Below are positions 1 through 64,000 of a stretch of 64,000 nt of DNA, one piece after another. How positions within the stretch are numbered: position 1 is the stretch's first letter; each line of letters starts with the position of its first letter. This stretch comes from Bdellovibrionales bacterium RIFOXYA1_FULL_36_14. Lineage in GTDB: Bacteria > Bdellovibrionota > Bacteriovoracia > Bacteriovoracales > Bacteriovoracaceae. The stretch spans positions 1 to 64,000 of the forward strand of contig MEPW01000037.1 in NCBI GenBank assembly GCA_001769975.1, written 5' to 3'. Under the pieces are notes generated by a model. The model saw only the letters and a program-made list of their open reading frames with translations, made no database searches and was not told the DNA's origin. Made by a program: the position numbers and the translations under genes.

Positions 1-1191
1 AACGACGGCATGGATGATCAAAATAAGATTATAACGGTTGATATTTTAGAAACAGATTTTGCTAGAATTGCTGAATTTGTCAAATCGAAACGAATATCTT
101 TGGTTATTATCGGGCCAGAAAAACCGCTTTCTCAAGGCATTGTTGATTATCTAGAAAATCAGAATATTAAAGTGATTGGTCCGAAAAAAAATGCTGCCAA
201 ACTTGAAAGCTCTAAAATATTCGCTAAAAAATTTATGATTGAACATAACATTCCTACCGCAGCATTTGAATTCTACGATAATTATGAAAATGCGCTAGAG
301 GCGCTTTCTCATTGGGAGATTGAAAAAAAAGGTATTGTAATCAAGGCTGATGAATTGGCATCAGGTAAAGGGGTTGTGGTTACACATGATAGAAAGGAAG
401 CTCAAAAAACACTATATGATTTTATGATGAATCCGAATTGCTCTATTAATTCTAAAAATATTATTTTAGAAGAAAAGTTAGAAGGGCGGGAAGTTTCTTT
501 TTTTGCTTTAAGTGATGGAGAGAATTTTATAAGTCTTGGTCATGCGTGTGATTATAAAAGACTCTATGATAATAATTTAGGCCCTAATACTGGTGGTATG
601 GGGGGATTTACTCCGGAGCATTTTCCTGGGGAGGATTTGATTTTAAAAATTGAGCAAAATGTTTTTGAAAAAACTATTGCCGGAATGTTAAAAGCAAAAA
701 TCCCGTTCAAAGGTTTTCTATTTGCCGGTCTTATGATTAGGGATAATCAGATTAAGGTTTTAGAGTATAATGTACGTTTTGGTGATCCTGAAGCTCAAAT
801 ACTTTTACCAATTATTTCCGAAGATCTCTATCTTATACTTAAAAATGCCAGCGATAAAAAACTTGGTGGCAATTATTATTTCAAGGACAATAGACTAAAA
901 TCTGTTCATGTGGCATTTGCATCCGGGGGGTACCCCAGCAATTATAATGAACCTATGCAATTGAATGAACAAATCCACATTTCAAGCGAATTATTAGTTC
1001 AACCAGGTACTCATATCTTTTATTCTGGAGTCAAAAAGTTTAATGATAGATTAGTAAATACTGGTGGCAGAGTCCTTGGCATTACTTGTGTCGGCGCTGA
1101 CGTTAAAACTGCCAGAACGAATTGCTATAAATGTGTTGAAAAAATAAGATTTAATCACGCTCACTGGAGAAATGACATTGCACTTAACTAA
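1..1191 (+). CDS. purD: Phosphoribosylamine-glycine ligase (PurD), 5' end cut by window edge
   Basis: Makes glycinamide ribonucleotide (GAR) from phosphoribosylamine, glycine and ATP in cytosolic purine synthesis. The reading frame is open from base 1. About 30-40 N-terminal residues, including the usual GxGGREHA nucleotide-fold start, lie outside the window, so the ATG at 10 is internal. ATP-grasp signatures are visible: KADELASGKGVVV near residue 115, LGPNTGGMGGFTPE near 190 and LEYNVRFGDPEAQ near 255. The latter two are the metal- and substrate-binding segments. The 3' end overlaps purN by 20 bp, showing translational coupling in a purine operon. I am sure of the family; only the true start is missing. 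Confidence 0.95.
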   Translation, partial: NDGMDDQNKIITVDILETDFARIAEFVKSKRISLVIIGPEKPLSQGIVDYLENQNIKVIGPKKNAAKLESSKIFAKKFMIEHNIPTAAFEFYDNYENALEALSHWEIEKKGIVIKADELASGKGVVVTHDRKEAQKTLYDFMMNPNCSINSKNIILEEKLEGREVSFFALSDGENFISLGHACDYKRLYDNNLGPNTGGMGGFTPEHFPGEDLILKIEQNVFEKTIAGMLKAKIPFKGFLFAGLMIRDNQIKVLEYNVRFGDPEAQILLPIISEDLYLILKNASDKKLGGNYYFKDNRLKSVHVAFASGGYPSNYNEPMQLNEQIHISSELLVQPGTHIFYSGVKKFNDRLVNTGGRVLGITCVGADVKTARTNCYKCVEKIRFNHAHWRNDIALN

Positions 1192-1795
1192 AATCAACAT
1201 ATGTATTTTTGCGTCAGGTAATGGCACTAATGCTATTAACCTTATTCATGAGTCTAAAAAGTATGATCACATCAAGGTGGTTGGTTTACTTTGCGATAAT
1301 CCAAGTGCGAATATTTTAGAAAAAATTAAACCGTTTGGCATACCGGCATTAGTGGTGCCGTTTAAAAATAACAAAGTTTCCCATGAAAAAGAAATATTGA
1401 GTCTCATTTCCAATTTAAATATTCACTGGATCCTTTTAGCTGGTTATATGCGTATATTGTCAGCTAATTTTATTAATCAATTTAAATTATCTGATGATCG
1501 ATCGCGGATAATCAACATACATCCATCACTGCTTCCCGCATTTAAAGGTAAGAATGCCTACCAGCAAGCATTCGATTCCAGAGTGTCAAAATCTGGTGTT
1601 ACTATTCATCTGGTTGATAGTGGTATAGATAGCGGCGAAGTTATTTTGCAAAAAGAATTTGACCGATTGGACTCAGATTCATTGGATGATTTTAAAAATC
1701 GTGGCATGCAACTTGAATATTTGCTTTATCCGCAAGTTTTAAAAATGATTACTCATAATTCTATAGATATCGACAAGGATAAAACTTATGACTAA
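1172..1795 (+). CDS. purN: Phosphoribosylglycinamide formyltransferase (PurN)
   Basis: Transfers formyl from 10-formyl-THF to GAR, giving FGAR, the step after PurD. The 207-residue length is normal for PurN. It has the N-terminal phosphate loop FASGNGTNA, the catalytic core INIHPSLLPAFKG (Asn and His of the NxH motif) and the downstream HLVDSGIDSGEVI, which carries the catalytic Asp. It starts inside the purD 3' end and overlaps purL by 8 bp, so translation is probably coupled on both sides. No good Shine-Dalgarno is positioned for the ATG at 1172 (GGAGA almost abuts it), which also suggests coupling. Confidence 0.95.
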   Translation: MTLHLTKINICIFASGNGTNAINLIHESKKYDHIKVVGLLCDNPSANILEKIKPFGIPALVVPFKNNKVSHEKEILSLISNLNIHWILLAGYMRILSANFINQFKLSDDRSRIINIHPSLLPAFKGKNAYQQAFDSRVSKSGVTIHLVDSGIDSGEVILQKEFDRLDSDSLDDFKNRGMQLEYLLYPQVLKMITHNSIDIDKDKTYD

Positions 1796-4700
1796 AAAAC
1801 GAATCGAAGTTGTTAATATTTATTCCAACGATAAATATAACTATTTGCTCAAAAAGAACCAAGGGAAATTTGATATAAACGCAATTAAAGAAATTTCGTT
1901 TTTTAAAATGGATATTGATAGCTTGAAAGAGTTAAACCAGAACGTTCTGGAAATATTTTATGACTCCATTATTCAAGAAATATATCAGAAGGACTACACT
2001 ATTCCTGCTAATTATAACTACGCTGTAGAAATAGGATTTCGACCGGGTGTTACGGATAATTTAGCCAAGACTACTATAGAGGCTTTGCACCTAATGGGAA
2101 TCAAAGCCAAGGTCTCTACTGGTAAAATATTCTTTATAGAATCGACTATGACTATTAAATTTATGCAACAATTTGCCAGAGAAATGTTGGGGAATGAGCT
2201 AGTGGAGACAATAGTTTTACACAACATTATAGAATTTAAAAACACTAACCGTTTTTCAAATATTCATTTGCCCGAAGTAAAACTTGAGGCAAAATTTGAA
2301 ATCAACGAAATAAATTTAAATGTATCAGATGAACAATTGAATAAAATCAATCAAGATCGGTGTTTAGCTTTGACACTAAAAGAATTAAAAAGCCTCAGGG
2401 ATTATTATAATTTAGAAGATGTTAAAAGCTCTCGTAAGAATATAGGACTGCCAACTAATCCAACAGATTTAGAAGTGGAGGTCTTCGCACAAACCTGGAG
2501 TGAGCATTGCAAACATAAAATATTTGCTGCTGAAATAGAATATTACGAATCAGATGATGCTAAATCAACAGACAATTATGTATTAATTGATAGTCTTTAT
2601 AAAACTTATATTAAAAAGCTTACTCAAGCACTTGCCAAAGATAACAATATCGACTGGCTGGTGTCTGTTTTTGATGATAACGCGGGGATTGTACGTTTCG
2701 ATGATAATATTGATTTGTGTATAAAAGTGGAAACTCACAATAGTCCATCGGCACTGGATCCTTTTGGAGGATCAATTACGGGGATACTAGGAGTTAATAG
2801 AGATATTTTAGGTTGTGGTATGGGTGCTAAACCAATTGCTAATACCGATATTTTTTGTTTTTGCGAACCTACTTGGCCTGATCAAAATTCTTTGGCTGAA
2901 CTGCCTGTAGGATTAAAACATCCTTCTCAAATTCTTCGTGGTGTTCATAAAGGTATTGAGGAGGGCGGTAATAAAAGCGGTATTCCTACTATTAATGGTG
3001 CAATTTATTTTGATCGCAGTTTCGCAGGAAAACCGCTGGTTTTTTGTGGCACAGTCGGTGTTTTACCTCAAAAACTTTCTGATTATACTCCTTCTTTTCA
3101 AAAAAAAGCCAAAGTGCATGATCGTATTATTATGATTGGCGGCGATATAGGTGCGGATGGGATTCATGGTGCAACCATGAGTTCGCTCGAATTAAATGAA
3201 AATTCTCCAGCGACAGCCGTGCAAATTGGCGATCCGTTAACGCAAAAGCGTATGCTTGATTTTATTATGGTGGCCAGAGATCAACAACTTTTTAACGCAA
3301 TTACCGATAATGGGGCTGGCGGACTTAGTTCCAGTGTGGGAGAGATGGCTACCCAATCAGGTGGAGCGATAATTGATCTTGCCCGTTGTCCGGTTAAATA
3401 TCCAGGTCTTTCGCCCTATGAACTTTTGATTAGTGAAAGTCAGGAAAGAATGACTTTATCAGTTTCCCCAGGCCAACTTGAAAAAATTAAAAAGTTAGCA
3501 GATAGGTATGGTGTCATTTTAACGGATATTGGTGAGTTTTCCGATAGTGGCTATTTGGTGGTATTTTATAATAGTGAATTGGTGGGGCAAATAAATATTA
3601 ATTTCCTACACCACGGTCTTCCTAGATTATCACTTAAAGCTAAATGGAGTGGGCCGCAATTAGATAAAAGCTGGTCCACACCTTCCAATAAAGAATATAT
3701 CGAAAATTTTGATAAAAATCATCTGCTTGCTTCTTTAAAATTACTTTTGCAAAGAAGCAATATTGCTTCTAAACAGTCTCTGGTTAAACATTACGATCAC
3801 GAAGTGCAGGCAGCAACTCATATTAAGCCATTTATGGGACAAACTCAAAATGGACCCAGCAACAGTGGGGTTATTTGGTTATATCCGCATGGTGGTAGTG
3901 CTGACAATGGTATTGCAATATCTTGTGGCTTAAATCCAAGGTTGTCTCAGTACGACCCTTATTTGATGGCACAGTATGCAGTTGATGAAGCCCTGAGAAA
4001 TGTAGTTGCTTGTGGTGGTGATCCTGAAAAAACTTGTTTGTTGGATAATTTTTGCTGGCCTGACCCGGTAGAAAGTTTAAAAAACCCAGATGGTGAATAT
4101 AAACTTGGCCAATTAGTGCGTACATGTCAGGGACTCTATGATATCTGCTATGAATATAAAACACCTCTAGTCAGCGGTAAAGATAGTATGAAAAATGATT
4201 TCAGAGGAAAGACGGTTGATGGAAAAGAGGTTTGCATAAGTATTTTGCCCACTTTGCTAGTCACAGCCATGAGCAAAGTAAACATAAATCACACCTGTAC
4301 GTCAGGATTTAAGCAAGCTGGTGATGTGATTTATGTGGTGGGAAATAATACTTCCGGGTTGCTAGGGAGTGAATATCTTGAAGAATATGATCTAATTAAT
4401 AAAAAGTATCTAGTTATTCCACCTATATCTCTTGAATCAAACTTGAAACTTTATAAGACAATATATAAGGCAATCAATCAAAATCTTTTAGCATCTTGCC
4501 ATGATATTTCAGACGGAGGAATGTTGATTTCTCTGGTGGAATCTATGTTTGAAAATAACTTGGGTGCTCACCTTAATATTTTCGGTTGGGAAAATATTGA
4601 TTTAATAAATTTATTGTATAACGAAGGGCCAGGTAGATTTATTGTAAGTGTTCCAAAAGTTTATCAAGGTGATTTTGAAAAACAATTTGGTAATTTAACT

Positions 4701-4817
4701 TTTCTTAAACTTGGTCAGGTTACTCAAAATGCAAAACTAAGATTTGAAAACGATAATGACGTTTTTATTAATGAGGATATTTCTACGCTGGCATCTTTAT
4801 GGAAAAAGGAGTTTTAA
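1788..4817 (+). CDS. purL: Phosphoribosylformylglycinamidine synthase, PurS-PurL fusion type
   Basis: ATP-dependent amidation of FGAR to FGAM; ammonia comes from the glutaminase PurQ encoded next. At 1009 residues it is longer than small PurL (about 740) and lacks the glutaminase domain of the 1300-residue enzyme. Residues about 55-165 look like PurS-type ferredoxin-like repeats (EIGFRPGVTDNLAKTTIEA). They are followed by a linker with TWSEHCKH near 236 and the two AIRS-like halves, with VKVETHNSP-like and GSITGILGVNRD motifs in the first. The ATG overlaps purN, and the stop (4817) is directly followed by the purQ ATG at 4818. Domain assignment of the N-terminus is by pattern only. Confidence 0.93.
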   Translation: MTKKRIEVVNIYSNDKYNYLLKKNQGKFDINAIKEISFFKMDIDSLKELNQNVLEIFYDSIIQEIYQKDYTIPANYNYAVEIGFRPGVTDNLAKTTIEALHLMGIKAKVSTGKIFFIESTMTIKFMQQFAREMLGNELVETIVLHNIIEFKNTNRFSNIHLPEVKLEAKFEINEINLNVSDEQLNKINQDRCLALTLKELKSLRDYYNLEDVKSSRKNIGLPTNPTDLEVEVFAQTWSEHCKHKIFAAEIEYYESDDAKSTDNYVLIDSLYKTYIKKLTQALAKDNNIDWLVSVFDDNAGIVRFDDNIDLCIKVETHNSPSALDPFGGSITGILGVNRDILGCGMGAKPIANTDIFCFCEPTWPDQNSLAELPVGLKHPSQILRGVHKGIEEGGNKSGIPTINGAIYFDRSFAGKPLVFCGTVGVLPQKLSDYTPSFQKKAKVHDRIIMIGGDIGADGIHGATMSSLELNENSPATAVQIGDPLTQKRMLDFIMVARDQQLFNAITDNGAGGLSSSVGEMATQSGGAIIDLARCPVKYPGLSPYELLISESQERMTLSVSPGQLEKIKKLADRYGVILTDIGEFSDSGYLVVFYNSELVGQININFLHHGLPRLSLKAKWSGPQLDKSWSTPSNKEYIENFDKNHLLASLKLLLQRSNIASKQSLVKHYDHEVQAATHIKPFMGQTQNGPSNSGVIWLYPHGGSADNGIAISCGLNPRLSQYDPYLMAQYAVDEALRNVVACGGDPEKTCLLDNFCWPDPVESLKNPDGEYKLGQLVRTCQGLYDICYEYKTPLVSGKDSMKNDFRGKTVDGKEVCISILPTLLVTAMSKVNINHTCTSGFKQAGDVIYVVGNNTSGLLGSEYLEEYDLINKKYLVIPPISLESNLKLYKTIYKAINQNLLASCHDISDGGMLISLVESMFENNLGAHLNIFGWENIDLINLLYNEGPGRFIVSVPKVYQGDFEKQFGNLTFLKLGQVTQNAKLRFENDNDVFINEDISTLASLWKKEF

Positions 4818-5576
4818 ATGAGTCAACCTAAATTTATTATTCTTTCTGGCGATGGAATAAACTGCGAAAATGAAACTAAACTGGCTTTTTCTAATTCAAA
4901 TTGTGAAGCTAAAATTGTTCATATTAATGAACTTCTCGAAAACCCTACAATGCTTCGAAATGTTCAAGGCCTTGCTCTCCCCGGGGGGTTTTCTTTTGGC
5001 GATGAACTAGGGAGTGGGCAAGTGCTCTCTTTAAAAATAAAATATAAACTCAAAGATCACTTTAACGATTTTATATTTAAAGGTGGTGCGGTTATTGGAA
5101 TTTGTAATGGATTTCAAGTGCTACTAAAACTTGGACTCCTGCCAGATTATAAAAAAGAACGCACGATTTCTCTTGATCATAATGTTTCCGGAAAATTTAT
5201 TAATCGGTGGGTAACTATTTATAAACATCCCCAAACCATATGCAAATGGACAGTCTTATTAGAAGATCTTTCGATCAATTTACCGATAAGACATGGAGAA
5301 GGTAGAATCGTTTACCAGAAAAATTTAGAAACCACGATACATAATAATCTTTTGAAAAATGGACAAATTGTTTTTCAATATAATGAAAATGTTAACGGAT
5401 CATATGAAAATATCGCGGGCATTTGTGATCCTACTGGTCTTATTTTTGGATTAATGCCTCACCCTGAAGCTTATTTGTATGAAGGTTTAAATCATATTCA
5501 TCAAAAAGAATTTTTTAAAAAAGCCAAAGGCCAGTTAATATTTGATAGCATTGTCCATTATTTAAAAAATGCGTAA
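4818..5576 (+). CDS. purQ: FGAM synthase glutaminase subunit (PurQ)
   Basis: Class I glutamine amidotransferase that supplies ammonia to PurL. Of 252 residues, the nucleophile is Cys96 in AVIGICNGFQVLLKLG. The oxyanion region LPGGFSFGDELGSGQV lies upstream, and the His-Glu pair is in LMPHPEAYLYEG near the C-terminus. It starts at the base right after the purL stop, behind AAAAAGGAG inside the purL 3' end. A separate PurQ next to a PurS-containing PurL fits a complex made from two chains rather than three. No free purS is seen nearby. Confidence 0.94.
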   Translation: MSQPKFIILSGDGINCENETKLAFSNSNCEAKIVHINELLENPTMLRNVQGLALPGGFSFGDELGSGQVLSLKIKYKLKDHFNDFIFKGGAVIGICNGFQVLLKLGLLPDYKKERTISLDHNVSGKFINRWVTIYKHPQTICKWTVLLEDLSINLPIRHGEGRIVYQKNLETTIHNNLLKNGQIVFQYNENVNGSYENIAGICDPTGLIFGLMPHPEAYLYEGLNHIHQKEFFKKAKGQLIFDSIVHYLKNA

Positions 5577-5588
5577 CTAGGAGTCAAT

Positions 5589-7157
5589 ATGAGAGCACTT
5601 ATAAGCGTTAGCAACAAATCAAATTTGCAGCAATTGGCACAGACGCTGGTAAAATACAATATCCAAATTATTTCCACTGGAGGAACGGGAAAAGTGTTAA
5701 AGGATTTAGATATCAATTATATTCCAATAGAAAACATAACAGGCAATCCTGAAGCGTTTAACGGTCGAATGAAAACTATTAGCTTTCAAGTTTTAAGTGC
5801 AATACTTTATAATCGAAATTCTGACTCAGATGTAGCCCAAGCACAGAAGCTTGGAATACAGCCAATTGATCTAGTGGTTTGCAATCTTTACCCATTTATG
5901 GAAGTGGTTAAAAATGACAAATATGCTTTGGAGAGTGAGCTGGTTGAAAATATTGATATCGGCGGGCCAACCATGATCAGGGCTGCGGCTAAAAACTTTG
6001 AATCCGTTACAATTTTAACTAATTCAGATCAATACGATGAATTGGCCAAAGAGTTAGAAATAAATAAGGGTACAACAACATTAAGTTTTAGAAAAAAAAT
6101 GGCCTTAGCTGCTTATCAGCTTACTTCTGCTTACGATTCATTTATTGCATCAACATTTGAAAAAAGATTAGATCAATGTAATACTACAATTTATCTTAAT
6201 TCTACCGATACAAAAAAATTAAGATATGGTGAAAATCCCCATCAAAAAGCATGGCTATATAAAAACCAACTGACTGATGAGGGATTAGCCTACGCTAACC
6301 CAATTCAAGGTAAGGAACTATCACATAATAACTATCTCGATGCTGATGCAGCTATAAAATCCAATCAGGATATTTCACAAATAAATCATTCAATATTTAA
6401 ATCAGCATGTACCATTATTAAGCATCTGAACCCTTGTGGCGCAGCTTTGGCCAAAACACCCTTGGATGCACTTAAGCTTGCCTGGAATGGTGACCCCATA
6501 AGTAGTTTTGGTTCTATTATTTGTTTCAACCAAGAAATTCATGAAGACATTCCTCTTTGGTTAGATGATAAATTTGTGGAAGTCATTATAGCACCTGCAT
6601 TTTCAGCCAAAGCACTTACATTATTTTCCAAGAAAAAAAATCTTCGTTTGATTCCTATTGATCCGAGCATGATTAATAATGATCAATTGGTAGTAAGGTC
6701 AATCTCTGGTGGATTTGTGGTACAAACAGAAGACTTAGGACTCGATCTTGAATTTCAAACAGTCAGTAAAACACTTTTTCCCAGTGAAAAAAAAGAACTG
6801 GCTCACTTTGCAATTATGGTAACAAAACATCTAAGAAGTAATGCTATAGGTTTAGTTTGTGATACCCCTGAAGGTTTTGCTTTAGCAGGAGCTGGAATGG
6901 GTAATCCTAACCGGGTTATTTCTTTGCAAGAAGCGATCAATAAGGCAAAAGAAAATAATCAAACTAATTTCAGTGAAATGGTGCTCGCTTCAGATGCTTT
7001 TTTTCCTTTTGCAGATAGCATCGAACTGGCTAAAACAAATAACATCAAATATATAATTGAGCCAGGTGGAAGTATTCGGGATGATGAGGTTATCAAAGCA
7101 TGTAATGAAAATAATATTTCGCTGGTGTTTACAGGCACCAGACATTTTAGACACTAA
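5589..7157 (+). CDS. purH: Bifunctional AICAR transformylase / IMP cyclohydrolase (PurH)
   Basis: Catalyses the last two steps to IMP: formylation of AICAR, then ring closure. The length of 522 residues is usual. The N-terminal MGS-like cyclohydrolase domain (residues 1 to about 195) shows ISTGGTGKVLKD and NIDIGGPTMIRAAAKN. The transformylase part begins near KLRYGENPHQKAW and contains the IIKHLNPCGAAL motif, whose Lys-His are catalytic, plus ending motifs EPGGSIRDDEVI and FTGTRHFRH. Shine-Dalgarno TAGGAG precedes the ATG, and the gene sits 12 bp after purQ and 9 bp before purM in the same operon. Confidence 0.96.
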   Translation: MRALISVSNKSNLQQLAQTLVKYNIQIISTGGTGKVLKDLDINYIPIENITGNPEAFNGRMKTISFQVLSAILYNRNSDSDVAQAQKLGIQPIDLVVCNLYPFMEVVKNDKYALESELVENIDIGGPTMIRAAAKNFESVTILTNSDQYDELAKELEINKGTTTLSFRKKMALAAYQLTSAYDSFIASTFEKRLDQCNTTIYLNSTDTKKLRYGENPHQKAWLYKNQLTDEGLAYANPIQGKELSHNNYLDADAAIKSNQDISQINHSIFKSACTIIKHLNPCGAALAKTPLDALKLAWNGDPISSFGSIICFNQEIHEDIPLWLDDKFVEVIIAPAFSAKALTLFSKKKNLRLIPIDPSMINNDQLVVRSISGGFVVQTEDLGLDLEFQTVSKTLFPSEKKELAHFAIMVTKHLRSNAIGLVCDTPEGFALAGAGMGNPNRVISLQEAINKAKENNQTNFSEMVLASDAFFPFADSIELAKTNNIKYIIEPGGSIRDDEVIKACNENNISLVFTGTRHFRH

Positions 7158-7166
7158 GGAGGCGGT

Positions 7167-8156
7167 ATGGTTACCTACAAAGAGAGTGGCGTTGATATTA
7201 ATAAAGGTGATGAACTGGTTGAGTCTATAAAACAAAAGGTTAAATCCACCTACGGAACAAGGGTTTATGAAGGAGTGGGAGGATTTGCGGCTCTTTATGA
7301 AATCACCGATGACAAATTGCTTTCAGTAGGAACAGATGGAGTTGGTACGAAACTTAAAATTGCCCAACATCTGGGAATTCATAATACCATCGGAATCGAT
7401 TTGGTCGCCATGTGTGTAAATGATATTCTATGTACAGGGGCAACTCCTCTTTTGTTTTTAGATTATCTTGCTTGCGGCAAACTTGATTTGAATATTAGCC
7501 AGTCTTTGATTGATGGAATTGTGGATGGATGTAAACAAAGCCAATGTGCGCTTATAGGTGGGGAAACCGCTGAGATGCCAGGATTTTATAAGGATGACGA
7601 ATACGATTTGGCGGGATTTGCGGTAGGTGAAGTTTTCAAAAAAGATCTAATCGATGGAAAAAAAATCAAAGAAGGTGATACCATTATTGGATTGCCATCT
7701 TCCGGGTTGCATTCAAATGGATATTCACTAGTAAGAAAAATAATTAGCAAAAATGACCATCTTAATATGGCGCTCACCCCCACTAAAATTTATCATCAAA
7801 TTTTGTCTACTCTTTTAAAAGAACATAGAGAGAATATTTTAGGATTAGCTCATATCACCGGTAGTGGCTTTTTGAACATTAGTCGAATGAATTCTAATTT
7901 TGATTATGTGATTGAAAATCTACCAGATTTCGATGAAATACCACCAATCTTCTCTATATTAAAAAATCTAGGTAATTTGGACTTAAAAGAAATGTATCAG
8001 ACGTTTAATATGGGTATAGGGCTTACCATTGTAACTGATAATCCAAAATGTTTGACAACTTCCCTGGACAGAATGGGAGAAAAATATTGGATATTGGGAG
8101 AAACGGTTAATGGAATGGAAAAGATTATTTTTAAAAACGAGAATCTTATCCTTTAA
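7167..8156 (+). CDS. purM: Phosphoribosylformylglycinamidine cyclo-ligase (PurM)
   Basis: Closes the imidazole ring, FGAM + ATP to AIR. It has 329 residues, slightly short of the common 345 but with all main blocks: SVGTDGVGTKLKIA, the NDILCTGATPLLFLDY segment, GGETAEMPGFY and GLPSSGLHSNGYSLVRK. A strong AAGGAGGCGGT Shine-Dalgarno ends at the ATG. It is the last gene of the operon here; purE/purK/purB/purC/purF are not in the window. The next gene is on the other strand with a 13-bp gap and no clear hairpin terminator between them. Confidence 0.95.
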   Translation: MVTYKESGVDINKGDELVESIKQKVKSTYGTRVYEGVGGFAALYEITDDKLLSVGTDGVGTKLKIAQHLGIHNTIGIDLVAMCVNDILCTGATPLLFLDYLACGKLDLNISQSLIDGIVDGCKQSQCALIGGETAEMPGFYKDDEYDLAGFAVGEVFKKDLIDGKKIKEGDTIIGLPSSGLHSNGYSLVRKIISKNDHLNMALTPTKIYHQILSTLLKEHRENILGLAHITGSGFLNISRMNSNFDYVIENLPDFDEIPPIFSILKNLGNLDLKEMYQTFNMGIGLTIVTDNPKCLTTSLDRMGEKYWILGETVNGMEKIIFKNENLIL

Positions 8157-8169
8157 TTCGTGAGCGTTT

Positions 8170-8511
8170 TCAGCGAACAAAATGTGGCATATTATCAGGA
8201 AGTACTATAGAAAACTCCATAAGTCCTAGAGTGACCCCATCTTTTTTCCACGGCATTTGGTAGATAAGTTTTTTTACCCCATCTTTTTCAATAGTATAAA
8301 TATTGCCTTCTCCTGTGGCCAGCATCTCGAGCATCTTTTGATTAGATGACTTTTTATGACAATCGTAGAGACTTTTTCCTATAAGATCTTTTCCCCCATA
8401 CTTTTGAAATGTTTCTACTGCCTTATTATTCATATAAAGAATTTTTCCATTTGTATCTGAAAGGGTAAGTGCAGACGGAAGTTCGTTAAAATAATTTTGA
8501 AGCGCCATCAT
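8170..8511 (-). CDS. Stand-alone PAS-domain protein
   Basis: A 113-residue protein that is essentially one PAS sensory domain. It has the features SALTLSDTNGKILYMNNKAVE, a FQKYGGKDLIGKSLYDCH segment and a C-terminal strand pattern TLGLMEFSIVLPDN. There is no kinase, cyclase or other output. It starts at ATG 8511 with AGGAAG 6 bp upstream. It follows the response-regulator gene (ending 8535) by 23 bp on the same strand, so the two are probably co-transcribed and may work together. The ligand is unknown. Family call is good; function is open. Confidence 0.8.
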   Translation of the reverse strand: MMALQNYFNELPSALTLSDTNGKILYMNNKAVETFQKYGGKDLIGKSLYDCHKKSSNQKMLEMLATGEGNIYTIEKDGVKKLIYQMPWKKDGVTLGLMEFSIVLPDNMPHFVR

Positions 8512-8534
8512 TTAATTCTTCCTTATGAGGTTAG

Positions 8535-8999
8535 TTATTTTATCGTTTGTAAAAAATATTCCGAAATTTGTGGAAACCCGTCAGGCGCACTCATATTACT
8601 TTCTTTATAATAATTTATAATACTCAAACAGATGTCATGCATTTTATGATAAAAGTTGTTAACGTTGCCTGATTTTTTTAAATAATGATCTAGCCCTTTT
8701 CTCATGGGGAAAAACGTGGTTTTAGTCATGATTTCTTCATATGGCCTAGCAGTTAAATAAATAAAGGGTATATTTGAACCGGTTTTATATAGGTAGTTAC
8801 AAATTAAATCTCCATGGCCATTAGGCATAAAATAATCAGTGATTACAAGATCGAAAGAATTGTTTCTTTTTAGGAGTTCTGCAATACCATTTTTTCCATT
8901 TTCTACTTCAACAATTTGAATTCCAGGAATGCATTCGGAAAAAAGGGAGCAATAAAATTCCCGTATGTCTTGATTATCTTCTGCAAAAAGTATTTTCAT
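8535..8999 (-). CDS. Single-domain response regulator (CheY-like receiver)
   Basis: A receiver domain of about 154 residues with no DNA-binding output. Acidic pocket ILFAEDNQD at the N-terminus, phospho-acceptor in DLVITDYFMPNGHGD, conserved Thr in FIYLTARPYEE, and a lysine in DHYLKKSGN. I chose ATG 8999 (MKILFAED) because an AGAGGG ribosome site lies just upstream; an in-frame ATG at 9017 lacks one. A C-terminal extension of about 30 residues follows the receiver fold. It probably forms a two-gene unit with the PAS protein downstream; no cognate kinase is adjacent. Confidence 0.85.
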   Translation of the reverse strand: MKILFAEDNQDIREFYCSLFSECIPGIQIVEVENGKNGIAELLKRNNSFDLVITDYFMPNGHGDLICNYLYKTGSNIPFIYLTARPYEEIMTKTTFFPMRKGLDHYLKKSGNVNNFYHKMHDICLSIINYYKESNMSAPDGFPQISEYFLQTIK

Positions 9000-9117
9000 T
9001 AATGACCCTCTTTCCATTAAAAAGACGAAAAAGCATATTCTTTTGGAATATTTCTATCCGTGAAATAAAGCATACGTTATTAAGACTTATTATACCTGAT
9101 CAAGGGTATAGAAAAAA

Positions 9118-9897
9118 TTATTTTTTAAATGCTTTTTGGATAATCTCAGTAATTTCTTGTGCATTTGTAGCACTACTTAAGTCAATTATTTCATTGTTAA
9201 TACGAACCTTGCCCTGTTTTATTAAATCTTGATCAAACTCTAAGGTTATCCCGTTTTGTTTCATTTGATACACATTCCCTTTTTTTTCGATGGGGGGGAG
9301 TTCGCCAATTTTGCTTGTTTTAAGCAAATCTTCGTATACCTTTTTATCTTCAGGATCTTCGATTTTATTAGAAAAATACTGAGGGTTTTGAACATTTTTA
9401 TTATATTCACTGATTTTTGCGTCAATTGAATCAGTCTTAAATTTGGTTATATTAGTAGTATTGTTTTCAGGGTCTATTAAGCAAGTTATGTATAGAGTAG
9501 CTCGATTAGAAAGTGATTTATTGCTTTCTACTTTTTCTAAATTATTTTTGATGGTTTCGGTGTTTAGTTTTGCTGGAAGGGTTATTTTAAAATTTTTATA
9601 AATAAATTGGTTGGTTTTAAGTACATTTTTGTCAAATCGGATATCGAGATTTTTTTCAACTATTTGATAATAATCTTTGTGATCAACGATAAGTGATAAG
9701 GCAGTGATTTTTTCGCCTTCAATAATATTTTTTATAATATTTTTGCTTTGGTTGTTTTGAATACGATCAAAGCAAAACCTGAGGTTAGAGGCATTCTCGT
9801 TATAAATTGAAACTTTATTGGCAATGGTTGCCTGCTCTTTAGCCTGAATATTTAAAACGCAAAGGAATATAAATAAAATAAAAAATACAATTTTCAT
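9118..9897 (-). CDS. Secreted protein of unknown function
   Basis: 259 residues with a clear Sec signal peptide (MKIVFFILFIFLCVLNIQA, cleavage predicted near residue 19). The mature part is Lys/Asn-rich without transmembrane segments, and contains two Cys (RFCFD and TCLIDPE) that could pair in the periplasm. I recognise no domain. It is preceded on the same strand by the 75-residue Cys-rich secreted protein; a perfect hairpin at 9926-9948 lies between them. A role outside the cytoplasm is the only safe inference. Confidence 0.6.
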   Translation of the reverse strand: MKIVFFILFIFLCVLNIQAKEQATIANKVSIYNENASNLRFCFDRIQNNQSKNIIKNIIEGEKITALSLIVDHKDYYQIVEKNLDIRFDKNVLKTNQFIYKNFKITLPAKLNTETIKNNLEKVESNKSLSNRATLYITCLIDPENNTTNITKFKTDSIDAKISEYNKNVQNPQYFSNKIEDPEDKKVYEDLLKTSKIGELPPIEKKGNVYQMKQNGITLEFDQDLIKQGKVRINNEIIDLSSATNAQEITEIIQKAFKK

Positions 9898-9925
9898 AAA
9901 GTACCTTGGTTTTGATTAAACATCT

Positions 9926-9948
9926 TGCACCTATTTAGAATAGGTGCA
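9926..9948 (-). terminator. Perfect stem-loop between two secreted-protein genes
   Basis: TGCACCTATT and AATAGGTGCA form a perfect 10-bp stem around the loop TAG. On the minus strand it lies downstream of the 75-residue gene. The following T-run is poor (AGATGTTTAATC), so it may be a weak terminator or an mRNA-processing/stabilising structure rather than a canonical intrinsic terminator. Confidence 0.5.
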
Positions 9949-10004
9949 TTTTAAAAATTAGGCAATATATTGAATAACCAAAATACCTTAGTGAATTTAT
10001 ATTC

Positions 10005-10232
10005 TTAATTTTCTAAACACTCGGCATATTCTAGATAAACTTTCGTTGTGCAAGTGTCTAATATTGAAATGCATATATCGGAATCTGGATTATGTGCATT
10101 ACATCGTTTAAAAGATACGTTGCATGCGTTAATTTTTTCGTCTCGGACTTGCTCGCAAGAATCAAGTATCTCGTCATTGGCGTAGGAAAAGCAAGACGAC
10201 GCTAGTAATAATAAAGTGATAATAAATTTCAT
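10005..10232 (-). CDS. Small Cys-rich secreted protein
   Basis: 75 residues with a signal peptide (MKFIITLLLLASSCFSYA, cleavage before NDEI) and a mature part of about 57 residues containing six cysteines, spaced as three CxnC helical-looking pairs (DSCEQ, NACN, KRCN, DICIS, DTCTT, AECLE). Such an even number in a tiny exported protein suggests three disulfides. Ser-Ser-Cys in the leader is a poor lipobox, so lipidation is unlikely. No family recognised. The start has GGGAG upstream (TTAGGGAGTAAAT before the ATG). Confidence 0.65.
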   Translation of the reverse strand: MKFIITLLLLASSCFSYANDEILDSCEQVRDEKINACNVSFKRCNAHNPDSDICISILDTCTTKVYLEYAECLEN

Positions 10233-10323
10233 ATTTACTCCCTAATAAACAACTGTGTGTTCTTATATCATAAAAAAAAATTTTCTCCAGCTAATTGAAA
10301 AGCATGGTGTTTTTTACAATAAT

Positions 10324-12090
10324 TTAAAATTTGTTGTAGAGATAACTCAGTATTGCAGGTTCTTTATGGGGAAGAACGTTTAATAAATAATTCATTTCAT
10401 CTTGTCTTATAGCAGTCGGTTCGGGAAATCTCATCCGCACAATGCCAAAAAACTCACTTAGCGAAAAGAGTGAGTTTTTTAGTCCGCTTTTAATACTATT
10501 TAAGCCCAACTCGTTGGAATTAGTGAATAGAGAAGCGGGTGAAGTTATCACGCCCCAAGTAGTTTCTGTAAGTGCACTAAAAAAATTTACAATTCCAGCA
10601 CCTCTGTTTAGAAAAAAGCCGCTGCCTCCCTTAAAGTCTGGTTGAATTAGCATAAATTTGTTTTGACCTTGATCAATTGTACTAGAGAGAAAAGTTATAT
10701 TTTCAAAATTAATAGATTTTCCAATATCCAGCATTTGATATCGTCGTAAAGTTTTTTGGGCCGGATAAAAAATAATTTTAGCAACCTTTTTTTTCTTTAA
10801 AAAATTATAAATAAAACTTGGTAGAAAACCGTCAAAGTTACTTATAGAGAATTCACCGCCAATATGATTTAATTTTTCTCTCACGGGGTGAGTACAGTTA
10901 CTATGAAACAAATCATAGTTTGGCCAATCAACTGAGTTTCTGTTTTTTACAAGCTCTTTTTGTTTTTTATAAAGGCGAAGTGACATTAAGTAATTTTCAT
11001 AAATTAAAAGCGGGTCAACATTTAACCAAACTTCAATAATATCTCGATTGTTTTCTAGCTGCATTTTTCCGTATACTTGATAACTGGCTGGGTTTGACCT
11101 AGGTTGAATGTAATTTTTTTTAAGCAGAGAGATCATAAAAGCTTCATCAGATTCAGTAAGCTTATTAGAACCTTCAGATAAAAAATCTAAATTTTCTCTA
11201 TATCGATCTTTAAAATCATTTAAGTTAGTTGGTCGAAACTGGCCAAACTCATAAAGTGTATCGACCATTCTATTTTCAACGCAGTAAATATATCTTTCAG
11301 CAACATGACCAAATTGCGAGGAGCTAAAAGCAGGGGCCATATATACAATGGCAAATCCTAGAATTTTAACGGGTAGATTTTGTGTAGTGTACAGATCTGG
11401 CTGATAGGACTGCGCACATACATTAAATTTTTGAAGACCTTCCTTTGATAAAGAAGATGGATCAACTACAATTTTGGAAGCATCAGTTGAGTAAAGCAAT
11501 TTTTTGACATAAATCTTTTTAAACCTTTTATATTTAATTTTCTTATTATCGTAGTTAATAATCTCTTGGCAATTAGCTAGGGTAGGTTTGTAAACGCCTT
11601 GTTTGGAATTGTTTAGTTCATCCAAGCGGCAACGTTGCACTTGTTTTTTTCTTTTTTTAGAATATGGTACAGATAAATCAGCTGCGTTTTGCAAAGTCAT
11701 TATGGATTGTTCAAGAGATTTAATTAGAATTTCGGAGTAGCTACAGTTTTTATTCCTTTGGGAAATAAAATCAGACTCTATCAATCTGAGAATGTCTTGA
11801 TTAATGTATATGGTAGGGTTACTTAAATCGGGATAAGTCAAATGTGATAAATAATTTTCTTGGCAGTTAAGTGTAAGCGGATCGTGATTGAATTTTTCAA
11901 ATTCAATATTGATTATTTGATTGGTCCCCAGACGGATACCGTTTGAAATACTGTTTTCGATCATGAGAAAGTAATATTTGATTTTTTTATCGAGATTTTG
12001 GTCTTGCAGATTAAGAGAAAAGTTATAGGTCTCTTTTCCTAAAATACCCACACAGTAAAACAACAAAATGAAAAAAATTAGTTGTTTCAT
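10324..12090 (-). CDS. Secreted protein with Lnb/DUF4105-like papain fold
   Basis: 588 residues from ATG 12090 (MKQLIFFILLFYCVG signal peptide). This start has AAGG upstream and sits just after the terminator of the preceding gene; the frame stays open further 5' but that part overlaps the neighbour. The middle shows the catalytic pattern of the Lnb N-terminal (DUF4105) cysteine fold: His262 in SSSQFGHVAERY and Cys399 in DLFHSNCTHPVREKL, about 137 residues apart. In known Lnb members these residues transfer an acyl chain to lipoprotein N-termini; here only the fold is inferred. The C-terminal 150 residues lack a recognised domain. A second, more typical member is at 25594. Confidence 0.6.
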   Translation of the reverse strand: MKQLIFFILLFYCVGILGKETYNFSLNLQDQNLDKKIKYYFLMIENSISNGIRLGTNQIINIEFEKFNHDPLTLNCQENYLSHLTYPDLSNPTIYINQDILRLIESDFISQRNKNCSYSEILIKSLEQSIMTLQNAADLSVPYSKKRKKQVQRCRLDELNNSKQGVYKPTLANCQEIINYDNKKIKYKRFKKIYVKKLLYSTDASKIVVDPSSLSKEGLQKFNVCAQSYQPDLYTTQNLPVKILGFAIVYMAPAFSSSQFGHVAERYIYCVENRMVDTLYEFGQFRPTNLNDFKDRYRENLDFLSEGSNKLTESDEAFMISLLKKNYIQPRSNPASYQVYGKMQLENNRDIIEVWLNVDPLLIYENYLMSLRLYKKQKELVKNRNSVDWPNYDLFHSNCTHPVREKLNHIGGEFSISNFDGFLPSFIYNFLKKKKVAKIIFYPAQKTLRRYQMLDIGKSINFENITFLSSTIDQGQNKFMLIQPDFKGGSGFFLNRGAGIVNFFSALTETTWGVITSPASLFTNSNELGLNSIKSGLKNSLFSLSEFFGIVRMRFPEPTAIRQDEMNYLLNVLPHKEPAILSYLYNKF

Positions 12091-12102
12091 GACTACCTTT
12101 TG

Positions 12103-12142
12103 AAAAAACTTATCAATACTTGCTGATGCAAGCATTGATAAG
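12103..12142 (-). terminator. Intrinsic terminator after the His/Tyr-rich protein gene
   Basis: Arms CTTATCAAT-A-CTTGC and GCAAG-C-ATTGATAAG pair around TGAT with a single A/C mismatch. On the minus strand the stem is followed by TTTTTT (12108-12103). It lies 19 bp beyond the stop of the 12161-12880 gene and just upstream of the ribosome site of the next gene, so the two genes are probably not one simple transcript. Confidence 0.85.
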
Positions 12143-12160
12143 CTTTTACCATTAAGATAT

Positions 12161-12880
12161 TTATTCAATATCAAGATCTCTTTCTCCGTAAATTTGAGCA
12201 TCTCTTTCAAGTTCTTTATAAAGTTTTGACTCTTGAATAGCTTGATCAATACCTTGGGCAGAGGAAGCAGAACCGCTAGCGGCCAATCCCGCGCCAAAAC
12301 CCATGCAAATGGCCCTTAACCCATCATCATCAACGTCACTACATAAGGCCATCATCTCCACGCCAGTGGCCATAAAATGGAGACCAGTAATGATTTTGCC
12401 TTCTGGAGTACTCCAGTCGGCAGTATAGTAGTAGTGTTGGTGATAGTTGTAATAATCACCATAGTAATAATCATGATGGTGATTGTATCCGGAATGCCAA
12501 CCATAGTAGTGGTTGTTGTGGTGGTAAGAACGATTAACTATTCTTCCACGGTGAGTGTGGTATGTTACATAAGGTCTTGAATAGTGCCGGTCAGTGTAAA
12601 TGGTAATTCTAGTATCAGCATTGTAATTATCTACATATCTATAATCAACAATTCGCTCTTCTATGTAGACTCGCTCAGTTCGAAGAGATGGGTGATAACA
12701 GGTGTGATAACCACCACAATAGTTTTGTGAGGAAAAATTTTCTGAGTAGCCATAATGGTTGTAAGCAACCCGATCAAAGCTGTCATAAGAAGTGCTATAC
12801 CGGAATGTTTTTCCTTGAAATTCAGCGTAAGCCGAAAAGACAAGGGTAAAGGCAAAAAGCATTTGAACTAATTTAACCAT
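12161..12880 (-). CDS. Histidine/tyrosine-rich secreted protein
   Basis: 239 residues, signal peptide MVKLVQMLFAFTLVFSAYA, start supported by GGGAGGAATTT before the ATG. The region 40-155 is extremely rich in Tyr and His (about sixteen His in the first 165 residues, with runs such as HHNNHYYGWHSGYNHHH and YYYGDYYNYHQHYYY). A short hydrophobic/Gly-Ala segment follows (ICMGFGAGLAASGSASSAQG, near 190-210). The C-terminus is a charged helix. The composition suggests metal binding or a structural surface role; neither is shown. No domain family recognised. It has its own promoter region and its own terminator. Confidence 0.65.
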   Translation of the reverse strand: MVKLVQMLFAFTLVFSAYAEFQGKTFRYSTSYDSFDRVAYNHYGYSENFSSQNYCGGYHTCYHPSLRTERVYIEERIVDYRYVDNYNADTRITIYTDRHYSRPYVTYHTHRGRIVNRSYHHNNHYYGWHSGYNHHHDYYYGDYYNYHQHYYYTADWSTPEGKIITGLHFMATGVEMMALCSDVDDDGLRAICMGFGAGLAASGSASSAQGIDQAIQESKLYKELERDAQIYGERDLDIE

Positions 12881-13106
12881 AAATTCCTCCCTTTTTTTAA
12901 AAAATGTCTAACAGAACATATTTGAAGTGGGTGCACCATACACCCATGGATAGACTAATGCGGAGTGTTGTGTATATTTTACAATTCATTTGATTTTGTC
13001 GTTAATAAAACTAGAGGAAAACAAAATATGCAGTTGTTTTGACGATGATTAATTAATCTAGATATACTTTCACTTCCTTAATATTTTTTGTTCTAAAGGG
13101 GTTGCA
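12881..13106. promoter_or_regulatory. Divergent intergenic region with a plus-strand promoter
   Basis: This region separates two divergently transcribed genes. For the plus-strand gene, TTGACG (13039-13044) and TATACT (13063-13068) are 18 bp apart, a good sigma-70-like pair 39 bp before the ATG. A small dyad GGGTG/CACCC near 12938-12954 is a possible operator or hairpin. Nothing else coding is visible. Confidence 0.5.
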
Positions 13107-15140
13107 ATGAAAATGCTTTTATTACTATTAATTTGTTTTAATGTGTTCGCACAGACTAATGAGAAAAGTGTAACAATCCCACTTAAAGAATACGAAGATT
13201 TGCGGCGTCAACTTGAAATTCCTAACGTCATGGTAATTGAAAAATTAACACTTGCGGGGAGTTTTAAGGGTGAAAAATTTGAGATGAAACTTAATGGTCG
13301 GATGATTGGAAAATCAAAAAAAGAAGTTATTCTAAATAATTTTACAGACGGATTAAAAAATTGTTCAGGGGATGGAGTCTTTACGTTGGAAAATAGCGTA
13401 GTTTTCTTTATGCCACTAAAAGATATGTTTAAGGCAAGTTGTGAGATTGAACTTTCTAAGACAGGCAACTTCTCATTAAATTTTTTAAATGTGCTTTATA
13501 TTGACAACCAAATCGCGGATAGCGAAAGCATTATACGAAAAGACACTCCTCCCGGAATTAATATTGATGTTTTAAGAAAATATACGGAAGCCAAAAAAAC
13601 CAAAGGAAAAGTTATTGCCAATGGAAGATACCGCGTGACGGTAAATCCCAACATCACCAATTTTCAGTACGCATTTGAATTTAATAATCCCAATCAAAAC
13701 AAGGAACCTCTAACGATATTTTTTAAAAATTCAGAGATTATTGAATCTATTGAATCTGGACTTAACGTTACAGAGGGGGAAAAAAGTATTGCGATTGAGC
13801 TAAATCCTGGGGAAAATTTTGTGACGGTTAATGGTCACCTAGAGGGAAGTGAATTTGTAAGTCCCCTCGATAGCGAAAATCAATTTTTCCTCATTGAATC
13901 TCATCCCTTGGTGCAAGTGCTTGCTCAGACAAAGTGGCGCAGGATTTCTCCAAGTGAAAGTGGTATAAATCCAACTCAGTCAAACCCGAAAGGATTTTTT
14001 ATTAATCAAGAGCAAAATATTTCTTGGGAAATTAAAAAATTAAATGTGTTTAGTTCGCTGGGCTTTTCTGTTTCTCAAGCCAATTATCTTTTTTATATTC
14101 CCAAAAAAGGGCGAGGTATTATTGAAGCTAGTTTCAAATTAGATAACAAAGGTACTCCTGAAATACCATTTAAAATAGATGGTGATATTCTCTATGCGGA
14201 GTTAGATGGTCAGGCGATACCAATGTTAAAAGACGATCTTAATCAATTACTAATAACCATGAATCCTGGGTACCATGACGTAAAATTTCAGTATCTACCT
14301 AACAAAGAGGCCAGTGTATTTGGTGGAGTTTTCAATCTAAAGCTGGCGAAGCCTGATACGATTATTAGTAATAGTTCCTTCAACCTTAGATTTGATCAAG
14401 CCTGGAACCTGATTTTTGCAAATTTTTCCTCAGATAGTAAGTCGTTGATAGGCATTGCGAAACTATCTAGCAGTTTGATGTTTTTTATTATTGCCTATAT
14501 ATTATTTACGTTTTTAAAAACGCCAAAGAATCTTTTTGTTCCCATTTTGATTCCTTTATCCTTGTTGTTATTATTTAAGTCGAATTATGCTTTTTCATTT
14601 TATTTTATTCTTGGATTATTACTACTAGTAAGATATCGGGAAAAAATAAGGGTATCGGTGACTAAAACGAACTTAACCAAAGTTGCGGCATTGGTTGTTT
14701 TAATTCTAATATTTTTTATAAGCTATCATTTTTTAATCAATGTCACGCAAAATGCATTGCAGAAGTTAGATTCAGCAAGCCAGATGGTCAGCAATGTCGA
14801 GGATCGTTACCAAGCACCCATGATGGAACGGAGTATGCATAAAATGTCTTTTGGGGAAGCAGCGGCACCTAAAGAAATAGTTGAACAAGAAAAATTAGCA
14901 GATGATTCATCTCAATTTGATTTTGAGGGAATTCCTGCTCGGATTGAAATTCCAATCAATGGAACCAACTATTACTTTACGACCAATTTAATTGATGCAA
15001 AAAGAAATATCGAATTTAAATTGTTTTCACTTAAGGCTTATTTAATTAATTTTATTGTATTGTTATTAACACTTGTAACGGGTGTGACCATCTACTTTAA
15101 GATAAATAGGTTAAAAAAAGAATTGTTAAATATTTTGTAA
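13107..15140 (+). CDS. Large exported protein with C-terminal membrane region
   Basis: 677 residues. A signal peptide (MKMLLLLLICFNVFA) is followed by VTIPLKEYEDLRRQL and about 430 beta-rich extracytoplasmic residues. Membrane helices come at about 455-475, 478-495, 497-515 and 527-548. A soluble segment rich in Met/Ser (QAPMMERSMHKMSFGEAAA) precedes a final helix near 646-667 and a short charged tail. No catalytic motif is visible. The layout suggests an inner-membrane protein with a big periplasmic head. An AAAGGGG ribosome site and a good promoter precede it. It appears monocistronic; the next gene is on the other strand. Confidence 0.65.
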   Translation: MKMLLLLLICFNVFAQTNEKSVTIPLKEYEDLRRQLEIPNVMVIEKLTLAGSFKGEKFEMKLNGRMIGKSKKEVILNNFTDGLKNCSGDGVFTLENSVVFFMPLKDMFKASCEIELSKTGNFSLNFLNVLYIDNQIADSESIIRKDTPPGINIDVLRKYTEAKKTKGKVIANGRYRVTVNPNITNFQYAFEFNNPNQNKEPLTIFFKNSEIIESIESGLNVTEGEKSIAIELNPGENFVTVNGHLEGSEFVSPLDSENQFFLIESHPLVQVLAQTKWRRISPSESGINPTQSNPKGFFINQEQNISWEIKKLNVFSSLGFSVSQANYLFYIPKKGRGIIEASFKLDNKGTPEIPFKIDGDILYAELDGQAIPMLKDDLNQLLITMNPGYHDVKFQYLPNKEASVFGGVFNLKLAKPDTIISNSSFNLRFDQAWNLIFANFSSDSKSLIGIAKLSSSLMFFIIAYILFTFLKTPKNLFVPILIPLSLLLLFKSNYAFSFYFILGLLLLVRYREKIRVSVTKTNLTKVAALVVLILIFFISYHFLINVTQNALQKLDSASQMVSNVEDRYQAPMMERSMHKMSFGEAAAPKEIVEQEKLADDSSQFDFEGIPARIEIPINGTNYYFTTNLIDAKRNIEFKLFSLKAYLINFIVLLLTLVTGVTIYFKINRLKKELLNIL

Positions 15141-15166
15141 ATCTGTTTTGAAGTGGTTCATTGGGA

Positions 15167-15592
15167 TTAATCATCCCCTTGAACTTTCCCTCTCATTTTT
15201 TTATGAATGCTGTGTTTTTGTTTGGATGCCAGCCTGCGCTCCTGGGAAGCTTTAGTTGGTCGGGTTTTTTTTCTTTTTTTCTGGACGAATAAAGCCTTTT
15301 GCAAAATGAGAACCAGTTTTTCTCTGACTAGAAGGCGATTGTCTTTTTGATTACGGGATTCTTTAGCAACCACTATAATCTCCCCATCCTTGGTCAACTG
15401 ATTTTTTAAAGCTGTTAAAAGTTTTGTTCTGACATCTTCCAAAATAGATAGTGAATCTTTGATATTAAAGCGTAATTGCACTGCGGAGGAGACTTTGTTG
15501 ACATTTTGCCCACCCGGACCACTGGAACGCACAAAATCTTCAATTAATTCATCATCAAGAATGGTTACAATTGGGTTTATTTTAAGCGGCAT
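15167..15592 (-). CDS. arfB: Alternative ribosome-rescue factor B / peptidyl-tRNA hydrolase
   Basis: Frees stalled non-stop ribosomes by hydrolysing peptidyl-tRNA. The 141-residue protein has the release-factor catalytic motif GGQ at 27-29 within RSSGPGGQNVNKVSS, and the basic C-terminal tail (KKRKKTRPTKASQERRLASK) that reads the empty mRNA channel, both typical of ArfB/YaeJ. It lacks the codon-recognition domains of RF1/RF2. It stands alone between convergent and divergent neighbours. The trans-translation partner smpB is also in this window, so the cell likely has two rescue routes. Confidence 0.92.
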   Translation of the reverse strand: MPLKINPIVTILDDELIEDFVRSSGPGGQNVNKVSSAVQLRFNIKDSLSILEDVRTKLLTALKNQLTKDGEIIVVAKESRNQKDNRLLVREKLVLILQKALFVQKKRKKTRPTKASQERRLASKQKHSIHKKMRGKVQGDD

Positions 15593-15712
15593 ATTTATAT
15601 CCTGTTACATTTAAATTGTAACATTATCAATAATTATTTGCCATGGTCACTCCTATTAGGGTAAACAAACGAATCGAAATATAATCATCGGAATATGCCG
15701 GAAGGGTAATAG

Positions 15713-17674
15713 ATGACCATACGATCCAAACTTGTTCTTATACTCTTTGGATGTATTATTATTCCAACAACTATCGGAATCATGGCAATGTTTTCCCGCA
15801 TGGAAAATGTTGTTAAAGATGTGCGGATGATCCAATTAGAAAATATTGTGGATCTTCAACGGGCCAGAATCGATGCCTTTTTTTTAGAACGACGAGATGA
15901 TATCAAGCTGTTTCAGGCCAATTTGGTGGTGCAAAAAAACTTTCCTATATTTTTAAAACTTCTAGGTCAAACGAACAATTTAATGCTTAGTAATGCTAAG
16001 AAGGAACTAGAAACGCAGCTTGAGGCAGTGCGCTCGAGTTATGGCTACCTGGATGTTATGTTGGTTGATAGCGCCGGGAAGATTGTGCTGACTGCTAACC
16101 CAAAACATACTAATAACGAAATTGGTACTTATCTTTCTGATATTGAGCCAGATGCATTCGAGGGAGGAAAACATCAAACTTATTTTAGTGGAATTTATAA
16201 AAGCGGAAATGGTTTTGGGATGCTTTGTACTGCTCCACTTTTTTCTCATTCTAATGATTTTGTAGGTGAACTGGTTTTTGAAATAGATGCTGGTCATATA
16301 TTTGACTATGTTCATACCACGACAGGTTTGGGTAATACGGGTGAAACCTTTATTGGTATTCCTCACGGAGATGAGATAATCTTCATCAGTCCACTTCAGC
16401 CTACTCGTAATCAGACAATTAAGCTGGATAGTCTTATTAAAGGTAATATTGCCCTACCTATGCAGTCTGTGCTTCAAGCTGATAAGGATGGATCAGGAGA
16501 GAGTGTTGATTATCTCGGACAAGAAGTTATAGCAGCATGGAGAAAAATACCCTCCGTAGGTTGGGGGATTGTCGCCAAAATAAATTCTAGTGAGGCTATT
16601 GCCCCAATAGCTAAAGTCAAAAAAATTTCCGTGGTATTAGAATTATTTATTTTAGTTTTTTATATGGTTGCACTGTTTTTGTTTTCAAAGTCTATTATCA
16701 CTCCCATCCATAACCTGCAAAAGGGAATGGTGATTGTTGGTTCAGGCCGGCTAGACTACAAAGTGGGAATCACTGCCAATGACGAAATTGGGCAACTTTC
16801 CCGGGCCTTTGATCGCATGTCAGAAAATTTACAATTAGTGACAGCTTCAAGGGATGATTTAGACAAAGAGGTGAGGGATAGGAAGCACGCAGAAGCAGAG
16901 GTTCGGAAACTTAATTATGAACTAGAGAAACGGGTCATTGAGCGAACTGCCAAATTGGAGGAGAGTAATAAAGAGTTAGAGGCTTTTTCCTATTCTGTGT
17001 CTCATGATTTAAGAGCACCCCTTAGGCATATCCAAGGTTTTGTAGAAATGTTGAATAAGAGCTCCGGAAATTTACTGGATGATAAAGGGCAGAGATATCT
17101 CTTGATAATTGGTAATGTAGCAAACAAGATGGGGATTCTCATTGATGATTTATTAATGTTTTCAAGAATGGGTCGAGCAACAATAAAGACGACAACTTTA
17201 GATCTTGAGAAAATGATTCATACATTGATCCATGAAATGCACTTGGATATAGTAGGGCGCAATATTGAGTGGAAAATTGATTCACCATTACCACTGATAA
17301 CGTGTGATCCTTCTATGATTCGACTGGTAATGACCAATCTTATTTCCAACGCTTTGAAGTTTACCAAGCAATGTGAGATTGCTAGAATTGAAATTGGTAG
17401 CACCACTGGTGAAAATGGTGAGCCAATATTTTTTGTTAAAGATAATGGTGTGGGTTTTGATATGCAATATGTAGGTAAGTTGTTTGGAGTGTTTCAGCGG
17501 CTTCATAGGGATGAAGAGTTTGAAGGTACTGGGATTGGGCTCGCCAATGTTAGACGCATAATAAACCGACATGGGGGCAAAACATGGGCGGAAGGAGTCT
17601 TAAATCAGGGAGCTACCATATTTTTTACTCTTCCAAATAATAAAGTAAAAGGAGAATATAATGAAACAACTTAA
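15713..17674 (+). CDS. Membrane sensor histidine kinase (dCache-HAMP-HisKA-HATPase)
   Basis: 653 residues. TM1 is at 8-27, an extracytoplasmic sensor of dCache type spans about 40-300, and TM2 is near 305-325. HAMP is at about 325-378, with a coiled coil (ELEKRVIERTAKLEESNKELEAF) leading to HisKA. Phospho-acceptor His431 lies in SYSVSHDLRAPLRHIQGF, as in phytochrome-like kinases. The ATPase has FFVKDNGVGFDM and GTGIGLANVRRI. It overlaps the following response regulator by 14 bp, and the kinase/Rcp1-like pair is a common two-component unit. The signal is unknown; dCache domains usually bind small molecules. Confidence 0.9.
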   Translation: MTIRSKLVLILFGCIIIPTTIGIMAMFSRMENVVKDVRMIQLENIVDLQRARIDAFFLERRDDIKLFQANLVVQKNFPIFLKLLGQTNNLMLSNAKKELETQLEAVRSSYGYLDVMLVDSAGKIVLTANPKHTNNEIGTYLSDIEPDAFEGGKHQTYFSGIYKSGNGFGMLCTAPLFSHSNDFVGELVFEIDAGHIFDYVHTTTGLGNTGETFIGIPHGDEIIFISPLQPTRNQTIKLDSLIKGNIALPMQSVLQADKDGSGESVDYLGQEVIAAWRKIPSVGWGIVAKINSSEAIAPIAKVKKISVVLELFILVFYMVALFLFSKSIITPIHNLQKGMVIVGSGRLDYKVGITANDEIGQLSRAFDRMSENLQLVTASRDDLDKEVRDRKHAEAEVRKLNYELEKRVIERTAKLEESNKELEAFSYSVSHDLRAPLRHIQGFVEMLNKSSGNLLDDKGQRYLLIIGNVANKMGILIDDLLMFSRMGRATIKTTTLDLEKMIHTLIHEMHLDIVGRNIEWKIDSPLPLITCDPSMIRLVMTNLISNALKFTKQCEIARIEIGSTTGENGEPIFFVKDNGVGFDMQYVGKLFGVFQRLHRDEEFEGTGIGLANVRRIINRHGGKTWAEGVLNQGATIFFTLPNNKVKGEYNETT

Positions 17675-18116
17675 AAGGATTTTGCTAGTTGAGGATAATC
17701 AAAATGACATAGAGATGACACTGGAAGCACTCTCGGAATATAACTTAGCTAATGAGATAGTGGTAACTCGTGACGGTGCCGAGGCGCTGGACTACCTCTA
17801 TCGAAGGGGTACCTTCAAATTACGTTCTGAAGGAAACCCGGCGGTTATTCTGCTCGATCTTAAAATGCCCAAAGTGGATGGATTTGAGGTTTTAAAACAA
17901 GTTAAAGCAGATGATAATTTGAAAAATATACCTGTAGTACTACTTACTTCTTCTAAAGAGGAGAAGGATTTGATAGAAAGCTATCGTCTTGGAACAAATG
18001 CCTATGTTGTTAAGCCAGTAGGGTTTAAAGATTTTGTAGAGGCCATCAAATGTTTAGGTGCATTTTGGGCAGTTTTAAATGAACCTCCGGTGGGAAATCA
18101 GAGGAAAGAAAAATAA
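17661..18116 (+). CDS. Rcp1-like single-domain response regulator
   Basis: 151 residues, one receiver domain: LLVEDNQNDIEMT acidic pair, predicted phospho-Asp66 in AVILLDLKMPKVDG, Thr/Ser in VVLLTSSKEEKD, Lys in YVVKPVGFKDF. The insertion around FKLRSEGNPAVI is typical for the Rcp1 group that pairs with phytochrome-type kinases. It starts within the kinase gene (14-bp overlap, AAAAGGAG upstream) and is followed 3 bp later by a hybrid kinase. It has no output domain, so it probably relays phosphate or binds a partner protein. Confidence 0.9.
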   Translation: MKQLKRILLVEDNQNDIEMTLEALSEYNLANEIVVTRDGAEALDYLYRRGTFKLRSEGNPAVILLDLKMPKVDGFEVLKQVKADDNLKNIPVVLLTSSKEEKDLIESYRLGTNAYVVKPVGFKDFVEAIKCLGAFWAVLNEPPVGNQRKEK

Positions 18117-18119
18117 ATT

Positions 18120-20171
18120 ATGAAAAAGATTCTTAAAATACTGCACCTAGAAGATGATCCAGTATCGTCTGAACTGGTACATGCTAGATTGGAATCAGAT
18201 GGTCTTAATTGTGAGATTCGACGGGTAGATAATAGGAAGGATTATTTAGAAGCACTGAAAAAATGTGATTATGATGTGATCCTTGCAGACTATAGTCTTC
18301 CAACCTTTGACGGTTTGTCGGCGCTAATTATAATTCGTCAAAAGTGTCCTGATATGCCTTATATATTTGTTACCGGACAGATGGGAGAGGATATCGCGAT
18401 CGAGTCTCTTAAAAAAGGTGCTACTGATTATATTATGAAAAGTAATCTGGCACGTTTAGCACCGGCCATTATTCGGGCCCAAAATGAAACTAAAGCAAAA
18501 ATAGAGCACCGAAAAGCGGATGAACAAATAATCAAGCTCAATCGAATATACTCTGTATTGACCTCGGGAAACCATCTTATTCTCAGATGTTCCACTCAAG
18601 AGATGCTTTTTAAAGAAGCATGTCGGATTTTAGTTGAGGATGGATTATTTAAAATGGCGTGGGTAGGGTTAGCGGAAGAGAATACACATACCGTACGGCC
18701 GGTGTCATGTTGGGGGTGTAGTGATAAATACCTTGATTGTATTAAAGTATCTATTGATAAAGTCCCCGAGTGCAAAGGTCCTACCGGACAGGCTATATTG
18801 ACTGGGCGAACTATTGTTAATAATGATACGGAAAATAATCCTGCAATGTTGCCATGGAGAGAAGAAGCTTTGAAGCATAATTACCTCTCTAGTGCAGCTT
18901 TTCCTTTGATTTTTAACGACAAGCCCATAGGGGCTCTCATGGTTTACTCTAGCGAGAAATTTTTCTTTGACGAGAAAGAAATTCAACTGCTGGAGGCATT
19001 TGCCGGAGATATTTCTTACGCAGTTAAGTCAATGGAGCAAGAAGAGCTGCGTAGAATTGCAGAAATTGGACGTAGACAAGCCGAAGCACAAGCTCGTGAA
19101 CTTAGTGACAAGTTGCAAAGTCTTGTCGGGGATGCTTTTATTGGACTTTATATTTTACAGAATAATCGATTGGTTTATGTAAATCAGAGAATGGCAGAGA
19201 TGATTGGATACCCATCAAAAGACCTTATGGTCATGAGGGATATCAGCGAATTAGTCCATCCAGATGATAGAGCATTGGTGAGAGAGAATATTCGTAAGCG
19301 TATTGAAGGGGAAGTTCCTCGACTACAATATGAATTTCGTATGTTAAAGAAAAATGGGGAAACTTTATTCGTAGAAGTACTGAGCTCATATACAACTTAT
19401 GGTGGACAGCCTGCGATTATTGGAACTGTTAATGACATAGCTGCACGTAAACAACTTGAACAGCAGAAAGCCGATCTATATGCCATGATCACCCATGATT
19501 TTAAATCGCCACTTACAGTAATTATAGGTTGTTCGAGTTATATTCTTTCCCTTAAAACTAAAGGCATGGATCCCGATGTACACAGGATGATTGAAGATAT
19601 TCAATATTCCAGCGTAAATCTTCATAATATGATTGATGATTTTCTAGCGTTTTCCATGATTGAATCTTCCGGAATACTTACCCTCAATCTTGTTCCTACA
19701 GATTTTTTAGAAGTTGTAAAAAGGGTAATCAGAGATCTCGAACCGACCGCGAAAGCTAAAGGGTTATCGTTGATTGAAAGATTTTCAGATAATGTCCCTC
19801 TGGTAATGTCGGATCAGATACTAATTCGTCGAACTATAGCCAACCTGTTACAAAACGCCATAAATTTTACTCCATCAGATGGGCAAATTACTCTCAAGTT
19901 AGATAACGTGGCGACAGAGGAAAATAGTTACTTGGTCATTTCGGTTGCTGACACTGGACCTGGAATAGCAGCTAGTGAGCGAGAAAAAATTTTTGAGAAA
20001 TACTATCGATCACCTCGACATAAAGATACTAAAGGTTCAGGATTAGGCCTTGCCATAGTTAAAGCGGTCTCGGAAGCACATGGTGGGAGAGTGGAGCTTG
20101 AAAGTGAGGAAGGTAAAGGTGCTACATTCAAAGTATTTATCCCGCTTGGGGATAATAACGCAATTATATAA
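18120..20171 (+). CDS. Soluble kinase: receiver-GAF-PAS-HisKA-HATPase
   Basis: 683 residues without membrane segments. N-terminal receiver (1-125) with Asp57 in DVILADYSLPTFDG. GAF domain about 150-300 (with ECKGPTGQAILTGRTIVNND). Linker helix, PAS about 330-445 (GLYILQNNRLVYVNQRMAEM). HisKA with His459 in YAMITHDFKSPLTVI, and HATPase with VADTGPGIA and GSGLGLAIV. It probably accepts phosphate on its own receiver or reads the phosphorylation state of the upstream pair. It forms one operon with them; intergenic gaps are negative or a few bases. Confidence 0.9.
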   Translation: MKKILKILHLEDDPVSSELVHARLESDGLNCEIRRVDNRKDYLEALKKCDYDVILADYSLPTFDGLSALIIIRQKCPDMPYIFVTGQMGEDIAIESLKKGATDYIMKSNLARLAPAIIRAQNETKAKIEHRKADEQIIKLNRIYSVLTSGNHLILRCSTQEMLFKEACRILVEDGLFKMAWVGLAEENTHTVRPVSCWGCSDKYLDCIKVSIDKVPECKGPTGQAILTGRTIVNNDTENNPAMLPWREEALKHNYLSSAAFPLIFNDKPIGALMVYSSEKFFFDEKEIQLLEAFAGDISYAVKSMEQEELRRIAEIGRRQAEAQARELSDKLQSLVGDAFIGLYILQNNRLVYVNQRMAEMIGYPSKDLMVMRDISELVHPDDRALVRENIRKRIEGEVPRLQYEFRMLKKNGETLFVEVLSSYTTYGGQPAIIGTVNDIAARKQLEQQKADLYAMITHDFKSPLTVIIGCSSYILSLKTKGMDPDVHRMIEDIQYSSVNLHNMIDDFLAFSMIESSGILTLNLVPTDFLEVVKRVIRDLEPTAKAKGLSLIERFSDNVPLVMSDQILIRRTIANLLQNAINFTPSDGQITLKLDNVATEENSYLVISVADTGPGIAASEREKIFEKYYRSPRHKDTKGSGLGLAIVKAVSEAHGGRVELESEEGKGATFKVFIPLGDNNAII

Positions 20172-21327
20172 TCGGAGAGTATTTATTGTTATCGCCTCTG
20201 TGATTATGTCCGTAAATAATGGACTAGGTGCAATTTTTTTACCTTACTTTGCTAAATTTAAGTTTCTGCTTACATCTAGCGATTTAGGAATCTATGCATT
20301 TTTAAGCGCTATGGTGTATGTGGTTACGGCGCTGCTGGTTTCTCGAATCGAAAGAAAATTAAAATTAAAAAAGTCGTTATTAATTTTCCTCACGGTACAA
20401 TTATTAAGTTTTGTTAGTGTATTTTTTATTCACACCAAATCTTTGTTTATAATTCCATTTCTTTTGGCAGGAGTTGCGCAAGGAGGATGGTGGCCGCTCA
20501 TCGAAGGGGCAATGTGTGAAAGTCAAAGTGCTCTACAAAAAAAACGGGCAGTAGCTTTTTTTAATTTCAGTTGGCTTTTTGGACTTACGATAGGTCCATT
20601 TATTGCGGGAGCACTTTATGAAGTCAATGTAATGTGGCCACTTTTGACGGGGATTTATATTATTATATTTGTCATGTTACTGGTCTTGATACCTCAGAGT
20701 TTAACGATAGCACCTTGGAAGTTTATCCAACAAAAAGCACTAATGATTCCTCCATCACTAAAATATTTTATCAAGCTTGGCATCGTTTTAAATCTTTTAA
20801 ATTATCTCTTTATAAGCTCCTTTCGTTCGTTACTAGTAGAATTTGTAAGTTCTTTTAAGATAAGCTCTTTTCAATATGGCATCATTCAGGCAGTTTTTAA
20901 TTTGGGTATTCTAAGTTTCATGTTCATACTAATGAAATTTGATTTTTGGCAGTTTTCCAAAAAAATTATTTTGGGTGCCGTCCTCGCTTATATATTACTG
21001 CTGTTTACTTACGCCAACGCCAGTGCCTTCTATCAATTTATCGGGGTATCTTTTTTACTGGGAGCTCCTTGCGCGCTCATTTATTTTTCATCTCTTTATT
21101 ACGGGATGCTTGGAGAAAAAAGTGGTTGCAAACATGGCGGTCATCATGAAGCCATGATTGGATCTGGACAAAGCCTAGGCCCGTTAGTTTCAGGATTACT
21201 CATCAGTTTTACAAACGATCCTCGGATGATGTTTTACTGGCCAATGTTGGTTTTGTTAGTTGCGGGTGGGGTGATAACTTTTCGATATATTTTTAAAAAA
21301 AATAGAGTTGAAGTTTTTCAAGCATGA
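20146..21327 (+). CDS. MFS transporter
   Basis: About 390 residues with roughly 12 hydrophobic segments; a Major Facilitator permease with VSRIERKLKLKKS (loop 2-3 basic motif). The segment GVAQGGWWPLIEGAM resembles sugar/drug MFS carriers of the LacY/MFS_1 type. The start is uncertain: an ATG at 20080 would overlap the kinase by 92 bp, a TTG at 20146 keeps TM1 (VFIVIASVIMSVNNGLGAIF) intact, and an ATG at 20206 would cut TM1. None has a well-placed ribosome site, so translation may depend on the kinase gene. Substrate unknown; linkage to the signalling genes may be functional. Confidence 0.75.
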   Translation: MGIITQLYNRRVFIVIASVIMSVNNGLGAIFLPYFAKFKFLLTSSDLGIYAFLSAMVYVVTALLVSRIERKLKLKKSLLIFLTVQLLSFVSVFFIHTKSLFIIPFLLAGVAQGGWWPLIEGAMCESQSALQKKRAVAFFNFSWLFGLTIGPFIAGALYEVNVMWPLLTGIYIIIFVMLLVLIPQSLTIAPWKFIQQKALMIPPSLKYFIKLGIVLNLLNYLFISSFRSLLVEFVSSFKISSFQYGIIQAVFNLGILSFMFILMKFDFWQFSKKIILGAVLAYILLLFTYANASAFYQFIGVSFLLGAPCALIYFSSLYYGMLGEKSGCKHGGHHEAMIGSGQSLGPLVSGLLISFTNDPRMMFYWPMLVLLVAGGVITFRYIFKKNRVEVFQA

Positions 21328-21447
21328 TAATTTTTTTCTTCTGCATATATGATTGAGTTTATATTGTTTTTCATACAGGTAATTTTGCCAGTAGACAGTT
21401 TTAGTAGATAATAGGTAACATCATTCATAATAAACATAGAGCGCAAT

Positions 21448-22281
21448 ATGAAAATGCTAATAATTATAATATTTGTTATGATAATTGTTCCAAAGATTAT
21501 TTTATCTAAAGAATTGGCCGTAACAATTGATGACTTACCCATAGTACATGCGAATGTATTTACCCAAAAGCAGCAGAAAATAATTTTTAATAAAATACTA
21601 AAAACTCTTGATAAGTATAATGTTAAAATCGTTGGTTTTGTTATTGGGCAGGAGATTAACAGTTATAATCATTACATGTTAGACACATTGTTGGCAAAGG
21701 GACATTCAATTGGGAATCATACCTATTCACATCCTTATTATAAAGAGGTTACGATTGATTTTTATTGCAATGATATTTTGAAAGGAGAGAAAATTCTTGA
21801 ACCGTGGTTAAGTGAACCTAAATATTTTAGGTATCCCATGCTTCATCAGGGAGAAACTAGATTTAAAAAAGATACTATGAAAAATTTTTTGCTTGGTCAA
21901 CATTATACAATTGCACACGTTTCCATTGATAATGATGAATGGATGTATAATGCAGACTACGAAGAAGCCTTCTTTAATAAAGATGAAAATAAAATGAAGG
22001 AAATAGGACTCAACTATCTTGAACACATGAAAGAAAGAACATATTTTTTTGAGTCGATGGCAAATAATAAACTTGGACGCAACATAAAACATATTTTGCT
22101 CATTCATATGAATCTTTTAAATTCAGATTACCTGGAGAATCTCTTGGAATGGTACAAGAACGAAAAGTGGCATTATATAACTTTGCAAGAAGCCTTGTCT
22201 GATCCTGTATACCAAATCGAAGATCAGTATATAGGGGATAGAGGAATATCATTTTTAGAAAGAATATATATTAATCCTTAG
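21448..22281 (+). CDS. Secreted polysaccharide deacetylase-like (NodB fold) protein
   Basis: 277 residues with signal peptide (IIIFVMIIVPKIILS). NodB motifs: motif 1 AVTIDDLPI (metal/catalytic Asp), motif 2 HSIGNHTYSHP (HxxxxH metal ligands), motif 3 YFRYPMLHQGE. A C-terminal IKHILLIHMNLLNSDYL matches the late motif with His. Probably removes acetyl groups from a cell-envelope or prey glycan; the substrate is not deducible. The following membrane-anchored gene starts 20 bp later and may be in the same transcript. Confidence 0.85.
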   Translation: MKMLIIIIFVMIIVPKIILSKELAVTIDDLPIVHANVFTQKQQKIIFNKILKTLDKYNVKIVGFVIGQEINSYNHYMLDTLLAKGHSIGNHTYSHPYYKEVTIDFYCNDILKGEKILEPWLSEPKYFRYPMLHQGETRFKKDTMKNFLLGQHYTIAHVSIDNDEWMYNADYEEAFFNKDENKMKEIGLNYLEHMKERTYFFESMANNKLGRNIKHILLIHMNLLNSDYLENLLEWYKNEKWHYITLQEALSDPVYQIEDQYIGDRGISFLERIYINP

Positions 22282-22301
22282 TTTTTATTATAATTTATAA
22301 T

Positions 22302-23135
22302 ATGATAAAATTATTTAAATTTTTTTTTATTGGATTTATTATTTGGGGTTTGTTTGTTCTTATCTTTTTAAAAAATGAAAAAGATTCCTCTCAACAGGAT
22401 TCAAGTAAATCAGATAAATTTTTGAAAGATACGCCGCCAGCATCAGCCGAAATTATTGATAGTGAGGCAAGGCCTGTAAAAACTCCACGGGATATTGAAA
22501 GAAAAAAAGAAGTCCAGGAGGTAAAGGATGAAGAAATTGTAGATCGTAATAACGAAGTTACGACATTTGAAATGTTTGATTTGATTGATAAAAAAAGTCT
22601 GGAAATGTTTACAAAGTTTGAGAACTCAACAATCGGCCCAGATAAAATTAAAATTATTAAAGATATTTTAGAATCTGATAGAAAGACATGGCATCAGGCC
22701 CTAATCAGTTACAAGGATATTGCTGACTATGTATTCTTTGCAAAAATCGATGAGTGTGATGAAAAGGGAACTAAGGTCGAGGCGAGAAATGATTCTATTA
22801 AGCATATTTGTTATTTGCTAGAAGGTTATCTTTTATATAAAACCAATCGACAATTTTCAATTAAAAGTCAATTTGATTATATTTTATGGCAGGGTGATAC
22901 TCCTTATTTTAACTATGACATGTATATAACGGGTATTTATGATGAAGATATTCCCATATTACGAATTATGTTACCAGTAGCATTTAAATCCGATAAAGAG
23001 ATTGGTGTAAAATTTCTCTGTAACATTGATGATAAATTACAGTGGATTGAAGGGCCACCAATCAGTTGGAAACGGGTTACTGATCAAGAAATGATTAAGC
23101 TAAAGTCGAAGATAGATAGATCAGACTGGGACTGA
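22302..23135 (+). CDS. N-terminally membrane-anchored protein, unknown
   Basis: 277 residues. One transmembrane helix (FKFFFIGFIIWGLFVLIFL, residues 5-23), then a charged linker rich in Lys/Glu/Asp (25-90) and a globular domain of about 180 residues with an FAKIDECDEKGTK motif and two or three Cys. The tail VPV-like strands (ILRIMLPVAFKSDKEI) look beta-rich. No known family recognised. It directly follows the deacetylase gene, which suggests co-expression in the envelope. Confidence 0.6.
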   Translation: MIKLFKFFFIGFIIWGLFVLIFLKNEKDSSQQDSSKSDKFLKDTPPASAEIIDSEARPVKTPRDIERKKEVQEVKDEEIVDRNNEVTTFEMFDLIDKKSLEMFTKFENSTIGPDKIKIIKDILESDRKTWHQALISYKDIADYVFFAKIDECDEKGTKVEARNDSIKHICYLLEGYLLYKTNRQFSIKSQFDYILWQGDTPYFNYDMYITGIYDEDIPILRIMLPVAFKSDKEIGVKFLCNIDDKLQWIEGPPISWKRVTDQEMIKLKSKIDRSDWD

Positions 23136-23189
23136 CAACAAAAATTAGTTTTTTTATCTATTCTGGTGAACTAAAAGATTTGTTGATCG

Positions 23190-23282
23190 ATGACGGTTAG
23201 AATTTTTGAAGATAATACTTTGAGTATTTCTTTCGCTGTTCTTTGTAGAGTATTGGAAGCTAATGGCCAAGATGTGAAATGA
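23190..23282 (+). pseudogene. Decayed 3' fragment of a HTH antitoxin gene
   Basis: Translating from 23190 gives MTVRIFEDNTLSIS then a stretch ending VLEANGQDVK before a stop at 23280-23282. This closely matches the C-terminal part of the intact antitoxin at 24042-24341 (RILKDDTFGIS and KVLGANGQDVK). The nucleotide match continues past the stop to about 23310 (AGCTAAAAAGCAG), where a small length change relative to the intact gene produced the stop. The N-terminal DNA-binding part is missing. It lies directly upstream of the toxin-antitoxin promoter. Confidence 0.75.
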
Positions 23283-23311
23283 AGTCATACAAATATTAGC
23301 TAAAAAGCAGA

Positions 23312-23342
23312 TTGACAAACACTACTAAATATAGTAGTGTTT
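23312..23342 (+). promoter_or_regulatory. Promoter with palindromic operator of the DUF4160 locus
   Basis: TTGACA (23312-23317) is followed after 17 bp by TAGTGT (23335-23340). A perfect inverted repeat with 11-bp arms, AAACACTACTA and TAGTAGTGTTT (23317-23342, spacer AATA), fills the space between the two hexamers. The geometry is that of an autoregulatory operator of a toxin-antitoxin operon, where an HTH protein dimer would block RNA polymerase. Confidence 0.7.
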
Positions 23343-23354
23343 AGGCGAGGACTC

Positions 23355-23549
23355 ATGGGCCGGAAAAAACGTGGGGGATATATTTTTGAATGGTGGATGG
23401 GTGATCACACTCCCAAGCATGTCCACGTATATAAGAATGGGATTCAAATTGCGAAGATAGGAATTCCTAACCTTATTGTTTTGCAGGGAGCGATGACGAA
23501 AAAACTTAAGAAAATATTGCAAGAGATGATTAAGGAAAAAATATTATGA
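23355..23549 (+). CDS. DUF4160-domain protein, probable toxin-like partner
   Basis: About 64 residues: MGRKKRGGYIFEWWMGDHTP, then KHVHVYKNGIQIAKIGIP. The HxPxHxHVY pattern is that of DUF4160, small proteins often encoded next to DUF2442/HTH partners. ATG 23355 is chosen because GCGAGGA precedes it; an in-frame ATG at 23337 would fall inside the -10 region. The stop overlaps the next ATG by 4 bp. Toxicity is inferred from the gene arrangement only. Confidence 0.7.
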   Translation: MGRKKRGGYIFEWWMGDHTPKHVHVYKNGIQIAKIGIPNLIVLQGAMTKKLKKILQEMIKEKIL

Positions 23550-24010
23550 AAGATACTAAATTTAAAAATGTGAAATTTAATAATCGAAAACGTCTGATTG
23601 AAGTTACTTATACTTCGGGTAAAAAATATACTATTCATTATAGTTCTCTGGGGATTAAGAAAAATATTTTAGAAGCATTGATTGATGATGAAACCAAAGG
23701 GCATTCCATTATTTTTAAATTTAACGATGGTAAGCATGATTATATGCCCTATGATCAGCCGCTGGCCATTATGAAAGATCCAGAATATTTATTGTCTACA
23801 CATATTGAATACATTACTGCCATGATTAAAAAAACGCTTAAGGATAAAAAGATTTCAAAAAAATATCTAGCAGAGCAATTGAACACTTCTGAAAACCAAA
23901 TCCATCGTCTTTTAAATCCCACCATTTTAAATAAAAATCTTGAACAACTTTATAAGATAATCTCACTGCTTGGATATGAATTTAAAATTTCAATTGATCA
24001 GGCAGCCTAG
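23546..24010 (+). CDS. DUF2442-like + HTH (XRE) fusion protein, probable antitoxin
   Basis: 154 residues in two parts. Residues 1-80 form a small beta domain (RLIEVTYTSGKKYTIHY, then DGKHDYMPYDQPLAIM and KDPEYLL) resembling DUF2442. Residues 90-150 are a Cro/C1-type helix-turn-helix (ISKKYLAEQLNTSENQIHRLL, where the HTH spans about 105-125). Start codon overlaps the DUF4160 gene (ATGA-type), with AAGGAAAAAAT upstream. The HTH part is the natural candidate to bind the palindrome upstream of the operon. DUF2442 assignment is by pattern, moderate certainty. Confidence 0.7.
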   Translation: MKDTKFKNVKFNNRKRLIEVTYTSGKKYTIHYSSLGIKKNILEALIDDETKGHSIIFKFNDGKHDYMPYDQPLAIMKDPEYLLSTHIEYITAMIKKTLKDKKISKKYLAEQLNTSENQIHRLLNPTILNKNLEQLYKIISLLGYEFKISIDQAA

Positions 24011-24041
24011 CTGGTATTAAAAAATGCGTTGGTGATGCTTA

Positions 24042-24341
24042 ATGAAAAATAATAACATCGTAACTAATAAAACGCCCCATGCTTTAGTAAAATCTCCAGG
24101 TCTTGCTACTGCAAATGCAGTTGAATGGGAAGTCCGTTATAGTGTAACCAAGAAAATTATTGAGACCGTCAAAAATAAATCAACATCAGTAGCCCAATTA
24201 GCAAAAGATTCAGGAATCTTGCGAGGTAGAATTACACGAATTTTAAAAGATGACACCTTTGGCATTTCTCTTGATGTTCTTTTTAAAGTATTGGGTGCTA
24301 ATGGCCAAGATGTGAAACTGAGCTATAAAAAAGCAGCTTGA
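24042..24341 (+). CDS. HTH (XRE/HigA-like) antitoxin-type regulator
   Basis: 99 residues. N-terminal flexible segment (TPHALVKSPGLATANAVEWE), then a HTH of the HigA/HTH_37 kind: VTKKIIETVKNKSTSVAQLA, KDSGILRGRITRILKDD, FGISLDVLFKVLGANGQDV. Located 31 bp after the DUF2442-HTH gene, probably the same operon. There is no HigB-like toxin beside it, so it may be an orphan or use the DUF4160 protein. A degraded copy of its 3' half sits upstream at 23190-23282, indicating an earlier duplication or replacement. Confidence 0.75.
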   Translation: MKNNNIVTNKTPHALVKSPGLATANAVEWEVRYSVTKKIIETVKNKSTSVAQLAKDSGILRGRITRILKDDTFGISLDVLFKVLGANGQDVKLSYKKAA

Positions 24342-24406
24342 GAAGCAATGCTGATCCCCTTGAAGTCCATATATAAGAGCAATGTGTTCTATAATCCTAA
24401 ATAACA

Positions 24407-24463
24407 CTTGAACACTATATAGCTGATAAATACATTATGTTTATTAATTGAACTACCATCAAG
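24407..24463. repeat. Dispersed 57-bp dyad repeat, copy A
   Basis: Begins CTTGAACACTATA, contains GATAAATACATTATG and ends ATTGAACTACCATCAAG. A second copy (29550-29604) matches at about 88 percent with one 2-bp gap and the same orientation. The ends CTTGA and TCAAG are inverted, and the centre ATAAA/TTTAT is a further dyad. It lies 66 bp after the antitoxin stop; copy B lies 15 bp after the ATPase stop. Function unknown. Confidence 0.75.
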
Positions 24464-24602
24464 TAAAAATTATGATTTTCAATGAAAGTTATTCAATAAA
24501 AAAGCTGTCAGCAAAAAAGTAAGCGCTCCATAAATCCCACCTTTTAATAATTTCACCCTTTGAGATACTGTGATCAGTTTTAGTACTTTCAAGGAGGAAA
24601 GC

Positions 24603-24764
24603 ATGTCTAGAATGATTAGATCCAAAGATCAATGGAATCGCTTAATCAATCTGTATACTCAATCAGGACAGATCAAGGTGGTTAATCCTTATAAAGTAGA
24701 TGGCGCAAAATACTTATCTGATAAAAAAATTGCCTGTATTCCTAAACTAGAAACATTTGAATAA
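24603..24764 (+). CDS. Small protein (53 residues), unknown
   Basis: Starts at ATG 24603 with an excellent AAGGAGGAAAG ribosome site; an in-frame ATG at 24570 has none. Sequence MSRMIRSKDQWNRLINLYTQ, then SGQIKVVNPYKVDGAKYLSD, is soluble and basic, without a signal peptide. No family recognised. Its strong ribosome site and location among accessory elements suggest a genuine, possibly well translated gene. The long inverted repeat at 24782-24827 follows it. Confidence 0.6.
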   Translation: MSRMIRSKDQWNRLINLYTQSGQIKVVNPYKVDGAKYLSDKKIACIPKLETFE

Positions 24765-24781
24765 ATAACAAACGAAGATCA

Positions 24782-24827
24782 GTAAGCGGTAAATAACCCA
24801 AAGATGAGATTGTCATTTATCGCTTAC
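24782..24827. terminator. Long inverted repeat after the 53-residue gene
   Basis: GTAAGCGGTAAATAA (24782-24796) and TCATTTATCGCTTAC (24813-24827) pair over 15 bp with two wobble or mismatch positions around a 16-nt loop. There is no T-run, so it may be a Rho-dependent or weak terminator or an RNA-stabilising hairpin, placed between convergent genes. Confidence 0.45.
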
Positions 24828-24894
24828 ATAAATTTAGCGATTCCTCTCGAATTTTATGTTAAGTAAGGATTAACCGAAAGATCCACTTGAAAAA

Positions 24895-25581
24895 TTATCT
24901 CCATAAAGCTTTCATATCTATAATGTGAATGTAGAAGATTCCAACCTGTAAATAATTTGCTTTGATACTGGTTTTTCCAAGTGTCTCAAAATCTTTTGTT
25001 TTAAAATTTATTTGGCGACCTTGTAACCTTAGACCGTTTTTATCATTCCAATAATAAGCCAAACCAGCTTCATAATAAGAACCCACGTATGAATTTGATG
25101 AACTCATTTTGTATCCTTCTAGTGATTGGTTGTTTCTATTTTTGAAATCAAATTCGTCATGATTTATATTTGCTGATCCTCCGAGTACTCCACCTCCCAC
25201 TAAAAATTTAAATTGTTTTGAATTTATAAGTCTCCATCTCATTCCAAGGTAACCGGTTAACATGTCCATGGTAGATTCTAAATCAGATGTTGTGTTGCTG
25301 ACACTTGAGTTTTGTGGATCAATGTAGGAATATTCAACTTGTGCACCACTACTACTATAACTTCCCATGAGAGCAAAACTAAATCCCCAGAATAAGTTAG
25401 TTTCAAAATCTAGCTCAAGTCCTACCCCAGAATTTGCACGAACTATCTCTTTTTCATCACTAGTCTTGGCTTTGCTTTTAAAACTGGTGGTAAAAATACC
25501 TCCTGGAGAGAAATAAAAATCCCCAAATGCTTGTGAAGAGAAGAAAGTTGTTAAAAGTAATAAAAATAATACAATTTTCAT
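24895..25581 (-). CDS. Outer-membrane beta-barrel protein
   Basis: 228 residues; signal peptide MKIVLFLLLLTTFFSSQAFG, then alternating amphipathic strands (FYFSPGGIFTTSF, GVGLELDFETNLFWGFSFAL, LGMRWRL, YYEAGLAYYWND) ending KANYLQVGIFYIHI. This resembles opacity/OmpW-like eight-strand barrels. CTGAGGTAGAT precedes the ATG. It follows the Lnb-fold gene by 12 bp on the same strand and is certainly co-transcribed with it. Specific cargo not deducible. Confidence 0.75.
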   Translation of the reverse strand: MKIVLFLLLLTTFFSSQAFGDFYFSPGGIFTTSFKSKAKTSDEKEIVRANSGVGLELDFETNLFWGFSFALMGSYSSSGAQVEYSYIDPQNSSVSNTTSDLESTMDMLTGYLGMRWRLINSKQFKFLVGGGVLGGSANINHDEFDFKNRNNQSLEGYKMSSSNSYVGSYYEAGLAYYWNDKNGLRLQGRQINFKTKDFETLGKTSIKANYLQVGIFYIHIIDMKALWR

Positions 25582-25593
25582 ATCTACCTCAGT

Positions 25594-27462
25594 TTAAAAA
25601 TCATAAAGCATATTAACGCTGTTGTCATGATTGCTGCTTATATCATCTAGAAAACTATTATATTCGCTTTTTAAGTTTAAGTGTAGATGTGGAAGAATGT
25701 TATGTATTCGTAACTCAGCAAGAGACGTCAGTTTTATAAGGCGCTCTTGTTCAATGAGTTCTTTTAATATTTTTTGTGAGACCAACAATTTAAGTCGCTT
25801 AATGGATACTACTGTAGTGAATTCTAATCCAACCCATGATCTAATAGATTTGGGTAAATCTGACCCAAGTTGAAGAGTGGTTGTAAGAAGGCTGTGTAGG
25901 TCGACAGACTTTGATAGGTCATTACTTATGCCTATCGAAGGAGATACTTCGTAATTCTTACATTCGATACATGAGTAATCATTATTAATCCAATATTTCG
26001 CATTGAATTTCCAGGATAAAATTGGATCAATCCAAGTGAAAGGCGCCATGTTGGCAACATCTATAAATGATATTTGATAAATTTTAAATGAATTATTATC
26101 TGCATAATATCTGAAATTAGTTTCAAAAAAATTAAATGACGAATTTTTTATGAAACCGGGATCATCGTCCATTGTTTTGTGAAACCCAGGTCTGAAGGTA
26201 AGTTGATGAAATATATTATTATTGAGAATTTCACCAAAACCATATTCAACAAAAAAATTAAGATGGCTTTTAAGTGGAGAAGAAGGAGATGGGATAGTAT
26301 ATTCTTCAGCTGTAGGTAGTTTAGATCGTACGAATAACACTTTGTTTTTAAATTCTTTCCACTCGGGATCTGATTTTCCTGATTTTTTCTGTTTTTCTAA
26401 AGATGCATAGTCTAAAATCGTATCGATTGAGTTTACATTTAATTCGCTTATTAATACCATTTCTTGGATTGACTTCAAAACCAAAGCTTGTTGCTGATTA
26501 TCAAGATTGTTATATCTATGTACTAATATTCTTCTAATTGAGGGTCTGAATGTTGTTTTAGTTATTACTTTTTCTTGTTCTAACCTTCTTACTGTTTCAT
26601 GGGGTAGAACATAGAGAGGAAAATTCCTGAAAAGTTCTTTTTCGGGAAGAATAGCCTGTATCATCGCCAATATTAAATACGAACAGTTTTCATCTATGAA
26701 GAAGTAGTTTATTTCCGCATTGTGTTTTAATTCCCATATGTGATCAAGTAATTGACTAATTTGCGCTGGATTGAGATTAAGTTTATATTCCCAAATATCT
26801 CTTTGCTCCATATTGTTATACTCGTAGACCTTTCTAAAATATGGAGTTTCACTAAGAACACCTTGGAAACCTCCAAATAGTCCTTTGGTTATGTAATCAT
26901 ATGCACCTACCTCTATTGGCATGTTCGCTGCATATCCAAAAGATAAATTCAGATAATCAACTCTTTTTTTATCGATAAATTTTAAAAAGGTATGTCCCAT
27001 GATGGAGGCAGGATTTGAAATAAACTGAGAGGCAAAAATGATAGCAATCTTGTCTGCATTTATAAAATTCTTCCATCGGATTAAGTTGGGACAATTGATA
27101 TCGGTTGTACTTGTTTTTAGATGTTGTTTGATTATATTATATCTTGCCGGGAAGAGACATTGAGGATGTTCTCTATATTTTTTGATAAAGTGGTGAGGAT
27201 TATTAAATGTTTCAATTGAAGTGATTAGCTCTGAGTATGGATCAGTATGACCTGTAGAGGAAAGATAAAAGCGTGAACTTTCTTCTATCATGCCATATCT
27301 CTGACCTAAAAAATCGACTTTGTAATGAAGAAGTTTTTGCCATGACCTGCTTTCTGCAAAAGCTTTTAGTTTTTGCGGGGTACTACTTAAGGCGTAACAA
27401 ACTTGAAAATTTAGGTTAAGAAAAATTAAATAGATAAATATTTTAAGATATATTATCCTCAT
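25594..27462 (-). CDS. Lnb N-terminal (DUF4105) domain protein with barrel-like C-terminus
   Basis: 622 residues with a signal peptide (IYLKIFIYLIFLNLNFQVCYA). The central domain has the full DUF4105/Lnb pattern: SNPASIMGHTFLKF with His157, YDYITKGLFGGFQGVLSETP, and FIDENCSYLILAMI with Cys260. In characterised Lnb enzymes this domain performs acyl transfer onto lipoprotein N-termini. The last 220 residues read as amphipathic beta strands ending in Phe, like an outer-membrane barrel. Thus the protein may be outer-membrane bound, with the next gene encoding another barrel. Family call is strong; enzymatic activity is inference. Confidence 0.8.
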   Translation of the reverse strand: MRIIYLKIFIYLIFLNLNFQVCYALSSTPQKLKAFAESRSWQKLLHYKVDFLGQRYGMIEESSRFYLSSTGHTDPYSELITSIETFNNPHHFIKKYREHPQCLFPARYNIIKQHLKTSTTDINCPNLIRWKNFINADKIAIIFASQFISNPASIMGHTFLKFIDKKRVDYLNLSFGYAANMPIEVGAYDYITKGLFGGFQGVLSETPYFRKVYEYNNMEQRDIWEYKLNLNPAQISQLLDHIWELKHNAEINYFFIDENCSYLILAMIQAILPEKELFRNFPLYVLPHETVRRLEQEKVITKTTFRPSIRRILVHRYNNLDNQQQALVLKSIQEMVLISELNVNSIDTILDYASLEKQKKSGKSDPEWKEFKNKVLFVRSKLPTAEEYTIPSPSSPLKSHLNFFVEYGFGEILNNNIFHQLTFRPGFHKTMDDDPGFIKNSSFNFFETNFRYYADNNSFKIYQISFIDVANMAPFTWIDPILSWKFNAKYWINNDYSCIECKNYEVSPSIGISNDLSKSVDLHSLLTTTLQLGSDLPKSIRSWVGLEFTTVVSIKRLKLLVSQKILKELIEQERLIKLTSLAELRIHNILPHLHLNLKSEYNSFLDDISSNHDNSVNMLYDF

Positions 27463-27500
27463 TATTGTACGTAGTTTAGCTAATTCAAAAAGGAATGTAT

Positions 27501-28067
27501 ATGTTAAGACTAGTTAATTTATCTTTACTTGCTCTTGTATTTTCAACATCTGTATTTGCTATAGATTATGCAAAGTGCTCTAAAATGTTGAATAACGGTT
27601 GGTGGATGAATTATGAATATGGAGGGATTGATCAACCTTTAACTAAAGCAACCAAAAAACATGGATCATCTAAAGCAACTGCCGTTACTTCAACAGAAGG
27701 CTCTACCGCAACACTCGATCCAGGTTACTGGTCAAATGTTACAACTTCTGAGATTCAAACAAGTAGCACCTGGGGAGATTGTGATTTGTTTGCTCTAAAT
27801 AATTTGAATAAGGGGCGTGAAAAATTCTTTAAAATCCACGAGGATGAACTTTTGGCTGAAATTGCAATAGGTGAGGGGGAATTTCTAGATACATTGGCCA
27901 GTTTATCACTTTGTGATGATAGCTCTTTTAATATCTTTAAAAAGACCCTTCGAACCCATATGAGTAGTTTTATTAATAGAAAAAGTAATCAAAGTTATAA
28001 CTCTATCATTGATGCTAATATTGGTAATACCGTTAGTTTACGTGGGAAATGTCATATTTATAATTGA
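27501..28067 (+). CDS. DUF3015 family secreted protein
   Basis: 188 residues from ATG 27501 (AAAAAGGAATGT upstream; an in-frame ATG at 27495 overlaps that ribosome site). Signal peptide MLRLVNLSLLALVFSTSVFA. The mature part contains TLDPGYWSNVTTSEIQTSS followed by TWGDCDLF and GEGEFLDTLASLSLCDDSS, the pattern of DUF3015 proteins common in Bdellovibrionota-type genomes. Cysteines (YAKCSK, WGDC, SLCDD, RGKC) could pair. Divergent from the Lnb-fold gene with 38 bp between the starts. Function unknown. Confidence 0.75.
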   Translation: MLRLVNLSLLALVFSTSVFAIDYAKCSKMLNNGWWMNYEYGGIDQPLTKATKKHGSSKATAVTSTEGSTATLDPGYWSNVTTSEIQTSSTWGDCDLFALNNLNKGREKFFKIHEDELLAEIAIGEGEFLDTLASLSLCDDSSFNIFKKTLRTHMSSFINRKSNQSYNSIIDANIGNTVSLRGKCHIYN

Positions 28068-28115
28068 AATTATCAGTGTATGATAAATATATTATTTGGA
28101 TTTTTGGGGAAGTGC

Positions 28116-28200
28116 CAAAAAAAGTCAAAAAAAAAAGCCTCTTTTCGGAAGTTTTATATCATCGTAATCACTAAGTTTTTTTTGGAGCGGGATACTAGGT
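28116..28200. repeat. Direct repeat shared with the tRNA-Gly 3' flank, copy A
   Basis: Matches 30668-30750 nearly base for base: an A-rich start (AAAAAAAGTCAAAAAAA), GCCTC, then TTATATCATCGTAATCACTAAGTTTTTTT and the 3' end of tRNA-Gly (TGGAGCGGGATAC on the plus strand). The terminator hairpin of the intact tRNA is degraded here. It defines the left end of a 2.6-kb stretch bounded by direct repeats. Confidence 0.85.
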
Positions 28201-28267
28201 TTGCGCTGCTTTCGCAGCAGAACTACATCCTGTAAGCCACTTGCGACCTTCTGTAGGGCAAAATCAG
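28183..28267 (-). pseudogene. tRNA-Gly relic (3' half, interrupted)
   Basis: 28183-28201 equals the acceptor/T-arm end of tRNA-Gly including CCA. The match is then broken by about 39 extra bases containing the hairpin GCTGCTTTCGCAGC, and resumes at 28241 (TTGCGACCTTCTGTAGGGCAA), which corresponds to the variable/anticodon region of the intact gene at 30733. The 5' half is absent, so no functional tRNA can be made. Confidence 0.75.
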
Positions 28268-28269
28268 CC

Positions 28270-28329
28270 TTTACCAAAACTCGATTAATGTAGATAAAAG
28301 TTGACCAAAACTCGATTAGTATGTAAAAT
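28270..28329 (+). promoter_or_regulatory. Tandem duplicated promoter of the DUF4143 ATPase gene
   Basis: Two copies of ACCAAAACTCGATTA lie 31 bp apart. The downstream copy forms TTGACC (28301-28306), a 17-bp spacer and TAAAAT (28324-28329), a good sigma-70-type promoter 18 bp before the ATG. The upstream copy forms TTTACC (28270), a 17-bp spacer and GATAAA, a weaker version. Either two start sites or an operator repeated within both spacers. Confidence 0.6.
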
Positions 28330-28347
28330 AGTATAAAGGTGTTTTTT

Positions 28348-29535
28348 ATGAAAAATCGCTATTTGAACAATTTAATTATAACTGATGCTATTGCTGCTAA
28401 GAAAATTGCATTTGTAACGGGCCCACGTCAGGTGGGTAAGACGACTCTTTGTAAACAAATTCTAGAAAAGTTAAAAGCTAGTGATTCTTATTATAACTGG
28501 GATGATCAAGATTTTAGATTGGTCTGGATTCAATCTCCTAAAAACCTTATTGAAAAAAAGGATATTGTCGTTTTTGATGAAATTCACAAAGACCGAAAAT
28601 GGAAAAATAAATTAAAAGGACTTTTTGATCTTTATGGGAGTAAGGTTAATTTTATAGTTTCAGGAAGTGCCAGACTCGACTATTATCGAAAATCCGGGGA
28701 TAGTTTACAGGGGAGATATTTTCCATATCATCTACATCCATTCACTCTCGGCGAAACGTCTAGTATAAAACTTCCGCCTCAAAAAAATTGGCTGGAGCAT
28801 GCAAATACATCCGATATAGCATTTGATGATTTATTAAATCTGGGGGGATTTCCTGAACCGCTTTTGGGGCAGAGTCAAAATAAGGCAACCAGATGGAGAA
28901 ATTTATATCGAGAACGAATGGTGAGAGAAGATATTAGAGACCTGCAAAATGTACGTGATTTGTCGATGCTTGATAATCTTTCATTGTTACTTAAAACAAA
29001 GATTGGTTCACAGTTATCATATGAATCATTAAGGAAAGATCTATCAGTATCTTTTGAGTCAATTCTTAGGTGGATAGATTTATATGAAGCTATTTATTAT
29101 TGTTACAGAATCAGGCCTTACTCAAATAAAATTAAAAATTCTATAATTAAAGAACCTAAATTATATCTTTATGATTGGTCAAATTTAGAAGAGCAGGGAG
29201 CAAAATTTGAAAATCTGATAGCTGGGCATTTACTTAAAAATGTTCACTTGTGGACGGATGGTGCCATGGGGGATTTTAAGCTTTATTATTTAAGGGATAA
29301 ACAAAAACGCGAAGTAGATTTTTTTATTACCAATAATAATAAACCGTACCTTCTTTTAGAGGTTAAATCTAATCAAACGGCACTTTCACCTTCTCTAATC
29401 CATTATAACGAAATACTTAAACCGATGTTTTGCCTTCAATTGGTGCGCGAAGAAAAAAAAGAACGAGGTGCCAGTTTGCTTCACCCCAATATTAGAGTTA
29501 TGCATGTTAATAAGTTTCTTTCGGCGCTTAACTAA
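28348..29535 (+). CDS. AAA ATPase with DUF4143 domain
   Basis: 395 residues from ATG 28348 (AAAGGTG ribosome site 6 bp upstream; an in-frame GTG at 28339 is not credible). Walker A at 25-33 (GPRQVGKTT), Walker B in DIVVFDEIHK near residue 80, sensor-like FIVSGSARLDYYRKSGDS near 105. C-terminal DUF4143 includes LEEQGAKFENLIAGHLL and EVDFFITNNNKPYLLLEVKS, a PD-(D/E)xK-like strand pattern. Such ATPases are widespread, often accessory, and of unknown role. It lies between a tRNA relic and the intact tRNA, with its own duplicated promoter. Confidence 0.85.
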   Translation: MKNRYLNNLIITDAIAAKKIAFVTGPRQVGKTTLCKQILEKLKASDSYYNWDDQDFRLVWIQSPKNLIEKKDIVVFDEIHKDRKWKNKLKGLFDLYGSKVNFIVSGSARLDYYRKSGDSLQGRYFPYHLHPFTLGETSSIKLPPQKNWLEHANTSDIAFDDLLNLGGFPEPLLGQSQNKATRWRNLYRERMVREDIRDLQNVRDLSMLDNLSLLLKTKIGSQLSYESLRKDLSVSFESILRWIDLYEAIYYCYRIRPYSNKIKNSIIKEPKLYLYDWSNLEEQGAKFENLIAGHLLKNVHLWTDGAMGDFKLYYLRDKQKREVDFFITNNNKPYLLLEVKSNQTALSPSLIHYNEILKPMFCLQLVREEKKERGASLLHPNIRVMHVNKFLSALN

Positions 29536-29549
29536 TGTCCGTAAGGAGG

Positions 29550-29604
29550 TTTGAGCACTATAGTCGATAAATACATTATATTTATTAATTGAACTACTAT
29601 CAAG
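29550..29604. repeat. Dispersed dyad repeat, copy B
   Basis: Begins TTTGAGCACTATAG, contains GATAAATACATTATA and ends ATTGAACTACTATCAAG; about 88 percent identical to 24407-24463 over 57 positions, direct orientation. As for copy A it follows the stop of an accessory-type gene. It lies in the 187-bp gap before the next gene; the remaining bases show nothing further. Confidence 0.75.
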
Positions 29605-29722
29605 CACAACTGTAAATTTTAAAAACGAGTTACTAAATGTGACATTGTTGATATTATTTACCAACAATAGGAGAGCTACTTTGTTTAACTTGTTTTATAG
29701 TAACCATGTATAAGGACGAAAA

Positions 29723-30502
29723 ATGAGAAAATTATTATTTGTGTTTTTAATTTATTCTTTGAACTCGTACTCCATGACAAAAGATGTCTTTAATAATAAG
29801 TATGATCAAATAAGAAAAGAGTTAGATGTAAAAGTTAATGAATGTCTTCAGCAAAATGACCAAGTAGTAAAAAAAGCTGTAACGAATATAGAAAATGCTA
29901 AAAACAAGGATGAATATGTAGAATTTGTTAAAGATGAAAACAAAGCTATTAACTTTATTCAAAGTTTAGATTTAAAAAAACGAGATACTCATTTCTATGA
30001 AAATAAATTAACTCAATTAATGATTAATAACTGTACCGGCCCAAATTTAAAACTATATATGTCTCTTGAAAAAGATCGAAAATATTGTGCAGAAATTTTT
30101 GATGAATTAAGTTTTATGAAAGCTTTAATATTTGCTACAAAAAATTACGCTTGGAGTAAACAAACAAAGGAAATGGCAAAAAATAAAATTTTTGATTATA
30201 TTAAGCATTTATCAAATATTGATAAAACACCCCTTGTATCTCAAATGATTCCACTTAGCTTACTTCAAACTATGATGGAGTATGGACTTATTGATAACAG
30301 TCTAAAGCAAGACATTATTGTTGCCAACGAAAATGCTAATCAACTAATGTCCAAATTTAAAGAAGAACTGAAGAATAATAAAATTAAAGATATTGAAAGA
30401 TACAATTGCAATTCATTTAAAAAGTTTAGCACGAGAGAATTAAATTACAGTTCTAAAGTACAAATTTTTTTAAAAACATTACTAAAAAAAATACTTAAAT
30501 AG
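29723..30502 (+). CDS. Secreted protein of unknown function
   Basis: 259 residues with a signal peptide (MRKLLFVFLIYSLNSYSM) and an alpha-helical, Lys/Asn-rich mature region with four or five Cys (NECLQQ, NNCTGP, KYCAEI, YNCNSF). No domain recognised. It sits in the repeat-bounded interval between the ATPase gene and tRNA-Gly. The start has AAGGACGAAAA upstream. The 230 bp after it hold the tRNA terminator and the second copy of the tRNA-flank repeat. Confidence 0.6.
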   Translation: MRKLLFVFLIYSLNSYSMTKDVFNNKYDQIRKELDVKVNECLQQNDQVVKKAVTNIENAKNKDEYVEFVKDENKAINFIQSLDLKKRDTHFYENKLTQLMINNCTGPNLKLYMSLEKDRKYCAEIFDELSFMKALIFATKNYAWSKQTKEMAKNKIFDYIKHLSNIDKTPLVSQMIPLSLLQTMMEYGLIDNSLKQDIIVANENANQLMSKFKEELKNNKIKDIERYNCNSFKKFSTRELNYSSKVQIFLKTLLKKILK

Positions 30503-30667
30503 ATATCACCTTTTGTTAAATATCCTTATAATTGATTATGTAATATGGCAGGGACATTTAAAAAAACCAATTTTCCCTTGGTATTTTCGGATCGTTGGTA
30601 ATCTCATAAGCGCACACACCAGTTGTAAAAAATATTTTAAAAGTTTTGGTGAAAATGTGGTGAACTT

Positions 30668-30750
30668 CAAAAAAAGTCAAAAAAAAAGCCTCCGAAAGGA
30701 AGCTTTATATCATCGTAATCACTAAGTTTTTTTGGAGCGGGATACCAGGT
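30668..30750. repeat. Direct repeat shared with the tRNA relic, copy B
   Basis: Second copy of the sequence at 28116-28200; it includes the tRNA-Gly transcription terminator and the last bases of tRNA-Gly. The intact tRNA continues beyond it. The 2.6 kb between both copies contains the ATPase and one secreted-protein gene but no integrase. Confidence 0.85.
30679..30703 (-). terminator. Terminator of tRNA-Gly
   Basis: Read on the minus strand, GCTTCC and GGAGGC form a 6-bp stem (one G-T pair) around TTTC, followed by a run of nine T. It lies about 30 bases beyond the tRNA 3' end. Confidence 0.8.
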
Positions 30751-30808
30751 TCGAACTGGCGACCTTCTGCATGGCAAGCAGACGCTCTACCAACTGAGCT
30801 AATCCCGC
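30733..30808 (-). tRNA. tRNA-Gly(GCC), CCA end encoded
   Basis: Minus-strand 76-base cloverleaf. Acceptor stem GCGGGAT pairs with ATCCCGC, followed by T and encoded CCA. D-arm AGCTCAGTTGGTAGAGC. Anticodon stem TCTGC/GCAGA around loop TTGCCAT, giving anticodon GCC for glycine. T-arm with GTTCGAA. Single gene, with its own promoter and terminator. A damaged 3' copy is found at 28183-28267, so this is a likely past integration or duplication site. Confidence 0.95.
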
Positions 30809-30822
30809 ACATAGGCAACGTC

Positions 30823-30851
30823 ATATTAAACAGCGTCGACTTTTCTGTCAA
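30823..30851 (-). promoter_or_regulatory. Promoter of tRNA-Gly
   Basis: On the minus strand TTGACA (30851-30846) and TAATAT (30828-30823) are separated by exactly 17 bp; the tRNA begins 14 bp after the -10 box. This is the best -35/-10 pair in the window and a useful model of the host sigma-70 consensus. Confidence 0.85.
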
Positions 30852-30860
30852 CGAAAATTC

Positions 30861-32045
30861 CTAATTTATAGGTTCGTGATAAGTAAACTCTACGTTTTTA
30901 TAATTTCTAAGAACTAATTTATTACCATCGTGACTGACCACATAATTAGGGGTCAGAGGAATTTTGCCTCCTCCTCCGGGTGAATCAACAACATAGTAGG
31001 GGATAGCTAGTCCGGAAGTCCAGCCTCGCATTTTTTCGAGGATTTCAAGGCCTACCGATACTTTGGTTCTAAAATGGCTGATCCCTTCTGAAAGATCACA
31101 TTGGAAAATATAATAGGGTCGTACCTTCATCAATAGTAGAAGGTGATTGAGTTTGAGCATGATGTTGGCATTGTCATTCACGTTTCTAAGAAGCACGGTT
31201 TGATTACCAACGGTACATCCAGCTAGTGAGAGTCTGGTATTGGCCAGCAGTGCTTCCCTGGTGCATTCTTTGGGATGATTATAGTGGGTGTTAACGTGAA
31301 TTGGTTGATGCTTCTCTAAAATTTCAAGGAGCTTGTCATCACGAAGTCTGATCGGAAGAGTACAAGGATTTCGAGTACCAAGTCGTACAACTTCCACATG
31401 TTCGATTTTTCGTAGTTCCCCTAAAATATAATCAATTTTATCGTTGTTTAAACAAAGTGGATCGCCGCCGGAAACCACAACGTCTCTCACTCTCTTGGTC
31501 TTTCTTATATAATCAAGCCCTGCTTCAATTTGCTTATCTTTGGCATCAGCAGATTCATTGGCAACTTTTCTTTTTCTGGTACAATGACGGCACAGCATCG
31601 GGCAATCGTTGCTAGCATAAAATAAAACGCGATCAGGGTAACGATGAGTAAGGCCTGGTACCGGCATGTCTCTTTCTTCAGCAAGAGGGTCAGCCATATC
31701 AGTTTTTAAAATATTCATTTCGGCAACGTTTGGTACAGATTGTTTTCTGATAGGACATTCAGGATCATCTCGATCCATTAAGGCTGAGTAGTATGGGGTA
31801 ATGGCCATTTTAAATTTTTTTGAGCAAGCATCATAGGCCTTTTCTTCGTTACCGGTTACATTGATGGCCTTCTTGAGCATTGGTAAAGTGGTGATTCGAT
31901 TTTTAAGTTGCCACTTCCAATCATACCAATCTTCATCCTTGGTTCCTTCAAATATTCCTCTGCCAGAAATTGGAAATTTTTCTAGAATATGTTTAGGATA
32001 AATTTTTTCTAGGTCTTCAATAGTACGAATTTCTCGAAAATCCAT
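30861..32045 (-). CDS. kamA: Lysine 2,3-aminomutase family radical SAM enzyme
   Basis: Interconverts L-lysine and beta-lysine using SAM, a [4Fe-4S] cluster and PLP. It has 394 residues. The cluster cysteines are Cys148, Cys152 and Cys155 (CPMLCRHCTRKRK). Further family blocks are VVVSGGDPLCLNNDKIDYIL, THYNHPKECT and a C-terminal region VVDSPGGGGKIPLTPNYVV. Length and the N-terminal region fit KamA/AblA rather than the shorter EpmB. No acetyltransferase AblB is adjacent, so whether it makes osmolyte or serves lysine breakdown is open. Confidence 0.88.
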   Translation of the reverse strand: MDFREIRTIEDLEKIYPKHILEKFPISGRGIFEGTKDEDWYDWKWQLKNRITTLPMLKKAINVTGNEEKAYDACSKKFKMAITPYYSALMDRDDPECPIRKQSVPNVAEMNILKTDMADPLAEERDMPVPGLTHRYPDRVLFYASNDCPMLCRHCTRKRKVANESADAKDKQIEAGLDYIRKTKRVRDVVVSGGDPLCLNNDKIDYILGELRKIEHVEVVRLGTRNPCTLPIRLRDDKLLEILEKHQPIHVNTHYNHPKECTREALLANTRLSLAGCTVGNQTVLLRNVNDNANIMLKLNHLLLLMKVRPYYIFQCDLSEGISHFRTKVSVGLEILEKMRGWTSGLAIPYYVVDSPGGGGKIPLTPNYVVSHDGNKLVLRNYKNVEFTYHEPIN

Positions 32046-32203
32046 AATTGCCTCAAAATTTTAGTATTTTTAGTATCTTATAAAGGATATTGATCCCCTT
32101 ATCAAGGTGCATGTTAAACTTATATAGGAAAATTTCAACTCTTTGATTTTGCGTTGAACTTTTCAATTTGATCTGGTGGAAGTTCACGCCATTTGGAGAT
32201 TTT

Positions 32204-33112
32204 TTACTTTTCCTTAACTATGCTCTCGTTAGTTCTTTTGGTGTCAGGCAGAGCTATATTAGTTGCAGTTGCCATTTGTGGTCGTAAGACTCCGCATAAC
32301 TCTAAAGTTTGATAAAGATTACGCAAGGGTTCATGTCCAAGAGTGTTCCTGATTGCAATCTTCTTTTTCATTTGCTGAGAGCTTTGATTTTCTTTGGGGG
32401 AATCGAGCGCAACAAGATCAGGGAAGTAACTTTTGTTTGCTTTAGTGAAATGGGTCAAAGTTTTGTTCAAATACTCAATATTTTCTTTTTCTGTTAACAC
32501 GATATTGGGTTCATGTTCGATCGTTTCCAATACAGCATTGTTTAGTTGATGTATAAAGGTTCCACATTTTTCAAGCATCTGATAATTGAGCGGATTTTTG
32601 GCAAATGCTTGTTGTATACTGCGGCAAAAGTTCGGTGTGACAGTAATGCATCTCAATTTTTCCAGTCCTGCAATAATAGCGGGTGTTACATCCATCCCTG
32701 GGATACATTTCGTCTGAGAAGTGATTTTTCCCTTCGAATCAAAAGTTGTTGTTTGTTGAATGGGATTTATAAAATCCAAATTATCCGAAGAGGAGGTAAT
32801 TTCTCTTGAGGGATCCAGAGCCGGTTCTGTTTCCGTTACTCTTGAGATAGACTCATCTTTTTCATCTTTCTCTGCGCTCATTTGATAATAGGGTGCGCAC
32901 CAAGGGAATTTATGTCCAGTGGAAGTTATTTTGATATTCTTTGTGTCCCGGGAGACTTTAAGACAATTATTAGGGTCTTTTACTTTAACATCAACTTGAG
33001 TAATCAAAATATATGGATTTAATGCTTTTACAATTAGCGAGGGTTCTTCTTTTGCCAATACTACATTGGTCATAAAAATAAACGTAATAATCGCAATGGT
33101 TAATTGAGACAT
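32204..33112 (-). CDS. Secreted protein of unknown function
   Basis: 302 residues. Signal peptide MSQLTIAIITFIFMTNVVLA, with AGGAGGGGATC directly before the ATG. The mature protein has six or more Cys in a regular pattern (NNCLKV, PWCAPY, TKCIPG, LRCITV, NFCRSI, EKCGTF, ELCGVL) and acidic linkers. No domain recognised. The disulfide-rich, exported character fits a periplasmic or surface protein. Confidence 0.6.
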   Translation of the reverse strand: MSQLTIAIITFIFMTNVVLAKEEPSLIVKALNPYILITQVDVKVKDPNNCLKVSRDTKNIKITSTGHKFPWCAPYYQMSAEKDEKDESISRVTETEPALDPSREITSSSDNLDFINPIQQTTTFDSKGKITSQTKCIPGMDVTPAIIAGLEKLRCITVTPNFCRSIQQAFAKNPLNYQMLEKCGTFIHQLNNAVLETIEHEPNIVLTEKENIEYLNKTLTHFTKANKSYFPDLVALDSPKENQSSQQMKKKIAIRNTLGHEPLRNLYQTLELCGVLRPQMATATNIALPDTKRTNESIVKEK

Positions 33113-33200
33113 GATCCCCTCCTGATTCGTTGAAATTCAAAATACGAATTTGAGATTATTGTATAATTCTAACGTATATTTGACAATAATTAGTAAGCGA

Positions 33201-34082
33201 TTATGTTTTCTGCTCCACAAGATCTCGCCATTCGGTGATTTTTTTTAAAAGAAATGATTTATAAATATCACTGAGCAAACATTTTCCGTAAAGCACATTT
33301 CCACCAGGTAGGGGAAGTAAACTCAAGGCGTGAACCGGCCTGAAGTTTTTTCCGTGGCTTCCTCCGGCATATTTAATTTCAATAAAATTTTGATTTTTAA
33401 CTTTTTCTTCTAAAGCTTTTAGATGTTCGGGAATGATCATATCTTCCATATTGTTAAAATTTTTCAAATGAAAGACGTTGGCATCTTTTAGTATGTCATC
33501 AAAATTGATCATATGGTTTTTTCTAAGGAGACCTTTCGCAAAAATACGAAGGCTCGCATAAGCGTCATCCAAGGCCCTGTGATGATTTTTTATTTCAATT
33601 CCCAGAGTATCTGCAACGGTTTTTAATTTGTGGTTAGCTGATTCTTTAAATATTTTCCTGGCAAATTTACACGAACAAAAAACATTACATTGAGGGATTT
33701 CCAGTTTCAGATTGTGGGCATTATACATTAAAAACCCCATATCAAATTGAGCATTATGGGCAATGAGTGGAAGATCGCTCATAAAATTGATAAAGGATGG
33801 AAGAACATGGTCGAGTGTTTTGGAATTTTTGACCATTAGATCTGTAATATGGTGAATATTCGTGGTAATTGCAGGAATATCGATCTGTGGATTGATCAGT
33901 TCATTAAATGTCGTAACGCCCTTGGGGGTAACTTTGATAGCCGAGATCTCAATGATTTTATCCACTAAAGGAGAAAGACCTGTGGTTTCAAAATCCAGAG
34001 CAATGATGCCGTGAGGAAAAAACTTTAGTAATATTTCTATTTCTTCGGCAACTAAGTTTTGAGTTAGTATGTCATTTGACAT
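33201..34082 (-). CDS. DnaQ/RNase T-type 3'-5' exonuclease (DEDDh)
   Basis: 293 residues from ATG 34082, with AAAGGATTTT upstream; a further in-frame ATG at 34145 overlaps the divergent gene. Exonuclease motifs: ExoI ALDFETTGLSP, ExoII LIAHNAQFDMGFL, ExoIII HRALDDAYASLRIF, i.e. DEDDh family like DNA polymerase III epsilon. About 100 extra C-terminal residues (KYAGGSHGKNFRPVHALSLL) form a WYL-like or other appended small domain. Not linked to dnaE here; may serve proofreading, repair or RNA trimming. Confidence 0.85.
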   Translation of the reverse strand: MSNDILTQNLVAEEIEILLKFFPHGIIALDFETTGLSPLVDKIIEISAIKVTPKGVTTFNELINPQIDIPAITTNIHHITDLMVKNSKTLDHVLPSFINFMSDLPLIAHNAQFDMGFLMYNAHNLKLEIPQCNVFCSCKFARKIFKESANHKLKTVADTLGIEIKNHHRALDDAYASLRIFAKGLLRKNHMINFDDILKDANVFHLKNFNNMEDMIIPEHLKALEEKVKNQNFIEIKYAGGSHGKNFRPVHALSLLPLPGGNVLYGKCLLSDIYKSFLLKKITEWRDLVEQKT

Positions 34083-34162
34083 AAAATCCTTTGGATTTTT
34101 AAATATAAGTACTTTTGATATAACTTTTATTAGATCAACTTTCAATGAAAAGGGCCCGTTTT

Positions 34163-35551
34163 ATGGAAAAATTTGATGTAATTGTTTTAGGTGGTGGACC
34201 AGGTGGTTATATAGCTGCGATTAGGGCCAGTCAGCTGGGTAAAAAGGTTGCGGTGGTTGAAAAAGAACATCTTGGAGGCGTTTGTCTTAACAAGGGGTGC
34301 ATTCCTACTAAGGCACTTTTAAAGTCCGCGCACAGTGTTCACGAATTAAAATCTTTGGCAAAACTCGGGATTAATGCAGAATTAGTTTCTCTTGATGCAA
34401 AGGTAGCTGTGAGACGAGCGAATGAAATATCTTCCAAGATTGCCAAGGGTGTATCTTTTTTGATGAAAAAGAATAACATTGCTGTTTTTGATGGTTTTGG
34501 TAGTTTTAAAAATAGTAACGAAATGAATGTAAAATTAAATTCGGGAGAGTTGGTTGATTTAGAAGCCACGAATTATATTATAGCGACAGGTGCCAGTTAT
34601 AATTCATTCCCAGGTCTAGTTCATGATGGAGATCGATTAATCGGTGCTTGGGAAGCATTGAAAATGGAAGAACTCCCCAAATCGATTGGTATTGTCGGAG
34701 CAGGCGCAATCGGAGTGGAGTTTGCTTATTTTTGGAATGCTTTTGGAGTAGATGTTCACATGTTTGAATTACAAAATCATCTTCTGCCAATTGAGGACGA
34801 AGATTCAAGTGTAGAAGTTGAGCGGGCCTATAAAAAATTAAAAATTAAATTAAGCCTGGGTATTTCTAGTGTAGAAGCTCTAAATAAAGGTGATTACGCA
34901 CTTATCACAGCAACCGAAAAAGGCGAAACGAAGGAATATCAGTTTGATAAAGTTTTAATTGCCATTGGGATGACGGGGAACATTACCGGACTCGGTCTTG
35001 AAGGCATTGGAGTAGAAACTTATAAAAACTTTATTAAAGTAAATGAATATAATCAGACTAACATTGGACATATTTATGCTATTGGTGATGTAAGCGGTCC
35101 ACCTTTACTCGCCCATGCTGCCAGTCATGAGGGAATTATTGCTAGCGAGCATTTATCAGGATATCAGACCCATCCAATTAAGAAAGAAAATGTTCCGGGA
35201 TGTACTTATTGTTATCCACAAGTCGCCTCGATTGGTTTTACAGAAAGAAAAGTTAAAGGGCTTGGACTTGAATATACAATTGGAAAAGTTCCCTTTAGAT
35301 CAAACGGAAAAGCTATTGCTAGTGAAGAAGCCGATGGTTTTGTTAAGGTCATTTTAGGTAAAGAGGGTAACCTTTTGGGAGCACATATTGTTGGTGCCGT
35401 GGCAACTGAACTCATTCATGAATATTCACTTTTCAAAACGATGGAAGGAGTCGACGAAGATATTTTCGCTACAATTCATCCACATCCTACGCTCGGAGAA
35501 ACGCTCGCTGAAGCTGTATTGGCGGCAAGAAATAGATCTTTGAATTTCTAG
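34163..35551 (+). CDS. lpdA: Dihydrolipoyl dehydrogenase (E3)
   Basis: FAD enzyme reoxidising lipoyl groups of the 2-oxoacid dehydrogenase and glycine cleavage complexes. 462 residues. FAD-binding VLGGGPGGYIAAIRA, redox disulfide Cys41/Cys46 in GGVCLNKGCIPTKALL, NAD-binding GIVGAGAIGVEFAYFW, and the dimer-interface His-Glu TIHPHPTLGETLAEA. ATG 34163 has an AAAAGGG site 7 bases upstream, preferred over ATG 34145. The stop overlaps the convergent endonuclease stop by 4 bp. No E1/E2 subunits lie in this window. Confidence 0.95.
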   Translation: MEKFDVIVLGGGPGGYIAAIRASQLGKKVAVVEKEHLGGVCLNKGCIPTKALLKSAHSVHELKSLAKLGINAELVSLDAKVAVRRANEISSKIAKGVSFLMKKNNIAVFDGFGSFKNSNEMNVKLNSGELVDLEATNYIIATGASYNSFPGLVHDGDRLIGAWEALKMEELPKSIGIVGAGAIGVEFAYFWNAFGVDVHMFELQNHLLPIEDEDSSVEVERAYKKLKIKLSLGISSVEALNKGDYALITATEKGETKEYQFDKVLIAIGMTGNITGLGLEGIGVETYKNFIKVNEYNQTNIGHIYAIGDVSGPPLLAHAASHEGIIASEHLSGYQTHPIKKENVPGCTYCYPQVASIGFTERKVKGLGLEYTIGKVPFRSNGKAIASEEADGFVKVILGKEGNLLGAHIVGAVATELIHEYSLFKTMEGVDEDIFATIHPHPTLGETLAEAVLAARNRSLNF

Positions 35552-36417
35552 AAATCGTTGATGAGATCAACTATGAATGGATAATCAATAAAAGGATTTC
35601 TATTTGATTGGATTTTATAGATCTCATCATTTCTTTGAAGTTCTTCGTCGTCAACGGGGTCTTGTGTATGCCACTTTCGAAGATAATATTCTTCGTCAGA
35701 GCTAATGCTCAAATCATATTTTACGGAGAAATAAAATAATGCTCTAGCAACATTTCCTCGGTGTTCCATCGGTGGCTCAAAAAAGAATGTACTAAAGTCT
35801 CTACTCTTTCTATTTTGATAAACTCCAAAAGTAGATGTGTTACAAAGATCTACTTCCGCAGGCTCAGACACTTCACCAAATTGATAGTTACCTCTTATAC
35901 CATTAGCGGTGTTTTCCGTGGGATATAGGTGATGAAGATCGCTCTTTTGTTCTTCGGCACTGTAAGCGGTAGAGAATCGGCTTTGAGGCCAAGTGTGTTC
36001 GCAGTTTATAACGTCTGCGTTTGGAATTTGCATGGGACCTACGTCCTTAATATGGGGGGTATGGCTATCAAAAGTTTTATTACAATATACATCTTTAATG
36101 TAGTAACCATGGTTATCTTTTTGGAGGTGGAGTTTGCCAAAGAGATATGCTCTGGCTTCTGAGTAATGCAAAACTTTTCTCTGGTGACAGATTTGACCTC
36201 GTTCACATCTATCTACGAGAACATCAGTATTTCCTTCTCTTTCAAGGTGTGCCTTATTTAAAACGGCTTGAATCATTTTTTTCAATTCGCTGTTTTTAAC
36301 ATTCATTGATAAGACACTTTGAGCAAATGTTGCAGGGTAATATGGGTGATCGCACGGGGTATTTGATAAGAGGTTAAGAGAAACAAGTAGCAAAAAAACA
36401 AAAATGACAACTTTCAT
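35548..36417 (-). CDS. endA: Secreted endonuclease I (EndA/Dns family)
   Basis: 289 residues with signal peptide MKVVIFVFLLLVSLNLLS; acts outside the cytoplasm on DNA. The nuclease I core is evident: CEHTWPQSRF (catalytic His), KSDLHHLYPTENTANGIRGN and NYQFGEV, with cysteines (PCDH, DRCERGQICH, DVYCNK, NCEH, DLCN) positioned for disulfides. Useful for degrading environmental or prey DNA. Convergent with lpdA. The 5' side faces rarA with a 110-bp gap. Confidence 0.9.
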   Translation of the reverse strand: MKVVIFVFLLLVSLNLLSNTPCDHPYYPATFAQSVLSMNVKNSELKKMIQAVLNKAHLEREGNTDVLVDRCERGQICHQRKVLHYSEARAYLFGKLHLQKDNHGYYIKDVYCNKTFDSHTPHIKDVGPMQIPNADVINCEHTWPQSRFSTAYSAEEQKSDLHHLYPTENTANGIRGNYQFGEVSEPAEVDLCNTSTFGVYQNRKSRDFSTFFFEPPMEHRGNVARALFYFSVKYDLSISSDEEYYLRKWHTQDPVDDEELQRNDEIYKIQSNRNPFIDYPFIVDLINDF

Positions 36418-36527
36418 TTAGCTAATCTCCATACTATAACTGACGTGTGGTGTTTCGAGTGCATACTATAATATAATTATTAATTTGCCTAATAAATTTT
36501 CAAAGAAAAACCTAATACTGAAGAGGT

Positions 36528-37805
36528 TTATTTCTTTCTATTAATTTCATCTAATCTTTCTTTTAAAAACTTTTCCCTGCCATTAATACTTGGTTGGTAG
36601 AACTTAGGAATTGGAGAGCTAGTATAAGTTTGACTAACCCAATTTCCCTCGAAATCATGAGGATAAAGATATTTAGGAGTATTGGCTGGAGGATAATTTT
36701 TCAAATGGTCAGGAACTTTTTGAGTACCACCTGATTGAATATATTCTAATGCTTCGTTAATGGCCTTATAGGAAGCATTGCTTTTAATGGTAGAAGCGAG
36801 ATAGCAAGTAGCTTGAGCGAGAGTTATTCGTGCTTCCGGCATCCCAATTTGACTAGTTGCTGTAAGCGCGTTGACTGCAATAGATAATGCTAATGGATCG
36901 GCGTTACCAATATCTTCCGAAGCAAAAATAACCAGTCTTCTGGCAATGAAGACAGGATCCTCCCCACCATCTAACATCACTGCCAGCCAGAAAATGGCGG
37001 CATGAGGATCAGAGCCTCGCATACTTTTGATAAAAGCCGAGATGACGTCGTAGTGGCGGTCTTGGCTTTTATCATAATCTCTAGCGTTTTCTAAAACAAG
37101 ATGTCTGATTTTAGTTAAATTATTTTTAATATCAGGATTTTTTTCCACGATCTCTAAATAGTTAAGAGCGTTTCTCGCATCTCCTCTTGAGTAGTCGGAA
37201 ATAAAATTGATGACTTCTTCAGAAGCATAAATTTGAAATTTTTCATTGGCAGATTTTAATATTTCCACCAGATTGCTTTCTGATAAGGGTTTAAGTTCAA
37301 TTACATGTAATCGGGATAATAAGGCCTTATTGATTGATGCTCGAGGGTTTTCAGTAGTTGCACCAAAGAGAATAAAAGATCCGTCTTCCACATATGGTAG
37401 CAAAGCATCTTGTTGAGCTTTATTGAATCTGTGAATTTCATCTATAAAGATGATAATATTTTTTTGATTGTATTCTTTAACTTCAAAGCTGCGGGTAATG
37501 ATTTTTTTAAGCTCGTTGACGCCACCTAGTACAGCACTAAACTTATAAAGTTCAGCATTCGCTCGGTTTGCTAATATATTGGCAAGCGTAGTTTTACCAG
37601 TTCCGGGGGGGCCCCAAAAAATCATGCTGGTTAGTTTATTGGATTTCAAAAAGGGATGTCTGGAGAAAATGTGTTCCTGTCCCTTAAAAGCTTCAAGCTC
37701 GCTGGGTCTCATTCGGTATGCAAGGGGTGTAGAGGAAGATACAACCTCTTGTTTTTCTTGAGCCTTTTTAAAATTATTATTAAAAAGTTCACCTTGTACT
37801 GTCAT
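36528..37805 (-). CDS. rarA: Replication-associated recombination protein A (RarA/MgsA)
   Basis: AAA+ clamp-loader-like ATPase acting at stalled forks. 425 residues; Walker A FWGPPGTGKTTLANI near residue 63, Walker B IIIFIDEIHRFNKAQQDALL, sensor 1 LFGATTENP, and the C-terminal oligomerisation domain (DYDKSQDRHYDVISAFIKS, GGEDPVFIARRLVIFASEDIG). The N-terminus PLAYRMRPSELEAFKGQEH is typical. Divergent from rpsU, with a shared 146-bp intergenic region. Confidence 0.95.
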   Translation of the reverse strand: MTVQGELFNNNFKKAQEKQEVVSSSTPLAYRMRPSELEAFKGQEHIFSRHPFLKSNKLTSMIFWGPPGTGKTTLANILANRANAELYKFSAVLGGVNELKKIITRSFEVKEYNQKNIIIFIDEIHRFNKAQQDALLPYVEDGSFILFGATTENPRASINKALLSRLHVIELKPLSESNLVEILKSANEKFQIYASEEVINFISDYSRGDARNALNYLEIVEKNPDIKNNLTKIRHLVLENARDYDKSQDRHYDVISAFIKSMRGSDPHAAIFWLAVMLDGGEDPVFIARRLVIFASEDIGNADPLALSIAVNALTATSQIGMPEARITLAQATCYLASTIKSNASYKAINEALEYIQSGGTQKVPDHLKNYPPANTPKYLYPHDFEGNWVSQTYTSSPIPKFYQPSINGREKFLKERLDEINRKK

Positions 37806-37830
37806 TTAACACCTTTATTTTTATAACTGA

Positions 37831-37945
37831 TTGACTAAATTATGCTTTAGGCTTAGTTTATTACAACTTAGAAGGTCATTTTGCAAATCGACCTTGAAAA
37901 ATCCCGGTTTTACTGGGAATTGATATTACGACAAAAAGGAGGTGA
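37831..37945 (+). promoter_or_regulatory. Promoter and structured leader of rpsU
   Basis: TTGACT (37831-37836), 17 bp, TAGTTT (37854-37859). The leader holds two stem-loops: AAGGTC-ATTT / AAAT-C-GACCTT (37872-37895) and TCCCGG / CTGGGA (37902-37918, loop TTTTA). The ribosome site AAAAAGGAGGTG is an almost complete complement of the 16S rRNA 3' end. Two hairpins followed by an extended Shine-Dalgarno suggest regulation of S21 synthesis. Confidence 0.6.
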
Positions 37946-37951
37946 AGGGCC

Positions 37952-38179
37952 ATGTCAAAGAATAATTCTAGTGTTGTAGTTGAAATAGACGATAAATTTG
38001 GAATTGAACGTTCCTTAAAGAGATTTAAGAGAATGTGTGAAGCTTACGGTGTTGTACGCGAATATAGAAAGCGTCAAGAATATAAAAAGCCTTCTTTGAA
38101 ATTAAAAGAAAAAACAGAGGCTGCTTTAAAGAGACGTAAGAAGACTTCAAGTAAATTTTATAGATCAACCAAGATCTAA
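37952..38179 (+). CDS. rpsU: 30S ribosomal protein S21
   Basis: 75 residues, highly basic. The S21 core reads VVVEIDDKFGIERSLKRFKR followed by MCEAYGVVREYRKRQEYKKPS, and a Lys/Arg tail (KRRKKTSSKFYRS). Sits in the platform near the 16S 3' end and influences Shine-Dalgarno recognition. Preceded by an extended AAGGAGGTG site and a structured leader; followed 8 bp later by a good terminator, so monocistronic. Confidence 0.95.
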   Translation: MSKNNSSVVVEIDDKFGIERSLKRFKRMCEAYGVVREYRKRQEYKKPSLKLKEKTEAALKRRKKTSSKFYRSTKI

Positions 38180-38186
38180 AACATAA

Positions 38187-38208
38187 GGGCCTCAAATGAG
38201 GCTCTTTT
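38187..38208 (+). terminator. Terminator of rpsU
   Basis: GGGCCTC and GAGGCTC form a 7-bp stem (one G-T pair) around AAAT, followed by TTTT. It touches the 3' end of the convergent gene on the minus strand. Confidence 0.8.
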
Positions 38209-39058
38209 AATTTGATCTTTTGCTACTGTTTTTTAAAAGAACTTTCAAAATAGAATTCCACCTATTATGCATAATAGATAACGTATTAATAGTGCTTTGA
38301 GGTGCTTGAACTATATGCTTGCTCAGTAACATGTGAAAGGTGTTCCAATTTTGATTGAGAAATTCCAGCTTGTTTAGAAAAAAAGCATCGGATTTATTTA
38401 AAGCCAAATATCTTTCTAATTCTTTAATAAAGAAGAACCATAATTCAGAATATTGGCGTTTTAGATTTTTAGGTAGCAGCTGAGTAAATATTTTTTCACT
38501 TAATAGTTGCATATTGCTTAATTGATTTTCAATAAAATCAATTTTTCCCTGCGAAGGGATGTTGCTATCAATGGCAAGGATGGGAATCAGGTCCATGGCG
38601 TCAATAGTTTTATAATTTAGCATGGACAGTTCATCCAAATCGGATGACAAGAGAAAGAGTGAATCTGTAAAAAATTGGCTGGTAAAAAAAGACTTGTCAA
38701 AAACTTGTTTTTGCAGAGAGGTAGTTTGTACTTCAAGATCCTTTTGGAGTTTTTTAATTTTTTTTAAGTCTTTAATGCAGCTTGCGTTCCATGTGGTGCA
38801 ACGCTGATTCCAATTTTTCCATTCACCCCTGGCTTTTTGAGTCAATTCTTTAACAATAATTAATTGGGAATTTAAGGGATGTAATGAAGTGAGTGATTGG
38901 TAGTACTCGCTTACCATCGCTTTAAGTTGTGGCTTAATGTAACGTTCAAGCATGGTGTTATCCAAGTTGAGATCTTCATGATCGCAGTATAAAAAAGTAT
39001 AAGCATTAACTTTAAGGGATAAAGTAAAAAATAAAGTTATAAGAATTTTTATGGCCAT
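38207..39058 (-). CDS. Secreted protein of unknown function
   Basis: 283 residues with a signal peptide (IKILITLFFTLSLKVNA) and an all-helical-looking mature part (LKDLKKIKKLQKDL is a likely coiled segment). A Cys pair is found in WNQRCTTWNASCIKD. No family recognised. It follows ileS on the same strand, 52 bp after its start side, and may be in a separate transcript; its stop overlaps the rpsU terminator. Confidence 0.6.
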   Translation of the reverse strand: MAIKILITLFFTLSLKVNAYTFLYCDHEDLNLDNTMLERYIKPQLKAMVSEYYQSLTSLHPLNSQLIIVKELTQKARGEWKNWNQRCTTWNASCIKDLKKIKKLQKDLEVQTTSLQKQVFDKSFFTSQFFTDSLFLLSSDLDELSMLNYKTIDAMDLIPILAIDSNIPSQGKIDFIENQLSNMQLLSEKIFTQLLPKNLKRQYSELWFFFIKELERYLALNKSDAFFLNKLEFLNQNWNTFHMLLSKHIVQAPQSTINTLSIMHNRWNSILKVLLKNSSKRSN

Positions 39059-39110
39059 AAATTGATCCTAATTAAATATTAGGACCAATTTATAGTTTTG
39101 AAAACCATAT

Positions 39111-42100
39111 TTAAGCTTTAATAATTTCTATCTTTAGAAAGTCAGAATCAATATCATAATTAAAAGAGTTCTTATTTGAAGGTACACCTTTGCTCAAGCT
39201 TACGGTGAGAGTTTCTTTTGAGATATGATCCTTGTGATGTATGATGGCTTTTTCCACGTCGCTGGATGCATCGTAAATAATTTTAATTCGATCAGATACA
39301 TTTAAATTGATTTCCTTTCGGGTCTTTTGAATCCTATTTACGATTTCCCGAGCCAAACCTTCAGAGATAAGTTCTTCTGACAATTGGCAATCCATATCAA
39401 TAGAAATAGAACGATTCGATAGAGCTTGAGTTCCTGGTTTTGCTTCCCTGAATATCAAAACATCTTCTTGATTGAAATCTTCCCCCGAAATGTTAATAGT
39501 CTCTCCGGCTTCCAGTTTAGCGAGGAGGTCCACTGAGAGGCTTTCAATTTTTTGGCGAAACTCTGCAAATCTTTTCCCTAGTTTTTTTCCAAGCACTGGC
39601 GAATTGGGTTTAGCAAAAAGATTAATATAGTCGGACTCTTGGGTGGAGTATTGAATTTCCTTTATGTTGAGTTCGACTTTTATGTAATCTTCCAGTTTTT
39701 TAATTTCATGCAAAGTAGCTTGATCTTTGTGTAAAATTGTTAGTCTTTTAAGGGGTGTTTTTACCTTTACTTGAACCTGATTTCTTTTTTGTCTACAAAG
39801 GAGAATTATCTGCTGCATTCTGCTAACTGCATCTTCGAGTTCTGGCTTGATTAATTTTTCATCTTCTACGGGGTAAGTTTCCAAATGAACCGATTCTTCC
39901 TTGTTGGGAGAGAATTTTCCAAGTTCCTGATAAATATATTCACTTAGAAATGGAGCAAAGGGGGCCATAGCAAGACTTAATTCCTTAAGAGTTGTGTAAA
40001 GAGTTGAATAGCAGGCGCATTTATCATCTGTTAGTCCTTCACCCCAAAAACGGGAACGGTTAAGTCTAATGTACCAGTTAGTTAAATCTTCAATGAAATT
40101 AAAAAGTGCGGGAACGACGTTGTACAGCTTGTACTCATGCATCTCTTTAGCAATAGTTTTCTTTAATGTTTGAAGGCTTGAAAGAACCCATTCATCGGTG
40201 ATATTTTTTCCGTATTTAAAATGGCTTTTATAATTCCAACCATCTACTGTGGCGTAGGTGCTAAAAAATTTGAAGGAATTAAACCATGGTAAAAGAGCTC
40301 TTCTGACCATGTCTTTTACACCACTGTCAGCAAATTTTTGTTCTTCAGCGCGAACAAGTCCCGAAGTGATTAGGTAAAGTCTGAAGGCGTCGGCACCAAA
40401 CTCCTCCATCAAATCATCTGGAGCAGTGTAATTTTTGAGTCTCTTGCTCATTTTTTTGCCATCTTCGGCAGTAACAATTCCGTTAACAATAACATTTTTA
40501 AAGGCAGGTTTATCAAATAAAGCGGCTGATAAAATGGTTAGGTTATAAAACCAGCCCCTGGTCTGATCAATTCCTTCAGCAATGTATTCGGCAGGGAAAC
40601 CTGCCTTGAAAACATCTTGATTTTCAAACGGGTAGTGAAGTTGTGAGTAAGGCATGGAAGCCGATTCAAACCAGCAATCTAAAACCTCTGGAATTCTTTT
40701 GTAGGTTCCTTTTTCTCCTTTGATTGCAAAGGTTAGATTATCAACGAATTCTCGGTGAAGATCAGTTAGTTTTATTCCGGTATAACTTTCAAGTTCTTTA
40801 ATTGAGCCTATACAGATAAATTTACCAGTCTCATCATTTTCCCAAATGGGTAGCGGAGTTCCCCAGTATCGGTTTCTGCTAATAGCCCAGTCTCTAGCAC
40901 CCTCTAACCATTTGCCAAAACGGCCATGTTTAATATGAGAGGGGACCCAATTAATTTCTTCATTGGCCTTAATTATTTTATCTCTAATTTCTTCGACTTT
41001 CACATACCATGAGGGAATAGCTTTATAGATCAGGGGTGTATCACTTCGTGGACAAAATGGATAACTGTGAACAATAACAGATTGGTCATACAGTTTTCCA
41101 TCTTCTTTAAGCATTCGAATGATACCTTTATCAGCGTCTTTTACATAAACACCCTTAAAGTCAGATACTTCTTTGGTGAATTTGCCTGCGTTGTCCAAGG
41201 GACAGGCTACCAAATTGAGACCTGCTTCTTTGAAGACCCGATAATCATCTTCACCAAAAGAAGGAGCAGTATGAACAATGCCAGTACCATCATCAGTTGT
41301 TACATAGCCATCACTAAAAATTCGAAAAGCACCATCGCTTTCCAAATGTTTAAAGTATGGAAAAAGTGGTTCATATTTTTTTCCCTTGAGCTTTGATCCC
41401 AGTACGGTTTTGATTTCTTTAAATTTTCTTTTCTTTTCGTATTTGGGTAAGCAATTTCTGGCGAAGTAAATATTTTTTTTAAGTTCCTGGTCTTCAACTA
41501 ATACATATTCGATCTCATCACCAACACAAAGTCCGAGGTTAGCCGGAAGTGTCCATGGTGTGGTTGTCCATGCGGCGTAGTAGGCATTTTCATCAACTGC
41601 TTTAAATAAAATAGTGATAGCGGGGTCTTGAACGTCTTGATAGTTGGATGATGCTTCGGAATTAGAAATACCAGTTCCAAACGCAGTTGAGAAGGGGACG
41701 ATCTTGGTCCCTTTATACATCAAACCCTTGTCCCATAAACTTTTAAAAACCCACCAAATGGATTCCATAAAATCAGTATCCATGGTTTTGTAATCGTTTT
41801 CAAAATCTACCCAACGACCTAGACGGGTAATGGTTTTTTGCCATTCCTTGGTAAAGCGGTCTACAATTTTCCTGCATTCATTGTTGTAACCAGCAATTCC
41901 CAGTTTGGCGACGGCTTCATCGGCAGTCAGGTTTAAACTTTTATCGATTTCGTGTTCAATTGGAAGACCATGGCAATCCCAACCCCATCTCCTTTCTACA
42001 TATCGACCTTTCATTGTGAAATATCTAGGAACAATGTCTTTTAATATTGAACCAACCAAGTGTCCATGATGAGGAAGTCCAGTTGCAAAGGGAGGACCAT

Positions 42101-42239
42101 CATAAAAAATATAAGGTTTGCCTTTTTTGGTTTTTTCTAAACTTTTTTTGAAAATATTTTTTTCCTTCCAAAATTTTAAAATTTCATGTTCGGCCTCTAC
42201 AAAAGAAAATGAACCTTGAGGACTGCTTGATTCAGACAT
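39111..42239 (-). CDS. ileS: Isoleucyl-tRNA synthetase, long (IleS2-like) type
   Basis: Charges tRNA-Ile. 1042 residues, class I: the HIGH box appears as GLPHHGHLVGS near residue 56, KMSKR near 597 (DGKKMSKRLKNYT). The CP1 editing domain is in between (TTPWTLPANLGLC; GTGIVHTAPSFGEDD). It lacks the C-terminal zinc finger of the approximately 930-residue type. Instead the last 150 residues form the DUF5915-like tail (RISI-type strands, LAREIVNRIQKTRKEINLNVSD). This architecture is the eukaryote-like IleS2 class. AGGAGAAAGCAC precedes the ATG. Confidence 0.96.
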   Translation of the reverse strand: MSESSSPQGSFSFVEAEHEILKFWKEKNIFKKSLEKTKKGKPYIFYDGPPFATGLPHHGHLVGSILKDIVPRYFTMKGRYVERRWGWDCHGLPIEHEIDKSLNLTADEAVAKLGIAGYNNECRKIVDRFTKEWQKTITRLGRWVDFENDYKTMDTDFMESIWWVFKSLWDKGLMYKGTKIVPFSTAFGTGISNSEASSNYQDVQDPAITILFKAVDENAYYAAWTTTPWTLPANLGLCVGDEIEYVLVEDQELKKNIYFARNCLPKYEKKRKFKEIKTVLGSKLKGKKYEPLFPYFKHLESDGAFRIFSDGYVTTDDGTGIVHTAPSFGEDDYRVFKEAGLNLVACPLDNAGKFTKEVSDFKGVYVKDADKGIIRMLKEDGKLYDQSVIVHSYPFCPRSDTPLIYKAIPSWYVKVEEIRDKIIKANEEINWVPSHIKHGRFGKWLEGARDWAISRNRYWGTPLPIWENDETGKFICIGSIKELESYTGIKLTDLHREFVDNLTFAIKGEKGTYKRIPEVLDCWFESASMPYSQLHYPFENQDVFKAGFPAEYIAEGIDQTRGWFYNLTILSAALFDKPAFKNVIVNGIVTAEDGKKMSKRLKNYTAPDDLMEEFGADAFRLYLITSGLVRAEEQKFADSGVKDMVRRALLPWFNSFKFFSTYATVDGWNYKSHFKYGKNITDEWVLSSLQTLKKTIAKEMHEYKLYNVVPALFNFIEDLTNWYIRLNRSRFWGEGLTDDKCACYSTLYTTLKELSLAMAPFAPFLSEYIYQELGKFSPNKEESVHLETYPVEDEKLIKPELEDAVSRMQQIILLCRQKRNQVQVKVKTPLKRLTILHKDQATLHEIKKLEDYIKVELNIKEIQYSTQESDYINLFAKPNSPVLGKKLGKRFAEFRQKIESLSVDLLAKLEAGETINISGEDFNQEDVLIFREAKPGTQALSNRSISIDMDCQLSEELISEGLAREIVNRIQKTRKEINLNVSDRIKIIYDASSDVEKAIIHHKDHISKETLTVSLSKGVPSNKNSFNYDIDSDFLKIEIIKA

Positions 42240-42413
42240 GTGCTTTCTCCTGACTTTTTTATGATTTATGAGTCAATTGTATTACAAAATCAACTGCTTT
42301 TTTAGCAGAGGCTGACTTTGGGTGTCAACTTTTTTGCTTATAAGGATAAATTATTCCCCCGGTTGGGCCCAAATAATTAAATGTTTAAAAATATTGATCA
42401 ATAATGACGAAAA

Positions 42414-43859
42414 ATGTTCGGGAGTATTAGGTTTGTAAAGGATAGCGATTTGAATAGATATTTATGGTTAGTTTTAATTATATCTCAATTTATGGTGATT
42501 AGTTTATCACATAGCGAAGAGATTTTTTATAAAGGGCAAACCAAAAGTTTGATAGATTGGCAGAATTTGGACCCTAATGAATGGCTCGATTTTAATTATT
42601 GGAAAAGAGATCAACTTTATCGAAAGAAATTTCCGGATTGGGCCAACGTACAAAGGGATAAAAACAATCTTGAAGAAGTTGGGCGAATTATCAAATGTGT
42701 TGGAAATTGTATTAATGAGAGACATGATGGAGTTTTTAAGGTGGGGTTTTATTCTAAAGTTTATGAAACTAATGAGCTGCGTACCGAGGATAATAGTTAT
42801 GCATGGGTATTTTTAATGAATGGAACTTTGGTAAGATTGTCCCCCAATTCATCTATTACTTTTAATGAATTTAATATGAGTAACCAGGAGTTTTTTCTTT
42901 ATTCCAGAATTAATTATGGAAATATTTTATGGTTGTCCAGGGAGACCAATGAAGTAGAGGTTAGCAGTTTAAGAGAGACAGATTCACTATTTTCGGTTTT
43001 ACAAATTTCTGAAATAGATGAATGGTTGAATAGAGAAAAGGAGTTGGATGAAAAAGACTTGTTTGAAAGTTTGACTCGAGCAGAATACTCCAAGCAATAT
43101 GATTATTTAAATAAATTGATAAAAGAAAACAACGAGTGGGCCAACAAACCTACTAAACTTATTCTGTCTTTACCAAATGGATTGATAATCGGTCAGGATT
43201 TGTCGATGGAATTAGTAGTTCTTCTTGGTAACCAAACATTTTTCAAACAAAGAGGTTTTGATGTCTATAATTCGGCAATCACTACATTCCCAACCGGTGA
43301 GTATATAAAATTGGGTTTTGATGAAGCACAATCTTATCCTTTATCACCCAATACTTGGTATGAGGTGGATTTTAGAGGGAAAAATATTGATAAATATGAA
43401 GGAGATCTTATTCATTCCTTTCAAATCGGAGAGTTAGTGACCAGAAGAATTCCTACTGTTATGGTTGCAAGAGAACTCTGGCTACGAAAGTTTTCTCAGG
43501 TTTTTTATGGAAAGACCATCGATGAAAAGATTTTAAGAGAGGAGATGGGGTACAGACTTTGGAAAGACCTGGCAGATGAAAAGGGAGATCTATTTTTGCG
43601 TTACAACTATCTTTTAGAGTTTATAAGAAAGCTAGAGAGTCAAAGTATAGGTGCTTACGCAACTTATATTGAAGAATCGAAGAAAGAAGGACTTCCCTAT
43701 GAGTTAATGGAATATGGACCGAAGTATTATAGCAAGGCCATGGCAGATTACAGTGTTCGCCGAGAATCTGATTTCTGGGGAATGGCAAAAAGTGATAGAA
43801 AAATATTAAACAGTACCCGTAGAAAATTTTGGCGGATTATTCATGAAAATAACAGATAA
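42414..43859 (+). CDS. FecR-like secreted/membrane protein
   Basis: 481 residues. Near the N-terminus is a hydrophobic leader (YLWLVLIISQFMVISLSHS). Residues 115-185 resemble a FecR domain: VFLMNGTLVRLSPNSSITFN, then LYSRINYGNILW. The rest is unassigned, with a helical C-terminal half. The start is uncertain: ATG 42414 has no clear ribosome site, whereas TTG 42450 is preceded by AAGGATAGCGAT and would give a compact signal peptide. It overlaps maf by 17 bp. Role unknown; FecR-like domains act in the periplasm as sensors or in surface assembly. Confidence 0.65.
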   Translation: MFGSIRFVKDSDLNRYLWLVLIISQFMVISLSHSEEIFYKGQTKSLIDWQNLDPNEWLDFNYWKRDQLYRKKFPDWANVQRDKNNLEEVGRIIKCVGNCINERHDGVFKVGFYSKVYETNELRTEDNSYAWVFLMNGTLVRLSPNSSITFNEFNMSNQEFFLYSRINYGNILWLSRETNEVEVSSLRETDSLFSVLQISEIDEWLNREKELDEKDLFESLTRAEYSKQYDYLNKLIKENNEWANKPTKLILSLPNGLIIGQDLSMELVVLLGNQTFFKQRGFDVYNSAITTFPTGEYIKLGFDEAQSYPLSPNTWYEVDFRGKNIDKYEGDLIHSFQIGELVTRRIPTVMVARELWLRKFSQVFYGKTIDEKILREEMGYRLWKDLADEKGDLFLRYNYLLEFIRKLESQSIGAYATYIEESKKEGLPYELMEYGPKYYSKAMADYSVRRESDFWGMAKSDRKILNSTRRKFWRIIHENNR

Positions 43860-44496
43860 TTATCGGTTGGTTTTAGGAAGTAAGAGTCCTCGACGTAAAG
43901 AATTGCTTGGTTGGTTACAAATTCCTTTTGTGATAGAAATCTCCTCCATAGAAGAAAAAAGCATGGAAATCTCACCGCAAAAGATTGCGGAGGATATTGC
44001 TAAACAAAAAGGACAGGATATTTTACAAAAATTAATTAGAGATAATGAAAAATATCAATTGGTGGTTAGTGCAGATACTATTGTTTGTTTGGAGAATGAA
44101 ATTCTTGGCAAACCCAGGGATATTGGGGATGCGAAAAATATGCTATTGAGGCTGTCTGACCGCGATCATGACGTGATTACAGCGGTCTATATTGGGAAAT
44201 ATGAGCAGAATATAAAGGATAGTTGTTACAAAGTTTTTTCTTGTAAAACCAAAGTTCATTTTAAAAAAATAGATAAAGATCTTCTACAAAATTATTTAGA
44301 TTCCGGGGATTCTCTAGATAAAGCGGGAGCTTATGGTATTCAGGGGCAATCTTTGACTTTTATCGATCGCATTGAGGGTTCTTATTCTAATGTCGTGGGA
44401 TTTCCGCTGGATATGTTTATCGATGAACTGAAAAATTTTCTTGGTTATCCAAAAGAGTCTACCGGGCAGTGGCGTAAAAGATTTAGGTTATCATAA
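43843..44496 (+). CDS. maf: Maf-family nucleotide pyrophosphatase
   Basis: 217 residues. Hydrolyses dTTP/UTP or modified nucleotides to monophosphates. Motifs: LVLGSKSPRRKELLGWL (N-terminal substrate loop), VVSADTIVCLENEILGKP (catalytic Asp), DKAGAYGIQGQ and IEGSYSNVVGFPLDM. Its ATG lies within the end of the preceding gene. YhdE/YceF subtype not decided. The following secreted-protein gene begins 38 bp later. Confidence 0.92.
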   Translation: MKITDNYRLVLGSKSPRRKELLGWLQIPFVIEISSIEEKSMEISPQKIAEDIAKQKGQDILQKLIRDNEKYQLVVSADTIVCLENEILGKPRDIGDAKNMLLRLSDRDHDVITAVYIGKYEQNIKDSCYKVFSCKTKVHFKKIDKDLLQNYLDSGDSLDKAGAYGIQGQSLTFIDRIEGSYSNVVGFPLDMFIDELKNFLGYPKESTGQWRKRFRLS

Positions 44497-44534
44497 ATTG
44501 ATCAATTCCAAATTGTGGGCTACAATCCAGTCTT

Positions 44535-45050
44535 ATGAGAATTTTTCTTTTGAGTATTTTTGGGGCGGTTTTGACGATGGCAAATATTGAGAGCCATGCT
44601 CAGGATGCTATTGTGCCCACCACAACGGCTACTTTAAAATTAGAAGGTATAGATTTCTCTAGAGCTGATTCATCAGTGGCAATCAGGAAATTAATGAATG
44701 AGATTCCTCAGATGGAACCGGTGTACTATCCAGATAAAATTGCCTCATTTCGAGAAACCTTTGAAAATTATTTTGAATACAAAAAAGAAGTCTGCAATGG
44801 GGCTTTTACAACAATGATTGTTGACGAAAAAGAAGGCGTGAAGCAAACTAAATCCTTGGATAAATTATCCAGAGAAGAAAAAAATCTTTGTGTTAAAGAT
44901 CTCAAAGAATTGCACGTTAGTTTTATTAACAATATGTTTATCTGGCGCAAAAAATATCTTGATTATGTATATGAACAGCGTTTGAAAGAACTGAGTATCA
45001 TTAAGCAAAATTCAATTGATGAGATCCAAAGAAGCTACGAAAAAAGATAA
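44535..45050 (+). CDS. Secreted protein, unknown
   Basis: 171 residues; signal peptide MRIFLLSIFGAVLTMANIESHA, cleaved before QDAI. The mature part is Lys/Glu-rich and helical, ending LSIIKQNSIDEIQRSYEKR, with two Cys (EVCNGAF, NLCVKD). No domain recognised. Probably in an operon with maf by spacing and orientation. A convergent small gene follows. Confidence 0.6.
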   Translation: MRIFLLSIFGAVLTMANIESHAQDAIVPTTTATLKLEGIDFSRADSSVAIRKLMNEIPQMEPVYYPDKIASFRETFENYFEYKKEVCNGAFTTMIVDEKEGVKQTKSLDKLSREEKNLCVKDLKELHVSFINNMFIWRKKYLDYVYEQRLKELSIIKQNSIDEIQRSYEKR

Positions 45051-45062
45051 AAAATGATATTA

Positions 45063-45272
45063 TTATTTTTCTTCTTTATTAAGAAGTTCACGATCCTTAG
45101 GAGGGGTAACGGTGGTTTTAATTCCAGTGCGGTAAAGGCTTCTAGTCGGTATAATTGAACGAGTAGGTCGTAGGCTGGTTACTTTATTATTAGGAAAGGT
45201 AGAATCAATCACTTGGTTTTCTGCAATGTTTATTTTGGATTTTATAGTTGAAGTTGGGTTATTGGTTTCCAC
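45063..45272 (-). CDS. Small protein (69 residues) with GTG start, unknown
   Basis: GTG start at 45272 with a strong AAGGAG six bases upstream, which argues for a real gene. The sequence has no signal or membrane segment and is rich in Thr, Ser, Pro and Lys (TPPKDRELLNKEEK at the end), so it is probably disordered. The repeat-like SLRPTRSIIPTRSLYRTG is notable. No family recognised. Confidence 0.5.
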   Translation of the reverse strand: METNNPTSTIKSKINIAENQVIDSTFPNNKVTSLRPTRSIIPTRSLYRTGIKTTVTPPKDRELLNKEEK

Positions 45273-45562
45273 GATACGCTCCTTAACACTTTTTTTAATT
45301 TTGACTGATCAGTAGATTCTGTTAAGAAGCAAAATATTAACAAATCAGACTAGATCACTCAAATACACAGTCCATTTATACAATATAAACCCCTTGCATT
45401 TAGTGTAGAATGCCATAATAGCATAGATTTTAATAACTACAATAGGGCAATATCTTTTAGTGGTATTTCACTGGTAAATAACTGAAATTTATGGCAGATT
45501 ATGATTATTCGTGTCTATAATACTTACTTAATTCAAACAGATATAGATAAGGAGATGTCTTT
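45273..45562. other. 290-bp intergenic region before the TRAP operon
   Basis: AT-rich region between a small minus-strand gene and the TRAP operon. It contains two possible plus-strand promoters: TTGCAT-16 bp-TAATAG near 45396-45423, and TATAAT at 45516-45521 with a weak -35. No RNA gene or repeat recognised. Confidence 0.4.
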
Positions 45563-46537
45563 ATGTTTAAGTCTGGGGTGAAATTATTGTTGCTACTGAG
45601 TCTGGTTTCATGCGCCAGCATTCGAAATAAGGTGGTCCTGGCACCCTTTGCAGACATTCTGTACGAAGCTTCTTTTATGAGTGAGGAAGAGATTAATTAT
45701 TCCAATTTTAAACAAGGAACAATGCCTTCGCTAAAATTAGCGGAAGCAATCTGGTCTTTGAAAAGAGAAGATGCAGAAATATTAGTTACGCTTATCAAAG
45801 GATATACGGCATACGCATTTTTAATAAATGAAACAGATTATTTAACTGATAAATTCAAGGAAGTTGATGAGAGTAAAGAAAAGATGCAGGCTATTTACAA
45901 TTATTCGCAGGCTTTGCGATATGGGATGCTTTTTTTCAAACAGCAAGGGTTTGAGTTTGAGGAGCTAGTGAAGGTTGCAAAAACCAAAGACGGTATAGTT
46001 GATTTTTTAAATAGTCGGTTAAGCAATAAAACTCGTGATTTGGAAGGCGTTATGTATTTTGCGCAAGCGCTGAGTGCCCTTATTAACTTGCAAAAAGATG
46101 ATATGAAGTTAGTAGTTTATGCGTCGATTGCTAAAGATATGTATGATTGGGTTTGTAAAAACAAACCTGATATGAATTGGGGTGCCTGTGGGATGTATTA
46201 TGGTGCTTATGAAGCTTCTAGACCCAAAATGCTAGGGGGTAATCCTGAGCTTGGTAAAGAGATTTTTAAAAAGACTATTGAAATGTATCCGCACAATTGG
46301 CTTGCTCGAGTCATGTATATAGAGCATTATTTGATACCAAATGGTGATAGGGCGGGTTATCAGGCTCAAAAAATCTTTTTAAATGAAGCCAAAATGAAGC
46401 TTAAAAAAGAGAAAAAATGGGAGCCTGGCAAAGTATCATCAATGTCCTTGCTGGGTGATAGCAAGTATCGAATTTACCAAATTGTTGCTATTGAAAAATT
46501 TAATTTAATTGAGAAATTTGAAAAAGATTTGTTTTGA
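45563..46537 (+). CDS. TatT-like TPR lipoprotein of a TRAP transporter
   Basis: 324 residues. Lipobox LVSC with Cys17, so an outer- or inner-membrane lipoprotein. TPR-like alpha repeats; the sequence NWGACGMYYGAYEASRPKML and KTIEMYPHNWLARVMYIEHY match the TatT (TP0956-like) family, which forms a trimeric scaffold with the TRAP binding protein for hydrophobic ligands. It is the first gene of the operon, its stop overlapping the next start region. AAGGAGATGTCTTT precedes the ATG. Confidence 0.82.
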   Translation: MFKSGVKLLLLLSLVSCASIRNKVVLAPFADILYEASFMSEEEINYSNFKQGTMPSLKLAEAIWSLKREDAEILVTLIKGYTAYAFLINETDYLTDKFKEVDESKEKMQAIYNYSQALRYGMLFFKQQGFEFEELVKVAKTKDGIVDFLNSRLSNKTRDLEGVMYFAQALSALINLQKDDMKLVVYASIAKDMYDWVCKNKPDMNWGACGMYYGAYEASRPKMLGGNPELGKEIFKKTIEMYPHNWLARVMYIEHYLIPNGDRAGYQAQKIFLNEAKMKLKKEKKWEPGKVSSMSLLGDSKYRIYQIVAIEKFNLIEKFEKDLF

Positions 46538-46548
46538 TTGGAGTGCTA

Positions 46549-47517
46549 ATGAAGAAAAAATTGAGTTTTATACTGTTTTGGTTTTTGTTAAATTCAGCCT
46601 TTGCTACGGAGATAAAAGTTGGAATTCTTGCTCCCGATGGTACAACTTGGGCAAAATATCTTAAAAAAATTATCAAAGATGTAGATAAGGCTACCAACGG
46701 TGAAGTTAAAATTAAGGTTTATTACGGAGGTGCCCAAGGCGACGAGAGTGATGTCCTTCGGAAAATTCGGGTAGGACAGCTGCACGGAGGAATTTTTACT
46801 GGTAAAACCTTGTCGGAAATATACGGTGATGTAAGAATTATGGAAGTTCCTTTTACTTTTTATGATGATTACAACAAAGCCTCTCAAACGCTAAAAAAAA
46901 TGACTGATTATTTCAATAGCGGATTTGAAAAAAATGGATTTGTTAATTTAGGTTTTTATGAATTAGGTCAGGTTTATTTTATTTCAAAGAAAAAAGCATC
47001 TAGTATAGACGGTATGAAAGGAATGAAAATCTGGTTGTGGGAAGGAGATAAGCTGGTTTCTACGCTGATTTCTAATTTGGGATTGGTGGGGGTTCCTCTG
47101 GCGATGACAGATGTTTTAACTTCCTTGCAAACTGGAATATTAGAGGCTACCTACGCTCCACCGATGGCCATATTGGCAGTGCAGTGGAATACCAAAGTTA
47201 ATTATTTGATTAATTTTCCGATAGCTTTTTCTATGGGGGCTTTTCTGGTTGATAACAAGGCTTGGCTCAAAGTGCCCGAGAAGTACCGTGCTAAAGTTAA
47301 GGAAATTTGCTTTAAATATTCTGACGAAGTCAATAAAAAGACGGTCGAAGAAAGCCAAGAGGCCCTTGATGCCATGAAATCTACCGGGATGGAATTTGTG
47401 GAATTTTCTAAAGAAGATATTAAAAAAAGTAATTTAATAAGGGCACAAGTTATCAAAGATCTGGAAGGGAAAGTTTTATCTAAAAAGGTTATTGAGATTT
47501 TCAGTAAAAAAATATAG
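46549..47517 (+). CDS. dctP: TRAP transporter solute-binding protein (DctP family)
   Basis: 322 residues from ATG 46549 (TTGGAGTGCTA upstream). Signal peptide up to NSAFA, then EIKVGILAPDGTTWAKYLKK. DctP features: IKVYYGGAQGDESDVLRKIR, GLKIW-type KGMKIWLWEGDK, and the arginine-free variant around VGVPLAMTDVLTSLQTG. It belongs to the TatT-associated group, so the ligand is likely hydrophobic, not the C4-dicarboxylates of classical DctP. Co-transcribed with TatT and the two permeases. Confidence 0.88.
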   Translation: MKKKLSFILFWFLLNSAFATEIKVGILAPDGTTWAKYLKKIIKDVDKATNGEVKIKVYYGGAQGDESDVLRKIRVGQLHGGIFTGKTLSEIYGDVRIMEVPFTFYDDYNKASQTLKKMTDYFNSGFEKNGFVNLGFYELGQVYFISKKKASSIDGMKGMKIWLWEGDKLVSTLISNLGLVGVPLAMTDVLTSLQTGILEATYAPPMAILAVQWNTKVNYLINFPIAFSMGAFLVDNKAWLKVPEKYRAKVKEICFKYSDEVNKKTVEESQEALDAMKSTGMEFVEFSKEDIKKSNLIRAQVIKDLEGKVLSKKVIEIFSKKI

Positions 47518-47527
47518 TGGATGAAGC

Positions 47528-48037
47528 ATGATACTAAAGTTTTTTAATAAGTTGGATAAAACAGTTGAAAAAGTCAGTTCTGTGGGATTGGTAGTTTTCA
47601 TAATGTTAATCTTGCTGCTGGCACTTTTGAATATTGTCTGCCGCTGGGTTGGTTTGGCTGTAATGTGGATAGATCCTTTAGTCAGGCATTTGGTTTTCAT
47701 CTGTACTTTTCTAGGGGGGGTAATTGCCACTGGACGGGGAACTCACGTGGGAATTGATATCGTTTCAAAATATTTGGAGAAGAATAAATTCAACAGAATG
47801 AAAAAAATTATTTCTCGGATAATTATATGTGTTTCACTAGGAACACTGATCTGGTTAATTTATGCATCCTTTGTTTTATTTAAAGTTGAAATGGAGTTTG
47901 GCAAACCACAATTTTTGGGAATTCATAGTGGCTTTTTGGTTTTAATTATTCCAATTGGTTTTATGTTAATTGCTTGCAGATTTTTTAATAAACTGCTTTG
48001 TTCTTTTTCTAAAAATAATGAGGATAAATCATGTTAG
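47528..48037 (+). CDS. dctQ: TRAP transporter small permease (DctQ)
   Basis: 169 residues with four hydrophobic helices (about 19-42, 52-72, 93-115, 130-153). DctQ signature IVCRWVGLAVMWIDPLVRHL and GGVIATGRGTHVGIDIV. It overlaps dctM by 7 bp. Works with DctM as the membrane complex of a sodium-coupled tripartite transporter. Confidence 0.9.
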   Translation: MILKFFNKLDKTVEKVSSVGLVVFIMLILLLALLNIVCRWVGLAVMWIDPLVRHLVFICTFLGGVIATGRGTHVGIDIVSKYLEKNKFNRMKKIISRIIICVSLGTLIWLIYASFVLFKVEMEFGKPQFLGIHSGFLVLIIPIGFMLIACRFFNKLLCSFSKNNEDKSC

Positions 48038-49293
48038 CAGTAATGGTATTCACAGGAATAATGATTGCCGCTATGTTGGGGACACCCTTATTTATTGTAA
48101 TGTCTTTGGCAGCTTTGTCGCTTTTTACTATGGCCGGTGTGGAAGTATCTGCGGTAGCGATTGAGGTTTATAAAATTTCTTCGGCACCGACTCTTATAAC
48201 TATACCTTTGTTTACCTTTGCAGGTTATATGATGGCAGAATCTGGTGCGCCGAAACGATTGTTAAAAGTAGCTGAAGCAGCTTTTGGATGGTTACCGGGT
48301 GGTGTGGCCATTGTTAGTTTGGTGGTTTGTGCTTTTTTTACTGCATTTACCGGAGCAAGTGGAGTTACCATTATTGCACTTGGCGGTTTGCTTTATCCTA
48401 TTTTGAAAAAAGAAGGTTATACGGAAAAATTCTCCCTGGGGCTCATCACCTCATCTGGATCTTTAGGTTTGTTATTTGCGCCGAGCTTGCCGATTATTCT
48501 CTATGGGCTGGTGGCAAAAGTTGATATTGATAAAATATTTAGAGCAGGTATATTGCCGGGGATTATTTTAATTTTGGTATTATCTTTATGGTCGGTTATC
48601 AACGGACCAAAGGTGAGAAACAAGCGACATTTTTCTTTTAGGGAATTGATGTCAGCTTTAAAGGCTGGCTTTTATGAAGTCTTGCTACCCTTTGGAGTTT
48701 TATTTAGCATTTATGGAGGCTTTGTAACTGTTTCCGAGGCGGCGGCTTTTACGTGTTTTTATGTTTTGATAGTAGAGTGTTTTGTTTACAAGGATTTAAA
48801 TTTTTTTAAAGATATCCCCAAAGTTGTTCTTGATAGTATGAGTTTGGTTGGTGGAATTTTACTGATATTGTGTTGTGCTTTAGGGCTTACCAATTACTTG
48901 GTGGATGAAGAAGTGCCAATGAAAATCTTGGACTTAATGAGACAGTTTTTAACCAATAAATATCAGTTCTTGTTTTTCTTAAATATCTTTTTGCTGGTGG
49001 TTGGATGTTTAATGGATATCTTTAGTGCTATTGTAGTGGTGGTTCCGTTGATTATTCCAATAGCTTTAGAATTTGATGTTCATCCAATTCATTTGGCCAT
49101 TATCTTTTTACTCAATCTGGAGATTGGTTATATAACACCGCCGGTTGGTATCAATTTATTTATTTCCAGTTTTCGATTTAAAAAACCAGTAACTGAGCTA
49201 TATAAGGCTTCGGTTCCTTTTTTAATTCTTTCACTTTTGGTGCTTATGGTTATAACATATATACCAGAGCTGAGTCTTTTTTTGGTAAAATAA
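48031..49293 (+). CDS. dctM: TRAP transporter large permease (DctM)
   Basis: 420 residues, about 12 membrane segments, typical length for DctM. Conserved blocks: FTAFTGASGVTIIALGGLLYP, LGLITSSGSLGLLFAPSLP, YGGFVTVSEAAAFTCFYV, and the C-terminal EIGYITPPVGINLFISSF. Start overlaps dctQ. It is the translocating subunit and likely uses sodium. Confidence 0.93.
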   Translation: MLAVMVFTGIMIAAMLGTPLFIVMSLAALSLFTMAGVEVSAVAIEVYKISSAPTLITIPLFTFAGYMMAESGAPKRLLKVAEAAFGWLPGGVAIVSLVVCAFFTAFTGASGVTIIALGGLLYPILKKEGYTEKFSLGLITSSGSLGLLFAPSLPIILYGLVAKVDIDKIFRAGILPGIILILVLSLWSVINGPKVRNKRHFSFRELMSALKAGFYEVLLPFGVLFSIYGGFVTVSEAAAFTCFYVLIVECFVYKDLNFFKDIPKVVLDSMSLVGGILLILCCALGLTNYLVDEEVPMKILDLMRQFLTNKYQFLFFLNIFLLVVGCLMDIFSAIVVVVPLIIPIALEFDVHPIHLAIIFLLNLEIGYITPPVGINLFISSFRFKKPVTELYKASVPFLILSLLVLMVITYIPELSLFLVK

Positions 49294-49314
49294 GATTTTA
49301 GGAATTGCAGAGAA

Positions 49315-50835
49315 ATGTTTTTCCCAAGAACACTTTTAATCATCATTTGGTCACTATCAATTATAATTGGTGTTTATTCTTTCAATACACAAGGTGAAGA
49401 CTACTTTAACGATGTAGTGTTGGGGGAATATGCCACGGATAATTTTTTTCTTCCCTATGAACCGTTGATTGATGTGGATAAAAACACTAGAAGAATATTA
49501 TATCGGCAAAATATTGTTGCACAAGATGCAGTCAATTTTGCTTATCCAGAACATCTAAACCAGCTGGAGTTTGCTTTTTTTCCTGAACTGCTAGATGCCA
49601 ATCGTTGTCCTAATTATGTTATGAGCAGACATGTTGAGTATTTGCGTTATGTGTTTCGGTTATTATCCGTCAGTTACTTATTTGAAACGCTTAAAGAATA
49701 TAACGATATGTTGAAAAATTTTGGTGATAGACAATCATGTTCTACTAAGTGGGAGGATTTATTTGACCAGTGTCAGCCCCAGAGCGCAGAAATGAAAAAG
49801 TTTTTGAAAAGACTCAGACCTTCGTATGTCGAAGCATTTAATAAAAATGAAGTAAACCTTATTAAAGATCCATCTATTGAAAGATGGAGAACGCATTGGT
49901 GTCAAAATGAAAAAAAATGTGAAAATCAAGATGCTGGAAAAAAAATATGCCAAGATAGTAGAAAATTGATTGTGCAAATCTGTAGCGAAAATGATTCCCT
50001 TTACGGTCTTTCTTATATACCAGAAATGGCCAGAATTTTAAAAACTTCTAATGTTATGAATATCCTAAATCAAGAAGGATATGGGATTGGTTGTTTAGAT
50101 CGATTTGTAACTCTTTTTAGGGATATTGAGTCTAAATATTATTGGCTTAAGCCAATCCTTCCAGTGATTTTTAGAAAAAATATAGCTGGTCAATCCAAGT
50201 ATTTAGAGGGGGAATTGTTTTTGCGTGGGGCACTTAGGGAGTACGACGAAAAAGGTTTGGGTGATTTTTTATTTGCAGTTAAACCAGTTAAAGAATCTTC
50301 AAAAGAGTTACCAGAAGTTGTATCAATTATCAAATTAATGGAAGAGCCTACCCCGACACCTTTGCCAAGTGTTTCAGTAAAATCGGAAGAAAAACCCGCG
50401 AGAGACACCGTCGCTTTTGCCCCGGTAGTAGTAGTGAAGCTAAGCGAGTTTGAAAGTAAGATTCAACTTCGAGAACAAAGATCCCTGAGCATATTGGGTA
50501 TTGATATGAATATTTTTGAAAAAGATTATCCATTTACGGAAGATACTATTAAGAAATATGATAAAAATTTAAAAAATTATTATTCCAGATCTGCTTTGAT
50601 GGATATGCTATCTTTGGATCAACTAGGGTCTAAACAAGAACCAGTGCGACTTAAATTTTTAAAATACTTAATGGATACAGATAAACACCAGGGTCTTTTT
50701 AACTTGCAGGCAGTGATTGGGGAAAAGTTTTATGTGCTTAATGATTTTGAAAATAAAGCAAAACCACAATATATCAAATTAGAAAATTCAGAAAAGACTA
50801 ATTTTCGCTGGCAAATTTATATTTTAGAAGACTGA
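49315..50835 (+). CDS. Secreted/anchored protein in TRAP operon, unknown
   Basis: 506 residues with an N-terminal hydrophobic leader (TLLIIIWSLSIIIGVYS). It is Cys-containing (NRCPNY, RQSCSTK, DQCQPQ, WCQNEKKCEN, KICQD, QICSEND), has a Pro-rich linker near 345-360 (EEPTPTPLPSVSVKSEEKP) and then a C-terminal domain. No family recognised. It starts 21 bp after dctM and is likely in the same operon; it may be an accessory envelope protein of the transporter or unrelated. Its stop abuts the convergent lipoprotein stop. Confidence 0.6.
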   Translation: MFFPRTLLIIIWSLSIIIGVYSFNTQGEDYFNDVVLGEYATDNFFLPYEPLIDVDKNTRRILYRQNIVAQDAVNFAYPEHLNQLEFAFFPELLDANRCPNYVMSRHVEYLRYVFRLLSVSYLFETLKEYNDMLKNFGDRQSCSTKWEDLFDQCQPQSAEMKKFLKRLRPSYVEAFNKNEVNLIKDPSIERWRTHWCQNEKKCENQDAGKKICQDSRKLIVQICSENDSLYGLSYIPEMARILKTSNVMNILNQEGYGIGCLDRFVTLFRDIESKYYWLKPILPVIFRKNIAGQSKYLEGELFLRGALREYDEKGLGDFLFAVKPVKESSKELPEVVSIIKLMEEPTPTPLPSVSVKSEEKPARDTVAFAPVVVVKLSEFESKIQLREQRSLSILGIDMNIFEKDYPFTEDTIKKYDKNLKNYYSRSALMDMLSLDQLGSKQEPVRLKFLKYLMDTDKHQGLFNLQAVIGEKFYVLNDFENKAKPQYIKLENSEKTNFRWQIYILED

Positions 50836-51450
50836 CTATTTGCTTGAAAGATAAGTCAGTAAATCATCTTTGACATCTTGATCGAAATCAAGCATCAGAA
50901 GGATGCCTGGAATATGTTGATCTGCTTCTTTACCAACCATGGTTATGGAACCGGCTTTTTTGTTGTTGATAAAATAATCAAAACTAGTTATGGAGTAAAA
51001 TTTTTCAAAATTAGTAACTGGGATAAAAAGGCCTAGATGATTGGCGGATAAATATAAAGATGAATATTCGAAATTATTAATGGCAAAATCGATACCTGGA
51101 AGTGATCCGCCGACCATCCCGGGAATTGCTCTTTCATCAGGAAGATTAATTAGCGGTAGTTTTCCATCATCAAATTCTATAAGTTCTAAAATATCAAATT
51201 TATATGAAATGGAGAGTTCTCCGTTATTGGATGGACCTATTTCAACGTAAGCGTTTTGAAATTGGGGGAGCTTGTAGGTGGTAACCGATTTTTGCGTACT
51301 ATCCTTGAAAGTCATAGTCATGATTAGGGTTTGGTCGCTTAGTAAAATATAAGGCCCGTCAATTCCTTCGATGTGAACGTTTTTATTATTTCCGCAAGAT
51401 AGCAACATCAATAAGATGGAAAGACTTAACGTGGTGAAAAAAAATTTCAT
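50836..51450 (-). CDS. Lipoprotein, paralogue 1
   Basis: 204 residues from ATG 51450 (GGAGGCCCAAAA upstream). Lipobox LLSC with Cys19. The mature part shares a layout with the next upstream gene: EGIDGPYILLSDQTLI, YVEIGPS, DERAIPGMVGGSLPGIDFAI, then KKAGSITMVGKEAD and PGILLMLDFDQDVKDDLLTYL. Beta-rich, surface or periplasmic. No known domain. A terminator separates it from its paralogue, so expression is probably independent. Confidence 0.75.
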   Translation of the reverse strand: MKFFFTTLSLSILLMLLSCGNNKNVHIEGIDGPYILLSDQTLIMTMTFKDSTQKSVTTYKLPQFQNAYVEIGPSNNGELSISYKFDILELIEFDDGKLPLINLPDERAIPGMVGGSLPGIDFAINNFEYSSLYLSANHLGLFIPVTNFEKFYSITSFDYFINNKKAGSITMVGKEADQHIPGILLMLDFDQDVKDDLLTYLSSK

Positions 51451-51517
51451 TTTTGGGCCTCCATGTCCAAACCTTTTCAAGATAGTTATCGGCAATATAA
51501 AATTAAAATCTTGGAAT

Positions 51518-51554
51518 AAAAAAAAACCAGGCATCATGGGAAGATGATGCCTGG
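51518..51554 (-). terminator. Intrinsic terminator between the paralogous lipoproteins
   Basis: A perfect 11-bp stem, CCAGGCATCAT / ATGATGCCTGG, with a 6-nt loop. On the minus strand it ends in nine T (51526-51518). It lies 31 bp after the stop of the upstream lipoprotein gene. Confidence 0.9.
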
Positions 51555-51584
51555 CATGACTGTTAAAGCTAGTAAATAGCTTGG

Positions 51585-52262
51585 TTATTCGTTATTTGCT
51601 TTCCAATTTTTGTAGTAGTTCTTCAAGTAGCTCTTGGTTTTGTCACCAAGGTCAACTAGTAAAAGAACTCCACTTCCGTTACCTTCACTATTTGGTCCAA
51701 CCAGTGAAATGTTTCCAGCTCTTACACCGTCAGAATAAAATCTTGCGGTAATAATGTTGTTTGAGCCGATTTGCAGTGCAGGCATTGGATACCAAATTCC
51801 AAATACTCTTGTTCCAATGTAGAAACCCATATTGTTAATGGAATCAACATCAAAAGCAATCGCTGGTAATCTACCACCCTGGATACCTGGAAGGGGTCGT
51901 CCATCGGGTAAAGTTTGCGGATCAAGTTGGTCGATACCTTCTTGGCCAAAAAGGACGTCTTGTAAGGAAAGATGAATAGCGATCATGGTACCGCCAGTTA
52001 AAACGTCCGGTCCAAATTCTAAAAATGAGTTCGGATATTTGGTTAATCCGAGTGCGTCGAATGGCATTCTACCGCCACCCATAATTTGCAGTTTTTCAAA
52101 AACTGCATCAATGCGTACGAAATCCTGATCCAAATAAAGATGAGGACCAGACATCCCTGGAATGTTTGGGTTGATACCTACTCCATTACAGGAGAAAAGG
52201 AACAGGGAAATGGAAACTAAGCTTAGCGTAAACAGTTTCTTTGTATAGGTTATTACCTTCAT
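51585..52262 (-). CDS. Lipoprotein, paralogue 2
   Basis: 225 residues, lipobox LFSC with Cys25. Parallels the other lipoprotein: PNIPGMSGPHLYLDQDFVRI, FLEFGPDVLTGGTM, DGRPLPGIQGGRLPAIAFDV, GVRAGNISLVGPN, VLLLVDLGDKTKSYLKNYY. The two differ in length and in the loops but align along most of their length, indicating tandem duplication. Own terminator downstream. No domain recognised; likely outer-membrane lipoprotein. GAGAGAGC precedes the ATG. Confidence 0.75.
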   Translation of the reverse strand: MKVITYTKKLFTLSLVSISLFLFSCNGVGINPNIPGMSGPHLYLDQDFVRIDAVFEKLQIMGGGRMPFDALGLTKYPNSFLEFGPDVLTGGTMIAIHLSLQDVLFGQEGIDQLDPQTLPDGRPLPGIQGGRLPAIAFDVDSINNMGFYIGTRVFGIWYPMPALQIGSNNIITARFYSDGVRAGNISLVGPNSEGNGSGVLLLVDLGDKTKSYLKNYYKNWKANNE

Positions 52263-52747
52263 GTTGCTCTCTCAAAAAAAACGTCGTTTTCTTTGAAAGT
52301 CTGAACCTTGATTACTCTTAACGTTCTTCTTGAGCTTACGTACAGCGAAGGTTCAAGCAAAAATAATTATTAAAAACATCCTTTTTAAGAGCTGACTTCT
52401 CGACATATATTTGACCGAAAACGTCAACTACCAGCTTATCAGAATTGAGTTTTACTTCAATCCTTAAAATCTAACTTGTATTACCTAGTCGGCAAAAAAT
52501 ACCAAGCTCTTAAATTTAAAAGCTTAATGTAAGCATTTTCAATATGCGAAGGTAAGAAAAAAATTTATTTGTATTTTTTTTTATGACAACAATTTTTCTC
52601 TTGATAACGACAATTGATTGAAATTAATAATTTAAAAAACGGTTTATCAAACTGCGATTTTTTTGCCCGATTAAAAAAAGTGATAGTGAATATATAATAA
52701 TAGTGACTGTAAGAATTGATAAGAATCAATTCTTTAATGAGGTAATG
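52263..52747. other. 485-bp non-coding region with inverted repeats
   Basis: Between two divergent genes. It contains AAAACGTCGTTTT-type dyad (about 52276-52292) and GAACCTT / AAGGTTC (52303-52309 and 52348-52354), which would fold the 5' leader of the lipoprotein gene into a long stem-loop. The remainder is very A+T-rich with no open frame supported by a ribosome site. A small RNA cannot be excluded. Confidence 0.4.
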
Positions 52748-53131
52748 ATGAAAATATTTAGTGGTTTCGATCCTAATTTGCCAAGCACTGGTAGGTCAAG
52801 AGCATCATCTTCCAAAGCAGCTAATAATATCAAAGAAAAATCGAATTCTAAAGTTATCAGAAAGAATGATGTAAAAATTGATTTATCTCCCAGTGAAATA
52901 AGGGAGAAGGTTAAACTTAATCAAGCCCAAAAAAACGAGATAAAAAAAGAACCCATTCCAACTCCAGTTGGACTAAGCGATATGAAAGAAATTGCTGAAC
53001 CTGCAGTATCACTAAACGATCCGTCAAATTCCAATACGGTGGAAAAATTGAAAGATGTGCTAAAAAGCGGTTCTTTGAATTTTTCAGATAAAACCAAACA
53101 AGTGCTGGGCGATATTCTTAAAGATCGCTAA
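52748..53131 (+). CDS. Small acidic/basic protein of unknown function
   Basis: 127 residues from ATG 52748 (MKIFSGFDP), with TGAGG 5 bp upstream; an in-frame GTG at 52703 is not well placed. A Ser/Lys-rich disordered N-terminal part is followed by a C-terminal helical section NTVEKLKDVLKSGSLNFSDK, loosely like the anti-sigma factor FlgM or similar small regulators. The resemblance is weak. It converges with the DHH phosphoesterase gene. Confidence 0.5.
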   Translation: MKIFSGFDPNLPSTGRSRASSSKAANNIKEKSNSKVIRKNDVKIDLSPSEIREKVKLNQAQKNEIKKEPIPTPVGLSDMKEIAEPAVSLNDPSNSNTVEKLKDVLKSGSLNFSDKTKQVLGDILKDR

Positions 53132-53141
53132 GCCTTGAAAC

Positions 53142-54137
53142 CTATTTGTTTTTTAAGCTATCTTTCATGATTGCCAATTGAAATATGGTACGCTTGACGA
53201 CATGATCTAAATCGCCTTTGATTTGAGTAGCGGCGGCATGATTATGTCCACCACCACCGAGGGCATGGGCCATGGTTCCCACATCACAAGTGGAAGTGGA
53301 TCTTAGACTGACTTTGACAAACTCTTTTTCCTCTCTAAACATACAAGCTATCTCGACTTCATCTAAAACCAGTAGATGATTGATAAAGCCATGTGTGTCT
53401 TCCATATCGACGTTGAATTTTTTCAAGTCACTTTCTCTTATGCAAATCCAGGCAATCGTTTTCTCTTTGTTGGTTTCTGCTTCTGATAAAATTTTGCCTA
53501 AAAATTTCATGTGATTAATGGATCTGGTTCCATACATCATGTTGTAGGTTAGGGAGGGGCGAATGGCCCCTGTTTCCATTAATTGGGCAACTAATCTATG
53601 CGTATTAGCGTTTACTTTTGGATAACGAAAACTGCTGGAATCCACCATAATAGCGGTATATAAAGGGATGGCCATTTCGGCGGTGAATTCAATCTTTAAT
53701 GAATTGATCAGACGGCCAATGATTTCGCCGGTTGCGGAAGTTTCTTGGTCTATACAATGTAATGAGCTTATCTCACGAGGAGAAGGATGATGATCGATAT
53801 AGAGAAAGTTTTGGCTTTTTTGTGCTAGTTTTTGCAGGTTGGGACCAACTCGTTCAGGATTGTTGGCATCAACTATGATAAAAAGATTAATTTCATGAAC
53901 GTTTACTTTTTTGTTAAATTCTTTAAATGAAGTAACAATGTTGGTGGTATCAAGATATTTAAGTTTTTTGGGAATTTCCTCTTCGTTCACACAATAAACG
54001 GTTTTACCCAATTGTTTTAAGGCAATCCCAAGGGCTATCTGACTACCAACTCCGTCCGCATCAGGGATAATGTGAGTGGTTATTAAAATAGTTTTAGCTT
54101 CTTCTAAATAATGTTTGAAACGAATTAGTGATTCCAT
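53142..54137 (-). CDS. nrnA: DHH/DHHA1 phosphoesterase (NrnA-like)
   Basis: 331 residues. Degrades short oligoribonucleotides and pAp or related signals. DHH motifs: TTHIIPDADGVGSQIALGIA, LFIIVDANNPERVG, LYIDHHPSPREI; DHHA1 end with HALGGGGHNHAAATQI (GGGH motif). Length and order fit NrnA/pAp phosphatase family. Divergent from the ABC operon. Confidence 0.9.
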   Translation of the reverse strand: MESLIRFKHYLEEAKTILITTHIIPDADGVGSQIALGIALKQLGKTVYCVNEEEIPKKLKYLDTTNIVTSFKEFNKKVNVHEINLFIIVDANNPERVGPNLQKLAQKSQNFLYIDHHPSPREISSLHCIDQETSATGEIIGRLINSLKIEFTAEMAIPLYTAIMVDSSSFRYPKVNANTHRLVAQLMETGAIRPSLTYNMMYGTRSINHMKFLGKILSEAETNKEKTIAWICIRESDLKKFNVDMEDTHGFINHLLVLDEVEIACMFREEKEFVKVSLRSTSTCDVGTMAHALGGGGHNHAAATQIKGDLDHVVKRTIFQLAIMKDSLKNK

Positions 54138-54231
54138 GATACGGTTACTATCGGATCATTTTAATTGAAACCTTATTTTTCAATTTCTGATTAATTTGCT
54201 ACAATAAGCTACATAGGTATTGGGAGGATAA

Positions 54232-55128
54232 TTGGACGTAATAAAAGTGAATGCTGTCACAAAAATATGGCCGGGTCTCAAAGCACTTGATAAGTTGAGT
54301 TTTTCGGTTAAGAAGGGAACCATCCACGGTTTTTTAGGTCCTAATGGTGCTGGAAAATCCACTATGCTTAATATACTGGTAGGTCTTACTAATCCCAGCG
54401 AAGGCAGTGTGGAGGTAAGCGGCACTATCGGATTTTTGCCAGAAAATCCTCCCCTTTACGAAAATATGGTGGTGGATGATTATTTAAAATTCGTTGCACA
54501 AATTTTTAAGATGGAAAAATCAATCATCAGGACTCAAATTGATGAAATAATCAATCAGTGCAGTTTAATCCCAGTAAAAAAACGGCTTATTGGAAATTTA
54601 TCTAAAGGATTCAAACAAAGAGTGGCATTAGCTCAGGCCATGATTAATAATCCGGATATTATAATTTTAGATGAGCCCACTGTGGGCTTAGATCCAAATT
54701 CAGTGATAGAATTTAGAAATCTTATATTATCTTTAAGATGTAAGCATACTATCTTATTTTCTTCTCACCAATTAACAGAAGTTGACAAAATATGTGATGA
54801 TTTAACTATTATCCATAAGGGCATATTGATCGAAAGCGGTCCTAAAGAAAAAATTAAGAAAATGTTTGGTAGCAAACAAGTACTTAACATTGAACTGCTG
54901 AATTGGAACACCAATACTCAAAATGATATGTCAAATTTATTTGGCTTTGAGAGAATGGAAGTGGCTTTAAAAAATAATCACACCTCTATAAAAATTTATT
55001 TGAATTCACTACAAGATGTTAGGAGTCAAATAGCGAAATATTTAGTGGAAAATAATTGTGGATTGGTATCCATGAATGAAGAAAGATTAGATCTCGAAGA
55101 TGTATTTAAAGAAATAACCCAAGGTTAA
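54232..55128 (+). CDS. gldA: ABC transporter ATP-binding protein, GldA-like
   Basis: 298 residues, TTG start at 54232 with GGGAGGATAA upstream. Walker A FLGPNGAGKSTMLNIL, signature LSKGFKQRVALAQAM, Walker B DIIILDEPTVGLDP, H-loop ILFSSHQLT. The N-terminal ATPase is followed by about 90 residues of the GldA/NatA type. It energises the permease encoded 3 bp later. In Bacteroidetes similar genes support gliding; here the export substrate is unknown. Confidence 0.88.
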   Translation: MDVIKVNAVTKIWPGLKALDKLSFSVKKGTIHGFLGPNGAGKSTMLNILVGLTNPSEGSVEVSGTIGFLPENPPLYENMVVDDYLKFVAQIFKMEKSIIRTQIDEIINQCSLIPVKKRLIGNLSKGFKQRVALAQAMINNPDIIILDEPTVGLDPNSVIEFRNLILSLRCKHTILFSSHQLTEVDKICDDLTIIHKGILIESGPKEKIKKMFGSKQVLNIELLNWNTNTQNDMSNLFGFERMEVALKNNHTSIKIYLNSLQDVRSQIAKYLVENNCGLVSMNEERLDLEDVFKEITQG

Positions 55129-55131
55129 ATA

Positions 55132-55884
55132 ATGACTATGATCTGGTATATAAAAGGGACAATGGTACTTTTTAAAAAAGATTTGATGGATGCTTTCAAT
55201 TCACCATTTATTTATATCATTGCATCTTTATTTTCTCTAATTATAGGTTGGTTATTTTTTAATTATGTAATAGCAGCGAAGGATTTGACTACTTTAAGTA
55301 TAACTAATGCGGTATTGGCACCAGTATTTGGAAATATTAATCTTCTTTTTATTTTTTTGTCTCCTATGCTTACCATGGGACTACTGACTCAAGAGAGAAA
55401 AAACCATACGCTGGAATTGCTGCTCTTATCTAAGTTGAATATCTCTCAAATTGTTATTGGTAAATTTTTAGCAGGAATCAGTATGGCTTGGTTTTTGCTG
55501 CTACTGACAATAATTTTTCCAGTGATGATAGGCCTTACGGGACACGGTGATATTGGAATGATTATTTCCACCTATGTAGGTTTTTCGTTTACTTTAATGT
55601 GTTTTATTTCGGTAGGTTTGTTTGCTTCCAGTTTAACTGATAACCCTATTGTGGCTGCTTTTATGGGATTTGCCTTTTTGATGCTAGTCATGTTGTTAGC
55701 GGTAAGTTTGAATGCCACGAACAATTGGATGCTGGGAGAAATAGCGCAATACCTAAGCATTGCTTATCATTTTGAAGCATTTGTAAGAGGAGAGATCCGT
55801 TCTTATGATGTGGTTTATTTTTTGTCATTTACAGGATTTTTTTTGTGGCTCACCAAAGAGTCCTTGGAGACTAGAAAATGGTAG
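55132..55884 (+). CDS. ABC-2 type permease, GldF-like
   Basis: 250 residues, about six membrane helices, with the ABC-2 pattern: ALFKKDL-like start (VLFKKDLMDAFNSPFIYII), NLLFIFLSPMLTMGLLTQERKNHTLELLLLSKLN in the middle. Partner of the preceding ATPase; overlaps the following gene by 7 bp. Part of a four-gene Gld-like module. Confidence 0.85.
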   Translation: MTMIWYIKGTMVLFKKDLMDAFNSPFIYIIASLFSLIIGWLFFNYVIAAKDLTTLSITNAVLAPVFGNINLLFIFLSPMLTMGLLTQERKNHTLELLLLSKLNISQIVIGKFLAGISMAWFLLLLTIIFPVMIGLTGHGDIGMIISTYVGFSFTLMCFISVGLFASSLTDNPIVAAFMGFAFLMLVMLLAVSLNATNNWMLGEIAQYLSIAYHFEAFVRGEIRSYDVVYFLSFTGFFLWLTKESLETRKW

Positions 55885-57422
55885 AACCCAAAAGTATTTT
55901 TAAAAATTTTTTATGGGTAATTTGTGGATTAATGTATTTAGTGACGGCTTCACTTTGGGTGGTTTTACCTGATACCTTAACTTTGAATTTATCCACAGCA
56001 TTATTTACCATCGGTTTTAGTATATTAATGATTATCTGGGATAGAAGAAAATTTCAAAAATATTACAGCGGTCCTTATTTTTATAAATTAATTTCCTTAT
56101 CGATATCAATTCTTTTAATTTTCTGGATTTTGGCAGCGGTTAATTATCTTGCTTATAAACATCCTCGCCAGGCAGATATCTCGGATATGGAGCATAATTC
56201 GCTAACTTTTGAGACGGTGAATATGCTTAAAAATATAAAAGGTAAAATCACCATTAGAATTTTTGGTAGGAAGAATGAAATACTCGCGATAAAGGCACTT
56301 ACGAATCTTTATCGATTTGAAAATAATCTTATAGATGTTGAACAGGTGGATATTGAGCTTCGTCCTGATTTGGTTAAAAAGCATGAAATTTATAAAAGTG
56401 GTACTATTGAAATTGAATATAATAATCGAGTTGATCAGATAACCGAAGCCTCCGAGCTGGCACTTACCAATAGTATTTTACGACTGACCAGAAAGCGTGA
56501 TCCGCAAATTCTTTTTACCAAAGGACATGGAGAACTTTCACTTGAGGATAAAGGCAAAGATGGTATTTATAACGTAGCCGCTATTTTAAAAAAAGCTTAC
56601 TTTAATATTTTTTCAGAAAATACGCTTTCACTTTTTGATATAAAAGAAAATACTGATCTGATAGTTATTTGGGGCCCGAAAACTGCTTTGATGAGACCAG
56701 AATTGCAATTAATAGAAAATTATCTCGGTCGTGGGGGCAAGCTGTTAGTAGGGCTGGACCCCACTTTTAATGGTGATAAGCATGCTGATTTAAGGTTTAT
56801 GCTGCAGCGATTTGGTATAAAAATTGATAATAATATTGTCATAGATCAGCTTTCTTTTATTGATGGATCAAATGGGTCTGTCCCCATGCTCAGTAAAATC
56901 AAAGGGAACCATCCGATATTATCCATAGAAGAAGGACCAGTTTTTTTTCCACTGGTTTCTGGTGTACGACCCGGAAATAATGAGGAAAGCAAAAAATTTG
57001 AATTATTTTTTGATTTGAAAACGAGCCCCTTCCCTGCCAGCTGGGCGGATAATAATCCAGAAGAAATGGTAAAAGGTAAAGTGGTTTTCAATCAGGATAA
57101 AGATTTTAAAGGCCCTATAGATCTTATTGGGATTTCCCGTCAAATAGATGGACCAACCAAAGTAGTCGTAATAGGTAATTCGACTTTTGTGTCAAATGCT
57201 TACGAAAAGTATGGTAAAAATTTTAATTTATTCGTAAACGCTATTTCCTGGCTGGTTAAAAGTGGTGAGATTGATGAATTTAATTTGCCGCTTGGAAAAA
57301 ATGAACCGGTATTTTTAAATCGTCATCAAATTGGTCTGATTTTTTATTTTTCTGTTTTATTTTTACCATTAGTTTTTATTGTTTTGTCGATTTGGTTTTA
57401 TCAACGAAAGAAAAAATTATGA
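55878..57422 (+). CDS. GldG-like auxiliary protein of ABC transporter
   Basis: 514 residues. Three N-terminal hydrophobic helices (up to about residue 90). A large extracytoplasmic domain of the GldG/IFT52-like type follows: ITEASELALTNSILRLTRKR, LFTKGHGELSLED, LIVIWGPKTALMRPELQLIE, GGKLLVGLDPTFN. A C-terminal helix closes it (LIFYFSVLFLPLVFIVLSIWF). Such proteins accompany the GldF permease. The stop overlaps the next ATG. Confidence 0.85.
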   Translation: MVEPKSIFKNFLWVICGLMYLVTASLWVVLPDTLTLNLSTALFTIGFSILMIIWDRRKFQKYYSGPYFYKLISLSISILLIFWILAAVNYLAYKHPRQADISDMEHNSLTFETVNMLKNIKGKITIRIFGRKNEILAIKALTNLYRFENNLIDVEQVDIELRPDLVKKHEIYKSGTIEIEYNNRVDQITEASELALTNSILRLTRKRDPQILFTKGHGELSLEDKGKDGIYNVAAILKKAYFNIFSENTLSLFDIKENTDLIVIWGPKTALMRPELQLIENYLGRGGKLLVGLDPTFNGDKHADLRFMLQRFGIKIDNNIVIDQLSFIDGSNGSVPMLSKIKGNHPILSIEEGPVFFPLVSGVRPGNNEESKKFELFFDLKTSPFPASWADNNPEEMVKGKVVFNQDKDFKGPIDLIGISRQIDGPTKVVVIGNSTFVSNAYEKYGKNFNLFVNAISWLVKSGEIDEFNLPLGKNEPVFLNRHQIGLIFYFSVLFLPLVFIVLSIWFYQRKKKL

Positions 57423-58789
57423 AAAAGAATTTATTCTTCATGGGGGTGTTAAGTGCACTTCTAATTTTTACTTATTTTTTTGAAGAGTTGGGGCAAAGTA
57501 AGAAAAAATTGCTAGAAGAATCCGAAAACCGCTTGTTCGATGCGCATAAACTTGGAACTATGCTTAAGTTTTCTACAATGAATCAAAACGAGATAATTTA
57601 TTTAAATAATAATTTTTACACCAAGAAATTAAATTACCCTGTATCACCCGAAGAAATAAAATATTTTTTTGATGTACTCTCCCGAATAAAAATTAAACGG
57701 TATTTAAGTAAACAAGAAGTTAGTGAAAAAAATATTGACCTGTTTATACCTGATCTGAATCGAAAAGTTATCTTTGAATTTGAAAAAGGCAAAGTTGAAT
57801 TTATTCTGGGCAAAAAAATGCAAACTGACCCCAGCTTTTATATATTGGTAAAAACCGAAGTGGATGAATTGGTAGTGGTTGCTTATGATGACTCACCCTT
57901 GGAAGGGATTTATGTAGAAGAAAATGTTCATCAAAACAGTGAGAAGTATAACCGACTAGTTAGAGCATTCAGTATGACCGAAGAGGATTTTGTTGATCGA
58001 AAAATTTTGAAATATCTTGATTGGGAAACTCTTTCTAAAAATCTAACAGAAATTAAAATTGAAAATCTAAGAAATATTCCTTTTTCAATCTATTCCCCAA
58101 AGCAAACTACCAATCCTGAGGTGTTAAAGGGGCTGCGATTTAATGAAGAGTATTATCTAGTTTTTTTGGGAGCTTTGATGAATATGCAGGCGCAAAATAT
58201 CTGGCTACCAGAAAACGGCATAGAATATAAGGACCAGATTGCCCATATGGTTTTAACGCTTGATAAAAAAATTGATTTGAAACTTTTTAGAAAGTATGGG
58301 AGCCAAACTGGTTTTTTTGTTAAAACTAATCTAGAAGAGACGATTTATGAGATAGATCAAAATATTGTCAGATTGTTTTTTTCTAATGTGCAAGACTTTT
58401 GGGATAAACGCGTAATTCCAGAGAGCTTCGTAAAGGAAAATAAACAGTTTGATTTTTCATTAATTTTCAACCGTGAGTATGCATTCAAAATAGACAATGC
58501 CTCCAAATTCAATGTTTTGTCTAAAAACCCTGAAAATAAACCAAAAAACTCAGGTTTTAAGGAGCTACTGGATTTTTTACAAAGAGAAGCTGATTTTGTA
58601 AAAAAGCGAGTTGAAAATAATAATAAAGGGGTCTTATTTTCTTTTACATTTTACTCTTCCACCTTTCATGTTATTTTTAAAGAAGGTGATTTGATAATAC
58701 AAGACACTAAAAATGATCTGGAGTTTCACTATCACTTGGGCGATTTATCCAGATTTAGACATGTAAAAAGTGATTTTTTAAATGATTAA
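57419..58789 (+). CDS. DUF4340 family protein
   Basis: 456 residues from ATG 57419 (overlapping TGA of the previous gene in ATGA). One N-terminal membrane helix (LFFMGVLSALLIFTYFFEEL), then an extracytoplasmic region of repeating beta-rich domains (NQNEIIYLNNNFYTKKLNYPV; KVEFILGKKMQTDPSFYILV). The arrangement ATPase-permease-GldG-DUF4340 is a recognised gene order in Gld-like ABC systems. It overlaps the next gene by 8 bp. Confidence 0.82.
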   Translation: MKKNLFFMGVLSALLIFTYFFEELGQSKKKLLEESENRLFDAHKLGTMLKFSTMNQNEIIYLNNNFYTKKLNYPVSPEEIKYFFDVLSRIKIKRYLSKQEVSEKNIDLFIPDLNRKVIFEFEKGKVEFILGKKMQTDPSFYILVKTEVDELVVVAYDDSPLEGIYVEENVHQNSEKYNRLVRAFSMTEEDFVDRKILKYLDWETLSKNLTEIKIENLRNIPFSIYSPKQTTNPEVLKGLRFNEEYYLVFLGALMNMQAQNIWLPENGIEYKDQIAHMVLTLDKKIDLKLFRKYGSQTGFFVKTNLEETIYEIDQNIVRLFFSNVQDFWDKRVIPESFVKENKQFDFSLIFNREYAFKIDNASKFNVLSKNPENKPKNSGFKELLDFLQREADFVKKRVENNNKGVLFSFTFYSSTFHVIFKEGDLIIQDTKNDLEFHYHLGDLSRFRHVKSDFLND

Positions 58790-59471
58790 ACACACATGTG
58801 ATGCATTTTATTCTTATTTTATGATGTTGATACATCCTTTTAAAACACATGAGGTGTTACGACAGCACAGAATGGCCATGCGTGAAAGTTCAACGGTGGT
58901 TCCCTTTCCGCCATCTGATGATAAATACAACCTGATTCAACTAAAGCGCGAAGAAGTGATATGTTTTTCTTGGATCATGGAAATTATCAGTGCAATTTAC
59001 ACGATTATGTCAATCAATCTGGGGATTTCGGCACTCAATTTTATAAATACGGGTTCGTCGTTCAATAGCTGGATAGCTTTTCAACTTTACTACTCGGGAC
59101 AAATTACCAACATTACTATTACCCTCTTCTTTGTGGTGTTATTTCCAGTTACAGCGTGGGTTTATATTAAAGTGTGGGAAATGATTGTAGTTTTTTTTAT
59201 GAAGTTATTTGAGTACGATGAACTCGATGAATTGGGAGCGATAGATGTAGTTACTTCCACTCTGAGTGCGAATATTTTATTATTAATTCCGCTCTTTGGC
59301 TCTGTACTGGCTAAACTTTATCAGATATTACTTTTTTTTGCCGGGCTCAAAAGCAATCTGGGGATGAATACTCAACAAAGTATTTTAGTGCTCATGGCCC
59401 CCATTTTTCTACTGGTAGTTACTATTCTTTTTTTGATAGGTTATGTGATATTGATGTTTACTGCAATGTAA
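58782..59471 (+). CDS. Yip1-like membrane protein
   Basis: 229 residues, five hydrophobic segments (about 65-90, 110-130, 165-190, 195-220). N-terminal YFMMLIHPFKTHEVLRQHRM, then NTGSSFNSWIAFQLYYSGQI. Yip1-domain proteins often sit next to envelope ABC systems; role unclear. Translationally coupled to DUF4340 gene and followed 18 bp later by hpt. Confidence 0.65.
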   Translation: MIKHTCDAFYSYFMMLIHPFKTHEVLRQHRMAMRESSTVVPFPPSDDKYNLIQLKREEVICFSWIMEIISAIYTIMSINLGISALNFINTGSSFNSWIAFQLYYSGQITNITITLFFVVLFPVTAWVYIKVWEMIVVFFMKLFEYDELDELGAIDVVTSTLSANILLLIPLFGSVLAKLYQILLFFAGLKSNLGMNTQQSILVLMAPIFLLVVTILFLIGYVILMFTAM

Positions 59472-59489
59472 GCAAGCCGGAGAAGCGTG

Positions 59490-60017
59490 ATGGATAAAAT
59501 TCTTATAAGCCAAGAACAAATAAAACAAAGAATCAAAGAACTAGGTGTCCAAATCAACCGAGACTACCAGGGAAAGGAATTGGTGGTGGTGGGGGTACTC
59601 ACCGGTGCTTTTATGTTTACAGCTGATTTATTAAGGGAAATAAAAGTACCCATTGAGCGGTTGGAATTTATTTCTATTTCTTCTTATGGTCATTCGACAG
59701 AAAGTAGCGGCAACATCAGAGTGTATTTGGATCTTAAAAAAGATATTGAAAATAAACATGTGCTACTTATTGAAGACATTGTTGATACTGGTCTTACTAT
59801 TCATCACCTAATGGAGCTATTCGAAGGAAGAAAACCAGCTACTATTAAGCTGGCTTCGCTTTTATATAAACCTTCCAGGGAGAAATACAAAATCAATATT
59901 GATTATCTGGGATTTACTATTGATAATCATTTTGTTTATGGTTACGGATTGGATTTATTCGGGAAATGTAGACAAATTCCTCATATTGCCATTTATAGTG
60001 GAGATATAAAAGAATGA
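59490..60017 (+). CDS. hpt: Hypoxanthine phosphoribosyltransferase
   Basis: Purine salvage: hypoxanthine (guanine) + PRPP. 175 residues from ATG 59490 (GGAGAAGCGTG upstream). PRPP-binding motif VLLIEDIVDTGLTIHHLMEL; LKDVVVVG-like start VVGVLTGAFMFTADLLRE; C-terminal DYLGFTIDNHFVYGYGLD with the base-binding aromatic/Asp. Ends overlapping the GHMP gene (ATGA). Confidence 0.95.
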   Translation: MDKILISQEQIKQRIKELGVQINRDYQGKELVVVGVLTGAFMFTADLLREIKVPIERLEFISISSYGHSTESSGNIRVYLDLKKDIENKHVLLIEDIVDTGLTIHHLMELFEGRKPATIKLASLLYKPSREKYKINIDYLGFTIDNHFVYGYGLDLFGKCRQIPHIAIYSGDIKE

Positions 60018-61021
60018 TAGTAGAACAAGGGAGCGTTAGAATAGATTTACTGGGTGGAACATTGGATATCCATCCCATTAATTTAGTTTTACCCAATGCC
60101 TATACTTTGAATTTAGCCACCAGCTTGAAAGCCAGGGTGGAGTTAAAAGAAATAAATTTTCCAGGAATTCGTTTTATTACAAAAGATTATGGTCAGACCA
60201 AAGAGTTTAAAACAACAGAATTAACAAACGCCAACCTAGCAACAGCTTTATTTGGTAATTTTAATTTTTTTGTGAGGATATTGCTGCTTTTTGAAGTTAA
60301 AAAAAATTTAGAGATAACCCTAAGTTCCGGTTCCCCTCCCGGAGCCGGTTTGGGCGGATCATCTGCTATGGGGATCACCTTTTATAAAGCTATTTTAAAA
60401 CTGCTAAAAATCGAAGAAGACAAAGAATCAATTATAAGAAAAGTAAAAGATGTGGAAGCAATCCTTTTAGATAGTGGTCAAACTGGTTACCAGGATTATT
60501 ATCCAGCACTTTATGGTGGAGTGCTGGCGCTTATCCCAACCGTAGGGGGGATCAAGGTTTCCCAGCTTTATTCGGATAAGTTAAAAAAAGAAATTGAAGA
60601 GCGTATGACTTTGGTTTTTACCGGCGAAATGCGTTTTTCTGGTCTTAATAATTGGGAGGTTTATAAAGGCTTTTTTAATAAAAATCCCGCTATTCGCACG
60701 GGCCTTGCTAATATTGCTCAATATGCCAAGGAAGCCTATGATGCCATCACTTTAAAAGATTGGAATGCCTTCTTTGAATTGATTAAAAAAGAAGGTGAAG
60801 AAAGAGAAAAACTTTTTCCACAAATCGTGGTTGATTCCCAAAGGAAACTGTTGGGAGAGATAAGAAAAGAGATAAAAGACGTCGGTATGAAAGTTTGTGG
60901 AGCAGGGGGCGGTGGTTGTTTTATTCTCATTCATAAGAATGACGAGTATCCAATTATTGAAAAACTTGTCAGATCTAGTACAATGAGCATTTTGGATTTT
61001 ACTGTGGAAAAGCCGATTTAA
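60014..61021 (+). CDS. GHMP-family sugar kinase, HddA-like
   Basis: 335 residues. GHMP blocks: IDLLGGTLDIHPINLVLPNA near 10-30, ATP loop SGSPPGAGLGGSSAMG near 105-120, substrate segment DSGQTGYQDYYPALYGG, and C-terminal MKVCGAGGGGCFILI. Closest to D-glycero-D-manno-heptose-7-phosphate kinase/mevalonate-type GHMP enzymes; the substrate is not certain. No other heptose genes are nearby. Start overlaps the hpt stop, and the DUF429-like gene follows 1 bp later. Confidence 0.85.
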   Translation: MIVEQGSVRIDLLGGTLDIHPINLVLPNAYTLNLATSLKARVELKEINFPGIRFITKDYGQTKEFKTTELTNANLATALFGNFNFFVRILLLFEVKKNLEITLSSGSPPGAGLGGSSAMGITFYKAILKLLKIEEDKESIIRKVKDVEAILLDSGQTGYQDYYPALYGGVLALIPTVGGIKVSQLYSDKLKKEIEERMTLVFTGEMRFSGLNNWEVYKGFFNKNPAIRTGLANIAQYAKEAYDAITLKDWNAFFELIKKEGEEREKLFPQIVVDSQRKLLGEIRKEIKDVGMKVCGAGGGGCFILIHKNDEYPIIEKLVRSSTMSILDFTVEKPI

Positions 61022-61022
61022 T

Positions 61023-61964
61023 ATGGAAAAAAAATATATAGCAGGTATGGATATAAGAGGAGGGCGTAATGATGATTTTTATTGTTCGCTTCTTGAATAT
61101 TATCCAGGTGGCCAACGTATATTTCTAAAAAGTTTGCTTCAATTAAAGGATGAAAATAGCAGCCGTGATACTTTTATCAAGGATTGGGCCGATAAATACG
61201 AATTAAGTGATATTGTTGTGGATTGCCCATTGGTTTCCCCGGTATGTACAACTTGTGCACTGGAATGTCCCGGCGAAAAAAAATGCCCGGAGGTTACCAT
61301 TGTTGAAGTTCGAAAAAAAATTAATATCCTTCTTCATGAGGATCAAAAAAAAATAGTCAATCATCCCAAAGAGTATGAAAGAAATAGAAATGTTTCCGAC
61401 GAGATTGAGCCAGCTCGCGATATACTTAGAAAAAGTTCTAAGGAACATATGTTGTCGAGGTCTTTTAAAAAAAGGTTAAAGAAGGATATTTTACCTTATT
61501 GGAATAGACCTTTGGATTTTTGGATTTGGTGTAACTACTATGACGCTCTCTTGGAGATTTTTAAAACTTCTTATGATTCCTTTGGTCACTCCTCTATGAT
61601 GCTAGTGTACCGGGTGGATTATTTAAAAAGACATTTCCCTAGAAATTTTAATTTATTTGAATCTGATGTGGATATGGTACTAATTGAACTGCTTCGGGCC
61701 AAGATCGTTACCCGGAATGATTTAAATGAGCTTAATATTATGGGAAGTGCCGGGCTGGCCAGACTTAATATCTTAAAAAGTTTGGAAGAAAAATTGAATC
61801 TTTTTATTTATGATCATGAGAAAGAAATTCTGGTCAAAAAACCAAAAGCCTTTGAGTCGTTATTGCTGGCTTTAGCTGGATACCGTTTTCACCTGGGAAA
61901 AACTGTCGAAATGCCTTGGTGGACCAGACCGGGTGAAGTTAATTTTATTTTGCCAGTTTTTTAA
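61023..61964 (+). CDS. DUF429-like (RNase H-fold?) protein with Cys cluster
   Basis: 313 residues. Starts YIAGMDIRGG and has IVVDCPLVSP near 65, resembling the acidic strand motifs of DUF429. A cysteine cluster follows: Cys68, Cys75, Cys78, Cys82, Cys88 (VCTTCALECPGEKKCPE), suggesting a metal or Fe-S site. Later: WIWCNYYDALLEIF and AGYRFHLGKTVEMPWW. It is directly after the GHMP kinase gene, same operon. Family call is tentative; biological role unknown. Confidence 0.55.
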   Translation: MEKKYIAGMDIRGGRNDDFYCSLLEYYPGGQRIFLKSLLQLKDENSSRDTFIKDWADKYELSDIVVDCPLVSPVCTTCALECPGEKKCPEVTIVEVRKKINILLHEDQKKIVNHPKEYERNRNVSDEIEPARDILRKSSKEHMLSRSFKKRLKKDILPYWNRPLDFWIWCNYYDALLEIFKTSYDSFGHSSMMLVYRVDYLKRHFPRNFNLFESDVDMVLIELLRAKIVTRNDLNELNIMGSAGLARLNILKSLEEKLNLFIYDHEKEILVKKPKAFESLLLALAGYRFHLGKTVEMPWWTRPGEVNFILPVF

Positions 61965-62403
61965 AATAATATAATCCAAAGAAGGTATAGGCATATAAAA
62001 AAGTTTGCACAATAAACCAGGCAAATCCTACGTGTAATTCAATTCCTTCAACTACAAAGAAAACACTTGATGGTGCACCTAATAAACTTAAAATTTTAAT
62101 ATAATTCATGGCACTTTTTTTTTCATACCAAAAAAGAATATAAACTACTGAATGAATTATAATGAGTAGAAAGAAGAATAATACTAACGATTGCATAGTG
62201 AATCTGAACAATGGTTCTATCATCTCCTCTTCTATCATGTTGATATTTAGAAATGGAAACATGCTCATAAGTTTTTTAAATGTTTCAAAATTATTAAATT
62301 TCATATAAAAGAAAAGTAGGATTGAAAAATCTCCTAAAAAACAAAAAAGAATGATTAGTATTTTTAGAGTTTTTTGGGTAAACATAGAGTAGAATTTTTC
62401 CAT
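61945..62403 (-). CDS. Small membrane protein, unknown
   Basis: 152 residues with four hydrophobic helices (about 11-33, 68-90, 104-118, 125-145). No motif recognised. Its stop overlaps the DUF429-like gene by 20 bp; it starts 29 bp from the divergent CaCA antiporter. Confidence 0.6.
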   Translation of the reverse strand: MEKFYSMFTQKTLKILIILFCFLGDFSILLFFYMKFNNFETFKKLMSMFPFLNINMIEEEMIEPLFRFTMQSLVLFFFLLIIIHSVVYILFWYEKKSAMNYIKILSLLGAPSSVFFVVEGIELHVGFAWFIVQTFLYAYTFFGLYYFKKLAK

Positions 62404-62432
62404 AATTGATCCTTAACTAAACAGGTTTTCAG

Positions 62433-63389
62433 ATGATACCACAAGCCTTTATAGATATTCAAAGCCCTTGGGTTCATAGTTTTGCGCTATTTTTGTCTTT
62501 TGTTATTTTATATTACGGCGCTGAATTTGTTTTATCATCTGCAGAAAAAACGGGGAAGGCTCTTGGATTATCTCCCTTGGTTATAGGTCTGGTGATTGTT
62601 GGTTTTGGTACCTCATTACCGGAATTATTTGTTTCCCAAGTGGCAAGCTTTAAAAAATCTTATGAAATTGCTTTTGGCAATATTATTGGAAGTAATGTGG
62701 CCAATATTTTATTAATTCTAGGGGTTTCCGCCATCATTTATCCTTTAAGTATGGGAAGAAGGGATATTAAACGACAGCTTAAAAGGCATTTAGCTGTAAC
62801 CATTTTGCTTTTAATTATTATGCAGTTTAAAATGGTAAATTGGAGTGCTGGGATTATTTTACTTTCCTATTTTGGTTACTATCTTTATTTTACTTTTAGA
62901 AAAATGGCAAAGAGAGTTAAAGAAGAGCATGAAACCAAAGTTAAGATAGGGATTCTTGATATAATTAAGTTAGTTTTAGGATTTTTCTTACTTTTTTTGG
63001 GAGGGGATTTGCTGGTTAGTTCAGGAAGCAAACTGGGTGAACTTTTATCAATCTCACCCTACGTAATTTCCGCAATATTTGTGGCAGTTGGTACCAGCTT
63101 TCCTGAACTAGTAACATCAATTGTTGCATGTGTTAAGAAAAGGCATGTGGATTTGGTAACCGGTAATATTATTGGTTCTAATATTTTTAATATTGCACTT
63201 ATTTTGGGGTCCTGTGGATTTTACAACATTGTATCTAATTCAACATATTGGGTAGAAATGGTGACCCTGCTGATGCTATCAATCTTATTTTTAATCTTGG
63301 CAAAATATCGTCCGGTTCTCGATCGCAAGGTGGGAATACTTTTTCTAATTGGCTACGCGGGCATGGTTTTTTACTGGATTAATCTTTAA
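62433..63389 (+). CDS. CaCA family sodium/calcium antiporter (YrbG-like)
   Basis: 318 residues, about ten helices. Two alpha-repeats with the exchanger motif: IVGFGTSLPELFVSQVASF with FGNIIGSNVANILLILG, and VAVGTSFPELVTSIVACVKK with TGNIIGSNIFNIALILG. Exchanges Ca2+ (or similar) for Na+/H+. Stop overlaps the smpB stop by 4 bp. Confidence 0.92.
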   Translation: MIPQAFIDIQSPWVHSFALFLSFVILYYGAEFVLSSAEKTGKALGLSPLVIGLVIVGFGTSLPELFVSQVASFKKSYEIAFGNIIGSNVANILLILGVSAIIYPLSMGRRDIKRQLKRHLAVTILLLIIMQFKMVNWSAGIILLSYFGYYLYFTFRKMAKRVKEEHETKVKIGILDIIKLVLGFFLLFLGGDLLVSSGSKLGELLSISPYVISAIFVAVGTSFPELVTSIVACVKKRHVDLVTGNIIGSNIFNIALILGSCGFYNIVSNSTYWVEMVTLLMLSILFLILAKYRPVLDRKVGILFLIGYAGMVFYWINL

Positions 63390-63835
63390 TCAAACTGGCC
63401 TTTTTGCAATTTCCGGTTGATTTCAGCTTTTTTGTTATCTTCTCTTTTGTCGTGCAGTTTTTTACCTTGAGCTATAGCAATTTCGACTTTAACGGTTGAA
63501 TCTTTGAAATAAACCGAAACCGGTACAATGGTAATTCTTTGGGTCATGACCTGATGAGAGAGTTCTTTAATTTCTCTCTTATGCAGTAGTAATTTTCTCT
63601 TTCGAGTTTCTTCGTGATTATTGATATTTCCAAATTCATAATGAGCAATATTCATATTGATAATATAAGCTTCATTATTCTCATCAATCTTAACGTAGGC
63701 ATCATTAATATTAATTTTACCAAGGCGAATGGATTTGACTTCGGTCCCACGAAGTTCGATACCTGCCTCAAATTTTTCTTTGATAAGGTAGTTAAAATAT
63801 GCTTTTTTATTTTTACAAACTACTTTTATTCCCAT
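63386..63835 (-). CDS. smpB: SsrA-binding protein (SmpB)
   Basis: 149 residues. tmRNA-binding partner in trans-translation. Signature AYFNYLIKEKFEAGIELRGT, then EVKSIRLGKININDAYV, and AQGKKLHDKREDNKKAEINR at the C-terminal tail that mimics the codon-anticodon helix. The ssrA gene itself is not in the window. The next minus-strand gene ends 8 bp upstream. Confidence 0.95.
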   Translation of the reverse strand: MGIKVVCKNKKAYFNYLIKEKFEAGIELRGTEVKSIRLGKININDAYVKIDENNEAYIINMNIAHYEFGNINNHEETRKRKLLLHKREIKELSHQVMTQRITIVPVSVYFKDSTVKVEIAIAQGKKLHDKREDNKKAEINRKLQKGQFD

Positions 63836-63843
63836 GGCAATAC

Positions 63844-64000
63844 CTAACAGATTTTTTTTAAGTTTTTATACAGGCAGATTAATTCTTTAAAAACCAGGGA
63901 TTCAGCTCTGTCTGTCATTTCCTTATTTATCATTTTAAATGTATCAACCAGGACATCAAGTGGGTAGTATTTTTTAAGTATTCCCCCCATCTGTTTTCTT
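63844..64000 (-). CDS. 3' end of an unidentified gene upstream of smpB
   Basis: An open frame runs in from the right edge and stops at 63844-63846, reading GGILKKYYPLDVLVDTFKMI and ending ELICLYKNLKKIC. Only about 50 C-terminal residues are visible, so no family can be named. The close spacing to smpB suggests a shared transcript. Confidence 0.6.
   Translation of the reverse strand, partial: RKQMGGILKKYYPLDVLVDTFKMINKEMTDRAESLVFKELICLYKNLKKIC

Follow-up and report, generated by a model that had tools for sequence, protein, structure and literature searches.

The window, a stretch of 64,000 nucleotides of Bdellovibrionales bacterium RIFOXYA1_FULL_36_14, carries two copies of a 57-bp repeat (family A; copies c1 and c2, Table 1), which is non-coding. 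The evidence is best accounted for if the repeat is a border between exchangeable accessory blocks in a tRNA-Gly-anchored variable region of one Bdellovibrionales genus, a reading that we consider to have an even chance of being correct. Each border would close a block of toxin-antitoxin or other accessory genes and open a block that usually starts with a gene for a secreted protein. Recombination through the borders and through tRNA-Gly 3' ends would allow blocks to be exchanged or stacked, leaving mosaic junctions. Upstream regulatory sequence for the incoming gene may be part of the border as well, and the main rival explanation, a shared promoter, is compatible with the border reading.

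The copies c1 and c2 are in direct orientation and share 87.5% identity over 56 aligned columns with one 2-nt indel, close to the 88% noted when the repeat was first described in a sequence-only reading. The match has an E value of 6.6e-13 when 14 kb is compared against itself, so the likeness is not due to chance. Homology stops at the repeat edges on both sides, and the flanks are unrelated. Of the two dyads described earlier, the smaller central one (TAAAYA-N5-TRTTTA) is found in five of the six family A copies of the two species. The inverted ends are less general: CTTGA/TCAAG is exact in c1, c2 has TTTGA/TCAAG, and the end dyad is otherwise kept only partly in G1c, one of the sister-species copies (labelled G1a, G1b and G1c where they are named singly), most of which lack it. 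Each window copy does lie shortly 3' of an accessory gene as described (HTH_37 for c1, AAA_14/DUF4143 for c2), and both copies also sit 5' of a same-strand ORF, which the earlier description did not mention. Within the block that precedes c1, the HTH_37 antitoxin-like gene has a partial duplicate (23200-23293 vs 24238-24331, 78% alike) beside the DUF4160 and DUF2442-like genes.

Table 1. Repeat copies, tRNA-Gly sequences and neighbouring genes. Positions without a prefix are those of the window; prefixed positions refer to loci (L) or contigs (C).
Feature	Position	Strand	Remark
Toxin-antitoxin type block	23166-24451	+	HTH relic, DUF4160, DUF2442-like/HTH, HTH_37; ends in c1
HTH_37 antitoxin-like gene	24042-24341	+	66 nt before c1
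Repeat copy c1, family A	24407-24463	+	left part like G1a/G1b/G1c
ATTGAAC	24447-24453	+	switch point of homology between copies
53-aa ORF	24603-24764	+	strong ribosome-binding site; 139 nt after c1
Degenerate tRNA-Gly 3' part and terminator	28116-28261	-	between two repeat-bearing blocks
AAA_14/DUF4143 ATPase gene	28339-29535	+	15 nt before c2
Repeat copy c2, family A	29550-29604	+	
259-aa protein gene	29723-30502	+	likely signal peptide; 118 nt after c2
Family B, left part only	30543-30625	+	40 nt after 259-aa gene
tRNA-Gly 3' end, terminator and flank	30622-30742	-	99% identical to sister species
tRNA-Gly(gcc)	30733-30808	-	anchor of variable region
Family A copy, sister species	L014:1074-1120	-	
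Family A copy, sister species	L014:7470-7512	-	
Family A copy, sister species	L015:9389-9435	+	
Family A copy, sister species	L015:3343-3411	+	
MITE-like repeat of about 160 bp, own genome (G000)	C18:129553-135022; C48:16625, 67207, 72728		four intergenic regions on C18
MITE-like repeat of about 160 bp, own genome (G000)	C23:4752; C26:13153, 38234		

Clear family A copies were found in two species, both represented by draft genomes from metagenomes. The organism's own genome (G000; 2.06 Mb, 86% complete) holds c1 and c2 only, a number that speaks against the border reading, and the dozens of copies that had been suggested as a check of a repeat family did not appear, the exact sequence giving two. 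Four further copies belong to Bdellovibrionales bacterium RIFOXYC1_FULL_37_79 (G001), a sister species. Among 129 genomes of the family, these six copies have E < 1e-11 and all other matches E > 0.001. Matches to the repeat in collections of phages, plasmids and viruses do not rise above chance level, and a scan of GTDB genomes with a degenerate pattern returned, apart from the sister species, a single palindrome on a Bacteroidaceae contig, apparently a chance occurrence.

The window copies are enclosed by core genes, an MFS gene (to 21.3 kb) on one side and tRNA-Gly with kamA (30.7-32 kb) on the other. In the sister species these core genes enclose another set of accessory genes; its contigs C58 and C70 share 26 nt of the tRNA terminator, which places kamA and tRNA-Gly next to the island in this species as well. 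In the window, the tRNA part of the fragment at 28116-28261 is interrupted by an insertion of about 33 bp, and in the sister species tRNA-Gly 3' fragments lie between accessory blocks at L014:4641-4737 and 6296-6328. The locus is bounded on one side by a tRNA gene and contains incomplete copies of it in the manner of att-like direct repeats, as expected of a tRNA-anchored island. The elements follow the order repeat, secreted-protein gene or genes, tRNA-Gly fragment, accessory or toxin-antitoxin genes, repeat, with the intact tRNA last, which is the pattern left by successive integrations at a tRNA gene. No integrase gene was found beside the tRNA among the ORFs of 20-34 kb, and matches to PF00589 (tyrosine recombinase) in both genomes fall on other contigs.

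Signs of probable exchange are found within c1 itself. Its left part matches G1a, G1b and G1c, with homology to G1a stopping at 24451, and from 24445 onwards its right part resembles a sister-species junction that is unrelated (C59:48690). Because the two parts match different junctions, c1 is a mosaic, and the switch between its parts lies at ATTGAAC. The toxin-antitoxin block at 23166-24451, common to the sister species in two pieces of 86% and 90% identity (adjacent core 78-80%), likewise ends at 24451, inside c1. At the other end of the region, the 3' end of the tRNA shows 99% identity between the species over 121 nt, vs 84% on the kamA side. ATTGAAC is present in 14 of 40 repeat-bearing intergenic regions, where about 3.4 are expected, and 11 of 185 homology endpoints fall near it vs 3.1 at random (highest of 2000 random sets, 11). 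This excess of endpoints is modest, which weighs against the border reading, and a crossover at ATTGAAC is suggestive only. Blocks of unrelated content have these short borders and tRNA-Gly 3' ends in common, so that swapping and stacking are possible, and from the mosaic junctions and the differences in identity we infer that the borders are the probable substrate of exchange. Exchange could proceed by ordinary homologous recombination or by a putative dedicated recombinase. It counts against the border reading that the borders have no associated recombinase and that none lies within the window locus; elsewhere, tyrosine recombinases occur in both species and IS91-type transposases in the sister species.

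Several other repeats occupy junctions in the genus. Family B, of about 115 nt, is found at seven places in the sister species. Its direct similarity to family A is not significant, a further point against the border reading. A hybrid, C22b (L110, about 3805-3920), shares 64-71% identity with family B and, over 45 nt, 53% with c1 (P 0.0002 by shuffling). Significant links to c1 are confined to this hybrid and, less firmly, C59:49615, and their small number weakened the idea that families A, B and D are one family of fixed 52-nt length. Family D, of about 50 nt and ending in ATTGAAC (C2:4745, C2:127301, C59:48690 and C24:5347 in the sister species), has no demonstrable relation to A or B, which again does not favour the border reading. 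A further family, 71-81% alike (L015:9175-9290, L143:3727-3841, L110:1457-1560, C59:48701-48854), stands directly 5' of signal-peptide genes in at least three places. When 1.02 Mb of the sister species was compared, repeats were shared by 77 of the 453 intergenic regions, of which 40 are linked into a single set. This proportion (17%) is biased upward because some contigs were chosen for having matches; two 0.4-Mb subsets give 8% and 11%, and 0.4 Mb of another genus gives 2 of 132. Repeat-bearing intergenic regions tend to be adjacent (14 pairs vs a random mean of 3.4, maximum 11), and many accessory intergenic regions of the sister species are pieced together from a small number of such sequences. 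Another dispersed repeat, of about 160 bp and 67-89% alike, occurs in the own genome; it resembles a MITE by eye, and its ends are inverted, as in TTAACTGG...CAATGGGGTTGA / TCAACCCCATTG...CCAGTTAA.

The position of the copies bears on the main rival, according to which the box CTTGARYACTATA and the palindrome TAAAYA-N5-TRTTTA bind a regulator and drive the next, usually secreted, gene, the whole having been copied before several genes. We regard this as possible, if doubtful. All six family A copies stand 114-155 nt 5' of the next same-strand ORF (judged by eye for G1c, with a GTG start, and for c1, whose 53-aa ORF is too short for the caller), a pattern that also fits a promoter, and the dyad half-sites retain their form despite base changes. 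Five of the six ORFs have a likely signal peptide by inspection, the annotation coming from a home-made gene caller and a home-made signal-peptide score that detects fewer of them than visual inspection, to the disadvantage of the promoter explanation. Nine of the 12 full A and B copies directly precede a signal-peptide gene. By rough automatic annotation, the chance that a random intergenic position precedes a same-strand signal-peptide gene is about 0.19, and backgrounds of 0.19-0.25 give P of about 4e-5 to 4e-4, values that are indicative only because the copies are not phylogenetically independent. Over all repeat-bearing intergenic regions there is no such enrichment (43% vs 44%), so that the link to secretion is limited to families A and B. 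Further difficulties for a promoter are that c1 precedes the 53-aa ORF, which has no signal peptide and no Pfam match, that no common -10/-35 pattern fits all copies, that the shared stretch of 57-115 nt exceeds the needs of an operator and that homologues of the downstream gene, that of the 259-aa protein, occur in other genera without the upstream repeat. A motif common to the stretches from repeat to start codon was not clearly better than in shuffled sequence.

The earlier suggestion of a cassette end is partly supported, in the loose sense that the repeats mark joints of exchanged blocks, with independently occurring halves and many related repeats in the sister species; its strict integron form is not. 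A non-integron cassette system, in which a putative recombinase would shuffle accessory and secreted-protein genes in directional blocks by way of non-coding sites that have diverged but share a crossover at ATTGAAC, seems unlikely. The narrower proposal of a site for a dedicated site-specific recombinase (diverged attC-like, dif-like or another cassette site, again with crossover at ATTGAAC) is distinctly unlikely, even with the ATTGAAC switch in several families, the directional gene-repeat-gene arrangement (14/17 upstream and 14/17 downstream genes on the same strand) and the neighbouring runs of repeat-bearing intergenic regions to recommend it. An integron integrase (TIGR02249) over the cut-off was found in 0 of 125 genomes of the family, both species included, nor is there a match at E<=1e-30 in G000 or G001, and the tyrosine recombinases that were found score far below the IntI cut-off. 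Paired complementary RYYYAAC/GTTRRRY boxes number 0 in both window copies and, more widely, 2 in 16.7 kb of repeat-bearing vs 12 in 82 kb of other intergenic sequence. The missing IntI over the cut-off, the lack of box enrichment and the lack of a conserved hairpin speak against a canonical attC or integron; a CALIN does not require an integrase. A dif-like pattern (XerC-XerD site of about 28 bp) with up to 3 mismatches gave no match at the repeats, the consensus being of a gammaproteobacterial type that may not be this lineage's, and the copies have no common fold. A MITE, an option raised earlier, or a relic of a transposon end, for example of IS91 type, is very unlikely. IS91-type targets contain GAAC or CAAG, and the right edges of the repeats end in one or the other; in addition, family B copies are dispersed with sharp edges and the sister species has Y2 transposases. 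Against these observations, no consistent terminal inverted repeats (CTTGA/TCAAG occurs in some copies only) and, by eye in the aligned flanks, no target-site duplications were seen, left and right halves occur independently, and no Y2 transposase was found in the own genome. The surroundings of the sister-species transposases are unlike the repeats, with a longest match of about 21 nt, and an IS91 end was rejected. At L173 (G001:C2:1661-3689, minus strand), an IS91-type Y2 transposase gene lies beside a short tyrosine-recombinase gene.

The remaining explanations fare less well. A structured RNA, the third option of the sequence-only reading, receives no backing from a consensus fold that is not better than shuffled columns or from Rfam, which matches only tRNA in the window and nothing in L014/L143; single-strand folds of individual copies are no better than shuffled, or weakly so, and covariation yields no pair with both sides changed in family A and one in family B. 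That the repeat is left over from a single duplication within the locus, or from the 3' end of a gene that has decayed, is barely credible. Partial duplicates of tRNA-Gly and of the HTH gene also exist here, but a lone duplication with no further copies and with homologous flanks, the outcome that had been named as fatal to a repeat family, is contradicted by the four copies in the sister species and by the unrelated flanks. A coding origin might be read into family B and several A copies, which are open up to the TGA inside ATTGAAC; it was rejected, as no codon-position, third-position or synonymous bias appears in any frame and no parent gene, Pfam or plasmid match was found.

Known systems resemble the borders in part. 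Integron cassette arrays and CALINs (IntegronFinder 2.0, PMC9024848) likewise combine directional accessory genes, several of them toxin-antitoxin genes, with related spacers of about 60-115 nt; here, in contrast, there is no integrase over the cut-off, canonical attC or hairpin, and blocks reach several kb. The dif modules of Acinetobacter plasmids also have short repeated sites around exchangeable accessory-gene modules (PMC13141974), whereas the present borders are 57-115 nt long, chromosomal and beside a tRNA, with no XerC/XerD dif consensus found. Tandem accretion at tRNA-anchored islands, as covered in a review of integrative and mobilizable elements (PMC5704250) and exemplified by a tRNA-Trp composite island stabilised by HipAB (PMC8978831), shares the variable region 3' of the tRNA, the tRNA 3' fragments between blocks and the toxin-antitoxin cargo. 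Unlike such islands, this locus contains no integrase, and short non-tRNA borders are common to unrelated cargo.

How mosaic islands of toxin-antitoxin and secreted-protein genes are assembled in bacteria that lack integrons is poorly understood. In this little-known relative of predatory bacteria, the borders, beside a tRNA gene that has several of its own fragments nearby, offer a set of junctions at which a new site-specific system may be distinguished from homologous exchange and from simple promoter sharing, and these two from each other.
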